From Subtercola sp. Z020 (GTDB taxonomy: Bacteria > Actinomycetota > Actinomycetes > Actinomycetales > Microbacteriaceae), in NCBI RefSeq assembly GCF_002931235.1, contig NZ_PSTT01000064.1, forward strand, positions 1-54,674: DNA of 54,674 nucleotides. Direction: 5' to 3'. Positions 1-54,674 of the stretch are shown here, piece by piece. The position numbers and the translations under genes were made by a program. The number at the start of each line of letters is the position of its first letter. Position 1 is the stretch's first letter. Under the pieces are notes generated by a model that saw only the letters and a program-made list of their open reading frames with translations, had not been told where the DNA came from and did no database searches.

Positions 1-121
1 GCCCCCTCCCCTCCCCCCTCATCCCTCGCCTCTGCGAGATGGTCAGCTGCGGCCGAAACGGTCACGTAGAGCTGACCGTCTCGCCCGCAACTGACGGTCT
101 CGCCGGCCGAACGGAGTCACT

Positions 122-1654
122 GTGAACAACTTCTGGGACGAGCCGGCGCCCATGGGGTCAGCGGGCACGGCTCCGGATGCCGCGAGCGACCGTTCGGCGC
201 CGGCATCCGATCTTGCCGCCGACGTCTGCATCATCGGCGGCGGCCTCACCGGCCTGTGGACCGCCTACTACCTGGCGCGAACGGATCCATCGCTCGGCAT
301 CGTCATCCTCGAGAAGGAGACGGTCGGGTTCGGCGCGTCGGGGCGGAACGGCGGCTGGTGCTCGGCGCTCTTCCCGCGCTCGGCGGCATCCCTCGCCCGC
401 AGCCACGGATTCGACGCCGCCGTCGCCATGCGCCGCGCGATGGTGGCCACCGTCGCGGAGGTCGGCCGCGCCACCGAGCTGGAGGGGATCGACTGCGACT
501 TCGCGCAGGGCGGCACCCTCACCTACGCGATGAGCCCCGTGCAGGTGGCCGCCGCCCGCGCCGAAGTCGAGGAGGCCGAGCACTTCGGCGTCGACCGCCT
601 CACGTACACGCCCTTCACATGCGCTGGCGACTCGGCGTCGGCGTCGGCCGCGGCCTCTGCTCCGCCGTCGCTCACCGCCGGCCGACCCGCCGGTGCGCTC
701 GGGGTGACCCACGATCCCGCCTGCGCCCGGCTGCACCCGGGCAAGCTCGTCCGTGGGTTGGCCGCTGTCGTCGAGGGGCTCGGCGTGCGCATCCACGAGC
801 ACACTGAGGTCACCGTCTTCACGCCCGGCCGGGTGACGTTCCGCCCCACGCCCGGGGCGCCTGCCGAGGCATCCCGCACCGCCACCCGGTTCGCTGACAC
901 ACCTCGCGTCGGCGGCGCTGGCGGCACCGGCACCGGCACCGTCACTGCCGAGCGCATCGTCATCGCCACCGAGGCCTACGGGTCGCAGCTCGCGGGTGTC
1001 GGCCGCCGCATCCTGCCGCTGTACTCGCTGATGATCGCGACGGAGCCCCTGCCCGACGAGTTCTGGCAGACCACCGGAATCGCCCACGGCAACACCTTCA
1101 GCGACTACCGGCACCTGCTCATCTACGGGCAGCGCACCGCGGACAACCGCTTCGCGTTCGGCGGACGCGGCGCCCGTTACCACTGGGGTTCGAGCATCCG
1201 GCCGTCGTTCGACAGCGTCGGCCGGGTCTTCGACCACCTCGCCGCAACCCTGGTCGACCTCTTCCCCGATGCGTTCGACGCGGCTGTGACGCACCGCTGG
1301 GGCGGGCCGATCGGTGTTCCGCGGGACTGGCACGCTTCCGCCTCGTTCAACCCCCGCACCGGAATCGCGTACGCCGGCGGCTACGTCGGCGACGGCCTCA
1401 GCACCACCAACCTCGCCGGCCGCACCCTCACCGCGCTCCTGACCGGCACCGACCCGAGCCTCGTCTCCCCCGGCGCAGACCTGACCCGCCTGCCCTGGGT
1501 CAACCACCTCTCGCCGCGCTGGGAGCCCGAGCCCCTCCGCTTCGCCGGCTCGAACCTCGGCCTGCTCTCGGCCGACCTCGCCGACACCGAGGAGCGCCTG
1601 ACCGGCCGCCCCTCCCGCGTGGCCCGCCTCCTCGGCCCCCTCACCGGCCACTGA
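122..1654 (+). CDS. FAD-dependent oxidoreductase, DAO family
   Basis: A 510-aa flavoprotein of the D-amino-acid-oxidase fold, the family that includes gamma-glutamylputrescine oxidase (PuuB/OrdL) and glycine/sarcosine oxidases. The N-terminal dinucleotide-binding motif GGGLTG is at about residues 39-44. It is followed by the family signature GASGRNGGW at about 72-80, and near the C-terminus by the GDG-containing FAD loop (YAGGYVGDGLS). The GTG start at 122 is supported by GGAG five bases upstream. Residues 1-30 and two internal stretches (an Ala/Ser run near 178 and a Gly/Thr run near 263) are low complexity and look like insertions. The substrate cannot be read from sequence. It is monocistronic here, followed by a convergent pdxH. 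Confidence 0.85.
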   Translation: MNNFWDEPAPMGSAGTAPDAASDRSAPASDLAADVCIIGGGLTGLWTAYYLARTDPSLGIVILEKETVGFGASGRNGGWCSALFPRSAASLARSHGFDAAVAMRRAMVATVAEVGRATELEGIDCDFAQGGTLTYAMSPVQVAAARAEVEEAEHFGVDRLTYTPFTCAGDSASASAAASAPPSLTAGRPAGALGVTHDPACARLHPGKLVRGLAAVVEGLGVRIHEHTEVTVFTPGRVTFRPTPGAPAEASRTATRFADTPRVGGAGGTGTGTVTAERIVIATEAYGSQLAGVGRRILPLYSLMIATEPLPDEFWQTTGIAHGNTFSDYRHLLIYGQRTADNRFAFGGRGARYHWGSSIRPSFDSVGRVFDHLAATLVDLFPDAFDAAVTHRWGGPIGVPRDWHASASFNPRTGIAYAGGYVGDGLSTTNLAGRTLTALLTGTDPSLVSPGADLTRLPWVNHLSPRWEPEPLRFAGSNLGLLSADLADTEERLTGRPSRVARLLGPLTGH

Positions 1655-1785
1655 CCGGCACCGACCCGCGGCTGGCTCGTCGTCACGAACCGAGGCCGTG
1701 CCGCTCAGGCCAGCGCCTCACGCTCGTGAACCGCGAGCCCGGCCGGCTGCGGAGCATGGGCACCGGCAGCGAGCCGGCAGGCGGC

Positions 1786-2454
1786 CTACGGCTGCAGGCG
1801 CGTGACCTCCCAGGGGGTGTCGGGCGAGTCGCGGGTGTAGACGAGGCGGTCGTGCAGACGGGAGGTGCGGCCCTTCCAGAACTCTATGCGGCGGGGTGAG
1901 ACGACGTAGCCGCCCCAGTTCGCCGGGCGCTCGGCGGGCAGCTCCTCGCCGTCGGGGCCGCTCAGCAGCCGCGACAGGTCGGCGACCCTCTGCTCGAGCT
2001 CGGCGCGGGATGCGATCGGCTGGGACTGCTGGCTGACGATCGCCGCCAGCTGCGATCCGCGGGGGCGGCTGGCGAAGTAGGCGTCGCTCTCGGCCGCGCC
2101 CAACCGCGACACCCGGCCCTGCACGATGACCTGCCGGTGCAACAGGTACCACGGGAACAGCAGTGATGCGGCGGGAGTCGACGCGAGCCCTCGCCCCTTC
2201 TGCGAGTCGTAGTTCGAGTAGAAGGCGAACCCCCGGGCATCCACCCCCCGAAGCAGCACCGTGCGGCTGTTCGGCGCACCGTCGGGGTCGACCGTGCCGA
2301 CGACCATGGCGTTCGGCTCGTCGACCCCGGCCGCCTCGGCCTCGCTGAGCCAGGTGGCGAACTGCCGGAGCGGATCGGGGTCGAGCGCGCTCTCGTCGAG
2401 CGGCAGGTCGCCGTAGTCGTTGTGTGCTGTGAGGGAGTCCATGTCCTCACCCAC
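1786..2454 (-). CDS. pdxH: Pyridoxamine 5'-phosphate oxidase
   Basis: An FMN enzyme that oxidises pyridoxamine/pyridoxine 5'-phosphate to PLP, the last step of B6 salvage. The C-terminal PdxH signature (EFWKGRTSRLHDR, then the terminal RLQP) is intact and the length of about 220 aa is normal. Two starts are possible. GTG at 2454 has GGGAGG four bases upstream and is chosen here. ATG at 2442 gives a product four residues shorter, but its GAGG is only two bases away. A further upstream GTG at 2478 has no ribosome site. It is transcribed divergently from the alkylation-repair pair; the shared region is about 100 bp and contains a DnaA-type 9-mer. Confidence 0.92.
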   Translation of the reverse strand: MGEDMDSLTAHNDYGDLPLDESALDPDPLRQFATWLSEAEAAGVDEPNAMVVGTVDPDGAPNSRTVLLRGVDARGFAFYSNYDSQKGRGLASTPAASLLFPWYLLHRQVIVQGRVSRLGAAESDAYFASRPRGSQLAAIVSQQSQPIASRAELEQRVADLSRLLSGPDGEELPAERPANWGGYVVSPRRIEFWKGRTSRLHDRLVYTRDSPDTPWEVTRLQP

Positions 2455-2499
2455 GCTACCTCCCGGATTCTCCTCCACAGCTGCCCGAATCGATCGAAC

Positions 2500-2508
2500 T
2501 TATCCACA
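2500..2508 (+). promoter_or_regulatory. Perfect DnaA-box 9-mer
   Basis: TTATCCACA, identical to the strict DnaA box, lies between the divergent pdxH and ogt starts. It is a single copy with no cluster or AT-rich unwinding element, so it is not an origin. Chance occurrence in a window this size is quite possible. Confidence 0.35.
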
Positions 2509-2545
2509 GTTGGGATGACTCCGTCTTGGCGTCGTGACCCAGCGC

Positions 2546-2551
2546 TACAGT
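2546..2551 (+). promoter_or_regulatory. -10 box of leaderless ogt promoter
   Basis: TACAGT followed by six bases and then the ATG at 2558. This spacing puts the transcription start at or next to the start codon, and there is no Shine-Dalgarno sequence. A TTG about 16 bases upstream could serve as a weak -35. Confidence 0.5.
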
Positions 2552-2557
2552 CGAGCC

Positions 2558-3052
2558 ATGACAGCAACACCATTCCTCATCCGCACCACCAGCCCGATCG
2601 GGCGGCTCGAACTGACGGCCTCCGAGACGGGCGTCACCTCGCTCTCCATCGAGTGCGCCGGCGCTCTCCCCCACGACTCCGACAGCGAGCGACCGAACGC
2701 CCTCCTCGACGATGCCGTCGTGCAACTGGCCGAATACTTCGCCGGCCACCGCACGGAATTCACCGTGCCACTCGACGTGACCGGCACGCCGTTCCAACGC
2801 GACATCTGGCACCAGCTGTCTCTCGTACCGTGGGGCGAGGCGCTCTCGTACGGCGAGCTCGGCGTCGCAGCGGGGCGACCGGGATCGGGCCGTGCCGTGG
2901 GCGGAGCCGTCGGCGCCAACCCCGTACCCATCCTCGTTGGGTGCCACCGTGTGCTCGCTTCGAACCGCCGCCTCACCGGCTACAGCGCGGGTAACGGGCT
3001 GCCCACGAAGATCTGGTTGCTCGGGCACGAACGCATCGAGCACCACGTATGA
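2558..3052 (+). CDS. ogt: Methylated-DNA--[protein]-cysteine S-methyltransferase
   Basis: A 164-aa suicide repair enzyme that moves the methyl group from O6-methylguanine (or O4-methylthymine) to its own cysteine. The DNA-binding segment GTPFQRDIWHQL is at about 76-87, followed by SYGELGVAAGRPGSGRAVG. The acceptor is Cys129 in GCHRV; the family almost always has PCHRV, so the proline before the cysteine is Gly here. The ATG at 2558 is preferred over a GTG at 2534 because it fits the family N-terminus and the TACAGT box six bases upstream. Its TGA overlaps the next ATG (ATGA), coupling it to the Tag glycosylase in a two-gene alkylation-repair operon. Confidence 0.9.
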   Translation: MTATPFLIRTTSPIGRLELTASETGVTSLSIECAGALPHDSDSERPNALLDDAVVQLAEYFAGHRTEFTVPLDVTGTPFQRDIWHQLSLVPWGEALSYGELGVAAGRPGSGRAVGGAVGANPVPILVGCHRVLASNRRLTGYSAGNGLPTKIWLLGHERIEHHV

Positions 3053-3639
3053 GCGACTCCGAGCTGCTGGTGGGTGATGACGGGGTGGCGCGGTGCGCGT
3101 GGGCCGGCTCCGATCCGGAGTACCTGCGCTACCACGATGAGGAGTGGGGAACGCCGCTGCACACCGACCGGAAGGTGTTCGAGAAGATCAGCCTCGAGGG
3201 TTTTCAGGCCGGGCTGTCGTGGATCACGATTCTGCGACGGCGCCCGGCGTTCCGCGCCGCGTTCCAGAACTTCGATATCGATGCGGTCGCGGCCTTCGGC
3301 GACGACGACGTCGAGCGTCTCGTTCACGATGCCGCGATCATCCGCCACCGCGGCAAGATCACCGCCGTCATCGGCAACGCCCGCATCACGCAGAAGCTGT
3401 TACAAGACCGCGGCGAGGGTGCGCTCGACCGGCTGCTCTGGAGCTTCAGGCCCGCACTCGCACCGCCGAGGCCGCGCAGCGTCGCCGACTTCGTGGCGAC
3501 GACGCCGGAGTCGGTCGCCCTGAGTAAGGCCCTCCGAACTCTCGGGTTCCGCTTCGTCGGCCCAACCACCATGTACGCCCTGATGCAGTCGGCGGGGGTC
3601 GTCGACGACCACGTCGAGGGGTGCTTCCGGGCTGCGTGA
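3049..3639 (+). CDS. tag: DNA-3-methyladenine glycosylase I
   Basis: A 196-aa glycosylase excising 3-methyladenine to start base excision repair. All hallmark residues are in place: zinc ligands Cys16, His29 (YHDEEWG), His188 and Cys192 (DDHVEGC), and the catalytic-pocket Glu50 in SLEGFQAGLSW. Length matches E. coli Tag plus a 12-residue N-terminal extension. It overlaps the upstream methyltransferase by four bases, so the two alkylation-repair functions are co-translated. The protein ends a few residues after the last zinc ligand. Confidence 0.95.
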   Translation: MSDSELLVGDDGVARCAWAGSDPEYLRYHDEEWGTPLHTDRKVFEKISLEGFQAGLSWITILRRRPAFRAAFQNFDIDAVAAFGDDDVERLVHDAAIIRHRGKITAVIGNARITQKLLQDRGEGALDRLLWSFRPALAPPRPRSVADFVATTPESVALSKALRTLGFRFVGPTTMYALMQSAGVVDDHVEGCFRAA

Positions 3640-3697
3640 GCACGCAGTCGAGCGAACCGGAGCATCGATGTGTGGTCTGCGTTGTCGCCCGCACCTG

Positions 3698-3712
3698 AAC
3701 GGTGAGACCGTT
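3698..3712. terminator. Short hairpin between convergent tag and yaaA
   Basis: AACGGT / ACCGTT with a 3-base loop, between the stops of two convergent genes. There is no T-tract, so it is a weak candidate for a bidirectional terminator. Confidence 0.35.
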
Positions 3713-3719
3713 AGGAGGG

Positions 3720-4673
3720 TCAGACGGTGAGCGTGAGCTCGCTGGGAGCCGAGAGGCGGAGGTCGAAGCCGGCGGAGGAGGCCCAGGCGAGAAGGTCGTC
3801 GACCGACGCAAAGTCGATTCCTGCGAGCACAAGGGCGCGGGTGAGCTCGCCCTTGGCCTTCTTGTTGAAGTGGTTGAGGGCGCGACGTTCCCCACCCGGG
3901 CCGACGGTGAAGACGCGGAGGAAGTAGGAGTTCGGCCGACCGTCGACCGGGCCGAGGGCGACGTACCCCTCGGAGCGGAAGTCGAGAAGCAGGCCCGGGT
4001 GAGAGCGGAGGGCCGCCGAGACGGGCGCGGCCCAGTGCTTCTTCAGCGACAGTGGGGGCGCGATGCGCGGGGCGGCGCCCGCGGAAGGCGCGGCATGCAA
4101 GGAAGGTCCTGAACCCGCGGAAGGCGCGGCGCCCGCGGAAGGCGCGGCGCCCGCGGAAGGCGCGGTACCGGCGGGCGGCGCAGGGACGGTGAGCGGAGTG
4201 GCCCCGGCGGGCGGCGCGGCGCCCGTGGAAGCCGCAGCCCCGGCGGGCGAAGCCGCAGCCGCAGGTACGCGCGAGTCGTGCGACAGCCGGTACGCGGGGA
4301 TGCGGTCCCCCGCCAGCACCGGCCCGAAGAGCGCCGAATGCACGCCGACGTGCTCGAACGCGAACGCCCGCGCCGCCGGAGGCAGCGAGGGCGCATCCAG
4401 CCCATCGAAGACGACACCCGTGTACCGGTCGAGCACCGCCATGGTCGGCGAGAGCGTCAGCCGACGGTTCCGAGCCACCTCGACGGCAGCCAGCGCGGGC
4501 GATACCTTGAGAGCCGAAGCCGCGGCGAGAGGGTCCCGCGACATCGCACGCACGGCACGAACGAGATCGGCCCGACGCGTCTTCAGCTTCGGAAAGCTGA
4601 GCGAAGACAGGTCGAGCCGATCATCCGTGCCGCCGTCCCTCTTGGTCTCAGAGGGCGGAAGCAATATCAACAA
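3720..4673 (-). CDS. yaaA: YaaA-family (DUF328) peroxide-stress protein with repeat insertion
   Basis: 317 aa. The N-terminus MLILLPPSETK and the C-terminal half (LLDFRSEGYVALGP, then HFNKKAKGEL) are typical of the YaaA/DUF328 family, linked in E. coli to lowering free iron and DNA damage under peroxide stress. A block of roughly 60 residues around 140-200 is Ala/Pro/Gly/Ser repeats, encoded partly by perfect 18-bp units, and is absent from the usual family. The start is TTG at 4673, as no ATG or GTG gives the conserved N-terminus; no clear ribosome site is visible. It begins 20 bp after atpC and may ride on the ATP synthase transcript. Confidence 0.85.
   Translation of the reverse strand: MLILLPPSETKRDGGTDDRLDLSSLSFPKLKTRRADLVRAVRAMSRDPLAAASALKVSPALAAVEVARNRRLTLSPTMAVLDRYTGVVFDGLDAPSLPPAARAFAFEHVGVHSALFGPVLAGDRIPAYRLSHDSRVPAAAASPAGAAASTGAAPPAGATPLTVPAPPAGTAPSAGAAPSAGAAPSAGSGPSLHAAPSAGAAPRIAPPLSLKKHWAAPVSAALRSHPGLLLDFRSEGYVALGPVDGRPNSYFLRVFTVGPGGERRALNHFNKKAKGELTRALVLAGIDFASVDDLLAWASSAGFDLRLSAPSELTLTV
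4114..4165. repeat. 18-bp coding minisatellite in yaaA
   Basis: Three copies of CCCGCGGAAGGCGCGG at an exact 18-bp period (4114, 4132, 4150), with a fourth copy at 4078 and degenerate copies to about 4260. On the coding strand each unit gives Ser-Ala-Gly-Ala-Ala-Pro, so copy-number change keeps the frame. Confidence 0.85.
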
Positions 4674-4693
4674 CGGTGCAGTACCGACAAACG

Positions 4694-4978
4694 CTACGAG
4701 ACCAGTTCTGCGGCGCGCGCCACGATCGTGACGCGGTCGTTCTCGACCGACAGGAAGCCCTGGTCGGCGCGGGCGACGATGCGCTTGCCGTCAGACAGCG
4801 TCACGCGAACCTCGCCCTCCGACAGGATCGCCAGCAGAGGCTCGTGACCCCGGAGGATACCGATCTCGCCCTCGGTCGTCTTCGCGATGACCTGCGTCGC
4901 ATCGCCCGACCACACTTCGTGGTCGGCCGACACGACACTGACCTGCAGCGTCGCGGCAGCGCCGGAGACATCAGCCAC
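4694..4978 (-). CDS. atpC: ATP synthase F1 epsilon subunit
   Basis: A 94-aa central-stalk subunit that couples rotation and restrains ATP hydrolysis. The beta-sandwich domain is recognisable (TLQVSVVSADHEVWSGDA, then GEIGILRGHEPLLAIL, then GFLSVENDRVTI). The protein ends after that domain and lacks the C-terminal two-helix arm of E. coli epsilon, so regulation by an extended C-terminal arm is not expected. A longer frame runs to 5011 inside atpD, but the GTG at 4978 has AAGGAAG upstream and begins two bases after the atpD stop. It is the last ATP synthase gene of the operon. Confidence 0.95.
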   Translation of the reverse strand: MADVSGAAATLQVSVVSADHEVWSGDATQVIAKTTEGEIGILRGHEPLLAILSEGEVRVTLSDGKRIVARADQGFLSVENDRVTIVARAAELVS

Positions 4979-4980
4979 GG

Positions 4981-7411
<2,431 letters not shown>

Positions 7412-9049
7412 CTACCGGCGGCCCTTCACGATCTGAGCCTGGTTGACGTCTTCCTTCTCGGAGGCATCGAACTTCTCCGACCCGACGGAGGCAAGCGGCT
7501 TGCCCTCGCCGGTCTGGAACTCCTTCTTGAAGGAGTCGACACCCGACTCGAGAGCCGAGACCAGGTCGTCGGAGAGCACGTTCGTCTCGCGCAGCTTCGT
7601 GAGCACCTCGGTGTTGCGACCGAAGTAGTCGAGCATCTCGCGCTCGAAGCGCAGGATGTCTTCGACGGGAACCTCGTCGAGCTTGCCGTTCGTTCCGGCC
7701 CAGATCGAGACGACCTGCTCCTCGACGGGGTACGGCGAGTACTGCGGCTGCTTCAGCAGCTCGGTCAGGCGGGCACCACGGGCCAGCTGGCGTCGTGACG
7801 CAGCGTCGAGGTCGGATGCGAACATCGCGAACGCCTCGAGCGAGCGGTACTGGGCCAGTTCGAGCTTCAGCGTTCCGGAGACCTTCTTGATGCTCTTCAC
7901 CTGCGCGTCGCCACCGACCCGCGACACCGAGATGCCGACGTCGACGGCGGGGCGCTGGTTGGCGTTGAACAGGTCGGACTGCAGGAAGATCTGGCCGTCG
8001 GTGATCGAGATCACGTTGGTCGGGATGTATGCCGACACGTCGTTGGCCTTGGTCTCGATGATCGGCAGGCCGGTCATCGAGCCCGCACCGAGCTCGTCGG
8101 AGAGCTTGGCACAACGCTCGAGCAGACGGGAGTGCAGGTAGAACACGTCACCGGGGTATGCCTCACGTCCCGGCGGGCGGCGAAGCAGCAGCGACACGGC
8201 GCGGTAGGCCTCGGCCTGCTTCGACAGGTCGTCGAAGATGATCAGAACGTGCTTGCTGTCGTACATCCAGTGCTGGCCGATGGCCGAACCGGTGTAGGGG
8301 GCGAGGTACTTGAAGCCGGCGGGGTCTGACGCGGGAGACGCCACGATGGTGGTGTACTCCATCGCTCCGGCGTCTTCGAGGGCACCCTTCACCGAAGCGA
8401 TGGTGGAGCCCTTCTGGCCGATGGCGACGTAGATGCAGCGCACCTGCTTGTTGGTGTCGCCCGACTCCCAGTTCGCCTTCTGGTTGATGATGGTGTCGAT
8501 CGCAATGGCGGTCTTGCCGGTCTGGCGGTCACCGATGATGAGCTGGCGCTGGCCGCGGCCGATCGGGATCATGGCGTCGATCGCCTTGATGCCGGTCTGC
8601 ATGGGCTCGTGCACACTCTTGCGGCTCATCACGCCGGGAGCCTGGAGCTCGAGGGCGCGACGGCCCTCGCTCGCGATCTCACCGAGACCGTCGATCGGGT
8701 TGCCGAGAGGGTCGACGACGCGACCGAGGTAACCGTCTCCGACGGGAACGGAGAGAACCTCGCCCGTGCGCTCGACCTGCATGCCCTCGACGATGCCGCT
8801 GAACTCACCGAGAACGATGACACCGATCTCATCCTGCTCGAGGTTCTGCGCGAGGCCGAGGGTACCGTCGGCGAAGCGGATGAGCTCGTTCGCCATGACG
8901 CCCGGAAGCCCCTGGACGTGGGCGATGCCGTCGGCAGCGTCGATGACGTAACCGACCTCGACAGCGCTGGCTGCGGTGGGCTCGTAGGACTTGACGAAAT
9001 CCTGAAGAGCGTTACGGATCTCGTCCGGGCTGATCGTTAGTTCTGCCAT
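7412..9049 (-). CDS. atpA: ATP synthase F1 alpha subunit
   Basis: A 545-aa non-catalytic nucleotide-binding subunit. Walker A GDRQTGKT is at 173-180; [16 protein letters not shown] and the [19 protein letters not shown] segment follow. The ATG at 9049 has AAGGA eight bases upstream; a TTG two codons earlier (9055) is rejected. A structured 94-bp gap separates it from atpH, the largest intergenic space inside the F1 part of the operon. Confidence 0.98.
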
Positions 9050-9084
9050 TGCCAATCCTTATTGTTTAGGTGAAGCGTAATACT

Positions 9085-9134
9085 CGGGAGTGTGGATGCT
9101 CGCCTTTTCGGCGAACGTGCGCACCCGACTCCCG
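9085..9134 (-). promoter_or_regulatory. Imperfect stem-loop between atpH and atpA
   Basis: Outer arms CGGGAGT (9085-9091) and ACTCCCG (9128-9134) enclose an inner TCGCC / GGCGA hairpin (9100-9114). This sits in the otherwise tightly packed atp operon. It could be a processing or stability element or a partial terminator; no T-tract is present. Confidence 0.45.
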
Positions 9135-9143
9135 GGAAAGTCG

Positions 9144-9944
9144 TCAGCCCGCGAGTTTCTGTCGCAGGTCGTTCAGCCGGGCCTCGATGCTGCCGTCGAT
9201 CACATCGTCGCCGATGACGACCCGAAGACCGCCGAGCACCGACGGATCGACGATCTGGTTGATCTTCAGTTCGCGCCCATAGGCGCGGCCGAGGGCTGCA
9301 GTGAGGCGGTCGAGCTGTTCGGGTGCTATCGGAGCAGCACTCGTGACCGTTGCGATCGACTGGTTCGAGGCATCGGCCACGATGTTCGCGGCATTGCTGA
9401 GGAGTTCGGCGATGCGACGACCACGCGGCTGCTGCACCAGGTGCCGCACGATCACGATGGTCTGCTCGCTCGCCTTGCCCTCCAGGAGGGCGTTGACCAG
9501 CGAGACCTTCGCCGACGGCGACCCGAGGGTCGAACCGATGGCGAGCTCGAGGCCCGCATCGCTGCCGACGGCCTCGCCGAACGAGAACAGTTCGCTCTCG
9601 ATCGAGGTGCCCGCCGGGGCGGTCGACGCGACCACGCGCAGCGCGATCTCTTCGATGCCGGCCAGCAGTTCATCCGGAGTCGACCAGTGGGCGGTCGTGA
9701 TCGAGGTCAGCAGTGACAACGCCTCTGCACCCAACCGGTTCGAGAAGACAGCGTCGACGAGAGCCTTCTTCTCGGCCGGCTCGGTTGACGGGTCACCGAG
9801 GAGGCCACGGAACTGTGCCGACTCCCCGATGATTCGACCGGCGGCGAAGAGGTCTTCACCGGTCGACAGCGTCAACGCACCCACGGGGAGTGCTGCAAGT
9901 GCTTTCTTCGACGAAGCCAGGGCTTCTCTGGTTGCGCTGCCCAT
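9144..9944 (-). CDS. atpH: ATP synthase delta subunit (OSCP)
   Basis: A 266-aa peripheral-stalk subunit attaching subunit b to the F1 head. The conserved C-terminal segment (LTAALGRAYGRELKINQIVDP, then GLRVVIGDDVIDGSI) is clear. It is longer than the roughly 180 aa of E. coli delta, as in many actinobacteria, and is not fused to a b-like domain as it is in mycobacteria. The start is ATG at 9944, two bases after the atpF stop. Confidence 0.94.
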   Translation of the reverse strand: MGSATREALASSKKALAALPVGALTLSTGEDLFAAGRIIGESAQFRGLLGDPSTEPAEKKALVDAVFSNRLGAEALSLLTSITTAHWSTPDELLAGIEEIALRVVASTAPAGTSIESELFSFGEAVGSDAGLELAIGSTLGSPSAKVSLVNALLEGKASEQTIVIVRHLVQQPRGRRIAELLSNAANIVADASNQSIATVTSAAPIAPEQLDRLTAALGRAYGRELKINQIVDPSVLGGLRVVIGDDVIDGSIEARLNDLRQKLAG

Positions 9945-9946
9945 GC

Positions 9947-10564
9947 CTACGAAGACACCGCCCCGGTGCTGCTGGTGCTGCTCGAACCGCCGGCGCGGGT
10001 CTCGCTGGCCTCGAGGTCGGCGAGGAAGCGGTCGACGATCGCCGCGGAACGACGGTCGTCGGTCAGGCTCTCACCGATGACTCCGGATGCCAGGTCGATG
10101 GCCAGCGTGCCGACCTCTGAACGAAGCGAGACGACAGCTGCCTGGCGTTCTGCCTCGATCTGTGCCTGGGCGTTCGCGGCGATGCGCGCAGCCTCGGAGT
10201 TGGCCTGCTCCTTGAGCTCGGCGAGGATGCGCTGGCCGTCGTGACGGGCCTGCTCACGGATCGTGCCGGCCTCGACACGAGCGTCGGCTAGCTGGGCCGT
10301 GTACTGCTCGAGAACGGCCTCTGCTTCGCGCTGGGCGACGTCGGCCTTCTCGATGTTGCCCTCGATCGCTTCGCCGCGCTCATCGAGCAGCTTCTTGATG
10401 CGCGGGAGAACCGCACGCCAGAAGAAGATGAACAGCACGACGAAACAGACGGCGCTCCAGATGATGTCTGGAGTCTCGGGAAGCACCGGGTTGTGGGCCT
10501 CGCCACCCTCTTCAGCCGCACGCACGACAGCGCTGATGGCTGTCGTTGCAAGTGAAAAAGACAT
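9947..10564 (-). CDS. atpF: ATP synthase Fo subunit b
   Basis: 205 aa. One membrane helix (about residues 36-54, IIWSAVCFVVLFIFFW) is followed by a long charged alpha-helical dimerisation region (RIKKLLDERGEAIEGNIEKA and on) forming the peripheral stalk. The Ala/Ser/Gly-rich tail after residue 190 is variable. The ATG at 10564 has a strong AAAGGAG five bases upstream. Confidence 0.97.
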   Translation of the reverse strand: MSFSLATTAISAVVRAAEEGGEAHNPVLPETPDIIWSAVCFVVLFIFFWRAVLPRIKKLLDERGEAIEGNIEKADVAQREAEAVLEQYTAQLADARVEAGTIREQARHDGQRILAELKEQANSEAARIAANAQAQIEAERQAAVVSLRSEVGTLAIDLASGVIGESLTDDRRSAAIVDRFLADLEASETRAGGSSSTSSTGAVSS

Positions 10565-10601
10565 GCTCTCTCCTTTCTAGATGTAGAACGAGAAAGACGG
10601 C

Positions 10602-10940
<339 letters not shown>

Positions 10941-11750
10941 CTAGTGCTCGTCTGCGAGTGCGAGCTGGATGTAGACGGTCGTGAGCAGTGTGAAGACGTA
11001 CGCCTGCAGTACTGCGACCAGGATTTCGAAGAGGGTGAAGGCGAAGCCGAAGGCCAGTGTTCCGATGCTGAACAGCGAGAAGCCGTTGCCGAGCAGCAGG
11101 AAGAACGAGGTCGCCGTGAAGAACAGCACCAGCAGCAGGTGGCCGACGATCATGTTCATCAGGAGTCGGAGCGTCAGCGTGATCGGCCGGAGGATGAACG
11201 TCGAGACCAGCTCGATCGGGGCCACGATGATGTACAGCACCGGCGGCACTCCGGGCGGGAACAGCGAGTTCTTGAAGAACGCGGCCGGGTGTTTGCGCAC
11301 GCCCGCATAGATGAAGGTCACGTACGAGACGATCGCCAGAACGAGCGGCACACCGATCACCGAGGTGCCGGCAATGTTCAGGAACGGGATGATGCCGGTC
11401 AGGTTCATGAACAGCACCATGAAGAACATGGTGGTCAGGATCGGCAGGAACCGGCGACCGTCTTTCTTGCCGAGCAGGTCTTCGGCGATGTTCACTCGAA
11501 CGAGGTCGAGGCCCATCTCGACGAGGCTCTGGAAACGGCCGGGAACGATCTTCATCTTTCGCGTGCCGAGCCAGAAGACGATGATGATGGCCAGTACCGC
11601 GATGAACCGGATGATCATGATGCGGTTCAGTTCGAACGGCGTACCGGCGAAGAACAGAACATCAGGAAAAAACTCATTGATGGAGGGACCCGTAAAGCCA
11701 CCTTCATCGGTTGCTGTCGGGACTAGCAGGTTTACAGCGTTAGATAGCAG
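10941..11750 (-). CDS. atpB: ATP synthase Fo subunit a, probable CTG start
   Basis: A 269-aa proton-channel subunit. The essential arginine is Arg195 in LTLRLLMNM, and the C-terminal membrane helices are complete. The first ATG in frame (11618) lies inside the first membrane helix, after the conserved segment GPSINEFFP...GTPFELNRI, so it cannot be the start. Between that ATG and the upstream in-frame stop (TAG, about 11812) there is no ATG, GTG or TTG. A CTG at 11748-11750 has AGGAG six bases upstream and gives the N-terminus LLSNAVNLLVPTA, the expected length. I therefore annotate CTG initiation; a sequence error is the alternative. Confidence 0.88.
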   Translation of the reverse strand: MLSNAVNLLVPTATDEGGFTGPSINEFFPDVLFFAGTPFELNRIMIIRFIAVLAIIIVFWLGTRKMKIVPGRFQSLVEMGLDLVRVNIAEDLLGKKDGRRFLPILTTMFFMVLFMNLTGIIPFLNIAGTSVIGVPLVLAIVSYVTFIYAGVRKHPAAFFKNSLFPPGVPPVLYIIVAPIELVSTFILRPITLTLRLLMNMIVGHLLLVLFFTATSFFLLLGNGFSLFSIGTLAFGFAFTLFEILVAVLQAYVFTLLTTVYIQLALADEH

Positions 11751-11868
11751 CGCTTTCTCCTGTATCGGGGCGTGGAGCTCAGCTCTCGCGTCGACGAATG
11801 GGGGGTGTTGCTACAGATCGGGCCATGGAATACTGCGCCCGGTAGCGGTTCGAACAGACATCACTCTA

Positions 11869-12414
11869 TCAAGCTTTGGGGGTGGGAGACGAATCGTCAG
11901 GCGGTGAATTGAGCTTATTTTCGCCGTTTCGGCCATTCTTTTCGACATTCGGTAGAACTCCCGCTGAGCCGGGCAGCGACACGTCGCTGGCGTACGGCAT
12001 GCGGCTGCGTACGACGACCACCATGTCGACGATGAGGGTACCGATCACCCCGATGATGAGGCACAGGAACAGAACCGGGGTGTTCACCCACTCCTGCCCG
12101 CGCAGGAGCAGAGCCACCACGAGGAAGATGACGAACTTCAGCAGCCAGGCACCGAGCACGATCGCGAAGAAGAGCGCGGTGAACAGGGGCGAGGCGTAGT
12201 ACCGGTTGGCGATCAGGATGCTCGCTGCGGTGATCGCGAGGAAGACGAACGCCATCGCCGCGCCGATGACCGCGCTCGTGACACCCGTCCAGGAGTCGAC
12301 GAAGTACCCCACCACTCCCCCGACCACGATCAGGGCGACCGTGAAGACGGCGCCGACCACGAGGGCGCGGCGGAGGATGGGCGTCGAACTGAGAGTCGGC
12401 GTGGGAGAGGACAC
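11869..12414 (-). CDS. AtpI-like small membrane protein
   Basis: 181 aa with four predicted membrane helices (about 15-36, 42-64, 74-100 and 108-130) and a hydrophilic tail rich in Asn, Ser and Pro. Position directly upstream of atpB and the four-helix layout fit the ATP synthase protein I group, proposed to help assemble the c-ring, although sequence similarity is only general. GTG start at 12414, four bases after the wecA-type gene stop, so it probably continues that transcript. A promoter for the atp genes could lie in the 118 bp before atpB. Confidence 0.75.
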   Translation of the reverse strand: MSSPTPTLSSTPILRRALVVGAVFTVALIVVGGVVGYFVDSWTGVTSAVIGAAMAFVFLAITAASILIANRYYASPLFTALFFAIVLGAWLLKFVIFLVVALLLRGQEWVNTPVLFLCLIIGVIGTLIVDMVVVVRSRMPYASDVSLPGSAGVLPNVEKNGRNGENKLNSPPDDSSPTPKA

Positions 12415-12418
12415 AGTG

Positions 12419-13612
12419 TCAGACTTTCTTTTGGTCGCCGGCCTGATCGAGAGGATCGAGCACGGCTCCTTCGGTGGAGATGAGGCTTGCGGCGGGCGCG
12501 AGCTGCACGGTCGCCTCGAGAGCCTTGCGCCGCGTCAGCGGGGCCAGGGTGAGCACGGTGCAGACCAGCATCCCCACCCCCAGGAAGAGGAAGGCCAGCC
12601 AGTACGGCTGCAGTACGAAGAACAGCAGGCAGCCGACGGATGCGACCGCCGTCCAGCCGTAGAAGATGAACACGGCGTGCAGCTGGGAGTGCCCCATGTC
12701 GAGGAGGCGGTGGTGCAGGTGCTTGCGGTCTGCGCTGAAGGGACTCTTGCCTGCGCGCAGCCGCCGGATGATGGCCAGCCCGAAGTCGAGAAGGGGCAGG
12801 ATCAGAATCGCGAAGGGCAGCAGGATGGGCATGAACGCGGGCAGCAGCTGCGACCGACCCAGCGTGCCCGGGTCGATCTGGCCCGTGACCGCGATCGCGC
12901 TGGTGGCCATCAGCAGCCCGACGAGCATCGAGCCCGCGTCGCCCATGAACAGTTTCGCCGGGTGCCAGTTCAGCGGCAGGAACCCCACGCAGGCCCCGAT
13001 CAGCACGGCGGTGATCAGCGACGCCATGTTGAAGTAGTCGGTCGGCGACGTGAACTTCGTGAGCAGGTAGCTGTAGAGAAAGAACGTGCCGTTGGCGATG
13101 ATGGCGACCCCGGCGACGAGCCCGTCGAGACCGTCGATGAAGTTGATCGCGTTCATCACGAGCACGATGGCGAGCACGGTGATGAACAGGGATGCCCCGC
13201 TCGAGCCGATCGTGAGCCCCCCGATGGGCAGCGACACGATCTGCACACCCTGCCAGGCCAGCAGCAGGGCGGCGATGATCTGCCCGGCCAGCTTGACCAC
13301 CCAGTCGAGGTCCCAGATGTCGTCGGCGACGCCGATCAGCACGACGATGAGTGCCGCCCCGAGAATGGCGAGGATCGGGCCGGGATTCATGAAGACCAGC
13401 CGGAACCAGCTGACCTGCGATGCGATGCCCACCGCGATGAGCACGCCGCAGAACATCGCGACTCCGCCCAGGCGCGGCGTCGGCCGGGTGTGCACATCCC
13501 GTTCACGGATCTTCGGGTACAGCCGGTACTTCGTGCTCAGCTTGTAGACGAGGATCGCCAGAGCGAAGGTGATGACCGCCGAGATGACGCCGATGAGGAG
13601 GTAGAAACGCAC
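12419..13612 (-). CDS. wecA: Undecaprenyl-phosphate sugar-1-phosphate transferase (WecA/MraY family)
   Basis: 397 aa with about eleven membrane helices. It carries the polyprenyl-phosphate hexosamine-1-phosphate transferase signatures: VGVADDIWDLDW (aspartates for Mg2+), NFIDGLDGLVAG, FMGDAGSML and the HLHHRLLDMGHS loop. The family transfers GlcNAc-1-P (or a related sugar phosphate) to undecaprenyl phosphate on the inner membrane face, starting teichoic-acid or arabinogalactan-type wall polymers. GTG start at 13612, four bases after the tsaC stop. The precise sugar is not readable from sequence. Confidence 0.9.
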   Translation of the reverse strand: MRFYLLIGVISAVITFALAILVYKLSTKYRLYPKIRERDVHTRPTPRLGGVAMFCGVLIAVGIASQVSWFRLVFMNPGPILAILGAALIVVLIGVADDIWDLDWVVKLAGQIIAALLLAWQGVQIVSLPIGGLTIGSSGASLFITVLAIVLVMNAINFIDGLDGLVAGVAIIANGTFFLYSYLLTKFTSPTDYFNMASLITAVLIGACVGFLPLNWHPAKLFMGDAGSMLVGLLMATSAIAVTGQIDPGTLGRSQLLPAFMPILLPFAILILPLLDFGLAIIRRLRAGKSPFSADRKHLHHRLLDMGHSQLHAVFIFYGWTAVASVGCLLFFVLQPYWLAFLFLGVGMLVCTVLTLAPLTRRKALEATVQLAPAASLISTEGAVLDPLDQAGDQKKV

Positions 13613-13616
13613 GGGC

Positions 13617-14279
13617 TCAGTCGGCCGACTCGATCAGCGCGTCGCCGACGACACGCCTGATCTCCGAGACCGGGATCGCCCCCACGCGGATGATGCGCAC
13701 CTGCTCGGGGTCGGTCGCGTCGACGATCGTCGAGGGCAGGGCGTCGGCGGCGAGCGGATGCCCGGAGTCGAGGTACACCGAGACGCTGTCGCCGAGCATC
13801 CCTTCGGCACCCGCCGCACTGGTGGCGGCCGGCTGGCCCGTGAGGTTGGCAGACGAGACGGCCAGCGGCCCGGTCTCGGCGAGCAGTTCGAGGGCCAGCG
13901 GGTCGCTCGGCTGGCGGAGCGCGACCGTGCCGCGCGTCTCCCCCAGGTCCCACATCAGGGAGGGCCGGGCATCGACCACGATGGTCAGGCCGCCGGGCCA
14001 GAACTCCGCGGTCAGCTGGCGGGCGGCGGGGCTGAGCGAGGCGGCCAGCGCGTCGAGCGTGCGCACGTCGCCGATCAGAACGGGCGGAGGCGACTGGCGG
14101 GTGCGCCCCTTGGCATCGAGCAGGCGCTGCACGGCCTGCGGATTGAAGGCGTCGGCGGCGAGACCGTAGACGGTGTCGGTGGGGATGACCACCAGTTCGC
14201 CGCGGGAGATCGCCGCCCGCGCGAGGCGCGTACCGGCGAGGAGTTCGCCCGGAACCGTGCAGTCGTAGATGGTTGCCAT
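13617..14279 (-). CDS. tsaC: L-threonylcarbamoyladenylate synthase (Sua5/YwlC/TsaC)
   Basis: About 220 aa. Makes threonylcarbamoyl-AMP from Thr, bicarbonate and ATP for t6A37 modification of ANN-decoding tRNAs. Motifs present: IPTDTVYGLAADA near 33-45, the KGR segment near 57, FWPGGLTIV and SSANLTGQPA. The long C-terminal Sua5 domain is absent. ATG at 14279 is preferred; another ATG sits four codons upstream (14291). It is divergent from the HAD gene, and on its 3' side adjoins the wecA-type gene by four bases. Confidence 0.93.
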   Translation of the reverse strand: MATIYDCTVPGELLAGTRLARAAISRGELVVIPTDTVYGLAADAFNPQAVQRLLDAKGRTRQSPPPVLIGDVRTLDALAASLSPAARQLTAEFWPGGLTIVVDARPSLMWDLGETRGTVALRQPSDPLALELLAETGPLAVSSANLTGQPAATSAAGAEGMLGDSVSVYLDSGHPLAADALPSTIVDATDPEQVRIIRVGAIPVSEIRRVVGDALIESAD

Positions 14280-14334
14280 AACGCGGTCCATGTTACCGGG
14301 CGGCGCCCGGGAGAACCGGCTGCGAGGATGGGGT

Positions 14335-14961
14335 GTGGATCTTTACCTCTTCGATTTCGACCAGACGCTCTACGCCTACGACTTTCGCAGACGCCTCCCC
14401 GCACTGGCCGAGCTCACCGGTTCCACCCAGTACACGATCGCCAGCCGGTGGTGGGCTGCGGGGCATGAGAAGCGAGCCGACGCCGGCGGCTATGCCACCG
14501 TCGAGGCCTACCTGTCGGCGTGGCGCGAGGCGGTCGGCGTCGAGTTGACGGTCGAGGCCTATCAGCGTTCTCGAGCGGCGTCGATCACGCGCAGTGAGTC
14601 GGCGATGGATGCCCTGCGGCACGCCGACGAGATCGGCACCGCAGCGCTGCTGTCGAACAACAACATCCTGTTCCGCACCTCGCTGCCGGTGCTGGCGCCG
14701 GATGTCGTGGAGGTTCTGGGCGAGCACCGGCTGCTCGTCTCGGGCGAGCTCGGGGTGATGAAGCCTGCCGCGGCCATCTTCGAGCAGGCGCTCGATCGTT
14801 TCGGAGCGAAGCCCTCAGACGCCCTGTTCCTCGACGACAATGCGGCGAACGTGGCCGGAGCGCGGCGGCTCGGGCTCTCGGCGTTCCTCGTGCCGTCGGT
14901 CGACGGCGTGCCCGACGGAGTGGCGATGCGCCGCGCGATCGACGCGTTCGCGGCGCGCTGA
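14335..14961 (+). CDS. HAD-superfamily hydrolase (subfamily IA)
   Basis: 208 aa. Motif I DFDQT at the N-terminus (nucleophile and acid/base aspartates), motif II LLSNNN, the motif III lysine in GVMKPAAA and motif IV FLDDNAANV define a magnesium-dependent phosphatase with a helical cap. GTG at 14335 has GAGG seven bases upstream; the upstream extension of the frame lacks family similarity. It is the only plus-strand gene inside the wecA-rho block and ends at a strong hairpin shared with prmC. Substrate unknown; a nucleotide or sugar phosphate is typical. Confidence 0.85.
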   Translation: MDLYLFDFDQTLYAYDFRRRLPALAELTGSTQYTIASRWWAAGHEKRADAGGYATVEAYLSAWREAVGVELTVEAYQRSRAASITRSESAMDALRHADEIGTAALLSNNNILFRTSLPVLAPDVVEVLGEHRLLVSGELGVMKPAAAIFEQALDRFGAKPSDALFLDDNAANVAGARRLGLSAFLVPSVDGVPDGVAMRRAIDAFAAR

Positions 14962-14974
14962 GCCGGGGCGGCCA

Positions 14975-15011
14975 GCGCGCTGCCCGGCCTGCGAAAGGCA
15001 GGCCAGCGCGC
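14975..15011. terminator. Bidirectional terminator hairpin, HAD gene / prmC
   Basis: Two stacked 7-bp stems: GCGCGCT (14975-14981) with AGCGCGC (15005-15011), and GGCCTGC (14986-14992) with GCAGGCC (14998-15004) around a GAAAG loop. It fills the gap between convergent genes and lacks a T-tract, as is common in GC-rich actinobacteria. Confidence 0.75.
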
Positions 15012-15016
15012 GGCGG

Positions 15017-15898
15017 TCAGCGAACGGCGGTCGTCGCCCGGTCGCGCCCGGTGAGGTCGCGGTGCGTCGAAGTGGCGTTCCAGCCGTCGGCCTGTAGCAG
15101 GCTCCGGATGCTCAGCCCCTGCAGCTCGCCGTGCTCGATGACGAGCGTGCCGCCCGGTCGCAGCAGGCGGAGGGCGGTCTGCGACACGCTCCGCACCACG
15201 TCGAGCCCGTCCGCTCCCCCGTAGAGGGCGTGCTCCGGATCGAACAGCCGAACCTCGGGGTCGCGAGGGATCGCATCCGCGGGAATGTAGGGCGGGTTCG
15301 ACACGACGACAGAGACGAGGCCGTCGAGTTCGGGCAGGGCATCCGCGAGGTCGATGAACACGAGCGTGGCGTTCGGAGCGCCCACCGAGCGGAAGTTCTG
15401 CTTCGCCCAGATGAAGGCCGCCGTGGAGTTCTCGACCGCCCAGACGCGGCTGTGCGGCACCTCGGTGGCGAGCGAGAGCGCGATGGCGCCGCTGCCGGTG
15501 CCGAGATCGACACCGATCGGCGACTCGTCGGCGACCGCACGGAGGCTGTCGATGCCGAGGCCGGCCACGAACTCGGTCTCGGGGCGGGGCACGAAGACCC
15601 CTGGGCCGACGGCCAGCTCGAGCAGTCTGAAACCGGTGCTGCCGGTGATGTGCTGCAGCGGTTCCCGGGTCGCACGGCGCTCGACGACCTCCGAGATCGC
15701 GACGGCATCGTCGACGCTGACCGGCGAATCTGTGAGGGTGCGGGCCTGCACCTGGCCCCGCGAGGCGCCGAGAACATGCCCGAGCAGCAGCTGGGCATCC
15801 ACCTCGGGGTCGGGAACACCCGCCCGCGACAGCACTTCGACGGCATGCTCGAAGAGCACGCGCACCGTGATGGGCCTGTCGATCTGGATCACACTCAT
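15017..15898 (-). CDS. prmC: Peptide chain release factor N5-glutamine methyltransferase
   Basis: 293 aa. Methylates the GGQ glutamine of RF1 and RF2. SAM-binding motif DLGTGSG is at 131-137 and the diagnostic NPPY at 201-204; the helical substrate-recognition domain (HITGSTGF) precedes them. The frame stays open far upstream into prfA, but ATG at 15898 matches the family N-terminus. It follows prfA, its substrate gene, by 11 bp, the usual co-transcribed arrangement. Confidence 0.95.
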   Translation of the reverse strand: MSVIQIDRPITVRVLFEHAVEVLSRAGVPDPEVDAQLLLGHVLGASRGQVQARTLTDSPVSVDDAVAISEVVERRATREPLQHITGSTGFRLLELAVGPGVFVPRPETEFVAGLGIDSLRAVADESPIGVDLGTGSGAIALSLATEVPHSRVWAVENSTAAFIWAKQNFRSVGAPNATLVFIDLADALPELDGLVSVVVSNPPYIPADAIPRDPEVRLFDPEHALYGGADGLDVVRSVSQTALRLLRPGGTLVIEHGELQGLSIRSLLQADGWNATSTHRDLTGRDRATTAVR

Positions 15899-15909
15899 GG
15901 GCGGGCCGA

Positions 15910-16992
15910 TCAGTCGGCCGAGGTGCCCAACTCGGCGAGGCGAGCCTCTTCGTCGGCCGTGATGCACGACTCGACGACCGGCTCGAGCGCACCGTTCATC
16001 ACGGCGTCGAGGTTGTAGGCCTTGTACCCGGTGCGGTGGTCGGCGATGCGGTTCTCGGGAAAGTTGTACGTGCGGATGCGCTCCGAGCGGTCCATCGTAC
16101 GGATCTGGCTCTTGCGCACGGCGCTGGCCGCTTCGTCGATCTCCTCCTGCTGCTTCGCGAGAACGCGAGCACGTAGAACCCGCATACCGGCCTCGCGGTT
16201 CTGCAGCTGGCTCTTCTCGTTCTGCATCGCGACGACGATCCCGGTCGGGAGGTGGGTGATGCGCACGGCGGAGTCGGTCGTGTTGACGGACTGGCCGCCG
16301 GGCCCGCTCGAACGGTAGACGTCGATCTTCAGGTCGTTCGGGCTGATCTCGACCTCTTCGGGCTCGTCGACCTCGGGGTAGACGAGCACGCCGGCGGCCG
16401 ATGTGTGGATGCGCCCCTGCGACTCCGTAGCCGGAACCCGCTGCACGCGGTGGACCCCGCCCTCGTACTTCAGGTGCGCCCAAACGCCCTGAGCAGGGTC
16501 GGTCGAGCTGCCCTTGATACCGAGCTGTACGTCTTTGATGCCGCCGAGGTCACTCGAGGTCTGCTCGATGATCTCGGTCTTCCACTTCTTGCTCTCTGCG
16601 TAGTGCAGGTACATGCGCAGCAGATCGGCGGCGAACAGCGCGCTCTCCGCACCGCCCTCGCCCATCTTGATCTCCATGATGACGTCACGGCCATCGTTGG
16701 GGTCACGCGGGATGAGCAGGCGGCGGAGCTTCTCGGTCGCCGCTTCGAGCTCCTCGGTCATGCCGGGAAGCTCCGCAGCGAACGACTCGTCTTCGGCCGC
16801 CATCTCGGTCGCGGCCGCGACGTCGTCGGTCAACTGCTGCCACTCGCGCCAGGCGGCGATGATGCGGCTGAGTTCGGCGTAGCGCCGATTGACCTTCTTG
16901 GATCGAGCAGGATCCGAGTGAAGTGCCGGATCAGCGAGCTGTTCCTGCAACTCGTCATGCTCGATCAGCAGGGTCTCCACCGATTCGAACAT
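15910..16992 (-). CDS. prfA: Peptide chain release factor 1
   Basis: 360 aa. Terminates translation at UAA and UAG. The PAT tripeptide at 187-189 (VPATES) is the RF1 stop-codon discriminator (RF2 has SPF), and GGQ at 232-234 enters the peptidyl-transferase centre. Start ATG at 16992 is six bases after the rho stop, with GGAG upstream overlapping the end of rho. Length is standard. Confidence 0.98.
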
Positions 16993-16998
16993 GAGCGC

Positions 16999-19788
16999 CT
17001 ACTCCCCGTGCGAGCCGGTGTGGCTGCCGGTGTGTCCGTTGGCGGGCGACGTGGCGGGCATCGACTTCTGCACCTGCATCAGGAACTCGACGTTCGACGT
17101 CGTGTCCTTCAGCCGGCCCAGCACGATCTCGAGGGCCTGCTGCTGGTCGAGGCCGGCGAGGGCACGACGCAGCTTCCAGGTGATCTTCGTCTCGTCGACG
17201 CCCATCAGCAGTTCTTCGCGACGGGTTCCGGATGCGTTCACATCGACCGCGGGGAAGATGCGCTTGTCTGCCAGCTGGCGCGACAGGCGCAGCTCCATGT
17301 TGCCCGTGCCCTTGAACTCCTCGAAGATCACCTCGTCCATCTTCGAACCGGTCTCGACGAGGGCGCTGGCCAGGATCGTTAGGGATCCGCCGTTCTCGAT
17401 GTTGCGCGCGGCTCCGAAGAAACGCTTCGGCGGGTACAGTGCCGCAGCATCCACGCCGCCGGAGAGGATGCGCCCGCTCGGCGGCGCGGCCAGGTTGTAC
17501 GCGCGGCCGAGGCGGGTGATGGAGTCGAGCAGCACCACCACGTCGTGGCCCAGCTCGACGAGGCGCTTGGCGCGCTCGATGGCCAGTTCGGCCACCGTCG
17601 TGTGGTCTTCGGCGGGACGGTCGAAGGTGGAGGCGATGACCTCACCCTTGACGGTGCGCTGCATGTCGGTGACCTCTTCGGGCCGCTCGTCGACCAGCAC
17701 GACCATGAGGTGCACCTCGGGGTTGTTGGTCGAGATGGCGTTCGCGATCTGCTGCATGACGATCGTCTTGCCGGCCTTCGGCGGCGCCACGATCAGGCCG
17801 CGCTGGCCCTTGCCGATCGGCGCGACCAGGTCGATGATGCGCTGGGTCAGCTTGCCGGGCTCGGTCTCGAGGCGCAGGCGCTCCTGCGGGTAGAGCGGGG
17901 TCAGCTTCGAGAACTCGACGCGGTTCGCGGCCTCGTCGACGGGCAGGCCGTTGATCGACTCGACCTTGACGATGGCGTTGTACTTCTGGCGACCGTTGTT
18001 GTCGCCCTCCCGCGGCTGGCGGATGCTGCCGACGACGGCGTCACCCTTTCGCAGGTTGTACTTTTTGACCTGGCCGAGAGAGACGTAGACGTCGCTGTTG
18101 CCGGGCAGGTAGCCGCTCGTGCGCACAAAGGCGTAGTTGTCGAGGATGTCGAGGATGCCGGCGACGGGGATGAGCACGTCGTCTTCGCTGATCTCGGGCT
18201 CAAGGTCGTCGCCGCCGTTCTGCCCACGACGCTTGCGGTCGCGGTAGCGGTTGCGGGCGCTGCGGTCATTGCGGTCGTTCGGGTTCTGGCGGTCGCCGCC
18301 GACGTTGCCGTTCAACTCGTCGAGCTGCTGCTCGTCGTAGGTGTCCTGGTCGGTGCGCTCGGAACGGTTGTCGTTGCCGCGCTCGCTCCGGGGGCTCCGC
18401 TGCGGGCCGTTCGCGTTCCGCTGGTTGTTCAGGCGGTCGCTGTTGGTGCGGTCGGCGTTGCTCCGCTCGTTCTGCGAGCCACCGTTCTGGCCTGCGCCGT
18501 TGGCGCCGTTCTGGCCGGCACCGGCGTCGCCATTCTGGCCGTCGCGCTGGGCACCGTCACGTTGGCCGCCGTCACGCTGGCTGTCGCGGTTGCGGTCACG
18601 GCGGTTACGGCCGCGGCCCTGCCGGGGCTCGTTCTGGTCGCGACCGTTCTGGTCACGGTCGTCCTGGTCGCGGTCGTTCTGGTCACGGCTGCCCTGGTCA
18701 CGGTCGTTCTCGCCCTGGCCGGCATCGTCTGAACCGCCGACGATGGGGAGGTTCGGCAGGATCGAGTCGGTGCGCGAGCGGTCGACGGCCGGAGCCTCTC
18801 CACCGTTCGCGGCCGCGTCGCGCGCGGCCTGTGCGGCGCGCTGGGCGCGGGTGAGACGGGGGGTGCGAACCTGGCGCTCGGAGCGGGAGCCCTCGGCGTT
18901 CTGCCCACCCACGCCGTTCTCGGCGACGAAGTTGTCGATGGCCGTGTCGATGATGGCAGCCGGATCGATGGCTGCGGTATCGATGGCTGCGGCGTCAGGC
19001 GACGCGTCGACGGCGGAGCCGCTCTCGACGACGGCCTCGGGCTGGGAGGATGCACGACCGCCGGAGCTGCGGCGGTTGCCGCGGCCGCGCGGGGCGGAGG
19101 CCTCGGCGGTGTCGCCGCTCTCGGACGGGACGAGCGGAGCGTGCTCGTCTGCACCGGCGTTCACGTGCTGGGCCGCGGGGCGACGGCCGGGCGCGGTCTG
19201 GGGCACGTCGGGCCGGGTGTCGGCGGCGGGCGCGTCGGCCGCGACACTGTCGGCGCTGCCGATGGCAGCCGGGGCGGCGGAAGCCGGCGGGGTGACGACA
19301 GCGGGAGCCGAGGTGGGGTCTGCGGAGGTGACACGGCGCGAGGCGCGGCGGCGCGGGCTCGTCTGCGGGCCGTCGACGGGCGCGGCTGCTGCTGCGGGCG
19401 CAGCGGCGGTTGCGTCGGGAGCAGCGGCTGCGACGGGGGCGGCAGCATCCGAAGCGGCGGCAACAGCAGGCGCGGCGTCAGTAGCAGGCGCACTGGCAGC
19501 AGCGGGCGCGGCGTCGGCAGCGCCGGCGGCGTCTGCCGTCTCGGCCTTGCCGAGCGTCGGGAGCGTCTCCGCCGCCGACGCGGGGACCGACGTGGCCGGA
19601 GCGGCGGCGGCGGCGTCGCCGGCGAGCGGCTGCGCCTTCGCGATCGCCTCGACGAGGTCGCCCTTGCGGAGCTTCGAGGCGCCGGGGATGCCGAGCGCGA
19701 CGGCCAGCGTCTGCAGTTCGGAGACGCGGAGTGAGGCCAGGTCTGAGCGGGATTCCGCGCCGGGGACCTGGAGGTTGGTGTCAGTCAC
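16999..19788 (-). CDS. rho: Transcription termination factor Rho with long disordered insertion
   Basis: 929 aa, more than twice E. coli Rho (419). The N-terminal Rho_N helix bundle (LASLRVSELQTLAVALGI) occupies roughly 18-50. The cold-shock RNA-binding domain starts near 536 and the hexameric ATPase follows with Walker A APPKAGKT (about 668-675), the VLLDSITRLGRAYN segment and the R-loop region. Between about 50 and 535 lies low-complexity sequence: an Ala/Pro/Thr-rich half, then an Arg/Asp/Gln/Asn/Gly-rich half with DRDQN-type repeats. GTG start at 19788 with AAGGAAA upstream. Insertions at this place are known in high-GC Rho proteins; this one is unusually long. Confidence 0.97.
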   Translation of the reverse strand: MTDTNLQVPGAESRSDLASLRVSELQTLAVALGIPGASKLRKGDLVEAIAKAQPLAGDAAAAAPATSVPASAAETLPTLGKAETADAAGAADAAPAAASAPATDAAPAVAAASDAAAPVAAAAPDATAAAPAAAAAPVDGPQTSPRRRASRRVTSADPTSAPAVVTPPASAAPAAIGSADSVAADAPAADTRPDVPQTAPGRRPAAQHVNAGADEHAPLVPSESGDTAEASAPRGRGNRRSSGGRASSQPEAVVESGSAVDASPDAAAIDTAAIDPAAIIDTAIDNFVAENGVGGQNAEGSRSERQVRTPRLTRAQRAAQAARDAAANGGEAPAVDRSRTDSILPNLPIVGGSDDAGQGENDRDQGSRDQNDRDQDDRDQNGRDQNEPRQGRGRNRRDRNRDSQRDGGQRDGAQRDGQNGDAGAGQNGANGAGQNGGSQNERSNADRTNSDRLNNQRNANGPQRSPRSERGNDNRSERTDQDTYDEQQLDELNGNVGGDRQNPNDRNDRSARNRYRDRKRRGQNGGDDLEPEISEDDVLIPVAGILDILDNYAFVRTSGYLPGNSDVYVSLGQVKKYNLRKGDAVVGSIRQPREGDNNGRQKYNAIVKVESINGLPVDEAANRVEFSKLTPLYPQERLRLETEPGKLTQRIIDLVAPIGKGQRGLIVAPPKAGKTIVMQQIANAISTNNPEVHLMVVLVDERPEEVTDMQRTVKGEVIASTFDRPAEDHTTVAELAIERAKRLVELGHDVVVLLDSITRLGRAYNLAAPPSGRILSGGVDAAALYPPKRFFGAARNIENGGSLTILASALVETGSKMDEVIFEEFKGTGNMELRLSRQLADKRIFPAVDVNASGTRREELLMGVDETKITWKLRRALAGLDQQQALEIVLGRLKDTTSNVEFLMQVQKSMPATSPANGHTGSHTGSHGE

Positions 19789-19840
19789 TGAGGTGATTTC
19801 CTTCCTCTGCCCACTCAGAACGGTGGCAGAAGAGCTGAAA

Positions 19841-19878
19841 GCACTTGGATGCCGTGAAACAGACGGCTCTACAAGTGC
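19841..19878 (-). promoter_or_regulatory. Stem-loop in the rho leader
   Basis: GCACTTG (19841-19847) pairs with CAAGTGC (19872-19878), with an inner GCCGT (19851-19855) / ACGGC (19863-19867) stem, 52 bp upstream of the rho start. It is a candidate for autogenous control of rho. Confidence 0.55.
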
Positions 19879-19913
19879 CAGCGGTAATGTGGAGGATGTG
19901 CGACCGGGTACGG

Positions 19914-19942
19914 AGCTTCTCGTCGACGACGAGCGGAAAGCT
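19914..19942 (-). terminator. Hairpin at the 3' end of thrB
   Basis: AGCTT (19914-19918) / AAGCT (19938-19942) outside CTCGTC (19919-19924) / GACGAG (19928-19933). It overlaps the thrB stop codon and precedes the rho leader, so it may separate the two transcripts. No T-tract. Confidence 0.5.
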
Positions 19943-20882
19943 AGGCGACTTCGACCGGGTGCGCTATCACTGTAGCACCTTTGAAGTCCACGGCCAGTAC
20001 CCGTGAATCCCAGGGTGTCGTCGACGCCTTCGCCACCAGGTCGACCGCTTCGAGGCGCTGGCCCGGGTCGCTGCAGAGCACCAGGATGCTCGGCCCGGCA
20101 CCCGACACGACGGCCGGGAACCCCTCGGCGCGGAGCAGACGGATCAGCCGGTCCGTCTCGGGCATCGCGGCCGCGCGGTAGCTCTGGTGGAGCTTGTCTT
20201 CCGTGGCGGCGAACAGCAGCTCGGGGCTCTGGATGAGCGCGGCGATCAGCAGGGTCGAGCGCGACACGTTGAAGATCGCGTCTTCGTGCGGAACCGTCGC
20301 CGGCTGCAGGCTGCGGGCGAGAGCGGTCGACATGGTCGCCTGCGGCACGAGCACGAGCGGCGACACCCCGCGGTGCACGATCAGCTTCTTGAACTGTGGC
20401 CCCTCGGGGGTGACCCAGGCGATGGTGAGACCGCCGAAGAGGGCCGGGGCGACATTGTCGGGATGCCCTTCGAGCTCTGTCGCGCGGGCGAGCAGGCCGA
20501 GCGCGTCGATCTCGACGATGCCCTCCAGCAGCCCCTTCGCCGCCATGATGCCGCTCACGATGGCGGCGCCGGATGATCCGAGCCCCCGCCCGTGCGGAAT
20601 CGAGTTGCGCGCGATGAGGTCGAGGCCGGGCAGCGGCTGGTCGTAGGCCGCGAACGTGTGTGCGATGGAGCGCACGACCAGATTGGAGTCGTCGGTCGGC
20701 ACCTCGCCGGCACCGACACCACGAACATCCACCGACGCACGGGGCTCGTCACGCACGGTGACGGTCAGCTCGTCGTAGAGCGAGAGGGAGAGGCCCAGCG
20801 TGTCGAAGCCCGGGCCGAGGTTCGCCGACGTCGCCGGCACGCGCACGGAGACGCTCGTGCCGACGGGCAACCCACGGCTCAT
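19941..20882 (-). CDS. thrB: Homoserine kinase
   Basis: 313 aa, GHMP kinase family; phosphorylates homoserine for threonine synthesis. Motifs: VPATSANLGPGFDTLGLSLS at the N-terminus, the phosphate loop GRGLGSSGAAIVSG near residues 98-111, and VSGAGPSILVL near the C-terminus. ATG at 20882 overlaps the thrC stop (ATGA). It is the last gene of lysA-hom-thrC-thrB. Confidence 0.97.
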   Translation of the reverse strand: MSRGLPVGTSVSVRVPATSANLGPGFDTLGLSLSLYDELTVTVRDEPRASVDVRGVGAGEVPTDDSNLVVRSIAHTFAAYDQPLPGLDLIARNSIPHGRGLGSSGAAIVSGIMAAKGLLEGIVEIDALGLLARATELEGHPDNVAPALFGGLTIAWVTPEGPQFKKLIVHRGVSPLVLVPQATMSTALARSLQPATVPHEDAIFNVSRSTLLIAALIQSPELLFAATEDKLHQSYRAAAMPETDRLIRLLRAEGFPAVVSGAGPSILVLCSDPGQRLEAVDLVAKASTTPWDSRVLAVDFKGATVIAHPVEVA

Positions 20883-21985
20883 GCGGTCGCCTTGCTGAGG
20901 CCGAGCACTCCGGCGATCTCGGGAACGTCGACCGGAACGATCGTCGGTGTGATGTCGCTGCCGTCGGCCGCACGAAGGGCCCACTGCGGGTCTTTCAGGC
21001 CGTGGCCGGTGACGGTGAGAACGACGGTCGCGCCGGCCGGGATGGCTCCCGCCTCTGCACGCTCGAGGAGGCCTGCGACGCTGATCGCGGAGGCCGGTTC
21101 GACGAAGATGCCGACCTCGGCCGAGAGGATGCGGTGCGCCTCGAGGATGTGCGCGTCGGAGATGGCACCGAAGTAGCCGTCGCTCGTCTCGCGGGCCTCG
21201 GTGGCCAGCGCCCACGACGCAGGGTTGCCGATGCGGATGGCGCTGGCGATGGTCTCGGGCTGCTTCACGACGTGGCCGAGCACGATGGGGGCAGAACCCG
21301 CGGCCTGGAAGCCGAACATGCGGGGCAGTTTCGTGGTGGCGCCGCGCTCGAGCTCTTCGCGGTAGCCGCGGAAGTAGGCGGTGTAGTTGCCCGCATTGCC
21401 GACCGGCACGATGTGGAAGTCGGGCGCATCCTGCAGCACCTCGACGACCTCGAACGCGGCCGTCTTCTGGCCCTCGATGCGGTCGGGGTTCACTGAGTTC
21501 ACGAGGTGCACGGGGTAGTTCTCGGCGAGCTCGCGCGCGATGTCGAGGCAGTCGTCGAAGTTGCCCTGCACCTGCAGAAGCTCGGCGTCGTGGGCGATGG
21601 CCTGGCTGAGCTTGCCCATCGCGATCTTGCCCTCGGGCACCAGCACGGCGGCGGTGATGCCGGCGTGCGTCGCGTACGCGGCGGCCGAGGCCGAGGTGTT
21701 GCCGGTGGAGGCGCAGATGACGGCCTTCGCGCCGTGCTCGACGGCCTTCGAGATCGCCATCGTCATGCCGCGGTCTTTGAACGAGCCCGTCGGGTTCATG
21801 CCCTCGAACTTGACCCAGACCTTCGCGCCGGTGCGCGCGGAGAGCGCGGGCGCGGGAATGAGCGGAGTGCCACCCTCACCGAGCGTGATGACCGGCGTCG
21901 CCTCGGTGATGTTCAGGCGGTCTGCGTACTCGTGCAGCACGCCTCTCCACTGCCGGGACGGGATGCGGGGACTGTTCGGGGACAC
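20879..21985 (-). CDS. thrC: Threonine synthase
   Basis: 368 aa, a PLP enzyme converting O-phosphohomoserine to threonine. The Schiff-base lysine is Lys70 in NPTGSFKDRG and the phosphate-binding glycine loop GNAGNYTAYFRG is intact. GTG start at 21985 shares a base with the hom stop (TAGTG), and the 3' end overlaps thrB by four bases: tight translational coupling through the threonine branch. Confidence 0.97.
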   Translation of the reverse strand: MSPNSPRIPSRQWRGVLHEYADRLNITEATPVITLGEGGTPLIPAPALSARTGAKVWVKFEGMNPTGSFKDRGMTMAISKAVEHGAKAVICASTGNTSASAAAYATHAGITAAVLVPEGKIAMGKLSQAIAHDAELLQVQGNFDDCLDIARELAENYPVHLVNSVNPDRIEGQKTAAFEVVEVLQDAPDFHIVPVGNAGNYTAYFRGYREELERGATTKLPRMFGFQAAGSAPIVLGHVVKQPETIASAIRIGNPASWALATEARETSDGYFGAISDAHILEAHRILSAEVGIFVEPASAISVAGLLERAEAGAIPAGATVVLTVTGHGLKDPQWALRAADGSDITPTIVPVDVPEIAGVLGLSKATA

Positions 21986-23310
21986 TAGGCTCCTTCAACT
22001 CTCATGACGGATGTCACGGTGGCAACGGCGGCATTCCCGGCAAGGGAGGCCACGGTGGCCGCAAGGGCCTCCTCGCTCGCCCTGTGCGTGACAATCACTA
22101 GGGTAGCGGTGATGTGTTCCGCACCCGGTGCCGCCGCGGCGGCGGGTGACTGTTCGAGCGTCTCGACCGACACATCGTGGTCGCTGAAGACGCCGGCGAT
22201 CTTCGCGAGCACACCCGTGGCATCCACCACCTCGATCGTGATCTGGTAGCGCGTCTGCACCTTGCCGATCTCGACGACGGGCAGGGAGGCGGTGAGCGAT
22301 TCGGCGACACCCGGGCCGCCGGCGACGTGGCGACGGGCCGCAGAGACCAGGTCGCCGAGCACAGCCGAGGCGGTTTCGAGCCCGCCGGCACCGGCGCCGT
22401 AGAACATCAGGTCGCCGGCGGCCTCCGCTTCGACGAAGACCGCGTTCTTGGCGCCGTGCACGGCGGCGAGCGGGTGCAGCCTCGACACCAGCGCGGGATG
22501 CACGCGGGCCGCGATGCCCTCGCTGCCGGTGACCGGGTCGACCACGCGTTCGCAGATGGCGAGCAGTTTCACGACGTAACCGGCCCGGCGGGCGCGCTCG
22601 ACCTGCTCGGCGGTGACGCCGGTGATGCCCTCCCGGTACACGGCCTCGACGGGAACGGCCGAGTGGAACGCGAGGCGGGCGAGGATGGCTGCCTTCTGCG
22701 CGGCGTCGTAGCCCTCGATGTCCGCCGTCGGGTCGGCCTCGGCGTAGCCCAGCGCTGTCGCGGTCGCGAGGGCGCCTTCGAGGGTGTCGCCGTCGACATC
22801 CATCCGGTCGAGGATGAAGTTGGTCGTTCCGTTGACGATGCCGAGGATGCGCTTGACCCGGTCGCCGGCGAGGCTGTCGCGGAGAGGCCGGATGATCGGG
22901 ATGGCGCCGCCCGCCGCCGCCTCGTAGAACAGCTGGGCGCCGACCTGCTCGGCGGCCTCGAACAGCTCGGTGCCGTGCAGGGCCAGCAGCGCCTTGTTGC
23001 CGGTGACCACGTCGGCGCCGGAGTTCAGCGACTTCAGGATGTAGCTGCGGGCCGGCTCGATGCCGCCCATCAGCTCGATCACGATGTCGGCGGAGAGGAT
23101 GAGCGACTCGGCGTCGGTGGTGAACAGGTCGCGCGGAAGGTTCACGGCACGCTCGGCGTCGACGTCGCGAACCGCGATGCCGACCAGCTCGAGGCCGGCT
23201 CCCACGCGGGAGGCGAGTTCGTCGCCGTGCTCCAGCAGCAGTTCGGCGACCCGGGAACCGACGCTGCCGGCGCCGAGGAGGGCGATCTTGAGGTTGCGGT
23301 ATTCGATCAT
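21985..23310 (-). CDS. hom: Homoserine dehydrogenase
   Basis: 441 aa. Reduces aspartate semialdehyde to homoserine, feeding threonine and (with metX/metY elsewhere in this window) methionine. NAD(P)-binding GAGSVG is at 13-18, the catalytic domain has VVTGNKALLALHG and YAEADPTADIEG, and a C-terminal ACT domain (about 350-441) suggests feedback inhibition by threonine. Its ATG overlaps the lysA stop (ATGA). Confidence 0.97.
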   Translation of the reverse strand: MIEYRNLKIALLGAGSVGSRVAELLLEHGDELASRVGAGLELVGIAVRDVDAERAVNLPRDLFTTDAESLILSADIVIELMGGIEPARSYILKSLNSGADVVTGNKALLALHGTELFEAAEQVGAQLFYEAAAGGAIPIIRPLRDSLAGDRVKRILGIVNGTTNFILDRMDVDGDTLEGALATATALGYAEADPTADIEGYDAAQKAAILARLAFHSAVPVEAVYREGITGVTAEQVERARRAGYVVKLLAICERVVDPVTGSEGIAARVHPALVSRLHPLAAVHGAKNAVFVEAEAAGDLMFYGAGAGGLETASAVLGDLVSAARRHVAGGPGVAESLTASLPVVEIGKVQTRYQITIEVVDATGVLAKIAGVFSDHDVSVETLEQSPAAAAAPGAEHITATLVIVTHRASEEALAATVASLAGNAAVATVTSVMRVEGA

Positions 23311-24854
23311 GAGGCTCTCTGTGCTGCTGGTGCTGGAGTGGGCGCTGCCACGGTGGGCTCTGCGGTCGTGGCCCTGCGGGTCGCCGAGGCGATGCCCGGG
23401 TCGCGCGCGAGCAGGTCGTCGATGCTCTCGCCGCGCATGATCAGCCGGGCCTCGCCGTTCGACACGGCGACGACGGCCGGGCGGCCCAGGTAGTTGTAGT
23501 TGCTCGACAGCGACCAGCAGTAGGCACCGGTCGCGGCGACCGCGAGGGTGTCGCCCGGCTGCACATCGCCCGGCAGATAGTCGGCGTAGACGACGATGTC
23601 GCCGCTCTCGCAGTGCTTGCCCGCGACGCGCACCAGGGCCGGCTCGGCAGCCGACACGCGGTTCGCCAGGCGAACGGTGTAGTCGGCTCCGTAGAGGGCC
23701 GGCCGGGCGTTGTCGCTCATGCCGCCGTCGACGCTGACGTAGGTTCGCACGGCGGTCGCGGGCTCCGGATGCCCGGGGGCAGGTCGCTCGTTCGGCGCCG
23801 GCTGCTCATCCGGTGTGCGCGCATCGACAACCGCCTCGGCGATGCTCACCGTCACGGGCTTGATCGTGCCGACCGTGTAGAGCGTCACCGCCGAAGGGCC
23901 GATGATGACGCGGCCCGGCTCGAAGGCCAGGCGCGGAACCGGGATGCCGAGCCGCTCGCACTCACTCGACACGATGTCGGCGATGCGGCGGGCCAGCTCG
24001 TCGACCGGGGTGGGGTCGTCGGCCGTCGTGTAGGCGATTCCGAAGCCGCCGCCGAGGTTCAGCTCGGGGATGTCGCCACCGGCAAGGAGGTCGGCGTGGA
24101 GGGCCAGCAGGCGGGCGGCGGACTCAGAGAACCCGTCTGAGCCGAAGATCTGCGACCCGATGTGGCAGTGCAGGCCGAGAAAGCGGAGCGACGGGTGGCT
24201 GCGGATGCTCGCGACCACGCCGGGCGCCTCCGACAGCCCGATGCCGAACTTCTGGTCTTCGTGGGCGGTGGCGAGAAAGTCGTGGGTGTGCGCGTGAACG
24301 CCGCTGTTCACCCGGAGCCGCACGGCCTGCACGCGGCCGTGGCGCTCCGCCGCCGCCGCGATGCGCTCGACCTCGATGGGGCTGTCGACCACGATCGCGC
24401 CGACGCCCGCCTCGACGGCCTCGTCGATCTCGGCGACCGACTTGTTGTTGCCGTGGTAGCCCATGCGGGCGGGGGCCACGCCTGCGGCGCGGGCGACGGC
24501 GAACTCCCCCGCGCTGCAGACGTCGAGGCTGAGGCCCTCTGCGGCCATCCACTCGGCGACGGCGGCGCTGAGGAACGCTTTGGCGGCGTAATAGACGGTC
24601 ACACCCGAGCCGATGCGGGCGGTCTCGCGCTCGAACGCCTCGCGGAACGCGCGGGCCCGGCCCCGGGCATCCCGCTCGTCGACGACGTAGAGCGGGGTGC
24701 CGAAGGAGCGTACGAGACCGGAGGCGGGCACCCCGGCGAGTTCGAGTTCGCCGGTACCGGAGCGGGCGGAGTTGGTCGGCCAGACCGCACGCGGCAGGTC
24801 GTTGGCGTCATCGGGCCGGCTCAGCCACTCGGGCGCGAGCGGATTGGCAGTCAT
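23307..24854 (-). CDS. lysA: Diaminopimelate decarboxylase
   Basis: 515 aa, fold-III PLP enzyme making lysine from meso-diaminopimelate. The PLP lysine is Lys92 in YYAAKAFLSAA; GGGFGIAY binds phosphate; the GKHCESGDIV segment supplies the second-subunit active-site cysteine. A Pro/Glu/Ala-rich insertion of about 20 residues sits between DARTPDEQ and TYVSVDGGMSDN. ATG at 24854 is chosen; the frame stays open for another 34 codons upstream without family similarity. It is first in a four-gene overlapping operon. Confidence 0.95.
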   Translation of the reverse strand: MTANPLAPEWLSRPDDANDLPRAVWPTNSARSGTGELELAGVPASGLVRSFGTPLYVVDERDARGRARAFREAFERETARIGSGVTVYYAAKAFLSAAVAEWMAAEGLSLDVCSAGEFAVARAAGVAPARMGYHGNNKSVAEIDEAVEAGVGAIVVDSPIEVERIAAAAERHGRVQAVRLRVNSGVHAHTHDFLATAHEDQKFGIGLSEAPGVVASIRSHPSLRFLGLHCHIGSQIFGSDGFSESAARLLALHADLLAGGDIPELNLGGGFGIAYTTADDPTPVDELARRIADIVSSECERLGIPVPRLAFEPGRVIIGPSAVTLYTVGTIKPVTVSIAEAVVDARTPDEQPAPNERPAPGHPEPATAVRTYVSVDGGMSDNARPALYGADYTVRLANRVSAAEPALVRVAGKHCESGDIVVYADYLPGDVQPGDTLAVAATGAYCWSLSSNYNYLGRPAVVAVSNGEARLIMRGESIDDLLARDPGIASATRRATTAEPTVAAPTPAPAAQRAS

Positions 24855-24938
24855 CGGGAGTCTTTCGAAAGGAGCGGGCAAGCGCGTCGGGGGTATCAAA
24901 ACCCTATCGGAAGCCCGGATGGGATGGCGGCCCGAGCG

Positions 24939-24967
24939 TCGACAGAGGCTGAGCATTCCTCTATACT
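24939..24967 (+). promoter_or_regulatory. Sigma-70-type promoter of leaderless lipoprotein gene
   Basis: TCGACA (24939-24944), 17 bases, TATACT (24962-24967), then six bases to the ATG at 24974. It is the best promoter match in the window and implies a transcript starting at the start codon. Confidence 0.7.
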
Positions 24968-24973
24968 GAGCTT

Positions 24974-25324
24974 ATGTCGAGATCACGTGTTGTGCGGCCG
25001 TTGACGGCCCTCCTGTTCGCTGCGTTCGTGCTGCCGTTCGCGCTGGCGGGGTGCAGCGGCAGCGGCACCCTGATGATGCCCGCCGAGGAGTTCGCCGGGC
25101 ACGTCGCCGACGTGATGGTCGACCAGGAGAAGATTCCGCGGCCCATCGTCACCTGCGGCGACAAGCCGATCGCGATCGTCGAGAACGCAACGGTGCACTG
25201 CTTCTTCAGCGCCACCGAGACGCCGACGGTGCTCTACGACTCGGTGACCACCATCAGCAACGTGAAGGGCGCCGACTTCCACATCGTCACGAAGGTCGAC
25301 GCCGAGCCCCAGCCCGCCGAGTGA
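24974..25324 (+). CDS. Small lipoprotein, DUF4333-like
   Basis: 116 aa. A positively charged N-terminus and hydrophobic helix end in the lipobox LAGC (Cys26), so it is predicted to be lipid-anchored outside the membrane. The mature part has two cysteines in VTCGDKPIAIVENATVHCFF, the spacing and pattern of DUF4333-type actinobacterial exported proteins. No enzymatic motif. It is leaderless from a strong promoter and followed after 7 bp by a paralogue, suggesting a tandem duplication. Confidence 0.75.
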   Translation: MSRSRVVRPLTALLFAAFVLPFALAGCSGSGTLMMPAEEFAGHVADVMVDQEKIPRPIVTCGDKPIAIVENATVHCFFSATETPTVLYDSVTTISNVKGADFHIVTKVDAEPQPAE

Positions 25325-25331
25325 CCCGCGC

Positions 25332-25721
25332 ATGCTCGACCTCCACCCGCCCGTCGCCCTGAAGGCTCGCCCGAGCGCCCGCAGAACGGTCGGGTGGGTC
25401 GCCCTGTCCCTCCTCTCGCTGGGATGCCTCACCGGGCTCTTCGCCTCTCAGCCTCCCGCGCCCCGCATCTCCGCCGCCCAGCTGGCCGAGCGGGTGCGGG
25501 TCGTGGCGATGGCCAAGTCGGGCATGTCGTGGACGCCGGTCGTCGACTGCGGCGAGAAGGACCTCGACGTCTTCGCGGGCCGGGTCGTCCACTGCGACGT
25601 CTGGGACGTCGCAGATCCGCAGACCGTCTACGACGCGGAGGCGATTCTCGGTGCACCCGACGGGTCGACGAACATCAGCATGGGGGTGTACGTCGACGCC
25701 GTGCCGAAGAAACGCCGCTGA
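25332..25721 (+). CDS. Membrane-anchored DUF4333-like paralogue
   Basis: 129 aa. One hydrophobic segment at about 20-40 (GWVALSLLSLGCLTGLFA) serves as signal or anchor; the LSLGC context is a poor lipobox. The extracytoplasmic part repeats the upstream protein's pattern: VVDCGEKDLDVFAGRVVHCDVW, then QTVYDAEAIL against its neighbour's TVLYDSVTTI. The two were probably made by duplication and then diverged. Function unknown. Confidence 0.65.
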   Translation: MLDLHPPVALKARPSARRTVGWVALSLLSLGCLTGLFASQPPAPRISAAQLAERVRVVAMAKSGMSWTPVVDCGEKDLDVFAGRVVHCDVWDVADPQTVYDAEAILGAPDGSTNISMGVYVDAVPKKRR

Positions 25722-25730
25722 GCAGGTGCG

Positions 25731-25820
25731 GGGTCGGTTGGCCAGGTCGGTTGGCGGGGACGGTTGGCCGGGTCAGTTGGCGGGGTCAGTTGGCGGGATC
25801 GGTCGCCGAGGTCGGTCGCC
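25731..25820. repeat. Short tandem repeats between convergent genes
   Basis: About six or seven degenerate copies of GGTCGGTTGGC-like units (15-16 bp period) fill the space between the stops of the paralogue gene and the LmeA-like gene. The repeat is noncoding and could act as a terminator or simply be an expanded minisatellite. Confidence 0.7.
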
Positions 25821-25825
25821 GGAGG

Positions 25826-26596
25826 TCAGTTGCAGGCGCCGGGGGTGCGGAGGGCGTCGGGGGTGAGGAGGAGGTTCGCGGCCTCGGCGGTGACCTGCAC
25901 GTGGCCGGCGGTCGGCGTGATGGCGGTGAGCTGCACGCCCTGCGGGATGTACTTCGCCACACAGATCGGAACGGGCTTCGCGACGACCGCCTTCAGCGCT
26001 CCGCTGACGTCGACGTTGGCGGAGCCCGCGCGCAGGTTGGCGCCGCTCGGGGTCAGCAGAACATCCGGCCCGCTCGGAGCCGCCGATGCCGTCACGTCGT
26101 AGCCCAGCCTGAGCCCGAAGATGTCGAACGAACCCGAATAACCGACGGTGCCGTCGCCGAGCACGACCTCGTCCGAGCCGGGGATGCTGACGAACGAGTT
26201 CACCGCCTGCTGCGACAGGTCGAGCGTGGCGGAGACGTGGGCGACCGGCTTCGCCGAGTCGGTCGGCACCCCGTTCGCCACCACGGTCGCCGCAACCGGC
26301 ACACCGTCGACGCTCAGATCGTCGGAGGTGAGCGTGACTTCGTCGAACGACCCGGCCACGTACTGCAGCAGGAACGACCCTCCACCGATCGACACCGCGA
26401 CGTCACCGGCCACGTTCGCCGGCAGGCTCTCGTCGATCTTCTGCCTGACCTGCCCCTCGGCGTAGGCGCGCAGCCCCACGTCGAGCACCACGACGACGAC
26501 GGCCAGCAGCACCACCACCACCGCGACGATCGCGATGACCTTCGAGCGTCTCGAGAACCGTCGGGCCGGGCGGGGCGGGCGGGGCGGTTGCGTCAT
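25826..26596 (-). CDS. LmeA-like (DUF2993) secreted or anchored lipid-binding protein
   Basis: 256 aa. A basic Pro/Arg N-terminus precedes one strong membrane helix (about 20-42), then an extracytoplasmic domain with the DUF2993 pattern: GGGSFLLQYVAGSFDEVTL near 70-90 and the closing GVQLTAITPTAGHVQVTAEA. Mycobacterial LmeA binds phospholipids and supports lipomannan elongation, so a cell-envelope role is inferred. The ATG at 26596 is six bases downstream of TAGGGT, whose first three bases are also the argS stop codon. Confidence 0.78.
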   Translation of the reverse strand: MTQPPRPPRPARRFSRRSKVIAIVAVVVVLLAVVVVVLDVGLRAYAEGQVRQKIDESLPANVAGDVAVSIGGGSFLLQYVAGSFDEVTLTSDDLSVDGVPVAATVVANGVPTDSAKPVAHVSATLDLSQQAVNSFVSIPGSDEVVLGDGTVGYSGSFDIFGLRLGYDVTASAAPSGPDVLLTPSGANLRAGSANVDVSGALKAVVAKPVPICVAKYIPQGVQLTAITPTAGHVQVTAEAANLLLTPDALRTPGACN

Positions 26597-26602
26597 GCGG
26601 CG

Positions 26603-26608
26603 ACCCTA
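26603..26608 (-). promoter_or_regulatory. -10 box of the LmeA-like gene, overlapping the argS stop
   Basis: TAGGGT, six bases, ATG (26596). TAG is the argS termination codon. Leaderless geometry. Confidence 0.45.
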
Positions 26609-28267
26609 CATGCGATCGGGCGCGGAGACGCCGAGCAGGCCCAGCCCGTTGCGGATCACCTGGCCCGTCGCGTCGTTCAGCCACAGCCGCGTGCGGTGCA
26701 GGTCGGTGACCGGCTCGTCGCCGAGCGGCAGCACCCGGCAGCTCGCGTACCAGCGGTGGTAGTGACCGGCGACCTCTTCGAGGTAGCGCGCCACGCGGTG
26801 CGGCTCCCGCAGCTCGGCGGACTGCGCGACGATGCGCGGCAGCTCCTGCAGCGAGCCGAGCAGCTCGGTCTCGGTCTCGTGGGTCAGCAGCCCGGGCTCG
26901 AAGGCGCTGCGGTCGACGCCCGCCGCCGCGGCGTTCTTCGCGACCGACCGGGTGCGCGAGTGCGCGTACTGCACGTAGAAGACGGGGTTGTCGTTCGTAC
27001 GCTCCCTCAGCTTCTCACCGTCGAGGGAGAGCGGTGAGTCGGCCGGATATCGGGCGAGCGAGTACCGCAGGGCATCCGCCCCCACCCAGTTGAGCAGGTC
27101 GTCGAGCTCGACGATGTTGCCGGCGCGCTTGGAGAGCTTCGCCCCGTTCAGGTTCACCAGCTGGCCGATCAGAATGGAGATGTTCACATGGGGGTCGTCG
27201 CCCGCAGCGGCCGCGAGCGCCTTCAGCCGACCGACGTAGCCGTGGTGGTCTGCCCCGAGCAGGTAGATCTTCTCGGTGAACCCGCGATCCTTCTTGTTCA
27301 GGTAGTAGGCCGCGTCGGCCGCGAAGTAGGTGGTGATGCCGTTGCCACGGGTCAGGACGCGGTCTTTGTCGTCGCCGAAGTCGGTGGTGCGAACCCAGAC
27401 GGCGTCATCCTTCTCGTACACGTGGCCCTGTTCGGCGAGCCGCACGGCCGCATCGTCGATCAGGCTCTTGCCGGTGGCAGGGTCGAGCGCGTGCAAGGTG
27501 CGCTCCGAGAAGAACACGTCGAAGTGCACGTTGAAGTTCTCCAGCGAGGTCTTGATCTCCTCGAGCTGCTGCAGGTACCCGAGGTCGCGCGCCAGCGCGA
27601 TCGCCTCGTCGTTCGGCAGCGAGACCAGATCCGGAGCCTTCTCGAGAACGTGCGCGGCGAGCGACTGGATGTACGGGCCCGGGTAGCCGTTCTCGGGCGT
27701 CGGCTCCCCCTTGGCTGCTGCCAGGATCGAGGCTCCGAAGTTGTCCATCTGGCTGCCGGCGTCGTTGATGTAGTACTCGGTTGTCACGTCGGCACCGGAT
27801 GCGCGGAGCACCCGGGCGATCGCGTCGCCGAGAGCGGCCCAGCGCGTGTGCCCGATGTGCAGCGGGCCCGTGGGGTTCGCCGAGACGAACTCCATGTTGA
27901 CGCTCAGGCCGGCGAGCACCGTCGTGCGGCCGTAGGCGTCGCCCTGGTTCAGGATGCTGCGGGCGACCTCGCCGGCTGCGGCGGTGTCGAGGGTGATGTT
28001 GATGAAGCCCGGGCCGGCGATGTCGACACCGGCGACGCCCTCGACCGACTCGATGCCCGCGCGGAGCTCCTCGGCGAACGCGCGGGGGTTCGAGCCGATG
28101 CGCTTGGCGAGCTTCATGGCGATATTCGACGTCCAGTCGCCGTGGTCGCGGTTGCGCGGGCGCTCCAGAAGCACGTCGCCGACGGTGATGGTCACGTCTG
28201 ACCCGCGCTCGGCGAGTCGGGCGGTCACGATGTCGAACAGAACGCTGGAGAGGGCTTCGGGAGTCAC
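26606..28267 (-). CDS. argS: Arginyl-tRNA synthetase
   Basis: 553 aa, class I synthetase. The HIGH motif is at 137-140 (NPTGPLHIGHTRW); the KMSKS region is KLSKRAG, typical of ArgRS lacking the canonical form. The C-terminal anticodon-binding DALR domain ends the protein. GTG at 28267 matches the usual N-terminus (TPEALSSVLFDIV) and lies eight bases after TAGACT. In many actinobacteria argS adjoins lysA; here the LmeA-like gene and two exported-protein genes intervene. Confidence 0.97.
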   Translation of the reverse strand: MTPEALSSVLFDIVTARLAERGSDVTITVGDVLLERPRNRDHGDWTSNIAMKLAKRIGSNPRAFAEELRAGIESVEGVAGVDIAGPGFINITLDTAAAGEVARSILNQGDAYGRTTVLAGLSVNMEFVSANPTGPLHIGHTRWAALGDAIARVLRASGADVTTEYYINDAGSQMDNFGASILAAAKGEPTPENGYPGPYIQSLAAHVLEKAPDLVSLPNDEAIALARDLGYLQQLEEIKTSLENFNVHFDVFFSERTLHALDPATGKSLIDDAAVRLAEQGHVYEKDDAVWVRTTDFGDDKDRVLTRGNGITTYFAADAAYYLNKKDRGFTEKIYLLGADHHGYVGRLKALAAAAGDDPHVNISILIGQLVNLNGAKLSKRAGNIVELDDLLNWVGADALRYSLARYPADSPLSLDGEKLRERTNDNPVFYVQYAHSRTRSVAKNAAAAGVDRSAFEPGLLTHETETELLGSLQELPRIVAQSAELREPHRVARYLEEVAGHYHRWYASCRVLPLGDEPVTDLHRTRLWLNDATGQVIRNGLGLLGVSAPDRM

Positions 28268-28275
28268 GGGTGACA

Positions 28276-28281
28276 AGTCTA
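28276..28281 (-). promoter_or_regulatory. -10 box upstream of argS
   Basis: TAGACT with eight bases to the GTG start, and no Shine-Dalgarno sequence. Leaderless or near-leaderless geometry. Confidence 0.4.
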
Positions 28282-28310
28282 TCCGTGCCGGGGCATCCGC
28301 CCTCCGGGGG

Positions 28311-29105
28311 TCAGTGCAGCTGCACGAGTTCGCGGGTGTCGTCGATCGGCAGGGCATCCGCCGTCGCCGTCACCTCGAGCTCGCGCAGCATCAGCCAGCC
28401 GCCGTGGTTGGTGAGGAAGGCGGTGTCCGCGGCATCCCGCCCCGTCGCGATGCGCACCAGGCTCTGCCGCGGGGCGAGCGCCGTCGCATCGACGACGAAC
28501 CACTCACCGTCGACGTAGGCCTCGGCGACCGCGTGGAAGTCCATCGGGCTGAGCCCGGGCGCGTAGACCGAGACGAGGCGCGCCGGAATGTCGAGCCCGC
28601 GCAGCAGGGTGATCACGAGGTGCGCGTAGTCTCGGCAGACCCCGCGGCGGCTCAGCAGCGTCTGGATGGCGCCGTCGGTCGGCAGGCTCGACCCCGGCAC
28701 GTAGTTCAGCTTCTCCCCCACCCACGAGCTCACGCTGTCGAGCAGCATGCGGCCCGACAGCCCCTGGAACTCGGAACGCGCAGTCGGCAGCAACGTATCG
28801 GACTCGCAGTACCGGCTCGGGCGCAGGTACGTGATCAGGTCGTTCTTCGTGACGGGCGCCTGGGCGCTGCCTCCGTCGACGACGGCCCGGTAGTCGAGCG
28901 TCAGGCGCCCGGCGTCGGCGTCGAACTCGTGCAGGCGGGTTCCGTGCACGTCGAGCACGTCCACGGGGGTGATCGGATGCCCGTTCCAGCTGTACTCGAC
29001 CCGCTCCGATTCGAGGCTGAGGCCCGCGGCCGCAGCAATGGAGAACACGAGGTTCGCGGGGGCGTCGAGATCGCAGACGATGTGGGCGCTGACCGTTCGC
29101 TTCAT
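28311..29105 (-). CDS. Transglutaminase-like cysteine protease-fold protein
   Basis: 264 aa. The C-terminal half is a transglutaminase-core domain with a complete triad: Cys157 in RRGVCRDYAHL, His191 in MDFHAVAEAYV and Asp206 in VVDATAL. The N-terminal beta-rich region (1-110) is the usual partner in bacterial members. There is no signal peptide, so it is cytoplasmic; substrates of this group are mostly unknown. ATG at 29105 is chosen over an upstream extension that runs into the tRNA promoter region. Confidence 0.85.
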   Translation of the reverse strand: MKRTVSAHIVCDLDAPANLVFSIAAAAGLSLESERVEYSWNGHPITPVDVLDVHGTRLHEFDADAGRLTLDYRAVVDGGSAQAPVTKNDLITYLRPSRYCESDTLLPTARSEFQGLSGRMLLDSVSSWVGEKLNYVPGSSLPTDGAIQTLLSRRGVCRDYAHLVITLLRGLDIPARLVSVYAPGLSPMDFHAVAEAYVDGEWFVVDATALAPRQSLVRIATGRDAADTAFLTNHGGWLMLRELEVTATADALPIDDTRELVQLH

Positions 29106-29184
29106 GCTCCGATCCTGCCATGTCGCGCGCGGCCCGCTGCACGGGGTGCCGCCCGGCCGGTGGTAGTCTGTACAACGCACTCCT

Positions 29185-29256
29185 GGCCCCATAGCTCAGG
29201 GGATAGAGCACTGCCCTCCGGAGGCAGGGGCCGCAGTTCGAATCTGCGTGGGGCCA
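29185..29256 (+). tRNA. tRNA-Arg (anticodon CCG)
   Basis: 72 nt. Acceptor GGCCCCA pairs with TGGGGCC in seven Watson-Crick pairs; U8 and A9, D-stem GCTC/GAGC, anticodon stem CTGCC/GGCAG with loop CTCCGGA (anticodon CCG), T-stem CGCAG/CTGCG with loop TTCGAAT, discriminator A. The 3' CCA is not encoded. It decodes CGG, a frequent codon in this GC-rich genome. TAGTCT at 29164-29169 is a possible -10. Confidence 0.97.
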
Positions 29257-29356
29257 CTGTTCTTATGTCTCGGCCGCTGGGCTACGAGATTGATGGCGCT
29301 CGCGGGCGGCAGCATCTGCCTCTCGCACTTGGGGCGACGAGCGTCTGCGTCCCGCT

Positions 29357-31692
29357 CTAGGGGGCGACGACCACCGACGCCGACTGCTTCGACTGGGTGG
29401 CGTAGCCGGTCTTGGTGCCGGTCACCTGCACGATGATGCGCTTACCGGCGTCGGCCGACGTGAGCCGGTAGGTCTTGGCGGTCGCTCCCGTGATCGGTGT
29501 GCCGTTCCGCAGCCACTGGTAGGCGATCGAGACGTGTTCGGGCGTCCATCCCGTCGCATCCGCCGTCAGGGTCTGGCCGACCTTCGCCGTGCCGGAGACC
29601 GTCGGGGTCGGTGCCGCGGTGAAGACACCCACGACCGGGCGCGTCGCGATCGAGGTGCGGGATTCGGTCAGGTACCCGTCAGCTGTGCCGGTGACGGTCA
29701 GGGTGATCGTCTTGCCGACGTCTGCAGGCGTGATCTTGTAGATCGTGCCGCCGGTGTCGGGTACGGCGACGCCGCCGACGCTCCACCGGAACGACAGCTG
29801 CACCGGCAGAGGCCGCCATGATGGGGTGGAGGCGACCAGTGTCACACCCACCTTCGCCGTTCCGATGATGGCGGGCGTCGGGGTGGTGGTGAAACCTTCA
29901 GCACAGCGGCGGTCGCCGCCGAGGTCTGGGCGAGGCTCTGGTAGCCCGAACGGGTCGCTGTCACTGTGACGCTGAAGATCGCGCCCTCGTCGATGGCCCG
30001 CACGGTGTACGAAGCCGTCGTCGCACCCGAGACCGTTGCTCCGTTCCGCAGCCACTGGTAGCTGTAGGCGGTGGGCGCCGGCGTCACGGTTCCCGTCGAT
30101 GCCGTGAGCGTGCGGCCGACCGCCGCCTGGCCGGTGATCTTCGGCAGTACGGAGGAGGCGAAGCGGTACGCGACGACCTCGGTGGGCGCGGAGGTGCGGG
30201 TGATCGAGCTGAAACCCGCCCGCGAGGCCGTGGCGGAGAGCGTGATGCGCGATCCCGAATCCGCCGTCACGAGCCGGTGCGTCACGGTCGTGGCGCCCGG
30301 GATGGCGACTCCGTCGCGGTACCACGTATAGACGAATGCTGTGGGGGTCGGCGACCAGGTGCCGACCTTCGCCGTGAGAACCGTGCCGGTGATCGCGGGC
30401 TGCGGAATGGTCGGGGTCGGCGCGGTGACGAACCCGGGCGGCGGAGTGACCGCTGCCGAGGTCTTCGACGCAGACGCATAGCCCGGCTTCGCAGCCGTGA
30501 CGACCACCGACAGCGGTACCCCGAGATCATCGCCGGTGACCCTGTAGGTGGCGGCCGTTGCACCGGCGATGGCCTGGCCGTTCCGCAGCCAGCTGTAGCT
30601 GAGCGTGACGGGCGCCGGGCCCCAGCCGCTGGTCGTGGCCGTCAGCGTTCCGTCGAGGGTGGCGCTGCCGGTGATGACGGGGCTGCCGGGCAGCGTCAGC
30701 GTGAGCGCCTTGTGGATCGTCAGCGCGAGATCGAGGGGCGAGCCCGCCGGGCCCACGGTGACGGTGGTGGCGCCCGCCGCCGTGTAGGAGTCGGCGTACC
30801 AGACCGACGGGTAGGTCGTGTCGGTGGGGGCTGCCTTCAGCTGGTACGTGCCGGGCACGACATTCGGAAAAGAGTAGGCGCTGGTCGAACCGGTGACAGG
30901 GGTGGCGGTGTAGCTGCGGGTACTCTGCCCGACTCCGGTCAGCGTCACGGTGGCCGACTGGCTGGTGCCGTCATCGGTGCCGACAGTCACGGAGACGACG
31001 GAGCCGCGCTCGCTCGCGGAGAGCAGCACCCTGACCGTGATGTCCTGGGTGCCCATGGTGACGATCTGTGCCTTGAAACCGACCCCGACACCCGTTCGAT
31101 CCTCAAGGCGGTACGAGACTCCTTCGAGCAGGCTCACGAAGACCGCGCCCGTGGTGCCGGTGTTCCGGGATTCCCTGCGGTACGACTGCTGCCCGGTGAT
31201 GTGGGCCACCCGGTCGACAGGCGTTCGGGCGGCATCGTCGTAGGTTGCGACCACCCGTAGCGCGGGCATGTAGCGCACGAGGAAGTCGACGCCGGTGGTC
31301 GCCTCGCCCGCCGTGTAGCTGACGCTCACCAGAAGCAATTCGTAGGGACCTTTGGGAAGCGAACCCGATTCGGCTGCGCCGATCGCGAGCTGAGTGGTTC
31401 CACTGCCCTGGAATGTCAGCGTGTAATGCCCCGCAGCATCCGTTCTCGTCAGCTGGGTGAAGACGCCGTCGACCGCCTCGCGCAGGGAGATCTGCACGTT
31501 TGGAGCCCCGACGCCCGGGTTCTGGGTCGACGTGATGGTGCCGCTCACGGTGGCGGTGGCCGCAGTCGGTGCAGCGGCTGCCGCATGGGCGGCGGGTTGG
31601 AAGGGGGTCAGCAGCCCGGCGAGGAGCACCAGCAGGGTGAGGAGCGCGGCCGCGGCGGCAGTCGTCCGCGACCTGGTACTGCCTGCATGCAT
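29357..31692 (-). pseudogene. Secreted Ig-like repeat protein, frameshifted
   Basis: The N-terminus (ATG 31692, GGGGGAA upstream) has a long signal peptide ending near AHA, then a prealbumin/carboxypeptidase-regulatory-like domain (TATVSGTITS...AGHYTLTF), a variable region, and five Ig-like repeats of about 85 aa. Each repeat follows the plan P-x-I-x-G-x-A-x-x-G-x-x-L...YxWLRNG...GxTxxxY. Repeats 1-3 are in one frame and repeats 4-5 in another; one missing G at 29895-29896 (AAGGTTTC for AAGGGTTTC) explains the switch exactly. As read, the product stops at 29842, soon after repeat 3. There is no LPXTG anchor. The gap from the tRNA (29257-29356) holds nothing recognisable. Confidence 0.8.
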
Positions 31693-31884
31693 CTGTTCCC
31701 CCGAACCGTCGTCGCACAGCTCTGCGACTGCCACGAATCTACTGCAACGCCCGGCTTTCGCGGCGTGTCGCGCGGTTCGTCAGGGCGCGAGACCTAGGGT
31801 GAGGCCAGCACCACATGACCCAGCGCCGGGCCGAACTGCCCGCGCGGAGGCCATCCGACACGACCGACCAGCGGGGAGAACGAC

Positions 31885-32070
31885 ATGGCGCCACTCATCA
31901 TCGTCAGTGCACTGGCCGGCTGGGTCGTGCTCGCCCTTCCGGTGGGGCTTCTGGTGGGGCGCATCTCGCACCGTGCCGACGTCGGCTCCGAGCCGCGCTC
32001 CGCGCCGGCCCCGCGCCTCGGCGCACCCGTGCTGCAGACCACCGGCGTGGTCGGCAGCCTCACGCGCTAG
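31885..32070 (+). CDS. Small single-pass membrane protein
   Basis: 61 aa with one membrane helix (about 4-25, LIIVSALAGWVVLALPVGLLVG) and a polar tail. The ATG follows GGGGAGAACGAC, a good ribosome site, which is the main support for a real gene. No family recognised. It lies alone between the Ig-repeat gene (divergent) and the amidotransferase gene (convergent). The 192 bp upstream holds the promoter of the Ig gene (TAGATT at 31736-31741 is a candidate -10) and little else recognisable. Confidence 0.55.
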   Translation: MAPLIIVSALAGWVVLALPVGLLVGRISHRADVGSEPRSAPAPRLGAPVLQTTGVVGSLTR

Positions 32071-32118
32071 CGCCGCCCGCCGGGCATCCCGGGCAGCCCG
32101 CGCAGGCGACGTGCGGGG

Positions 32119-32934
32119 TCAGGCGCTGAGGCGCAGCGCCTCGGTGCGCCGGCGAACGGATGCGGCCAGGGCGGCGACGAAGCCGGCGAGTTGACCGGCC
32201 GGCGCTCCCGGGTCCTCCGGGTGGAACTGCACGCCCGTGATCGGCGCCGAGCGATGCTCGACCGCTTCGGGCGACCCGTCGGGTGCGATGCCGACCACGA
32301 CGAGACCCTCGCCGACCCTGTCGATCGACTGGTGGTGCGCGCTCTGCACGTCGACCGTGCGGGCGCCGAGCGCCTCTGCCAGGGCACTGCCGCCGGCGAA
32401 CTCGACCGGATGGGCCGCCATCAGGCGGGCAACCGGCGCCCCGAGGTTCTTGTGGATCGTGTCGTCGCCGATGTCCTGCTGCAGGGTGCCGCCGAAGGCG
32501 ACGTTGATGATCTGGTGGCCACGGCAGATGCCGAGCAGCGGCGTTCCGCGGCGGAACGCCCGGCGCACGAGGGCGAGCTGCCCTTCGTCTGCGGTCTCGA
32601 AGTGCTGGCCCTGTTCGGGGTAGGTCGAGGGGCCTCCGTAGAAGCGGGGGGCGATGTCCTCGCCGCCCATGATGACGATGGCGTCGGCCGAGTCGGTGAG
32701 CGAGAGCAACTGGGCGGTGCCGACATCGGCCGCTCCGGTGCGTGTGACGCGGAAGCCCTGCGCCTCGCCCGCCGCCGCCGTGCGCGCGTTGAGGGTGTCG
32801 ACATAGGCGTGGTACGCGGCGTCGCGCGGCCGAAAACGGGTGACCTCGACGACGGCCAGGTGCGGGCGGGTGTCGCCGTGCGGGCGGGTGTCGCCGTACG
32901 GGCGGGTGTCGCCGTGCGGGTCGCTGCCGGTCAT
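32119..32934 (-). CDS. Class I glutamine amidotransferase-like hydrolase (peptidase C26, PuuD-like)
   Basis: 271 aa. The nucleophile is Cys137 in GICRGHQIINVAFGG, with the His-Glu pair in GVQFHPED near the C-terminus. This is the arrangement of gamma-glutamyl-GABA hydrolases (PuuD), which hydrolyse gamma-glutamyl amides rather than channel ammonia. Start ATG 32934 with GAGAGG seven bases upstream. Residues 8-25 are three copies of a Gly-Asp-Thr-Arg-Pro-Tyr/His hexapeptide encoded by 18-bp repeats. It is divergent from a ureohydrolase gene. Confidence 0.82.
   Translation of the reverse strand: MTGSDPHGDTRPYGDTRPHGDTRPHLAVVEVTRFRPRDAAYHAYVDTLNARTAAAGEAQGFRVTRTGAADVGTAQLLSLTDSADAIVIMGGEDIAPRFYGGPSTYPEQGQHFETADEGQLALVRRAFRRGTPLLGICRGHQIINVAFGGTLQQDIGDDTIHKNLGAPVARLMAAHPVEFAGGSALAEALGARTVDVQSAHHQSIDRVGEGLVVVGIAPDGSPEAVEHRSAPITGVQFHPEDPGAPAGQLAGFVAALAASVRRRTEALRLSA
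32861..32914. repeat. 18-bp tandem repeat, N-terminus of amidotransferase gene
   Basis: Three tandem 18-bp units (32861, 32879, 32897), nearly identical, encoding GDTRP(H/Y) repeats. The period is codon-phased. Confidence 0.85.
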
Positions 32935-33047
32935 CCATTCGCCTCTCGTCGTCTCGGGTGTGCAGACCTCAGTCAAGACCACCGGGCCGCGGATGCACAG
33001 CCGGGCCGTAACGGAACGAAACAGTTCGGCCGTGCCACACTGGATTC

Positions 33048-33929
33048 GTGGCCGCAACCTTTCTGATCGTTCCCGAATGGCAGGGGTCGGGCTCCTCCCG
33101 CGCCATGCAGCTCATCGATGGCGCCGACGCTATCGCCGGCGATCTCCCTGCGGCGGTGACGCGGCGGGTCGAGGTGCCGCTCGGCGCCGGCGAGAGCCTC
33201 GGCAGTGGGGTCGCCCGGCTGAGTGCGCTCCGCAGCGTGCGCGATTCCGTCGAGATCGCGGTGGCGGCGATGACGGCTCCGGATGCCCGGACCGACGACG
33301 ACGCGGCCGAACCGGCCATCGTGGTGACGATCGGCGGCGACTGCGGTGTCGAACTCGCCCCCATCTCGGCCGCACTCGAGCGAGCCGCCCAGCACGGCGG
33401 CACACTCGCGGTGCTGTGGCTCGACGCGCACGCCGACCTGGGCGGCCCGAGCGAGGGCGTGCCCGGCTCGTTCTCGGGCATGGTGCTCCGCACGCTGCTG
33501 GGCGACGGCTCCGAGTTGCTCGTGCCCGAGCATCCACTCCCCGCCTCGCAGGTCGTTCTGGCGGGAGTACGGTCGGTCGACGACGACGAGGAGGCCTACA
33601 TCGCCGAGGCGGGCATCGCCCGTGTCGATGTGGATGCTCTCGCCGAGCAGGGCGCGCTGGTGGCGGCCCTCGAGGCGACAGGGGCGACGGAGGTGTACGT
33701 GCACGTCGACCTCGATGTGCTCGACCCGGCGGAGATCGCGGCCATCAGTTTTCCCGAGCCGTTCGGGGTGAGCGTCGGAGTGCTGGCCGGCGCGATCCAG
33801 GCGGTGCGCCGACGCTTTCCGCTCGCGGGGGCGGGAATCACGCAGTTCGCGCCGTCGAGCCCCGACGCGGCATCCGACGACCTGTCGGCCGTGCTGAGGG
33901 TGATCTCGGCGTTGACCCGCTCGCTCTGA
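33048..33929 (+). CDS. Arginase/agmatinase-family ureohydrolase
   Basis: 293 aa. The binuclear manganese motifs are present: GGDCG near 96-100, WLDAHADL near 124-131 and VHVDLDVLDP near 222-231. Members hydrolyse arginine, agmatine, formimidoylglutamate or other guanidino compounds; the substrate-loop residues do not let me choose. GTG start at 33048 is preceded by CACACT six bases upstream, an imperfect version of the leaderless -10 seen elsewhere here. Confidence 0.85.
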   Translation: MAATFLIVPEWQGSGSSRAMQLIDGADAIAGDLPAAVTRRVEVPLGAGESLGSGVARLSALRSVRDSVEIAVAAMTAPDARTDDDAAEPAIVVTIGGDCGVELAPISAALERAAQHGGTLAVLWLDAHADLGGPSEGVPGSFSGMVLRTLLGDGSELLVPEHPLPASQVVLAGVRSVDDDEEAYIAEAGIARVDVDALAEQGALVAALEATGATEVYVHVDLDVLDPAEIAAISFPEPFGVSVGVLAGAIQAVRRRFPLAGAGITQFAPSSPDAASDDLSAVLRVISALTRSL

Positions 33930-33952
33930 GCCGCACCCCCGGGCAGCCCGGC

Positions 33953-33958
33953 TAGCAT
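33953..33958 (+). promoter_or_regulatory. -10 box of the crotonase gene
   Basis: TAGCAT, six bases, ATG at 33965. No ribosome site; leaderless geometry. Confidence 0.45.
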
Positions 33959-33964
33959 CGCAGC

Positions 33965-34855
33965 ATGACTACGCGCATCACCGTCGAACGCCGGGGACAC
34001 ATTCTGCTGATGGGGCTGAACCGCCCCGAGAAGAGGAACGCGGCCGACTTCGCCATGCTGCAGGAGCTCGCGGCGGCGTACGGCGAGCTCGAACGCGACC
34101 CGGAGCTGCGCGTGGGGCTCGTGCACGCGGTCGGCGAGCACTTCACCGCCGGGCTCGACCTGGCCGACATCGGGCCGCGCATCGGTGGCGGCAGCGACAG
34201 CAGCGACACCGGCAGCACCGGCAGCGACAGCACAGGCAGCGACAGCACAGGCAGCGACAGCACAGGCAGCGACCGCGACAGCAGCAACAGCGCGGCGGGC
34301 GGCCTCGACTTCGTGCCCGAGGGCGGCATCAACCCGTGGCAGGTCGACGGTCGGCAGCTGTCGAAGCCGGTCGTCATCGCCGTGCAGGGCAGCTGCCTCA
34401 CCCTCGGCATCGAGCTGATCCTCGCCTCCGACATCGCCGTCGCTGCCGCATCGACCCGCTTCGGGCAGCTCGAGGTGAGCCGCGGCATCCTGCCCTTCGG
34501 CGGTGCCACCATCCGCTTTCCGCGCGCCGTCGGCTGGGGCGACGCCATGCGCTGGATGCTCACCGGCGACCTGTTCGACGCCGCAGAGGCCCACCGCATC
34601 GGGCTGGTGCAGGAGGTCGTTCCCGACGGCGAACAGTTCGAGCGAGCACTCGAACTCGCCGGGAGGGTGGCGGCCCAGGCTCCGCTCGCCGTGCAGGCGA
34701 CCCTCGCCAACGCCCGCGCGGCGGTGCGGGACGGCGATGCGGCGGCGGAGGCGGCCCTGCAGCCCGCCCTGGTGCGGCTGGCGGCCAGCGATGATTCGCG
34801 CATCGGCATGGAGGCGTTCGTCACCCGCAAGCCCGCGGTGTTCATCGGCCGCTGA
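33965..34855 (+). CDS. Enoyl-CoA hydratase/isomerase (crotonase) family protein
   Basis: 296 aa. Oxyanion-hole segments HFTAGLDLADI and QGSCLTLGIELILASDIAVA, and the helix FGQLEVSRGILPFGGA, define a crotonase-fold acyl-CoA enzyme. The usual second catalytic glutamate of true hydratases is not obvious, so the exact reaction is uncertain. A Ser/Asp/Gly/Thr insertion of about 40 residues (about 77-116), encoded partly by perfect 15-bp repeats, sits in the loop after the first oxyanion segment. Confidence 0.82.
   Translation: MTTRITVERRGHILLMGLNRPEKRNAADFAMLQELAAAYGELERDPELRVGLVHAVGEHFTAGLDLADIGPRIGGGSDSSDTGSTGSDSTGSDSTGSDSTGSDRDSSNSAAGGLDFVPEGGINPWQVDGRQLSKPVVIAVQGSCLTLGIELILASDIAVAAASTRFGQLEVSRGILPFGGATIRFPRAVGWGDAMRWMLTGDLFDAAEAHRIGLVQEVVPDGEQFERALELAGRVAAQAPLAVQATLANARAAVRDGDAAAEAALQPALVRLAASDDSRIGMEAFVTRKPAVFIGR
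34220..34264. repeat. 15-bp coding minisatellite in crotonase gene
   Basis: Three perfect tandem copies of GGCAGCGACAGCACA, encoding Gly-Ser-Asp-Ser-Thr, with degenerate copies on both sides (about 34190-34300). Confidence 0.9.
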
Positions 34856-34869
34856 CCAATCGGCGCGGC

Positions 34870-34875
34870 TAGTCT
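34870..34875 (+). promoter_or_regulatory. -10 box of the disulfide-reductase operon
   Basis: TAGTCT, giving a leader of about 50 nt that contains the perfect palindrome GCGTGCCGGCACGC (34906-34919) and then the ribosome site AGAGG before the ATG at 34934. Confidence 0.4.
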
Positions 34876-34933
34876 GAACGAAGAACCGGTATCACGCTCT
34901 GACGGGCGTGCCGGCACGCTGAGAGGACCACCC

Positions 34934-36484
34934 ATGTCGCCCACCGACTCCCCCACCGAGACCGCAGGCTCCGCCGCCGCCACCGACACCGCCGACACCG
35001 CCGACACCGACACCGACACAACCGCCGCCGCCGAGACCACCTTCGACGTCATCGTCATCGGCGCCGGAGCCATCGGCGAGAACGCCGCAGACCGTGTGGT
35101 GCAGGGCGGCCTGAGCGCCGCGCTGGTGGAGGCCGAGCTCGTCGGCGGCGAGTGCTCGTACTGGGCGTGCATGCCCTCGAAGGCTCTGCTGCGGAGCGGC
35201 GCCGTGCTGCGTGCGGCAGAACGGGTCGGCGGCGCCCGCGAGGCCATCACCGGCGACCTCGACGTGCAGGCCGTGCTCGACCGCCGCAACAAGACGGTCA
35301 GCGAGTACAGGGACGACAGCCAGGTCGAGTGGGTGAAGGGCGCCGGCATCACGCTGGTACGCGGCCACGCCCGGTTCACCGGCCCGAAGGAGCTGTCGGT
35401 GACCGCCGCCGACGGCACCGTCTCGTCGCTCACCGCCCGCCACGCCATCGTGGTCTCGACCGGCTCCGCTGCGCTGCTGCCCGACATCCCGGGGCTCGCG
35501 GACTCTGCGCCGTGGACGAGCAGGGAGGCGACCTCCGCCCAGACGATCCCCGCCCGCCTCGCGATTATGGGAGGCGGCGTCGTGGGTGCCGAGATGGCGA
35601 CCGCCTACGCCTCGCTCGGGTCGAAGGTCACCGTGCTGAGCCGCAGCGGGCTGCTCAGCAACCAGGAGCCGTTCGCCGGCGAGCTCGTGCGCGACGCGCT
35701 GGTGAAGCTCGGCGCCGACGTGAAGATCGGCGTCTCGGCGACGAACGTCACGCGAAACGGGGCCGGCGGCGAACTGAGCCTCACCCTCGACGACGGCAGC
35801 GAACTGGTCGTCGACGAACTGCTCGTCGCCACCGGCCGGGTGCCGAACACCGGCGACCTCGGCCTCGAGACCATCGGGCTCGAGGCGCACAGCTGGCTCG
35901 ACGTCGATGACACCCTGCTGGTGAAGGCCGACGGCAACGACGCCCTCGGGGGCGAGTGGCTCTACGCGGCCGGAGACGTCAACCACCGCGCGCTGCTCAC
36001 CCACCAGGGCAAGTACCAGGCCCGGGCCGCCGGCGACGTGATCGTCGCGCGGGCGAAGGGCGAGCCGCTCTCGATCGACCCGTGGGGCGCCCACGTCGCT
36101 ACAGCCGATCACCAGGCCGTGCCCCAGGTGACGTTCACCGACCCCGAGGTCGCCTCTGTCGGCCTCACAGAGGCAGCCGCCAAGAAGGCGGGCTTCGACG
36201 TGAAGTCGGTCGACTACAACATCGGCTGGGTGGCCGGCGCAAGCGTGACCGCCGACGGCTACGAGGGCACGGCCCGCATGGTGGTCGACCAGAAGCGCCA
36301 GGTCGTTCTGGGTGCGACGTTCGTCGGCCAGGATGTCGGCGAGCTGCTGCACTCGGCGACGATCGCCGTGGTGGGCGAGGTTCCACTGAACCGGCTCTGG
36401 CACGCGGTGCCGTCGTACCCGACGATCAGCGAGGTCTGGCTACGACTGCTCGAGACGTACGGCCGCGACGCGTCGAGCCGGTGA
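34934..36484 (+). CDS. FAD/NAD(P) pyridine nucleotide-disulfide oxidoreductase
   Basis: 516 aa. After a low-complexity Thr/Asp/Ala N-terminus (1-35) come the FAD motif GAGAIG (43-48), the redox pair Cys74-Cys79 in GGECSYWACMPSK, the NAD(P) motif GGGVVGAEMA and the dimerisation domain. In lipoamide dehydrogenases and glutathione reductases the C-terminal motif is H-P-T-x-S-E; here it reads Y-P-T-I-S-E, so the catalytic histidine is replaced by Tyr. A thiol-related or quinone/metal reductase activity is therefore uncertain. Its TGA overlaps the next GTG (GTGA). Confidence 0.85.
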   Translation: MSPTDSPTETAGSAAATDTADTADTDTDTTAAAETTFDVIVIGAGAIGENAADRVVQGGLSAALVEAELVGGECSYWACMPSKALLRSGAVLRAAERVGGAREAITGDLDVQAVLDRRNKTVSEYRDDSQVEWVKGAGITLVRGHARFTGPKELSVTAADGTVSSLTARHAIVVSTGSAALLPDIPGLADSAPWTSREATSAQTIPARLAIMGGGVVGAEMATAYASLGSKVTVLSRSGLLSNQEPFAGELVRDALVKLGADVKIGVSATNVTRNGAGGELSLTLDDGSELVVDELLVATGRVPNTGDLGLETIGLEAHSWLDVDDTLLVKADGNDALGGEWLYAAGDVNHRALLTHQGKYQARAAGDVIVARAKGEPLSIDPWGAHVATADHQAVPQVTFTDPEVASVGLTEAAAKKAGFDVKSVDYNIGWVAGASVTADGYEGTARMVVDQKRQVVLGATFVGQDVGELLHSATIAVVGEVPLNRLWHAVPSYPTISEVWLRLLETYGRDASSR

Positions 36485-36873
36485 CGGCGGTGGTTCTCCG
36501 TCTCGTTGCCGCCGTTCTGCGGCCGCTGTTTCTCGCGCCTCCGGTGGCCCGGGCGGGCTACCTGTACGCGACGCTCGTCGGCGTCGTGTGGGGGGCCGTG
36601 CTGAGCACGGGCCGCATCCGCCGAGTCGACGGGCTCTTCGTGTTCACGGGTGTGCCCACGTGGGCCTTCTCCCGGGGTGGCAGCTGCATCGGCGGGGTCT
36701 ACCTCACCGACCAGAACGCCGGGCCGGCCGTGCTCGAACACGAGGCCGTGCACCGCGAACAGTGGCAGAAGTACGGCCTGACCTTTCCCCTCGTCTACTT
36801 TCTGGCGGGCTCCGACCCGCTGAAGAACCGCTTCGAGATCGAAGCCGGGCTCGAGAAGGGCGGCTACCGCTGA
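36481..36873 (+). CDS. Small membrane-associated protein with HEXXH motif
   Basis: 130 aa. One or two hydrophobic segments lie near the N-terminus (about 5-20 and 23-40), then the motif HEAVH at about 86-90 (zincin signature) within EHEAVHREQWQKYG, and the closing FEIEAGLEKGGYR. I do not recognise an assigned function. The zincin motif suggests metal binding but is not proof of proteolysis. It starts at GTG overlapping the reductase stop, and its own stop overlaps the next ATG (TGATG), so three genes are translationally coupled. Confidence 0.7.
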   Translation: MTAVVLRLVAAVLRPLFLAPPVARAGYLYATLVGVVWGAVLSTGRIRRVDGLFVFTGVPTWAFSRGGSCIGGVYLTDQNAGPAVLEHEAVHREQWQKYGLTFPLVYFLAGSDPLKNRFEIEAGLEKGGYR

Positions 36874-37793
36874 TGGGCGAGGGCGAGGGCGATGTCGATG
36901 TCGAAGGCGCGGGCGCGGGCGAAGCCCCCGGTGATATCGCAGGGACGCACGACCTGGCCGGAAAGACCATCGTCATCACCGGCGCGAGTTCGGGCATCGG
37001 CCGCTCCGCCGCGACGAGCCTCGCCGCCCAGGGTGCCGAGGTGGCGGTGGTCGGCCGCAACGAGCAGCGCACCACCGACATCGCCCGGCGGATCGGTGCG
37101 ACCGCGTTCGTCGCGGACTTCGACAGCTTCGCCGACGTGCGGAGGCTCGCGGATGCCCTACTGAACCGGTACGAACGCATCGACGTGCTGGCGAACAACG
37201 CGGGCGGTCTCGTGAAGAAGCGCGCCCTGACCGAAGACGGCAACGAACGCACCATCCAGTCGAACCATCTCTCACCGTTCCTGCTGACCTCACTGCTGCT
37301 CCCCCGGCTGCGGGAGAATGCGAAGGAGTCGCCGGTGCGCATCATCGCGACGGCCTCTGCCGGCAATCGGTTCGGGCGCATCCGGCTCGCCGATCTCGAC
37401 CGGCGCAACAGCGCCTGGCTCGGTGGCTGGCTCGCCTACTGCACCGCGAAGCTCGCGAACATCGTGAATACGCGCGAGCTGGCGGCCCGCACAGAGGGCA
37501 GCGGCATCGAGGCCTACGCCTTTCACCCCGGCTTCGTGGCGAGTTCGTTCGCGGCCGACACCGGGCTCATGCGGGTCGCGACGCTCGCGGGCAACGGGCA
37601 CCTGGGGGCGAGCCCCGAGGTGGGCGCTGCGCCGCTCGTGCACCTCGCCAGCGTGGAGTCGACCGGCAGCCCGAGCGGCACCTATTTCGACGGCTTCACG
37701 CCGAACGGGCGCACCTCACCGCAGGCGGGCGACCCCACCCTCGCCGCCCGGCTCTGGAGCCTCTCCGAACGCATCACCGGTTCGGAGCAGTAG
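36873..37793 (+). CDS. Short-chain dehydrogenase/reductase
   Basis: 306 aa. A Gly/Glu/Asp-rich N-terminal 25 residues precede the Rossmann motif TGASSGIG (36-43), NNAGG, the catalytic Ser in ATASAG and the Tyr/Lys pair in YCTAK. Its length and the extra C-terminal segment resemble the retinol-dehydrogenase-like 'extended' group. It is the last gene of the coupled trio; no substrate is suggested. The convergent SIP gene follows after 49 bp, which contain two copies of AGCGTCAGGCAG (37797 and 37829). Confidence 0.85.
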   Translation: MGEGEGDVDVEGAGAGEAPGDIAGTHDLAGKTIVITGASSGIGRSAATSLAAQGAEVAVVGRNEQRTTDIARRIGATAFVADFDSFADVRRLADALLNRYERIDVLANNAGGLVKKRALTEDGNERTIQSNHLSPFLLTSLLLPRLRENAKESPVRIIATASAGNRFGRIRLADLDRRNSAWLGGWLAYCTAKLANIVNTRELAARTEGSGIEAYAFHPGFVASSFAADTGLMRVATLAGNGHLGASPEVGAAPLVHLASVESTGSPSGTYFDGFTPNGRTSPQAGDPTLAARLWSLSERITGSEQ

Positions 37794-37842
37794 GAGAGCG
37801 TCAGGCAGTATCAGCGTCAGTCATGGTCAGCGTCAGGCAGGG

Positions 37843-38325
37843 TCAGCGAGCGTCGCTCGTCGCTCCGAGCCGCGCGATGAGCGTCTGCCGCAGCTCCCAG
37901 ATGCGGGTGCCCGCTCCTTCGACCCACGCGGTGACGTCGCCGCCGTCGCGCTCGCTGTCACCGGTGTGCATCTCGCTCACCCAGGCGAGCACGGCACGTT
38001 CGAGTGCCTGGCCGTGCGCGCACCGGCGGGAGGTGCCCGGGTTGCCGCTGCGGTTCTCGCGGGCCAGCCAAGTCACGGTGACCAGTTCGGGAGCCTCGAT
38101 GGCGACGATGTCGTCGGTCGACGCCACCTCGACGAAGACCTGGCCCCGGGCGTTGCCGCCGAGGGTCGACAGCGCCAGCTTCAGAGCGTCGAGCGACGAC
38201 TCATCGGTGGCGAGGAGGATGCGACCGCTGCTCGCGGCCCGACCCGGGCGCACCGATCGAACCGGTCTGCTGGTCTGGGCTGCCGCCGCCTGGAGGGCGG
38301 CCGGTCCGTTCATCACGACACTCAT
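37843..38325 (-). CDS. Stand-alone siderophore-interacting protein (SIP) domain
   Basis: 160 aa corresponding only to the C-terminal NAD(P)H-binding half of siderophore-interacting reductases: RILLATDESSLDALKLAL at the start, VTWLARENRSG in the middle and the VWVEGAG-like AWVEGAGTRIW. The N-terminal FAD-binding barrel is missing, so it cannot be a complete ferric-siderophore reductase alone and may pair with a flavin partner or act otherwise. The ATG has no ribosome site. It sits eight bases from TATGCT, which lies within a DtxR/IdeR-like operator, so iron-repressed leaderless expression is inferred. Confidence 0.82.
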   Translation of the reverse strand: MSVVMNGPAALQAAAAQTSRPVRSVRPGRAASSGRILLATDESSLDALKLALSTLGGNARGQVFVEVASTDDIVAIEAPELVTVTWLARENRSGNPGTSRRCAHGQALERAVLAWVSEMHTGDSERDGGDVTAWVEGAGTRIWELRQTLIARLGATSDAR

Positions 38326-38331
38326 TTGTTC

Positions 38332-38350
38332 TAAGCATAGGCTTACCTAA
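38332..38350 (-). promoter_or_regulatory. DtxR/IdeR-type iron box with overlapping -10 of the SIP gene
   Basis: TTAGGTAAGCCTATGCTTA matches the 19-bp DtxR/IdeR consensus at 16 positions. The -10 candidate TATGCT (38334-38339) lies inside it, TTGTGG is 17 bases further upstream, and the start codon is eight bases downstream. Binding here would block RNA polymerase directly. The site also covers the 3' end of the amidase gene. Confidence 0.8.
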
Positions 38351-39791
38351 CCTCCTCCACAAGCGACCAGACGGGTGGGTGCACCGTCTCCCAGCGAAGC
38401 TGGCGCTCGAGTTGCCGGCCCAGGGAGAGCAGCGTCGCCTCGCCCCCCGGGCGGCCGATGAGCTGTACCCCGATCGGCTGGTGCGAGGCCGTCTCCCCCA
38501 CCGGGAGGGTGATGGCGGGCAGTCCGCTCACGTTCACGAACGACGTGAACGGAGAGTACTCCACCTGCTGCGCGAAGTTGCGCTCACCGTCGACGGCGTC
38601 GTACCAGCCGAGAGGGCGGGAAGACAGGGCGAGGGTCGGCGTCACGATCGCGTCGAACGCCGAGAACTGGCGGATGATCGACCGTTCGAAGGCCGACAGC
38701 GTGGCCAGAGCAGCGGTGAGCTCCGCCGCACCGATCGCGCGGCCCCTGTGCATCAGCCAGCGGGTGAGCGGTTCGAGCAGATGCTCGGTGGAGTCGTCGG
38801 CCGGGATGTTCGCGGCTCCGGCCTGCCAGATCGTGCGGAACGCGGGCGGGTACTCCGGCGACGGTTCCAGGGCGAGCGTCTCTATGCCGTGACCGAGATT
38901 CGCGAGCAGTTCCACCGTCTGGTCGACGGTCCCGCGGATCTCGGGATCGACGACGATGTTCTGCACCGACGACCACACCGAGTCGAACAGCACGCCGAGC
39001 TGAAAGCGGCCCTCTCCGCGAACGGCCGCTCCGAGGAAGGGGCCGTCGGTGTTCTCGGGGGCGCGCAGCGCGAACGGCTGGCGCGGAGGCGAGCCGTTCG
39101 GGCTGATCATTCCGTCGAAGAGCAGTGCAGCATCCAGAACCGAGTGCGCCAGCGGACCGGCCACGGGCAGGCCGGCCAGCGCACCGATGCCACTGCCCGA
39201 CGGCACCCGCCCGCGCGACGGCTTCAGCCCGACCAGCCCCGTGGCAGCCGCGGGGATGCGGATCGAGCCGCCGCCGTCGGAGCCGGGAGCGAAGGGCAGC
39301 ATTCCCGACGCCACGGCCGCGGCCGCGCCTCCGCTCGAGCCGCCCGCCCCGAGGGTGAGGTCGTAGGGGTTCCGCGCGGGCGGTGCGACCAGGTTCTCGG
39401 TGTAGCTCGGCAGCCCGAACTCCGGGGTCGCCGTCTTGCCGAGGCTCACTCCCCCTGCTGCGTCGAGGTCGTTCGCGAGCCCGTCTGAGTCCTCGGGAAC
39501 GAAGTCGGCGAAGAGGCGGCTGCCGAACGTGGTTCTCACGCCCGCGCGCCTGACCAGGTCTTTGTCGCCGTAGGGCAGGCCCCAGAGGGTCGTCGTTCGT
39601 GGAACGTGCTGTTCGACGAAGCGGGCCCGCTCCCTGGCTCTCTCGGCCGTCACCTCATGGAACGCGCCGACGACCGGGTTCAGTCGTTCGATGCGGGCCA
39701 GGTAGTGCTCGGTGAGTTCGACCACCCCCACGTCGCCCCGTTGGAGGAGGCGCCACTGTTCGAGGGCGCCGAGGTCGTGCAGCTCAGCCAT
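38343..39791 (-). CDS. Amidase (amidase signature family)
   Basis: 482 aa. The Ser-cisSer-Lys triad is present: Lys77 in YGDKDLVRR, Ser152 or Ser153 in GAGGSSGGAAAA and Ser176 in GSDGGGSIRIP. This is a hydrolase of amides related to the GatA fold but without GatB/C neighbours, so not the tRNA amidotransferase. The ATG at 39791 is six bases after TAGGCT. The 3' end carries the iron box of the downstream SIP gene. Confidence 0.9.
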   Translation of the reverse strand: MAELHDLGALEQWRLLQRGDVGVVELTEHYLARIERLNPVVGAFHEVTAERARERARFVEQHVPRTTTLWGLPYGDKDLVRRAGVRTTFGSRLFADFVPEDSDGLANDLDAAGGVSLGKTATPEFGLPSYTENLVAPPARNPYDLTLGAGGSSGGAAAAVASGMLPFAPGSDGGGSIRIPAAATGLVGLKPSRGRVPSGSGIGALAGLPVAGPLAHSVLDAALLFDGMISPNGSPPRQPFALRAPENTDGPFLGAAVRGEGRFQLGVLFDSVWSSVQNIVVDPEIRGTVDQTVELLANLGHGIETLALEPSPEYPPAFRTIWQAGAANIPADDSTEHLLEPLTRWLMHRGRAIGAAELTAALATLSAFERSIIRQFSAFDAIVTPTLALSSRPLGWYDAVDGERNFAQQVEYSPFTSFVNVSGLPAITLPVGETASHQPIGVQLIGRPGGEATLLSLGRQLERQLRWETVHPPVWSLVEEVR

Positions 39792-39797
39792 GCTCCG

Positions 39798-39803
39798 AGC
39801 CTA
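39798..39803 (-). promoter_or_regulatory. -10 box of the amidase gene
   Basis: TAGGCT, six bases, ATG. The same hexamer recurs at the GNAT and MFS genes. Leaderless geometry. Confidence 0.45.
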
Positions 39804-39810
39804 CGCCGAC

Positions 39811-40389
39811 CTACTTGAGGTGCTTCTGCAGCAGAACGGTTCCCAGCCACCTGTTGAACTTGAAGCCGACCTTGCCGAGCCGCCCGACCTCGGTGAAGCC
39901 GGCGTTCTCGTGCAACCGGATCGACCCCTCGGCCCCCTTGTCGACGATGACCGCGAGCACCTCACGGATCTTCGCCGCCTTCGCACGGGCCAGCAGCTCC
40001 TTGAGCAGGGCCCGACCGAGCCCCTTGCCCGTTGCAGCGGGGCCGAGGTAGATGCTGTCTTCGACCGTTCGCCGGTAGCCGGCCTTCTGCTTCCACGGCG
40101 ACACGTAGGCGAACCCGATGACCTGGTTGCTGCCAGAGACCGCCACGAGGAAGGGCATCTCGAGCTTGGTGAGCCAGGCGAACTTCGTCTTCCACTCCTT
40201 CAGCGTCATCGCGTCTTCGTCGAGCGTCACGACGGTGTTGGCGACATAGTGGTTGTAGATCTCGCGCACGTAGGGCATGTCGGCTGCCACGGCGTCGCGG
40301 ATCGTGTACTCGAAGACCGGCTCGGGCGCCGCCTTCGGGCGGAGGTTCGCAGGGAGCTTTCGCCGCGGCTGGTATTCCTCTTCGAGCAT
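39811..40389 (-). CDS. GNAT N-acetyltransferase, phosphinothricin-acetyltransferase-like
   Basis: 192 aa. After a basic 30-residue N-terminus the fold follows the Pat/Bar group: IYNHYVANTVVT, GFAYVSPWKQKAGYRRTVEDSIYL, and the acetyl-CoA loop ATGKGLGRALL. The group acetylates amines such as methionine sulfoximine, phosphinothricin or amino acids; the substrate is not determinable. The ATG at 40389 is seven bases after TAGGCT, which overlaps the ung stop. Confidence 0.85.
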   Translation of the reverse strand: MLEEEYQPRRKLPANLRPKAAPEPVFEYTIRDAVAADMPYVREIYNHYVANTVVTLDEDAMTLKEWKTKFAWLTKLEMPFLVAVSGSNQVIGFAYVSPWKQKAGYRRTVEDSIYLGPAATGKGLGRALLKELLARAKAAKIREVLAVIVDKGAEGSIRLHENAGFTEVGRLGKVGFKFNRWLGTVLLQKHLK

Positions 40390-40396
40390 GCTCAGA

Positions 40397-40402
40397 AGCC
40401 TA
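40397..40402 (-). promoter_or_regulatory. -10 box of the GNAT gene overlapping the ung stop
   Basis: TAGGCT, seven bases, ATG (40389). The first three bases are the ung TAG stop codon. Confidence 0.45.
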
Positions 40403-41110
40403 GACGCTCGGTCGGCCGCCGGTGAGGGCCCAGTCCACCGGCGTGACGCCCGCGCGTTCGAGCGCCGCGTTGGCGCGGCTGAAGGGCTTCGAACCGAAGA
40501 AGCCGCGACGGGCAGAGAGGGGGCTGGGATGCGCGCTCTCGATCACCGTGGCGCCGGCCAGCAGCGGCCGGAGCCTGGCGGCATCCTTGCCCCAGAGAAT
40601 GGCGACCAGCGGCGTGCCGCGGGCGACCAGTGTGCGGATCGCGAGCTCGGTGACGGCCTCCCAGCCCCTGCCGCGATGCGAACCCGCTTCGCCCGGCCGT
40701 ACCGTCAGCACCCGGTTCAGCAGCATGACGCCGTGCTGGCTCCAGCCGGTCAGGTCGCCGTGTTCGGGCGCGGGCACCCCGAGATCGTCGGTCAGCTCGC
40801 GGTAGATGTTGGCCAGGCTCCGGGGCAGGGGCCGCACGTGTCGCTCGACCGCGAAGGAGAGGCCGATCGGATGCCCCGGGGTGGGGTACGGGTCCTGTCC
40901 GAGAATGAGCACCCTGACGTCGGCCAGCGGCCGGGCGAAGGCCCGCAGCACGTTCTCGCCCGCGGGCAGGTAGCCGCGCCCCTCGGCCACCTCGGCATCG
41001 AGGAACGCCGACAGGTCGCGGAGTGTGCCGTCGACCGGCTGCAGGGCCTCGGCCCAGCCGGCATCCATGCGGCCCGAGGCGACGAGCGTCTCGAGCGAGA
41101 AGTCGCTCAG
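40400..41110 (-). CDS. ung: Uracil-DNA glycosylase, possible CTG start
   Basis: Family 1 UDG, excising uracil from DNA. The catalytic loop [16 protein letters not shown] (water-activating Asp), the LLNRVLTV segment and the leucine loop [13 protein letters not shown] are complete. The first ATG (41068) gives 222 aa but removes the conserved N-terminal stretch [10 protein letters not shown] that precedes the tryptophan of GWAEAL. A CTG at 41110 restores it and overlaps the stop of the upstream gene as CTGA, the same geometry as ATGA and GTGA junctions elsewhere here. I annotate from 41110; the ATG remains the conservative alternative. Confidence 0.9.
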
Positions 41111-41832
41111 CTCGCGCCCATCGTCGCGACGCGCACGCTGCCGTCTTCGTCTGTCACCGTCCACACGCTGCCGCGGCCGACCACCGCGAGGGGGCCGTCG
41201 CCGACGATGAGGGCGGTGTGCTCGTCGATCGCGATGCCGCCCTCTGTCAGGCCAGCCTCGGTGGCGGCGATCAGCCGGGCGAGCGTGCCCCACTGGGCGG
41301 CGTGCACGTCGACGGCGAGGTCGATCAGCCCGATGCCGGCGCCGAAGGTCACCTCGTCGAGGTCTTCGGAGGCCTCCTGCGGGCAGACCGGCACGTCACC
41401 GATCGTCCACCCGCCGAGCAGGGCACTGTCGGAGGCGATCGCGGCTCCCGCAGAGAAGCCGAGGTAGGGCACCCCTCCCGCGACCTGGCGGCGGATCTCG
41501 CCGAACGACGGGTCGATGCTGTCGCGGTAGGCCGGCGTCAGGCCGCCCCAGACGAGGATGCCGTCGACCTCGGCGAGCCCGGCCGCGTCGATCGCCGCGC
41601 CTTCGAGCGTCAGGATCGGCACCGGCTGCAGCTCGGTGATCTGGCCGAGAGCGCTTGTCAGTTCGGCGTACTTCTGGGGCCCGTCACCGTCTCGCACCAT
41701 CACGATGGCGACGCGGGGGCCGTCGAGCCGGCCGGACTGCAGCGCGCGTTCGGCCGCTTCGGAGAGAAAGGCGCGGTAGACGGCGCCGTCGTCGACGATC
41801 GGCCAGCCGCCGCCCACGAGATGGATGCTCAT
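41107..41832 (-). CDS. Peptidase S51 (peptidase E/cyanophycinase-like) protein
   Basis: 241 aa. The nucleophile elbow [10 protein letters not shown] carries Ser127, preceded by the family segment [12 protein letters not shown]. The S51 family cleaves dipeptides with N-terminal Asp or the cyanophycin backbone. No cyanophycin synthetase is in the window, so the substrate is open. ATG at 41832, 18 bases after the phosphoribosyltransferase stop; the 3' end overlaps ung. Confidence 0.8.
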
Positions 41833-41850
41833 CGCGTCAGAACCCCGGCG

Positions 41851-42378
41851 TCAGACCGTCACGGGCGGGTGCGCCGACCACGGGAAGACGATCCAGCGGT
41901 CGGTCTTCTTCCAGTAGAAGTCGGGTTCGATCACCGAGCGCGGCTTCGCGTAGAGGGTCGCGGTGCGCACGATGACGCCCACGCGTTCGAGCAGGCCGAC
42001 CACGAGGGCCAGGGTGCGCCCCGAGTCGGCCACGTCGTCGACGAGCAGGATGTTGCGGCCGATGAGCTCGGTGTTGTCCATCATGGGCGGGAGGATGATC
42101 GGCTCGGGCAGGGTGGTCTCGATGTCGGTGTAGAACTCGACGTTCAGACTGCCGCAGCTCTTCGTGCCCGTGGCGTAGGCGAGCGCGCCGGCCGGCAGCA
42201 GGCCGCCCCGGGCGATGGCGATCACGAAGTCGGGAACGAAGCCGCTCTCGAGAACGCTCGTCGCGAGAACCCGGGAGGCCTCACCGAATTCGAGCCAGCC
42301 GAGCACCTCCCGTTCGGGCGCCGCCTCCGCCTCGGGTGCGACGGTCTCGGTCTCGGTTGTGGGTTCGCTCTCGGCCAT
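41851..42378 (-). CDS. Type I phosphoribosyltransferase-domain protein
   Basis: 175 aa. An acidic, Glu/Ala/Thr-rich N-terminus of about 25 residues precedes a purine phosphoribosyltransferase-like core with the PRPP-binding loop LLVDDVADSGRT (111-122) and IARGGLLPAG. Closest in layout to xanthine-guanine or hypoxanthine phosphoribosyltransferases, but base specificity is not readable. The ATG at 42378 follows TACCGT by six bases (leaderless). It heads a probable PRT - S51 peptidase - ung transcript. Confidence 0.85.
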   Translation of the reverse strand: MAESEPTTETETVAPEAEAAPEREVLGWLEFGEASRVLATSVLESGFVPDFVIAIARGGLLPAGALAYATGTKSCGSLNVEFYTDIETTLPEPIILPPMMDNTELIGRNILLVDDVADSGRTLALVVGLLERVGVIVRTATLYAKPRSVIEPDFYWKKTDRWIVFPWSAHPPVTV

Positions 42379-42384
42379 TCGACA

Positions 42385-42390
42385 ACGGTA
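42385..42390 (-). promoter_or_regulatory. -10 box of the phosphoribosyltransferase gene
   Basis: TACCGT, six bases, ATG (42378). No ribosome site. Confidence 0.4.
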
Positions 42391-42404
42391 CCGGCAAACG
42401 CCCG

Positions 42405-43199
42405 CTACTGCTTCACCTCGAGCGGGCCGCGGTGCACCTTGTAGACGGCCGACTGCGCGACCGGCTTGATGATCACGAGGTCGAGGCTGATGTGCGGCGC
42501 CATCTCCACCATCGTCACGATCGTGGCGGCGACATCGTCGGCGCTCAGCGGGTCGGGCACGTTCGCGTAGACGGCCTCTGCGGCGGCCGCATCGCCCTTG
42601 AAACGGTTGATCGAGAACTCGTCGGTCTTGACCATGCCGGGAGCGATCTCGAGCACGCGGATCGGCTCACCGCTCAGTTCGAGCCGCAGCACCTCCGACA
42701 GCGAGGTGACGGCGAACTTCGACGCGTTGTATCCCCCGCCGCCCGCGTAGGCGAAGTGGCCGGCCGTCGAGGAGACGGTGAGGATGTCGGCGACGGCCGT
42801 TCCGGTCGGCGCCCCCGCGACCGACTCCCGCAGCAGGGGCAGAAGGGCCGAGACCACACGTTTGACGGCGATCACGTTCACCTCGAGCATCCACTGCCAG
42901 TCCTCGACGGAGCCCGCCTCGACGGAGTCCATGCCGGCCGCGCCGCCCGCATTGTTGATGAGGGTGCTCACACCGCCGGTCTGCCGCAGATGGTCGGCCA
43001 GGGCATCCACATCGCCCTGTTTCAGAAGGTCGGCCACGAAGTACGTCGCGCCGGTCTCGGCGGCGAGCGCCTGCAGGCGGTCCTCCCGGCGGGCGACCCC
43101 CACCACATCCCAGCCGTGGGCGCGCAGCAGGCGCACGGTGGCCGCCCCGATTCCCGAACTCGCTCCGGTGACGACAGCACGACGGTTCTGGATGCCCAA
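42405..43199 (-). CDS. Short-chain dehydrogenase/reductase (YdfG-like)
   Basis: 264 aa. TGASSGIG near the N-terminus, NNAGG, the catalytic Ser in VSSTAG and the YNASK pair. Features such as LEIAPGMVKTDEFS resemble YdfG-type serine/3-hydroxy acid dehydrogenases. The start is TTG at 43199, with AAAGG seven bases upstream; no ATG or GTG precedes the Rossmann motif. It is divergent from metY, sharing a 109-bp regulatory region. Confidence 0.85.
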   Translation of the reverse strand: MGIQNRRAVVTGASSGIGAATVRLLRAHGWDVVGVARREDRLQALAAETGATYFVADLLKQGDVDALADHLRQTGGVSTLINNAGGAAGMDSVEAGSVEDWQWMLEVNVIAVKRVVSALLPLLRESVAGAPTGTAVADILTVSSTAGHFAYAGGGGYNASKFAVTSLSEVLRLELSGEPIRVLEIAPGMVKTDEFSINRFKGDAAAAEAVYANVPDPLSADDVAATIVTMVEMAPHISLDLVIIKPVAQSAVYKVHRGPLEVKQ

Positions 43200-43243
43200 T
43201 GCGAGGCCTTTCGTGAGGGTGGGCTTTCACGTTACCGCGTGTT

Positions 43244-43282
43244 GCAGGCCTCGTTGACCCACCCCGGGGGCCTGCCTAGGGT
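43244..43282 (+). promoter_or_regulatory. metY promoter with flanking inverted repeats
   Basis: TTGACC (43254-43259), 17 bases, TAGGGT (43277-43282). Arms GCAGGCC (43244-43250) and GGCCTGC (43269-43275) flank the -35, and TAGGG-TTG-CCCTA (43277-43289) covers the -10: candidate operators for sulfur-amino-acid control. No SAM-riboswitch fold is visible in the short leader. Confidence 0.6.
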
Positions 43283-43308
43283 TGCCCTAACGACCAAAGG
43301 ATTCCCTC

Positions 43309-44631
43309 ATGACAGACAACGCCGACTGGCAGTTCGAGACGAAGCAGATCCACTCCGGCGCTGCTCCCGACCCGGTCACCAACGCCCGCGCCACGCCCAT
43401 CTACCAGACCACCTCGTACGTCTTCAACGACGCCGACCATGCGAAGAACCTGTTCGCCCTCGCCGAGTTCGGCAACATCTACACGCGCATCCAGAACCCG
43501 ACGCAGAACGTCGTCGAGGAGCGCGTCGCGGCCCTCGAAGGCGGAACGGCGGCGCTGCTGGTCTCCTCCGGCCAGGCCGCCGAGACCTTCGCCGTGCTGA
43601 ACATCGCGCAGGCCGGCGACCACATCGTGTCGAGCGCCTCGATCTACGGCGGCACCTACAACCTCTTCAAGTACACGCTGAAGAAGCTCGGCATCGACGT
43701 GACCTTCGTCGAGAACCAGGACGACAGCGACGAGTGGCAGCGCGCCGTGCGCCCGAACACGAAGCTGTTCTTCGCCGAGACCATCGGCAACCCGAAGATC
43801 AACATCCTCGACATCCGTCTCGTCGCCGACGTCGCGCACGACAACGGTGTGCCGCTGATCGTCGACAACACGATCGCGACGCCCTACCTGATCCGCCCGT
43901 TCGAGCACGGCGCCGACATCATCGTGCACTCGGCGACGAAGTTCCTCGGCGGCCACGGCACGGTCATCGGCGGCGTCATCGTCGACGGCGGAAAGTTCGC
44001 CTGGTCGGCGAATGCCGAGAAGTTCCCGGGCCTCACCACCCCCGACGAGTCGTACCACGGTGTCACCTACACCGAGGCGCTCGGCGACGGCATCGCCTAC
44101 ATCATCAAGGCACGCGTGCAGTTGCTGCGCGACCTCGGCTCGTCGATCGCCCCGGCGAGCGCCTGGCAGCTCATCCAGGGCATCGAGACGCTGTCGCTGC
44201 GCATCGAGCGCCACGTGCAGAACGCCCAGGAGGTCGCCGAGTGGCTCGACGACCACGACGACGTCGCCACGGTCTACTACGCAGGGCTGCCGTCGAGCCC
44301 CTGGTACGAGGCGGCGAACCGCTACGCCCCGAAGGGCGTCGGGGCGGTGCTCTCGTTCGAGCTGAAGGGCGGGGTGGATGCCGGCCGCGCGCTGGTGAAC
44401 TCCCTCTCGCTCTTCTCGCACCTCGCCAACATCGGCGACGTGCGCTCGCTCGTCATCCACCCCGCCTCGACGACGCACTCGCAGCTGACGCCGGAGCAGC
44501 AGCTGACCTCGGGCGTCACGCCCGGGCTCGTGCGGCTCTCGGTGGGCCTGGAGAACATCGACGACATCAAGGCCGACCTGGCCGCAGGCCTCGCCGCCGC
44601 ACGGGAGGTGGCGCGCGTCAACGCGCTCTGA
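43309..44631 (+). CDS. metY: O-acetylhomoserine sulfhydrylase
   Basis: 440 aa, PLP enzyme of the Cys/Met metabolism family. The PLP lysine is Lys211 in VHSATKFLGGHG. Long length and the N-terminus FETKQIHSGA are typical of O-acetylhomoserine (thiol)-lyases, which make homocysteine from sulfide or methionine from methanethiol. ATG at 43309 has AAGGA seven bases upstream. It is followed by metX, which makes its substrate; a strong hairpin separates them. Confidence 0.95.
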   Translation: MTDNADWQFETKQIHSGAAPDPVTNARATPIYQTTSYVFNDADHAKNLFALAEFGNIYTRIQNPTQNVVEERVAALEGGTAALLVSSGQAAETFAVLNIAQAGDHIVSSASIYGGTYNLFKYTLKKLGIDVTFVENQDDSDEWQRAVRPNTKLFFAETIGNPKINILDIRLVADVAHDNGVPLIVDNTIATPYLIRPFEHGADIIVHSATKFLGGHGTVIGGVIVDGGKFAWSANAEKFPGLTTPDESYHGVTYTEALGDGIAYIIKARVQLLRDLGSSIAPASAWQLIQGIETLSLRIERHVQNAQEVAEWLDDHDDVATVYYAGLPSSPWYEAANRYAPKGVGAVLSFELKGGVDAGRALVNSLSLFSHLANIGDVRSLVIHPASTTHSQLTPEQQLTSGVTPGLVRLSVGLENIDDIKADLAAGLAAAREVARVNAL

Positions 44632-44641
44632 GTGCATCGAG

Positions 44642-44674
44642 GGGCGGCCGCGCGTAACATTCGCGCGGCCGCCC
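44642..44674 (+). terminator. Strong hairpin between metY and metX
   Basis: A 13-bp perfect stem GGGCGGCCGCGCG / CGCGCGGCCGCCC with loop TAACATT, starting 10 bases after the metY stop and ending 26 bases before metX. No T-tract. It is an intrinsic terminator of the GC-rich type, or an attenuator letting metX be expressed less than, or separately from, metY. Confidence 0.8.
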
Positions 44675-44700
44675 TCTCCGTTCGTCACAATGGAAGAACA

Positions 44701-45906
44701 ATGGACTGGCAGATACCCGAAGACACCGTTCCGAGCGACTTCATCACCGATGCGCAGATCCGGTCGATCCTCGGCAAGCCTCCGGCGACGGGTGCATGGC
44801 GCGACGGCGATCCGGTCGGTCGCCGCCAGTTCGCGCACATCGGCGACCTCGCCTTCGAGGGCGGTGGAACGGTTCCGGATGCCCGGATCGCCTTCGAGAC
44901 CTTCGGCACGCTGAACCCCGCGGCCGACAACGCCGTGCTCGTCGCGCACGCCCTCACGGGCGACAGCCACCTCACCGGTGCGGCGGAGCCCGGTCACCAG
45001 ACCGCCGGCTGGTGGGGCGGGATCGTCGGCCCGGGCCTCGCCATCGACACCGACACGTACTTCGTGGTCGCGCCGAACATGCTCGGCAGCTGCCAGGGGT
45101 CGACCGGCCCGGCTTCGATCGCGCCCGACGGCGAAGAGTGGGGTGCGCGCTTCCCGTACACGAGCATCCGGGACCAGGTCGTGGCGCAGGAGCGCGTGAT
45201 GCAGCAGCTCGGCATCCGTTGCTGGGCGGCCATCGTCGGCGGTTCGATGGGCGGCATGCAGGTTCTGGAGTGGGGCGCGACCTTCCCCGACAAGGCCGAG
45301 AAGCTCGCCATGATCGCCGCCCCACCGATCTCGAGCGCCGACCAGATCGCCCTGAACTCCGTGCAGGTCGAGGCCATCAGGGCCGACCCGCTCTTCCGCG
45401 ATGGGCTGTACTACAACGCGAAGATCGGCGAGGGTCCGCACTCCGGCCTGGCGCTCGCCCGCCGCATGGCGCTGCTGAACTACCGCAGCCCCACCGAGCT
45501 GAACGACCGGTTCGAGCGCAGCTGGCAGAGCGGCATCAGCCCGCTCGGGCGCGGCGGGCGCTTCGCCGTCGAGTCGTATCTCGACTTCCACGGCAACAAG
45601 TTCACCCGGCGCTTCGACGCGAACTCCTACATCACGCTCGTCGAGGCCATGAGTTCGCACGATGTGGGCCGTGGGCGCGGCGGCGTGGTCGAGGCCCTGC
45701 GAAAGGTCAGTGCCGTCTCGCTCGTCATCGGCATCGACAGCGACCGTCTCTTTCCCGTCGAAGACCAGCAGGTGATCGCCCGGCACATCCCGGCCAACAT
45801 CGACGGCGACGAGGCGACAGTGATATCGTCGCGGTTCGGCCACGACGGCTTTCTGATCGAAGACGAGCTGGTCGGCGCCGAGCTGCGACGACTCTTCGCC
45901 TACTGA
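44701..45906 (+). CDS. metX: Homoserine O-acetyltransferase
   Basis: 401 aa, alpha/beta-hydrolase fold; acetylates homoserine using acetyl-CoA, the first committed step to methionine by direct sulfhydrylation. Nucleophile Ser182 in GGSMGGMQVLEW, the acid in the DSDRLFP segment (about 346-348) and His381 in FGHDGF. ATG at 44701 has GGAAGA five bases upstream. Substrate homoserine is supplied by hom in this window. Confidence 0.95.
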   Translation: MDWQIPEDTVPSDFITDAQIRSILGKPPATGAWRDGDPVGRRQFAHIGDLAFEGGGTVPDARIAFETFGTLNPAADNAVLVAHALTGDSHLTGAAEPGHQTAGWWGGIVGPGLAIDTDTYFVVAPNMLGSCQGSTGPASIAPDGEEWGARFPYTSIRDQVVAQERVMQQLGIRCWAAIVGGSMGGMQVLEWGATFPDKAEKLAMIAAPPISSADQIALNSVQVEAIRADPLFRDGLYYNAKIGEGPHSGLALARRMALLNYRSPTELNDRFERSWQSGISPLGRGGRFAVESYLDFHGNKFTRRFDANSYITLVEAMSSHDVGRGRGGVVEALRKVSAVSLVIGIDSDRLFPVEDQQVIARHIPANIDGDEATVISSRFGHDGFLIEDELVGAELRRLFAY

Positions 45907-45931
45907 GTCGGCGCCCCGCGTCACGAGCGAT

Positions 45932-45945
45932 CCCCCGTTCGGGGG
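45932..45945 (+). terminator. Short hairpin after metX
   Basis: CCCCC-GTTC-GGGGG, 25 bases after the metX stop and before the kinase promoter; a weak intrinsic terminator. Confidence 0.4.
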
Positions 45946-45953
45946 CTGGGCAC

Positions 45954-45959
45954 TAGCAT
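45954..45959 (+). promoter_or_regulatory. -10 box of the histidine-kinase operon
   Basis: TAGCAT, seven bases, GTG at 45967. Leaderless geometry; no ribosome site. Confidence 0.45.
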
Positions 45960-45966
45960 TGCGACT

Positions 45967-47115
45967 GTGATCAGGCGACTCGAACCCTTGCTGCGCACCG
46001 CAGCCTGGGTCGAGGGGTGGGTCTTCACCCTCTCGTCGCTCGTCTGCCTGGCCATCGCGGGTGACACGCCGGGGTACGTTCTCGCCATCGGCCTGCCGCT
46101 CTACGCGATCGTGCTCGGCGGGTACCTCATGATCGGGCGGTTGCCCGGGATGCTCTGGGTCGCCATCACGACGTTCGCCGCGCTCTCGCTCAGCTACCTG
46201 CTCGGCAGTGTCGTCGCCGAGCACCCCCCGCTGCTGAGCGCCCTGCTCCTGCTCTCGGGCGGTGGCATCGGAGCGCTGGCGATCGTGCTGCAGGGCTCTC
46301 TGCCCGGCCGGTTCTACCTCGCGCTCGCCTTTCTGCTGAACCTGGTCGCCGCGTTGCCGTCGCTGACCAGCGAAGAGGCCGTGCAGGCCCTGACGATCTT
46401 CATCGTGGGCTGGTCGGTGAACGTGATGGTCGGCATCTGGATCACCGACAGCGTGCGGCGGGCCCGCGGCCGCATCGCGCGCCTCGGCACCGCACACCAG
46501 GCGGAACGCCGGGCCAGCGAGCTCGAAGCGCAACGGCGGCAGAGCGCCCGGCTGCTGCACGACACGGTGCTCGCCACGCTGACGCTGCTGGCGCACTCCG
46601 GGAGGGGCGCCGATCCCGATGCGCTGCGCGTGCAGGCGAGCGACGACGCCGTGCTGCTGCGCCAACTGCGGCTCGGCGAGACACCGACGCCCCGGTCATC
46701 CGGAACCTACAACCTGCGCACCGACGAGCTGGCGCCCGTCGCCCAGAGCATCAAGGCCCTGCAGCAGCGGTTCAAGCGCCGGGGGCTCGACGTGCACTGG
46801 CACGGCAGCGGCGGCGACATCATTCTGCCGCCTGCTGTGCGGAGCGCCTTCCTCCTCTCGCTGGGCGAGTGCCTCGAGAACGTCAGGCGGCACGCCCAGG
46901 TCGACCAGGCCGACGTGACGATCACGCAGGATGCGGGAGGCGTGCGTGCGATGGTCACCGATTCGGGCGTCGGTTTCGAGACCGACGGCGTCGAGAGCGG
47001 GCGGCTCGGTATCGCCGAATCGGTCGTCGCCCGCATCCGCGACGTCGGCGGCAACGCCCGCATCTTCTCGGCGCCGGGAGCCGGCACCACCGTCGTACTC
47101 GAGGTGCCGCGGTGA
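45967..47115 (+). CDS. Sensor histidine kinase (DesK/NarX-type)
   Basis: 382 aa. About five membrane helices (18-160) without a recognisable extracytoplasmic sensor domain, a short coiled-coil (175-195), the phosphoacceptor His198 in RLLHDTVLATL, then an HATPase_c domain with the N-box SLGECLENVRRHA, the G1 box DSGVGFE and the G2 region GAGTTVVLEV. This is a HisKA_3-class kinase that pairs with LuxR/NarL regulators. Its stop overlaps the next GTG (GTGA); the cognate regulator is the third gene. Confidence 0.88.
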   Translation: MIRRLEPLLRTAAWVEGWVFTLSSLVCLAIAGDTPGYVLAIGLPLYAIVLGGYLMIGRLPGMLWVAITTFAALSLSYLLGSVVAEHPPLLSALLLLSGGGIGALAIVLQGSLPGRFYLALAFLLNLVAALPSLTSEEAVQALTIFIVGWSVNVMVGIWITDSVRRARGRIARLGTAHQAERRASELEAQRRQSARLLHDTVLATLTLLAHSGRGADPDALRVQASDDAVLLRQLRLGETPTPRSSGTYNLRTDELAPVAQSIKALQQRFKRRGLDVHWHGSGGDIILPPAVRSAFLLSLGECLENVRRHAQVDQADVTITQDAGGVRAMVTDSGVGFETDGVESGRLGIAESVVARIRDVGGNARIFSAPGAGTTVVLEVPR

Positions 47116-48434
47116 GCGCGCCGATCGACGGGCTGGGCGAGAGGGATGCCGCCGACGACGTCGACGCCTACCCCCACCCCGCTTCGACCCGGCCCGGAAC
47201 AGACGCCGAAGAACAGGGCACGGGCCTCCTCACGCGGCTGGTGCGCGCCCGCACACTCGGACCGGAGGCGCTCGAGTCGCTGCGCAAGGATGTCGCGTCG
47301 GACTCGCGGATCGGCATCGGCTACCTCGGAATCGGCGCCATCGTCGCTGCCGTTCTGCTGAGCATCCGCGGCATCGCGATCTTCGTTCTCAACTGGAACG
47401 CCTACGTCAACCCGTGGCTGACCCTCATCGCCTGGCTGATGATCGCCGTGGCGATGGCGGGTGCCTGCATCGTGGGCAACAGTCGCGGCAGCCACGTGCC
47501 GACGCCCGTGTACTCGGTGGTGCTGGTGCTGGTCGCGGGGGCCGTCATCCTCGACCTGGTGTCGTCGCACGGCTTCACGCCACCGAACCCCGAGGTCACG
47601 GTGATCGTCGGCGCGGGGGCCACCCTGCTGTCGCTGGTCGCGTTCCGGCCGCTCAACCAGCTCATTCTGGCCACGGTCGTTCTCACGGTCTTCCTGTTCG
47701 TGGTCACGATCGTCGGAGCGAGCGCCGACGCGGGTGCGACGAGGCCGCAGATCGAGGTCATCGTCGCCGCCCTGGCACCGACGCTCATCGCCATCCTGAT
47801 CGTCAAGTCGTTCAGCCGGTTCATCGACCGGGAGCTCGACCGCACGCTGGTCGAGAGCACCATCTCGTCGCCGCGGTTCGCCGTCGGCATCCTCGGTTCC
47901 GACGAACTGGCGCGGCTCGACCGGCGGGCCGAAGAACTGCTGAGCGACGTCGCCTCCGGCCGCATCCCGCTCCCCCTCGACACCGAGCAGTCGGCCGCAG
48001 CAGCGGCCCTCGCGAGCGATCTGCGCCGCCGGCTGATCGCGGGGCGGCGCCAGACCTGGCTGCAGCACGCCATCGACGACTCCGAGGTACTGCGCCCGAC
48101 CGTGACGCTCGACGACCCGGCCGGGCTCGCGGGCTACCTCGAGCCGGAGCAGCGCGAAGGGCTGCTCACCGCGATCTGGTTGATCGCTGCGTCCGCGTCG
48201 CGGCAGCAGCCGGTGATCGCCATCACGGTCGGCGACGTGGTTGACCCCGATCAGGGGGGTAGAACGGATATGATGGTGTTTCCGATGGAGATTTCGATCC
48301 AAGGCATTCCACGCCGGCGTATCGATGTCACGATCTGGGGGGCGTTGGATCAGGTGGGGCAGCACTCGGAGAGTGGGCGTCACGGGTCCATCGAGATCCG
48401 GATCACTGCAGAGGTGCAGACCCCCGAAGCGTAA
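47112..48434 (+). CDS. Polytopic membrane protein with degenerate kinase-like C-terminus
   Basis: 440 aa. A polar N-terminus (1-60) precedes about five or six membrane helices (about 75-235) and a cytoplasmic domain of about 190 aa. The spacing in that domain (LEPEQREGLLTAIWLIAASA, then PVIAITVGD, and a closing SIEIRITAEV) recalls a histidine-kinase ATPase domain, but it has neither a phosphoacceptor histidine nor N- and G-box residues. It is inferred to be a pseudo-kinase or sensory partner of the upstream kinase, with which it is translationally coupled (GTGA). No named family recognised. Confidence 0.65.
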   Translation: MSAPIDGLGERDAADDVDAYPHPASTRPGTDAEEQGTGLLTRLVRARTLGPEALESLRKDVASDSRIGIGYLGIGAIVAAVLLSIRGIAIFVLNWNAYVNPWLTLIAWLMIAVAMAGACIVGNSRGSHVPTPVYSVVLVLVAGAVILDLVSSHGFTPPNPEVTVIVGAGATLLSLVAFRPLNQLILATVVLTVFLFVVTIVGASADAGATRPQIEVIVAALAPTLIAILIVKSFSRFIDRELDRTLVESTISSPRFAVGILGSDELARLDRRAEELLSDVASGRIPLPLDTEQSAAAAALASDLRRRLIAGRRQTWLQHAIDDSEVLRPTVTLDDPAGLAGYLEPEQREGLLTAIWLIAASASRQQPVIAITVGDVVDPDQGGRTDMMVFPMEISIQGIPRRRIDVTIWGALDQVGQHSESGRHGSIEIRITAEVQTPEA

Positions 48435-48455
48435 GAGGGCAGACCCCCCGAAGCG
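48416..48455. repeat. Direct repeat straddling a stop codon
   Basis: GCAGACCCCCGAAGCG (48416-48431) recurs as GCAGACCCCCCGAAGCG (48439-48455), one copy at the end of the membrane-protein gene and one just after its TAA. Likely a small local duplication. Confidence 0.75.
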
Positions 48456-48491
48456 CACGAGGTCTGGCAGCCGAGAACAGGGAGGCTTGAC

Positions 48492-49196
48492 ATGCCGACG
48501 ACGCATGAGAATATCCGACTCGCCATAGTCGACGACCACCGCATGCTGCTCGGCGCCCTGACGGAGTGGATCAGGGGGGCGGCCAGCGACATCCAGATGG
48601 TCGCGGCGGTGACCACCTGGCCCGACCTGCTGACGAGCCCCGAATTCCCCGTCGACGTCGTGCTGCTCGACCTCGACCTGAAAGACAACCTCCCGATCTC
48701 GGTCAAACTGCGTGCGCTGAAGTCTGCGGGCGTCAAGACCGTGCTGATGAGCACCTACTCCGAGCCGGTCGTCGTTCGCGAGGCCCTCGCCGCGGGCGCG
48801 CTCGGCTACCTCGTGAAGAGCGAGGAGGCCGACATGATCGTCGAGGCCATCCGCTCTGCGGCGAAGGGCGAACCCTTCATCTCGAGCGAACTCGACCTCG
48901 CCCTCAGCTCACAGGAGGAGGGCGGGTCGCCCAAGCTCAGCGCGCAGGAGCGCCGCGTCATGGCGCTCTACGGCGGGGGCGAGCCGGTGAAACAGGTCGC
49001 CGAGCAGCTCAGCATCTCGGAGGAGACGGCCAAGAGCTACCTCAAGCGCATCCGCGAGAAGTACCGCGTGGTGGGCATCGATGTGGGAACCAAGGTCGCG
49101 CTCCGCAAGCGGGCCATCCAGGATGGTCTGCTCATCCAGGACGACTATTTGACGAACCCGGCCGAGGCGACCGTCGACGCGAGCCGCCGGGACTGA
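48492..49196 (+). CDS. LuxR/NarL-family response regulator
   Basis: 234 aa. The receiver domain has the acidic pair in VDDHRM (14-15), phosphoacceptor Asp60 in VVLLDLDL and the conserved Lys in GYLVKS. The C-terminal HTH (LSAQERRVMALYGGGE, then VAEQLSISEETAKSYLKRI) is of LuxR type. ATG at 48492 has GGGAGG six bases upstream. It is the partner of the histidine kinase two genes upstream. Its last 52 bases overlap the end of the convergent MFS gene. Confidence 0.9.
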   Translation: MPTTHENIRLAIVDDHRMLLGALTEWIRGAASDIQMVAAVTTWPDLLTSPEFPVDVVLLDLDLKDNLPISVKLRALKSAGVKTVLMSTYSEPVVVREALAAGALGYLVKSEEADMIVEAIRSAAKGEPFISSELDLALSSQEEGGSPKLSAQERRVMALYGGGEPVKQVAEQLSISEETAKSYLKRIREKYRVVGIDVGTKVALRKRAIQDGLLIQDDYLTNPAEATVDASRRD

Positions 49197-50455
49197 GCCG
49201 CCTCCTCCGCAGCCGCCTCCGCCTCCGCCCGGCGCCGGCGGCTGAGGCGCTCGACGGTGAACGACGTGGCGGCGATGAGGATGCCGAGCACGGTCAAGAC
49301 GATCCCGGCCCCGATCGGGGCCACGTAGCCGAGCCCGATCGAGAGGGCGACGCCGCCGACGATGGGGCCGAGCGCGTTGCCGAAGTTCAGCGCCGAGTGG
49401 TTCAGCGCAGCGGCGATCGACTGGCTGTTACCCGCGACATCCATCAGCCGCGTCTGGATCATCGGGGAGATGGATGCCGCGGCGGCACCCACGAAGAACA
49501 GGCCGACGAACAGGCCGACGGGGCTCCAGACGAACAGCAGCAACTCGAACAGGGTGACCAGGAGCAGCCCGAAGCAGAGCAGCATGGAGCGCTTCAGGTT
49601 GCGGTCGGCCGCCCGGCCGCCGAGCAGGTTGCCCACGGTCATCCCGATGCCGACGACCACCAGCGCCCACGGAACCACCGACTCGGGCAGGCCCGTGATT
49701 GTGGTCAGAATGGGCGAGACGTACGTGTAGACGCAGAAGAACCCGCCGAAGCCGATGGCGCCGATCGCGATGGCGAACCACACCTGCGGCCGACCGAACG
49801 CGCTCAGCTCGTTGCGCATGGTCGCGGTGCGGTCACCCGGCTGGTTCGGCACCGTGAGGGTGACCGCGACCAGCGCCAGAACGAAGATGGCCGCCACGAC
49901 CAGGTACGACACGCGCCAGCTCGAGTTCTGCCCGATCCAGGTGACGAACGGCACGCCGACCACGTTCGCCACGGTGAGCCCGCCGAGCACGAGGGCGACG
50001 CCCTGGCCGCGCTTGTTCGGGCCGAGAAGCGACGCCGCCACCAGCGAGGCGATGCCGAAGTAGGCGCCGTGCGGCAGGGCCGAGACGAAGCGGGCCAGCA
50101 GCACGAGGCCGAACGTGGGCAGCAGGGCGGAGGCGACTGTTCCGAGGATGATCGTGCCGAGCAGCACCATCAGCACGACCTTCCGCGGCCAGCGTGCCGC
50201 GACGGCGGCGATCGTCGGAGCACCGACGACGACCCCGGCGGCGTACGCCGTGATGAGGAGGCCGGCCTGGCCGTTCGCCTGCTCGGCGGACTGGGCGAAC
50301 AGCCCCGGGAGCAGGTCGCGCGCGAGGTCGGGCAGCAGGCCCATGGCCACGAACTCGGTGCAGCCGATGCCGAAGCCGCCGAGGGTGAGCGCGAGCAGCG
50401 CAAGACGGATGCGGGCCGGCGTCAGCTGCGCGGGCCCCGAAGAAGTGGCGGTCAC
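49145..50455 (-). CDS. MFS transporter (DHA1-type, AraJ/YdhP-like)
   Basis: 436 aa, twelve membrane helices with a polar C-terminal tail. The early segment GCTEFVAMGLLPDLA and the motif RFVSALPHGAYFGIASLVAA are characteristic of the drug/arabinose-efflux subgroup of DHA1 exporters. Substrate unknown. GTG at 50455 lies six bases after TAGGCT, and a 36-bp palindrome sits just upstream, suggesting repressor control. The 3' end overlaps the response-regulator gene by 52 bases on the other strand. Confidence 0.88.
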   Translation of the reverse strand: MTATSSGPAQLTPARIRLALLALTLGGFGIGCTEFVAMGLLPDLARDLLPGLFAQSAEQANGQAGLLITAYAAGVVVGAPTIAAVAARWPRKVVLMVLLGTIILGTVASALLPTFGLVLLARFVSALPHGAYFGIASLVAASLLGPNKRGQGVALVLGGLTVANVVGVPFVTWIGQNSSWRVSYLVVAAIFVLALVAVTLTVPNQPGDRTATMRNELSAFGRPQVWFAIAIGAIGFGGFFCVYTYVSPILTTITGLPESVVPWALVVVGIGMTVGNLLGGRAADRNLKRSMLLCFGLLLVTLFELLLFVWSPVGLFVGLFFVGAAAASISPMIQTRLMDVAGNSQSIAAALNHSALNFGNALGPIVGGVALSIGLGYVAPIGAGIVLTVLGILIAATSFTVERLSRRRRAEAEAAAEEAAQSRRLASTVASAGFVK

Positions 50456-50461
50456 CCTTCC

Positions 50462-50467
50462 AGCCTA
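50462..50467 (-). promoter_or_regulatory. -10 box of the MFS gene
   Basis: TAGGCT, six bases, GTG (50455); leaderless geometry. The palindrome at 50476-50511 covers the position expected for the -35 box. Confidence 0.5.
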
Positions 50468-50475
50468 CGGCCGTT

Positions 50476-50511
50476 CCCGCCCGAAATCGAATCGATTCGA
50501 TTTCGGGCGGG
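50476..50511. promoter_or_regulatory. 36-bp perfect palindrome (operator or terminator)
   Basis: Seventeen-base arms around a CG centre: CCCGCCCGAAATCGAAT and its complement. The AT-richer core inside GC-rich arms and its place over the MFS -35 region fit a dimeric-repressor operator. The same sequence lies 11 bases after the stop of the thiamine-binding protein gene, so it could equally fold as that transcript's terminator, or do both. Confidence 0.75.
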
Positions 50512-50521
50512 CGGGCTGAGG

Positions 50522-50824
50522 CTACTCGCCGAGGGCGCGCTCGAGGCGGTCGACCTTGGCGGTGAGCTCGCCCGTGTAGCCGGGGCGGATGTCGGCCTTC
50601 AGCACCAGCGAGACGCGGGAGCCGAACGCGCCGACGGCCTCCGTCGCGCGCTTGACGACGTCGAACACCTCGTCCCACTCCCCCTCGATCGTCGTGAACA
50701 TCGCGTCGGTGTGGTTCGGCAGGCCCGACTCGCGCACGACGCGAACGGCCGCGGCGACGGCGTCGTGCACCGAGGCATCCAGAGCCTCGCCACCGGAGGG
50801 AGCGACAGAGAACGCAACGAGCAT
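50522..50824 (-). CDS. Thiamine-binding protein (MTH1187/YqgV family)
   Basis: 100 aa with the compact ferredoxin-like fold of the MTH1187 family: MLVAFSVAP at the start, then the segment [17 protein letters not shown] and a closing [12 protein letters not shown]. Members bind thiamine or related pyrimidines. ATG at 50824 overlaps the stop of the upstream glycosyltransferase gene (TGATG), so the two are co-translated. The physiological role is not established. Confidence 0.85.
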
Positions 50825-52251
50825 CAGATGACCACCTTCTGTTGGAGCGGAGCGACGGGCGTGGCTGCCCTCACCCGTGCCCGGAGGAGCGCCCGCACGG
50901 CGAGCACGAAGAGAACACAGACGAGCACGTTGCGTACGGTCAGCGTCAGCAGCATGAACGTGTCGAGTGAGATCAACCAGTCGTAGTAATAGGGGTAGAT
51001 GATCTGCGTGAGGGCTCCGAGCACCGCGGTGATGATCGCGAAGAGGCGGAACCGCCGCCCCTGCCAGATGAGCCCCAGAATGACCGGCGCTGTGAGCCAG
51101 AGCATGAACTGCGGCGAGCCGACCTTGTTGAAGACGATCAGCGCGGTGACGAGCGCCAGGGCCAGTGGCGGCAGCACGGCCGTCACAGAGGCGCCGGTGC
51201 GCACCACCCAGATGCCGAGCAGCAGCACCGCGAGAACGGCCAGCGCGAGCAGCGGCGTGGTGAGCACGTCGGCGATCGGCGCCCCGTTGCCTTTCACCTG
51301 GAAGGTCAGAATGTCCTGGTCGTAGTACACGACAGACCCGGGCAGGCGCAGGTAGGCGAGCCACATCCACGGCGTGCTGACGGGCGCCTCGATCTGCAGG
51401 CCGCGGCCGGTCTGCTGCGTGACGAAGCTGACGAGGTTCGCGCCCGCCCCGAGAGCGAGACCGACGCCGGCGATCACGGCGGCCGTGGCTGCGGCGGCGA
51501 TAGCCAGGGTCCACCGGCGCTTCACCGCGATCATCAGGGCGACGACCATGGCGATCGGCCACACCTTCACCCAGGTGGCCGCCGCCAGCAGCACGCCGGC
51601 AACGGCGGGGCGACGGATGGCCAGCAGAAGCCCGACGATGACGAGCGCCACTTCGAAGGTGTCGATGCGGCCGAGGGCGACGGGTCCGAGCAGCAGCAGG
51701 AACAGCAGCCACCACCACGCGGCGACGAAGCGGATGTTCGGGGCGAAGCCGGTCGGGCGGGCATCCGGGGCGACAGCTGCCGGTGCGACTACGTGCGGTG
51801 TGGCTGCCGGCGGTGCGGCAGTCGGCGGTGCGGCTGCGGCTGGTGCGGCAACGGTTGACATGGCACGGGGCGCACCGGGCGCACCGGCACCCGCACCGAC
51901 GCTCGGCGCGTGTGCGCTGTCGGGCGCGACGGTCGTCGCACGCGAGTACAGGATGAACGCCAGCACGAGCCCGTTGGCGAGCGTCACCAGCAGCAGCCAG
52001 GTGGTTCCGTAGAGGCCCGACCCTAACGCCATCGCAGCCACCATCGGAACCAGCGCCAGCAACGGGTACACCCACGGGCCGTCGATGCCGACCCAGTACC
52101 CCTTGAAGCCGTTGTTCACCCACGTGTCGTAGACGGCCGTGACGTCACCCCACGGCAGGGTCGGGGCGGTCAGCCCGACGTAGCCGAGCCAGAGGTGGAT
52201 GGCAGCGAAGACGCTCCAGATCAGCAGGGGGTGAAGGGCCAGTCGACGCAC
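50824..52251 (-). CDS. GT87-type polyprenol-sugar membrane glycosyltransferase
   Basis: 475 aa with about ten to twelve membrane helices. The first outside loop has the acidic [11 protein letters not shown] region expected of the GT-C active site, followed by [16 protein letters not shown]. This plan matches the DUF2029/GT87 mannosyltransferases that use polyprenyl-phosphate sugars for lipoglycan or arabinogalactan assembly. An Ala/Pro/Thr-rich stretch of about 60 residues (about 108-170) looks like an inserted linker between helices. GTG start six bases after TAAGAT. It might act in the same envelope pathways as the wecA-type and LmeA-like products. Confidence 0.78.
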
Positions 52252-52257
52252 CCCGCC

Positions 52258-52263
52258 ATCTTA
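52258..52263 (-). promoter_or_regulatory. -10 box of the GT87 gene
   Basis: TAAGAT, six bases, GTG (52251). Leaderless geometry. Confidence 0.4.
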
Positions 52264-52630
52264 TGCGCCAGCGCCCGTGCGGCGCGGCGCGGGGCGCTGT
52301 TGGCCGGGCGGCCGGCCCGGCACAGGGTGGCCGGCGTCCAGACCCGGCGTGGCGCGGGGTCAGCCAGCGCGGCACGGGGAGTCGTCCGCCGGGTCGCCGG
52401 GCGTGCGCGGGGCGCCGTCGGCCGGGGCCGCACCGGCGAGGGCGGCGGACGCCTAAAGCCGGCGCGGGTCGGGACCGGGGGCCCCAGCTGGCGCGGCGCG
52501 GGGTGAACCGGCGGTGCGGGGCCAGCCGGCGCGGCGCGGGGTCAACTGGCGCGGCGCGGGGCCGGAGGCCGGCGGGCGCGGGTCAGGCGGCACCGACCGG
52601 CGTGGTCAGCCGGCGGCCGGCTGCGGGTCC
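52264..52630. other. GC-rich intergenic region without a gene
   Basis: 367 bp of extremely GC-rich, repetitive DNA between the GT87 promoter and the nnrD stop. Open frames cross it but look like chance translations of the repeats. I see no RNA gene. It may contain the terminator of nnrD. Confidence 0.6.
52490..52561. repeat. GC-rich short repeats
   Basis: GGCGCGGCGCGGGG occurs at 52490-52503, 52528-52541 and 52548-52561, with degenerate copies around them. The last two are 20 bp apart. Confidence 0.75.
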
Positions 52631-53512
52631 TCAGCCGGCGCGGAGGGCCGCGATCACGGCGGGAACCGCCTCCGCGATGTCGAGCGCCACGATCGGCCCG
52701 CCCGCCGAAGCGCGCTCCCCCGCGAGCCCGTGGATGACCGCCGCCGCGGCGGCCAGGTCGGCGAGGCGGGTGGGTTCGGCATCCAGAGCCTGCCGGCGCG
52801 TCGCGACCAGCGCGCCCAGGATGCCCGCGAGCACGTCGCCCGAACCGGCCGTCGCGAGCTCCGTCGTCGGGGCGGTGACGCGCAGGCCTCGGCCAACCGA
52901 GATCTGCCCGTCGCCGTCGCGGCTCGCACCGACCACGTGCGTGACGTGCCCCTTCAGCAACACGGTGCAGCCGAGCAGCCGGGCCGCGTGCTCCGCCCAG
53001 GCAGCCGGCTCGGCCGTGACCTGGGCGCGTGTCACGTCGACGCCGCGCGCACCGAGGAGGGTGACGAGCTCGCCCGCATGCGGCGTGATCACGACGGGGC
53101 CCGACGCGTGGTCGATGAGGTCGAGCGCTCCCGCGTCGATGACCGTCGGATCGCCTGCGCCGAGCGCCGCGACGAGCGCAGAGGTCACCGACTTCTCGCG
53201 GCTGGAGGCATCCATGCCCGATCCGACGAGCCATGTCTGCACCCGGCCCTCTGCAGTGACGACCTCGGGGCGACGCTGCAGCACGAGCCGCGTCGCCCGG
53301 CCCGGGCCGAGGTAGCGGAGCATGCCGACGCCGGTGCGGCTCGCGCCCTCCACACCGAGCACGGCCGCCCCCGGAAAGCTCGCCGAACCGGTCATCACCC
53401 CGAGCACCCCGCGGGTGTACTTGTCGTCATCGTTTCGGGGCGGGTCGACGAAGGCTCGGGCATCCGGAGCCTGGAAATCGGACCAGAGGAGCGCTGCGGT
53501 GTCTTCGGGCAT
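52631..53512 (-). CDS. nnrD: ADP-dependent NAD(P)H-hydrate dehydratase
   Basis: 293 aa, ribokinase-like fold; restores NADH/NADPH from their hydrated forms using ADP. Signature stretches: YTRGVLGVMTGS, GSGMDASSREK, VITPHAGELVTLLG and the nucleotide motif ATAGSGDVLAGILG. Stand-alone, without the NnrE epimerase domain fused in many bacteria. ATG at 53512 lies seven bases after TATCGT. Confidence 0.92.
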   Translation of the reverse strand: MPEDTAALLWSDFQAPDARAFVDPPRNDDDKYTRGVLGVMTGSASFPGAAVLGVEGASRTGVGMLRYLGPGRATRLVLQRRPEVVTAEGRVQTWLVGSGMDASSREKSVTSALVAALGAGDPTVIDAGALDLIDHASGPVVITPHAGELVTLLGARGVDVTRAQVTAEPAAWAEHAARLLGCTVLLKGHVTHVVGASRDGDGQISVGRGLRVTAPTTELATAGSGDVLAGILGALVATRRQALDAEPTRLADLAAAAAVIHGLAGERASAGGPIVALDIAEAVPAVIAALRAG

Positions 53513-53519
53513 GTCTCTT

Positions 53520-53525
53520 ACGATA
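53520..53525 (-). promoter_or_regulatory. -10 box of nnrD
   Basis: TATCGT, seven bases, ATG (53512). Leaderless geometry, in the 68-bp region divergent from the Old Yellow Enzyme gene. Confidence 0.45.
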
Positions 53526-53580
53526 GGTCGTTCATGCCGCTCGCGGAATATCTCGCACGCCAACGTTCTTGCACCTTTCC

Positions 53581-54666
53581 GTGACTACTGCGACGCTCTT
53601 CAGCCCCCTGACCATCCGTGAGACGGAATTCCGCAACCGACTGTGGGTGGCACCGATGTGCCAGTATTCGGCCGAGAAGCAGGACGGGGTGCCCACCGAC
53701 TGGCACCTCGCCCACCTCGGCTCGTTCGCGAGCGGCGGCGTCGGCCTGATCATCACCGAGGCGACGGCCGTGACGGCGGCCGGGCGCATCTCGCCGCAGG
53801 ACCTCGGGCTCTACAACGACGAGCAGCAGGCCGCGTTCACCCGCATCAACGCTCTGCTGCACGAGCAGGGCACGGCCACGGGCATCCAGCTCGCCCACGC
53901 GGGCCGCAAGGCGTCGACGTTCCGGCCGTGGGCCGACGACAAGGGAACCGTGCCCGAGTCGCTCGGCGGGTGGCAGACCGTCGCGCCATCGGCGATCCCG
54001 TTCCCCGGCTACGCCACACCGGTCGCGCTGACCGTGCCCGAGATCGAACAGATCGTCGAGGACTTCCGCGTCGCAGCACGCCGTTCGATCGACGCGGGCT
54101 TCGACGTCATCGAGCTGCACGCCGCCCACGGCTACCTCATGCACGAGTTCCTCTCGCCGCTCAGCAACGAGCGAACGGATGCCTATGGCGGCAGCCTCGA
54201 GAACCGGGCGCGCTTCGTGCTCGACGTGGTGCGGGCCGTTCGCGGCGAGGTCGGCGAGGGCGTTCCCCTCTTCGTGCGCTTCTCGGCGACGGACTGGGTC
54301 GAGCAGGGCGGCTGGGATGTCGAGCAGACGACCACGGTCGCCGGCTGGGCGCGGGATGCCGGTGCCGACTTCTTCGACGTCTCGAGCGGTGGCAACGTGA
54401 CCGGCGTGAAGATTCCCGTCGCGCCTCTGTACCAGGTCGAGCTCGCGGCGCACCTGCGGTCGGAGGGGAACGTGCCGGTCAGCGCGGTCGGCCTCATCAC
54501 GACCGCCGCGGAGGCGGCAGAGGTGGTGGCCTCGGGCCGCGCCGACGCGGTGATGATGGGCCGGCAGTTCCTGCGCGACCCGCACTTCGCGCTGCGCGCC
54601 GCCCACGAGCTCGGCGTCTCGCTCGACTACTGGCCCCCCCAGTACGCCCGCGCCCTCTTCCGCTAG
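53581..54666 (+). CDS. NADH:flavin oxidoreductase, Old Yellow Enzyme (YqjM-like)
   Basis: 361 aa, FMN TIM-barrel ene-reductase. Cys27 in APMCQYSA is the redox-tuning cysteine of the YqjM class. QLAHAGRKAS contacts FMN, the substrate-binding pair lies in ELHAAHGYL, and LSNERTDAYGGSLENRARF is the family hallmark. GTG at 53581 is chosen; a TTG four codons upstream is also possible and neither has a clear ribosome site. Its physiological substrate is unknown; members reduce activated alkenes and oxidative-stress products. Confidence 0.9.
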   Translation: MTTATLFSPLTIRETEFRNRLWVAPMCQYSAEKQDGVPTDWHLAHLGSFASGGVGLIITEATAVTAAGRISPQDLGLYNDEQQAAFTRINALLHEQGTATGIQLAHAGRKASTFRPWADDKGTVPESLGGWQTVAPSAIPFPGYATPVALTVPEIEQIVEDFRVAARRSIDAGFDVIELHAAHGYLMHEFLSPLSNERTDAYGGSLENRARFVLDVVRAVRGEVGEGVPLFVRFSATDWVEQGGWDVEQTTTVAGWARDAGADFFDVSSGGNVTGVKIPVAPLYQVELAAHLRSEGNVPVSAVGLITTAAEAAEVVASGRADAVMMGRQFLRDPHFALRAAHELGVSLDYWPPQYARALFR

Positions 54667-54674
54667 CCCCCCTC

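Follow-up and report, generated by a model that had tools for sequence, protein, structure and literature searches.

A probable CUG start codon of atpB and a conserved leader RNA in Subtercola and related Actinomycetes

Background

The closest described counterpart of the region analysed in this work is the atpB RNA motif (Rfam RF02916), which reportedly comes from Weinberg et al. 2017 and which is listed in Rfam as a cis-regulatory candidate of unknown function. The model of this family begins with a 5' hairpin, continues through CCAUCGCACCG, hairpin P2 and CGGCCCGAACACGGGAGAGAACG, and then passes over CUGAGCGUUACAAC; it covers GGGAGAGAACGCUGAGCGUUACAAC, i.e. it runs across a CUG triplet. As far as the start codon is concerned, the nearest parallel is infC, whose AUU is a rare bacterial non-AUG start. 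The likeness consists in a weak start that is kept phylogenetically in a highly conserved gene and likely has a role in setting its expression, whereas the differences are that infC uses AUU and that atpB would use CUG, encodes a membrane subunit of ATP synthase and carries a structured leader. According to a structural study (PMC11497404), CUG makes up 0.024% of bacterial start codons, yields in E. coli 0.86% of the expression obtained with AUG, and forms a weak C-U mismatch at the first position. We found no report of a CUG start of atpB in the literature searched, from which subscription papers were mostly absent, and an earlier description is therefore possible.

Results and discussion

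The start region of atpB

In the window, i.e. the whole 54,674-nt stretch of Subtercola sp. Z020 DNA that was analysed, atpB (subunit a of the F-type ATP synthase) occupies positions 10941..11750 of the minus strand and comprises 269 codons if counted from a CTG codon (11748..11750, minus strand). Its product is identified as subunit a by two curated models, each with a score above the cut-off (TIGR01131: residues 34-262, 138.9 bits, cut-off 102.6; PF00119: residues 45-262, E-value 1.1e-55, 189.3 bits, cut-off 33.9); the score against NF004482 was 163.7, under the cut-off of 225. The protein is a full match to the TIGR01131/PF00119 family, from which the gene of the window differs in its start codon and leader only, and it is the single AtpB match in the genome. 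Downstream lies atpE (subunit c; 10602..10844, minus strand; PF00137, E-value 2e-12) with a GTG start, and upstream an ORF without a Pfam match (11869..12414, minus strand), which takes the place of atpI and is named from this position.

The original prediction assigned the start of atpB to the CTG at 11750 on the basis of the preceding AGGAG and the absence of ATG, GTG and TTG from the start region, and both features were confirmed. The Shine-Dalgarno sequence AGGAG (11757..11761, minus strand) is separated from CTG by the six bases AAAGCG, the region is bounded by an in-frame TAG (11811..11813, minus strand), and between TAG 11813 and the first in-frame ATG (11618-11616, minus strand, residue 45) there is no ATG, GTG or TTG in frame. 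The in-frame CUG is hence found at Shine-Dalgarno distance without any canonical alternative, and it is kept across the relatives described below.

It is very improbable that the true start lies elsewhere, at a canonical codon downstream or a non-canonical one upstream, with CTG serving as an ordinary Leu codon; the candidates would be ATG 11618 in the window and, in its relatives, a GTG, TTG or ATG among codons 6-12. AtpB made from ATG 11618 would still contain the Pfam domain, which is first matched at residue 45, and many relatives possess an in-frame GTG, TTG or ATG within the first 22 codons, but no alternative codon is common to the relatives and the codons 16-44, all of them before the ATG, are under protein selection. 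Uncorrected Nei-Gojobori proportions calculated for 11 loci of the genus Subtercola gave for codons 16-44 a pS of 0.365 and a pN of 0.073 (ratio 0.20), similar to the ratio of 0.17 for codons 46-110, versus 0.72 for the 60 nt 5' of CTG read in frame. The invariant residues F24, P27, F33 and P35 (L106 numbering; 14 diverse AtpB proteins) likewise precede the Met at position 45, and TIGR01131 extends back to residue 34, whereas the Pfam domain reaches only to residue 45. The 44-residue coding stretch that had been proposed to precede the ATG is thus real by the measure of selection, and a start at ATG 11618 was rejected on this ground. Gene finders limited to ATG, GTG and TTG would plausibly miss the start of atpB and begin at residue 45 instead.

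An additional element was noted further upstream, where TTGATAGAGT (11863..11872, minus strand) is a candidate -10-like promoter sequence that shares bases with the stop codon of the ORF upstream of atpB. The pattern TTGATAGnnT occurs at -170 to -55 in 62 of the 138 loci with CTG (see below; expected: 0.1), and some of its bases double as the stop codon of the gene that precedes atpB. Judged by its position upstream of the leader, it would be the -10 region of a dedicated atpB 5' end. PMC3917460 reports for Corynebacterium glutamicum transcripts of 7.5 kb and 1.2 kb that begin upstream of atpB, which fits such a dedicated 5' end.

The start codon across Microbacteriaceae

A match to atpB was found in 298 of 299 genomes of the family, and we analysed a sample of 150 loci from 150 Microbacteriaceae genomes (78 genera), to which 46 low-scoring orthologues had been added because the matches were ranked by score. 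The rule by which starts were called fixed the distance to the Shine-Dalgarno sequence and penalised CTG against ATG, GTG and TTG. In spite of this penalty the rule returned CTG for 138 loci, TTG for 7, GTG for 4 and ATC for 1; CTG is the sole start in 70 of the 78 genera, its spacing from the Shine-Dalgarno sequence is 6 bases in 127 loci and 7 in 11, and the 12 non-CTG members start 5-9 bases after the same Shine-Dalgarno sequence. This rule superseded an earlier choice of starts by binding energy (153 loci: 132 CTG, 7 GTG, 7 TTG, 6 ATC, 1 none). It was run on 153 loci as well, and the three without a call, L012, L092 and L093, were excluded from the 150. Each is the second atpB copy of its genome (G011, G211 and G248), lacks both CTG and the leader and probably starts with GTG, and L012 may be a contamination. 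In another member of the family, L177 (genome g60), an apparent ATC start stands at the position of CTG.

If the codon is left free and only the Shine-Dalgarno sequence is required, a codon close to the aligned start is preceded at a distance of 6 or 7 bases by an in-frame GGAG in 144 of 150 orthologues; this codon is CTG in 136 of the 144 and never CTC. The nine conserved internal Leu columns of atpB, on the other hand, contain CTG in 39% (17-68% per column) and CTC in 48%, which argues against an ordinary Leu codon at the start column. Six of 137 CTG loci have a stop codon 1-5 codons 5' of the start, and L051, which reads TAA-GCG-CTG and thus has a stop just before GCG-CTG, also speaks against a start elsewhere. 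Canonical codons are absent between the upstream stop and CTG in 79 of 137 CTG loci (present in 58 of 137), and if the region is extended to codon 22 they are absent in 28 of 138, namely in the window and 27 others; hence, in most single genomes the sequence alone leaves other starts possible, and at the level of sequence comparison it is the shared pattern that proves the CTG start, not each genome singly.

A sequencing error is ruled out, since 138 of the 150 family genomes share CTG and the sequence around it; as 60 of the 80 named loci from actinobacteria (see below) have CTG too, the codon is neither such an error nor an oddity of one strain. The start at CTG proposed for the window is upheld by this comparison of 5' ends, by the TTG, GTG and ATC codons that replace it nearby in the remaining 12 orthologues, by the stops shortly upstream, and by its presence in Mycobacteriales.

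The start codon beyond Microbacteriaceae

Outside Microbacteriaceae, 34 loci from 14 families of the order include 18 with CTG (f9: 5/5; f7: 4/5; f16: 3/3; f3: 2/3; f11: 2/2; f12: 2/6), and sister loci of f12 have ATG or TTG close to the place of CTG. The top 80 among 572 named candidates comprise 60 loci with CTG, 10 with TTG, 5 with GTG, 3 with ATG and 2 without a call. Five of them received no call by the rule; of these, L217 and L237 were assigned ATG and L236 and L240 GTG by eye, whereas L249, like L260, stayed without a call. CTG is present in 14 of 14 named loci from Corynebacterium, Nocardia, Rhodococcus/Rhodococcoides and Gordonia, all in the context GGGAGAG(A)NCG-CTG-AGC, as well as in Cellulomonas, Actinotalea, Oerskovia, Isoptericola, Promicromonospora, Occultella and Brachybacterium. 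Brevibacterium daeguense has CTG and two other Brevibacterium have GTG, while six Actinomycetaceae are divided into CTG (1), ATG (2), GTG (1) and loci without a call (2). A search across the class revealed CTG in 7 of 7 f33-type loci, whose AtpB is about 50% identical, and in 20 loci of other families GTG (13), ATG (2), TTG (1), CTG (1, weak) and no call (3).

A tree of 145 AtpB proteins, calculated without the N-terminus, requires at least 16 changes between CTG and other starts, a minimal count which, the tree being quick and unrooted, does not separate gain of CTG from loss. The simplest reading is that CTG would be ancestral in Microbacteriaceae and Mycobacteriales, because the deep branch holds most of the CTG loci.

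A structured leader and frozen codons

Directly 5' of the Shine-Dalgarno sequence we identified the layout UCG-NN-[hairpin]-NN-CGA-N4/5-GGAG-N6-CUG. In the window (minus strand throughout) it corresponds to a stem P1, formed by UCG (11792..11794) and by CGA (11765..11767), which ends four bases before GGAG, and to a hairpin P2 (GCG-A-GAGC / GCUC-CA-CGC, 11770..11789). With each sequence parsed separately, P1+P2 in the strict form was found in 86 of 138 CTG loci (30 shuffles: mean 3.9, maximum 6) and the lenient element in 94 of 138 (20 shuffles: 9.25, maximum 19), i.e. they were not found in 52 and 44 loci, respectively. In 77 of the 86 each side of the internal loop has two bases. The letters of P2 vary (GC, CG, UA or AU at each step) with retention of the pairing through changes on both sides. 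In a 64-row MAFFT alignment 82.6% of cells are paired, versus 76.6% in shuffled and at most 48.9% in slid versions, and 25 cells are changed on both sides, versus 11.2 in shuffled versions and up to 28 in slid ones; the counts of double-change pairs and of pair types in these 64 rows were not above shuffles. P1 is without support from covariation because it hardly varies. RNAalifold predicted zero pairs for the same alignment because the lengths of the hairpins differ, and hence the per-sequence parsing was compared with shuffles. Searched against the genome of the window, the leader model gave one match of 103 bits, followed by the next at 21 bits.

The constraint on the RNA extends into the coding region of atpB, since codons 2-15 (11706..11747, minus strand) have frozen synonymous sites in the 11 Subtercola loci (pS 0.000, pN 0.071), versus a pS of 0.37-0.38 further on. 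A small hairpin P3 (AGCG/CGCU, 11736..11754, minus strand), which would hold CUG in its loop, is tentatively proposed: all 4 of its pairs are found in 77 of 138 CTG loci, versus 7 of 138 for the next best offset, and its folding energy is weak.

These features bear on two further explanations, neither of which we consider likely. One is that CUG is a plain weak start, kept only because little subunit a is needed, and that the leader is a ribosome-binding site of the usual kind in which hairpins occur by accident. The 0.86% of AUG expression given for CUG in E. coli in PMC11497404 would agree with this, and so would the GTG of downstream atpE and the CTG loci without P1+P2 (it is found in 0 of 20 Cellulomonadaceae-like and 0 of 7 f33-type CTG loci); yet P1+P2 is far above shuffles in Microbacteriaceae, the lenient element is present in 17 of 19 Mycobacteriales loci, the synonymous sites of codons 2-15 are frozen, and the leader of Mycobacteriales is listed by Rfam as a cis-regulatory RNA. 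The other, about which we are just as doubtful, is that the leader is essential for the use of CUG, which it would present together with the Shine-Dalgarno sequence to the 30S subunit, as compensation and not as regulation. In Microbacterium the element is kept in 15 of 16 CTG loci versus 1 of 8 TTG loci (in Microbacteriaceae, for the lenient element, in 94 of 138 CTG versus 2 of 12 non-CTG loci), and P3 could hold CUG in its loop, but the CTG loci of the Cellulomonadaceae-like and f33 types lack detectable P1+P2, so that a CUG start does not everywhere require the leader, and the test for loss of the leader together with CTG on the tree is not significant, because only three independent pairs are supported, with a consistent direction. 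The Microbacterium loci with TTG are L103, L109, L200, L233, L234, L243, L244 and L263, of which seven lack the leader element; in L200 the place of CTG is taken by CAG and the next codon is TTG.

Relationship to the atpB RNA motif

A scan of 14 loci against Rfam identified RF02916 in three, all from Mycobacteriales (131, 53 and 43 bits; Corynebacterium L259, Nocardia L242, Rhodococcus L252). In the window there is no match to any known Rfam family, and RF02916 itself gave none at E-values up to 10; its gathering cut-off (37.4 bits) was reached in 0 of 80 Microbacteriaceae genomes, and in 14 control genomes there were four matches, Corynebacterium glutamicum among them, one of which was over the cut-off. 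The motif nonetheless resembles the leader of the window in that it lies upstream of atpB and has a hairpin CCG..CGG followed by CC-CGA-N5-GGAG-N6-CUG; the leader of the window, correspondingly, is located directly 5' of atpB and its hairpin ends before CGA-N4/5-GGAG. From the course of the model it follows that in L242, L252 and L259 the 3' end of the motif would be the Shine-Dalgarno sequence, CUG and the first AtpB codons, i.e. the annotated RNA extends into the proposed coding start of atpB. The differences are that RF02916 has a second, 5' hairpin, with the loop GAUGUGCGACGGAGUCC, which in the window was neither seen by eye nor matched by the covariance model, and that the UCG/CGA stem is not drawn by Rfam.

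A Microbacteriaceae model (R1) searched against the leaders of Mycobacteriales yielded weak matches (L272, E-value 0.0088; L268, 0.027; L245, 0.039) in a search that covered 229 kb, with chance matches from an E-value of about 0.4. The layout suggests common descent of the leaders of Microbacteriaceae and Mycobacteriales. In the Corynebacterium atpB RNA (L259:1388-1514) inspection by eye revealed a possible pairing between the loop GUGCGACGG and CCAUCGCAC, which lies just before P2; this pairing is an alternative to stem P1.

While the CTG start of the original prediction stands, that prediction overlooked the leader, the absence of synonymous change in codons 2-15 and the connection with the Rfam atpB RNA. 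As judged from the loci compared, the phenomenon is wider than first supposed: it extends across the clade and is linked to an RNA element that is itself conserved.

How CUG would be read

We found 45 tRNA genes in the genome of the window (166 contigs), including three for tRNA-Met. The initiator tRNA (L347) has the anticodon CAU, a mismatched first pair and three G-C pairs in the anticodon stem, and the only tRNA with the anticodon CAG is an 87-nt elongator-type tRNA-Leu of the ordinary long form. It is hardly credible, therefore, that a special initiator tRNA reads CUG and that the codon is then not weak in these bacteria: the near fixation of CUG at the start site would suit such a tRNA, but none was found among the 45 genes of this 166-contig assembly, in which a tRNA gene may have been missed. 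With a normal initiator and an ordinary tRNA-Leu with CAG, CUG would most simply be read by the normal initiator through a C-U mismatch at the first position. The same genome encodes a 75-nt tRNA with the anticodon UAA (Leu) and no long variable arm (L353:101-175; contig C73, 11991-12064), alongside ordinary long tRNA-Leu genes.

Conclusions

We propose, with a probability of about 0.85 for the explanation as a whole, that translation of atpB is genuinely initiated at the CUG at 11750 within a translational control element; that the start is CUG is very probable. The ordinary initiator tRNA would read this codon and begin subunit a, and AtpB should accordingly carry fMet as its first residue. 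The codon would be part of a conserved 5' leader, in which P1 and P2 end four bases before GGAG and RNA-level constraint appears to continue to about codon 15, and this leader most likely sets, and may regulate, the rate at which ribosomes start on atpB. If initiation on atpB is controlled and kept at a low rate, a poor start codon preceded by a folded leader would be the expected arrangement, and the conserved CUG together with the folded mRNA suggests an overlooked control of the amount of subunit a. We infer that CUG could limit the synthesis of this subunit, which is consistent with the low efficiency of CUG in E. coli given in PMC11497404; the low initiation rate and its regulation would fit a purpose such as keeping subunit a below subunit c, a dosage role that we put forward as a hypothesis.

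A broader possibility, to which we give somewhat less than even odds, is an ancient translational control element in the atpB mRNA across much of Actinomycetes, of which a deliberately poor CUG would be the working part. RF02916 would be one version of this element, with the Shine-Dalgarno sequence, the start and the first codons as its 3' end, and by changed use of CUG the cell would adjust the synthesis of the proton channel either to its energy state or to how much of the other subunits is available.

If true, the retention of CUG as the start of so central a gene of energy metabolism, over much of several families of actinobacteria, would provide an exceptional case in nature for asking how ribosomes use CUG and why a poor start is maintained by selection. 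Tools that accept only ATG, GTG and TTG are then predicted to mis-annotate the N-terminus of AtpB, and a concrete hypothesis is offered for RF02916, an RNA family of unknown function. The long-standing question of what sets the ratio of 1 : about 10 between subunits a and c is concerned as well.
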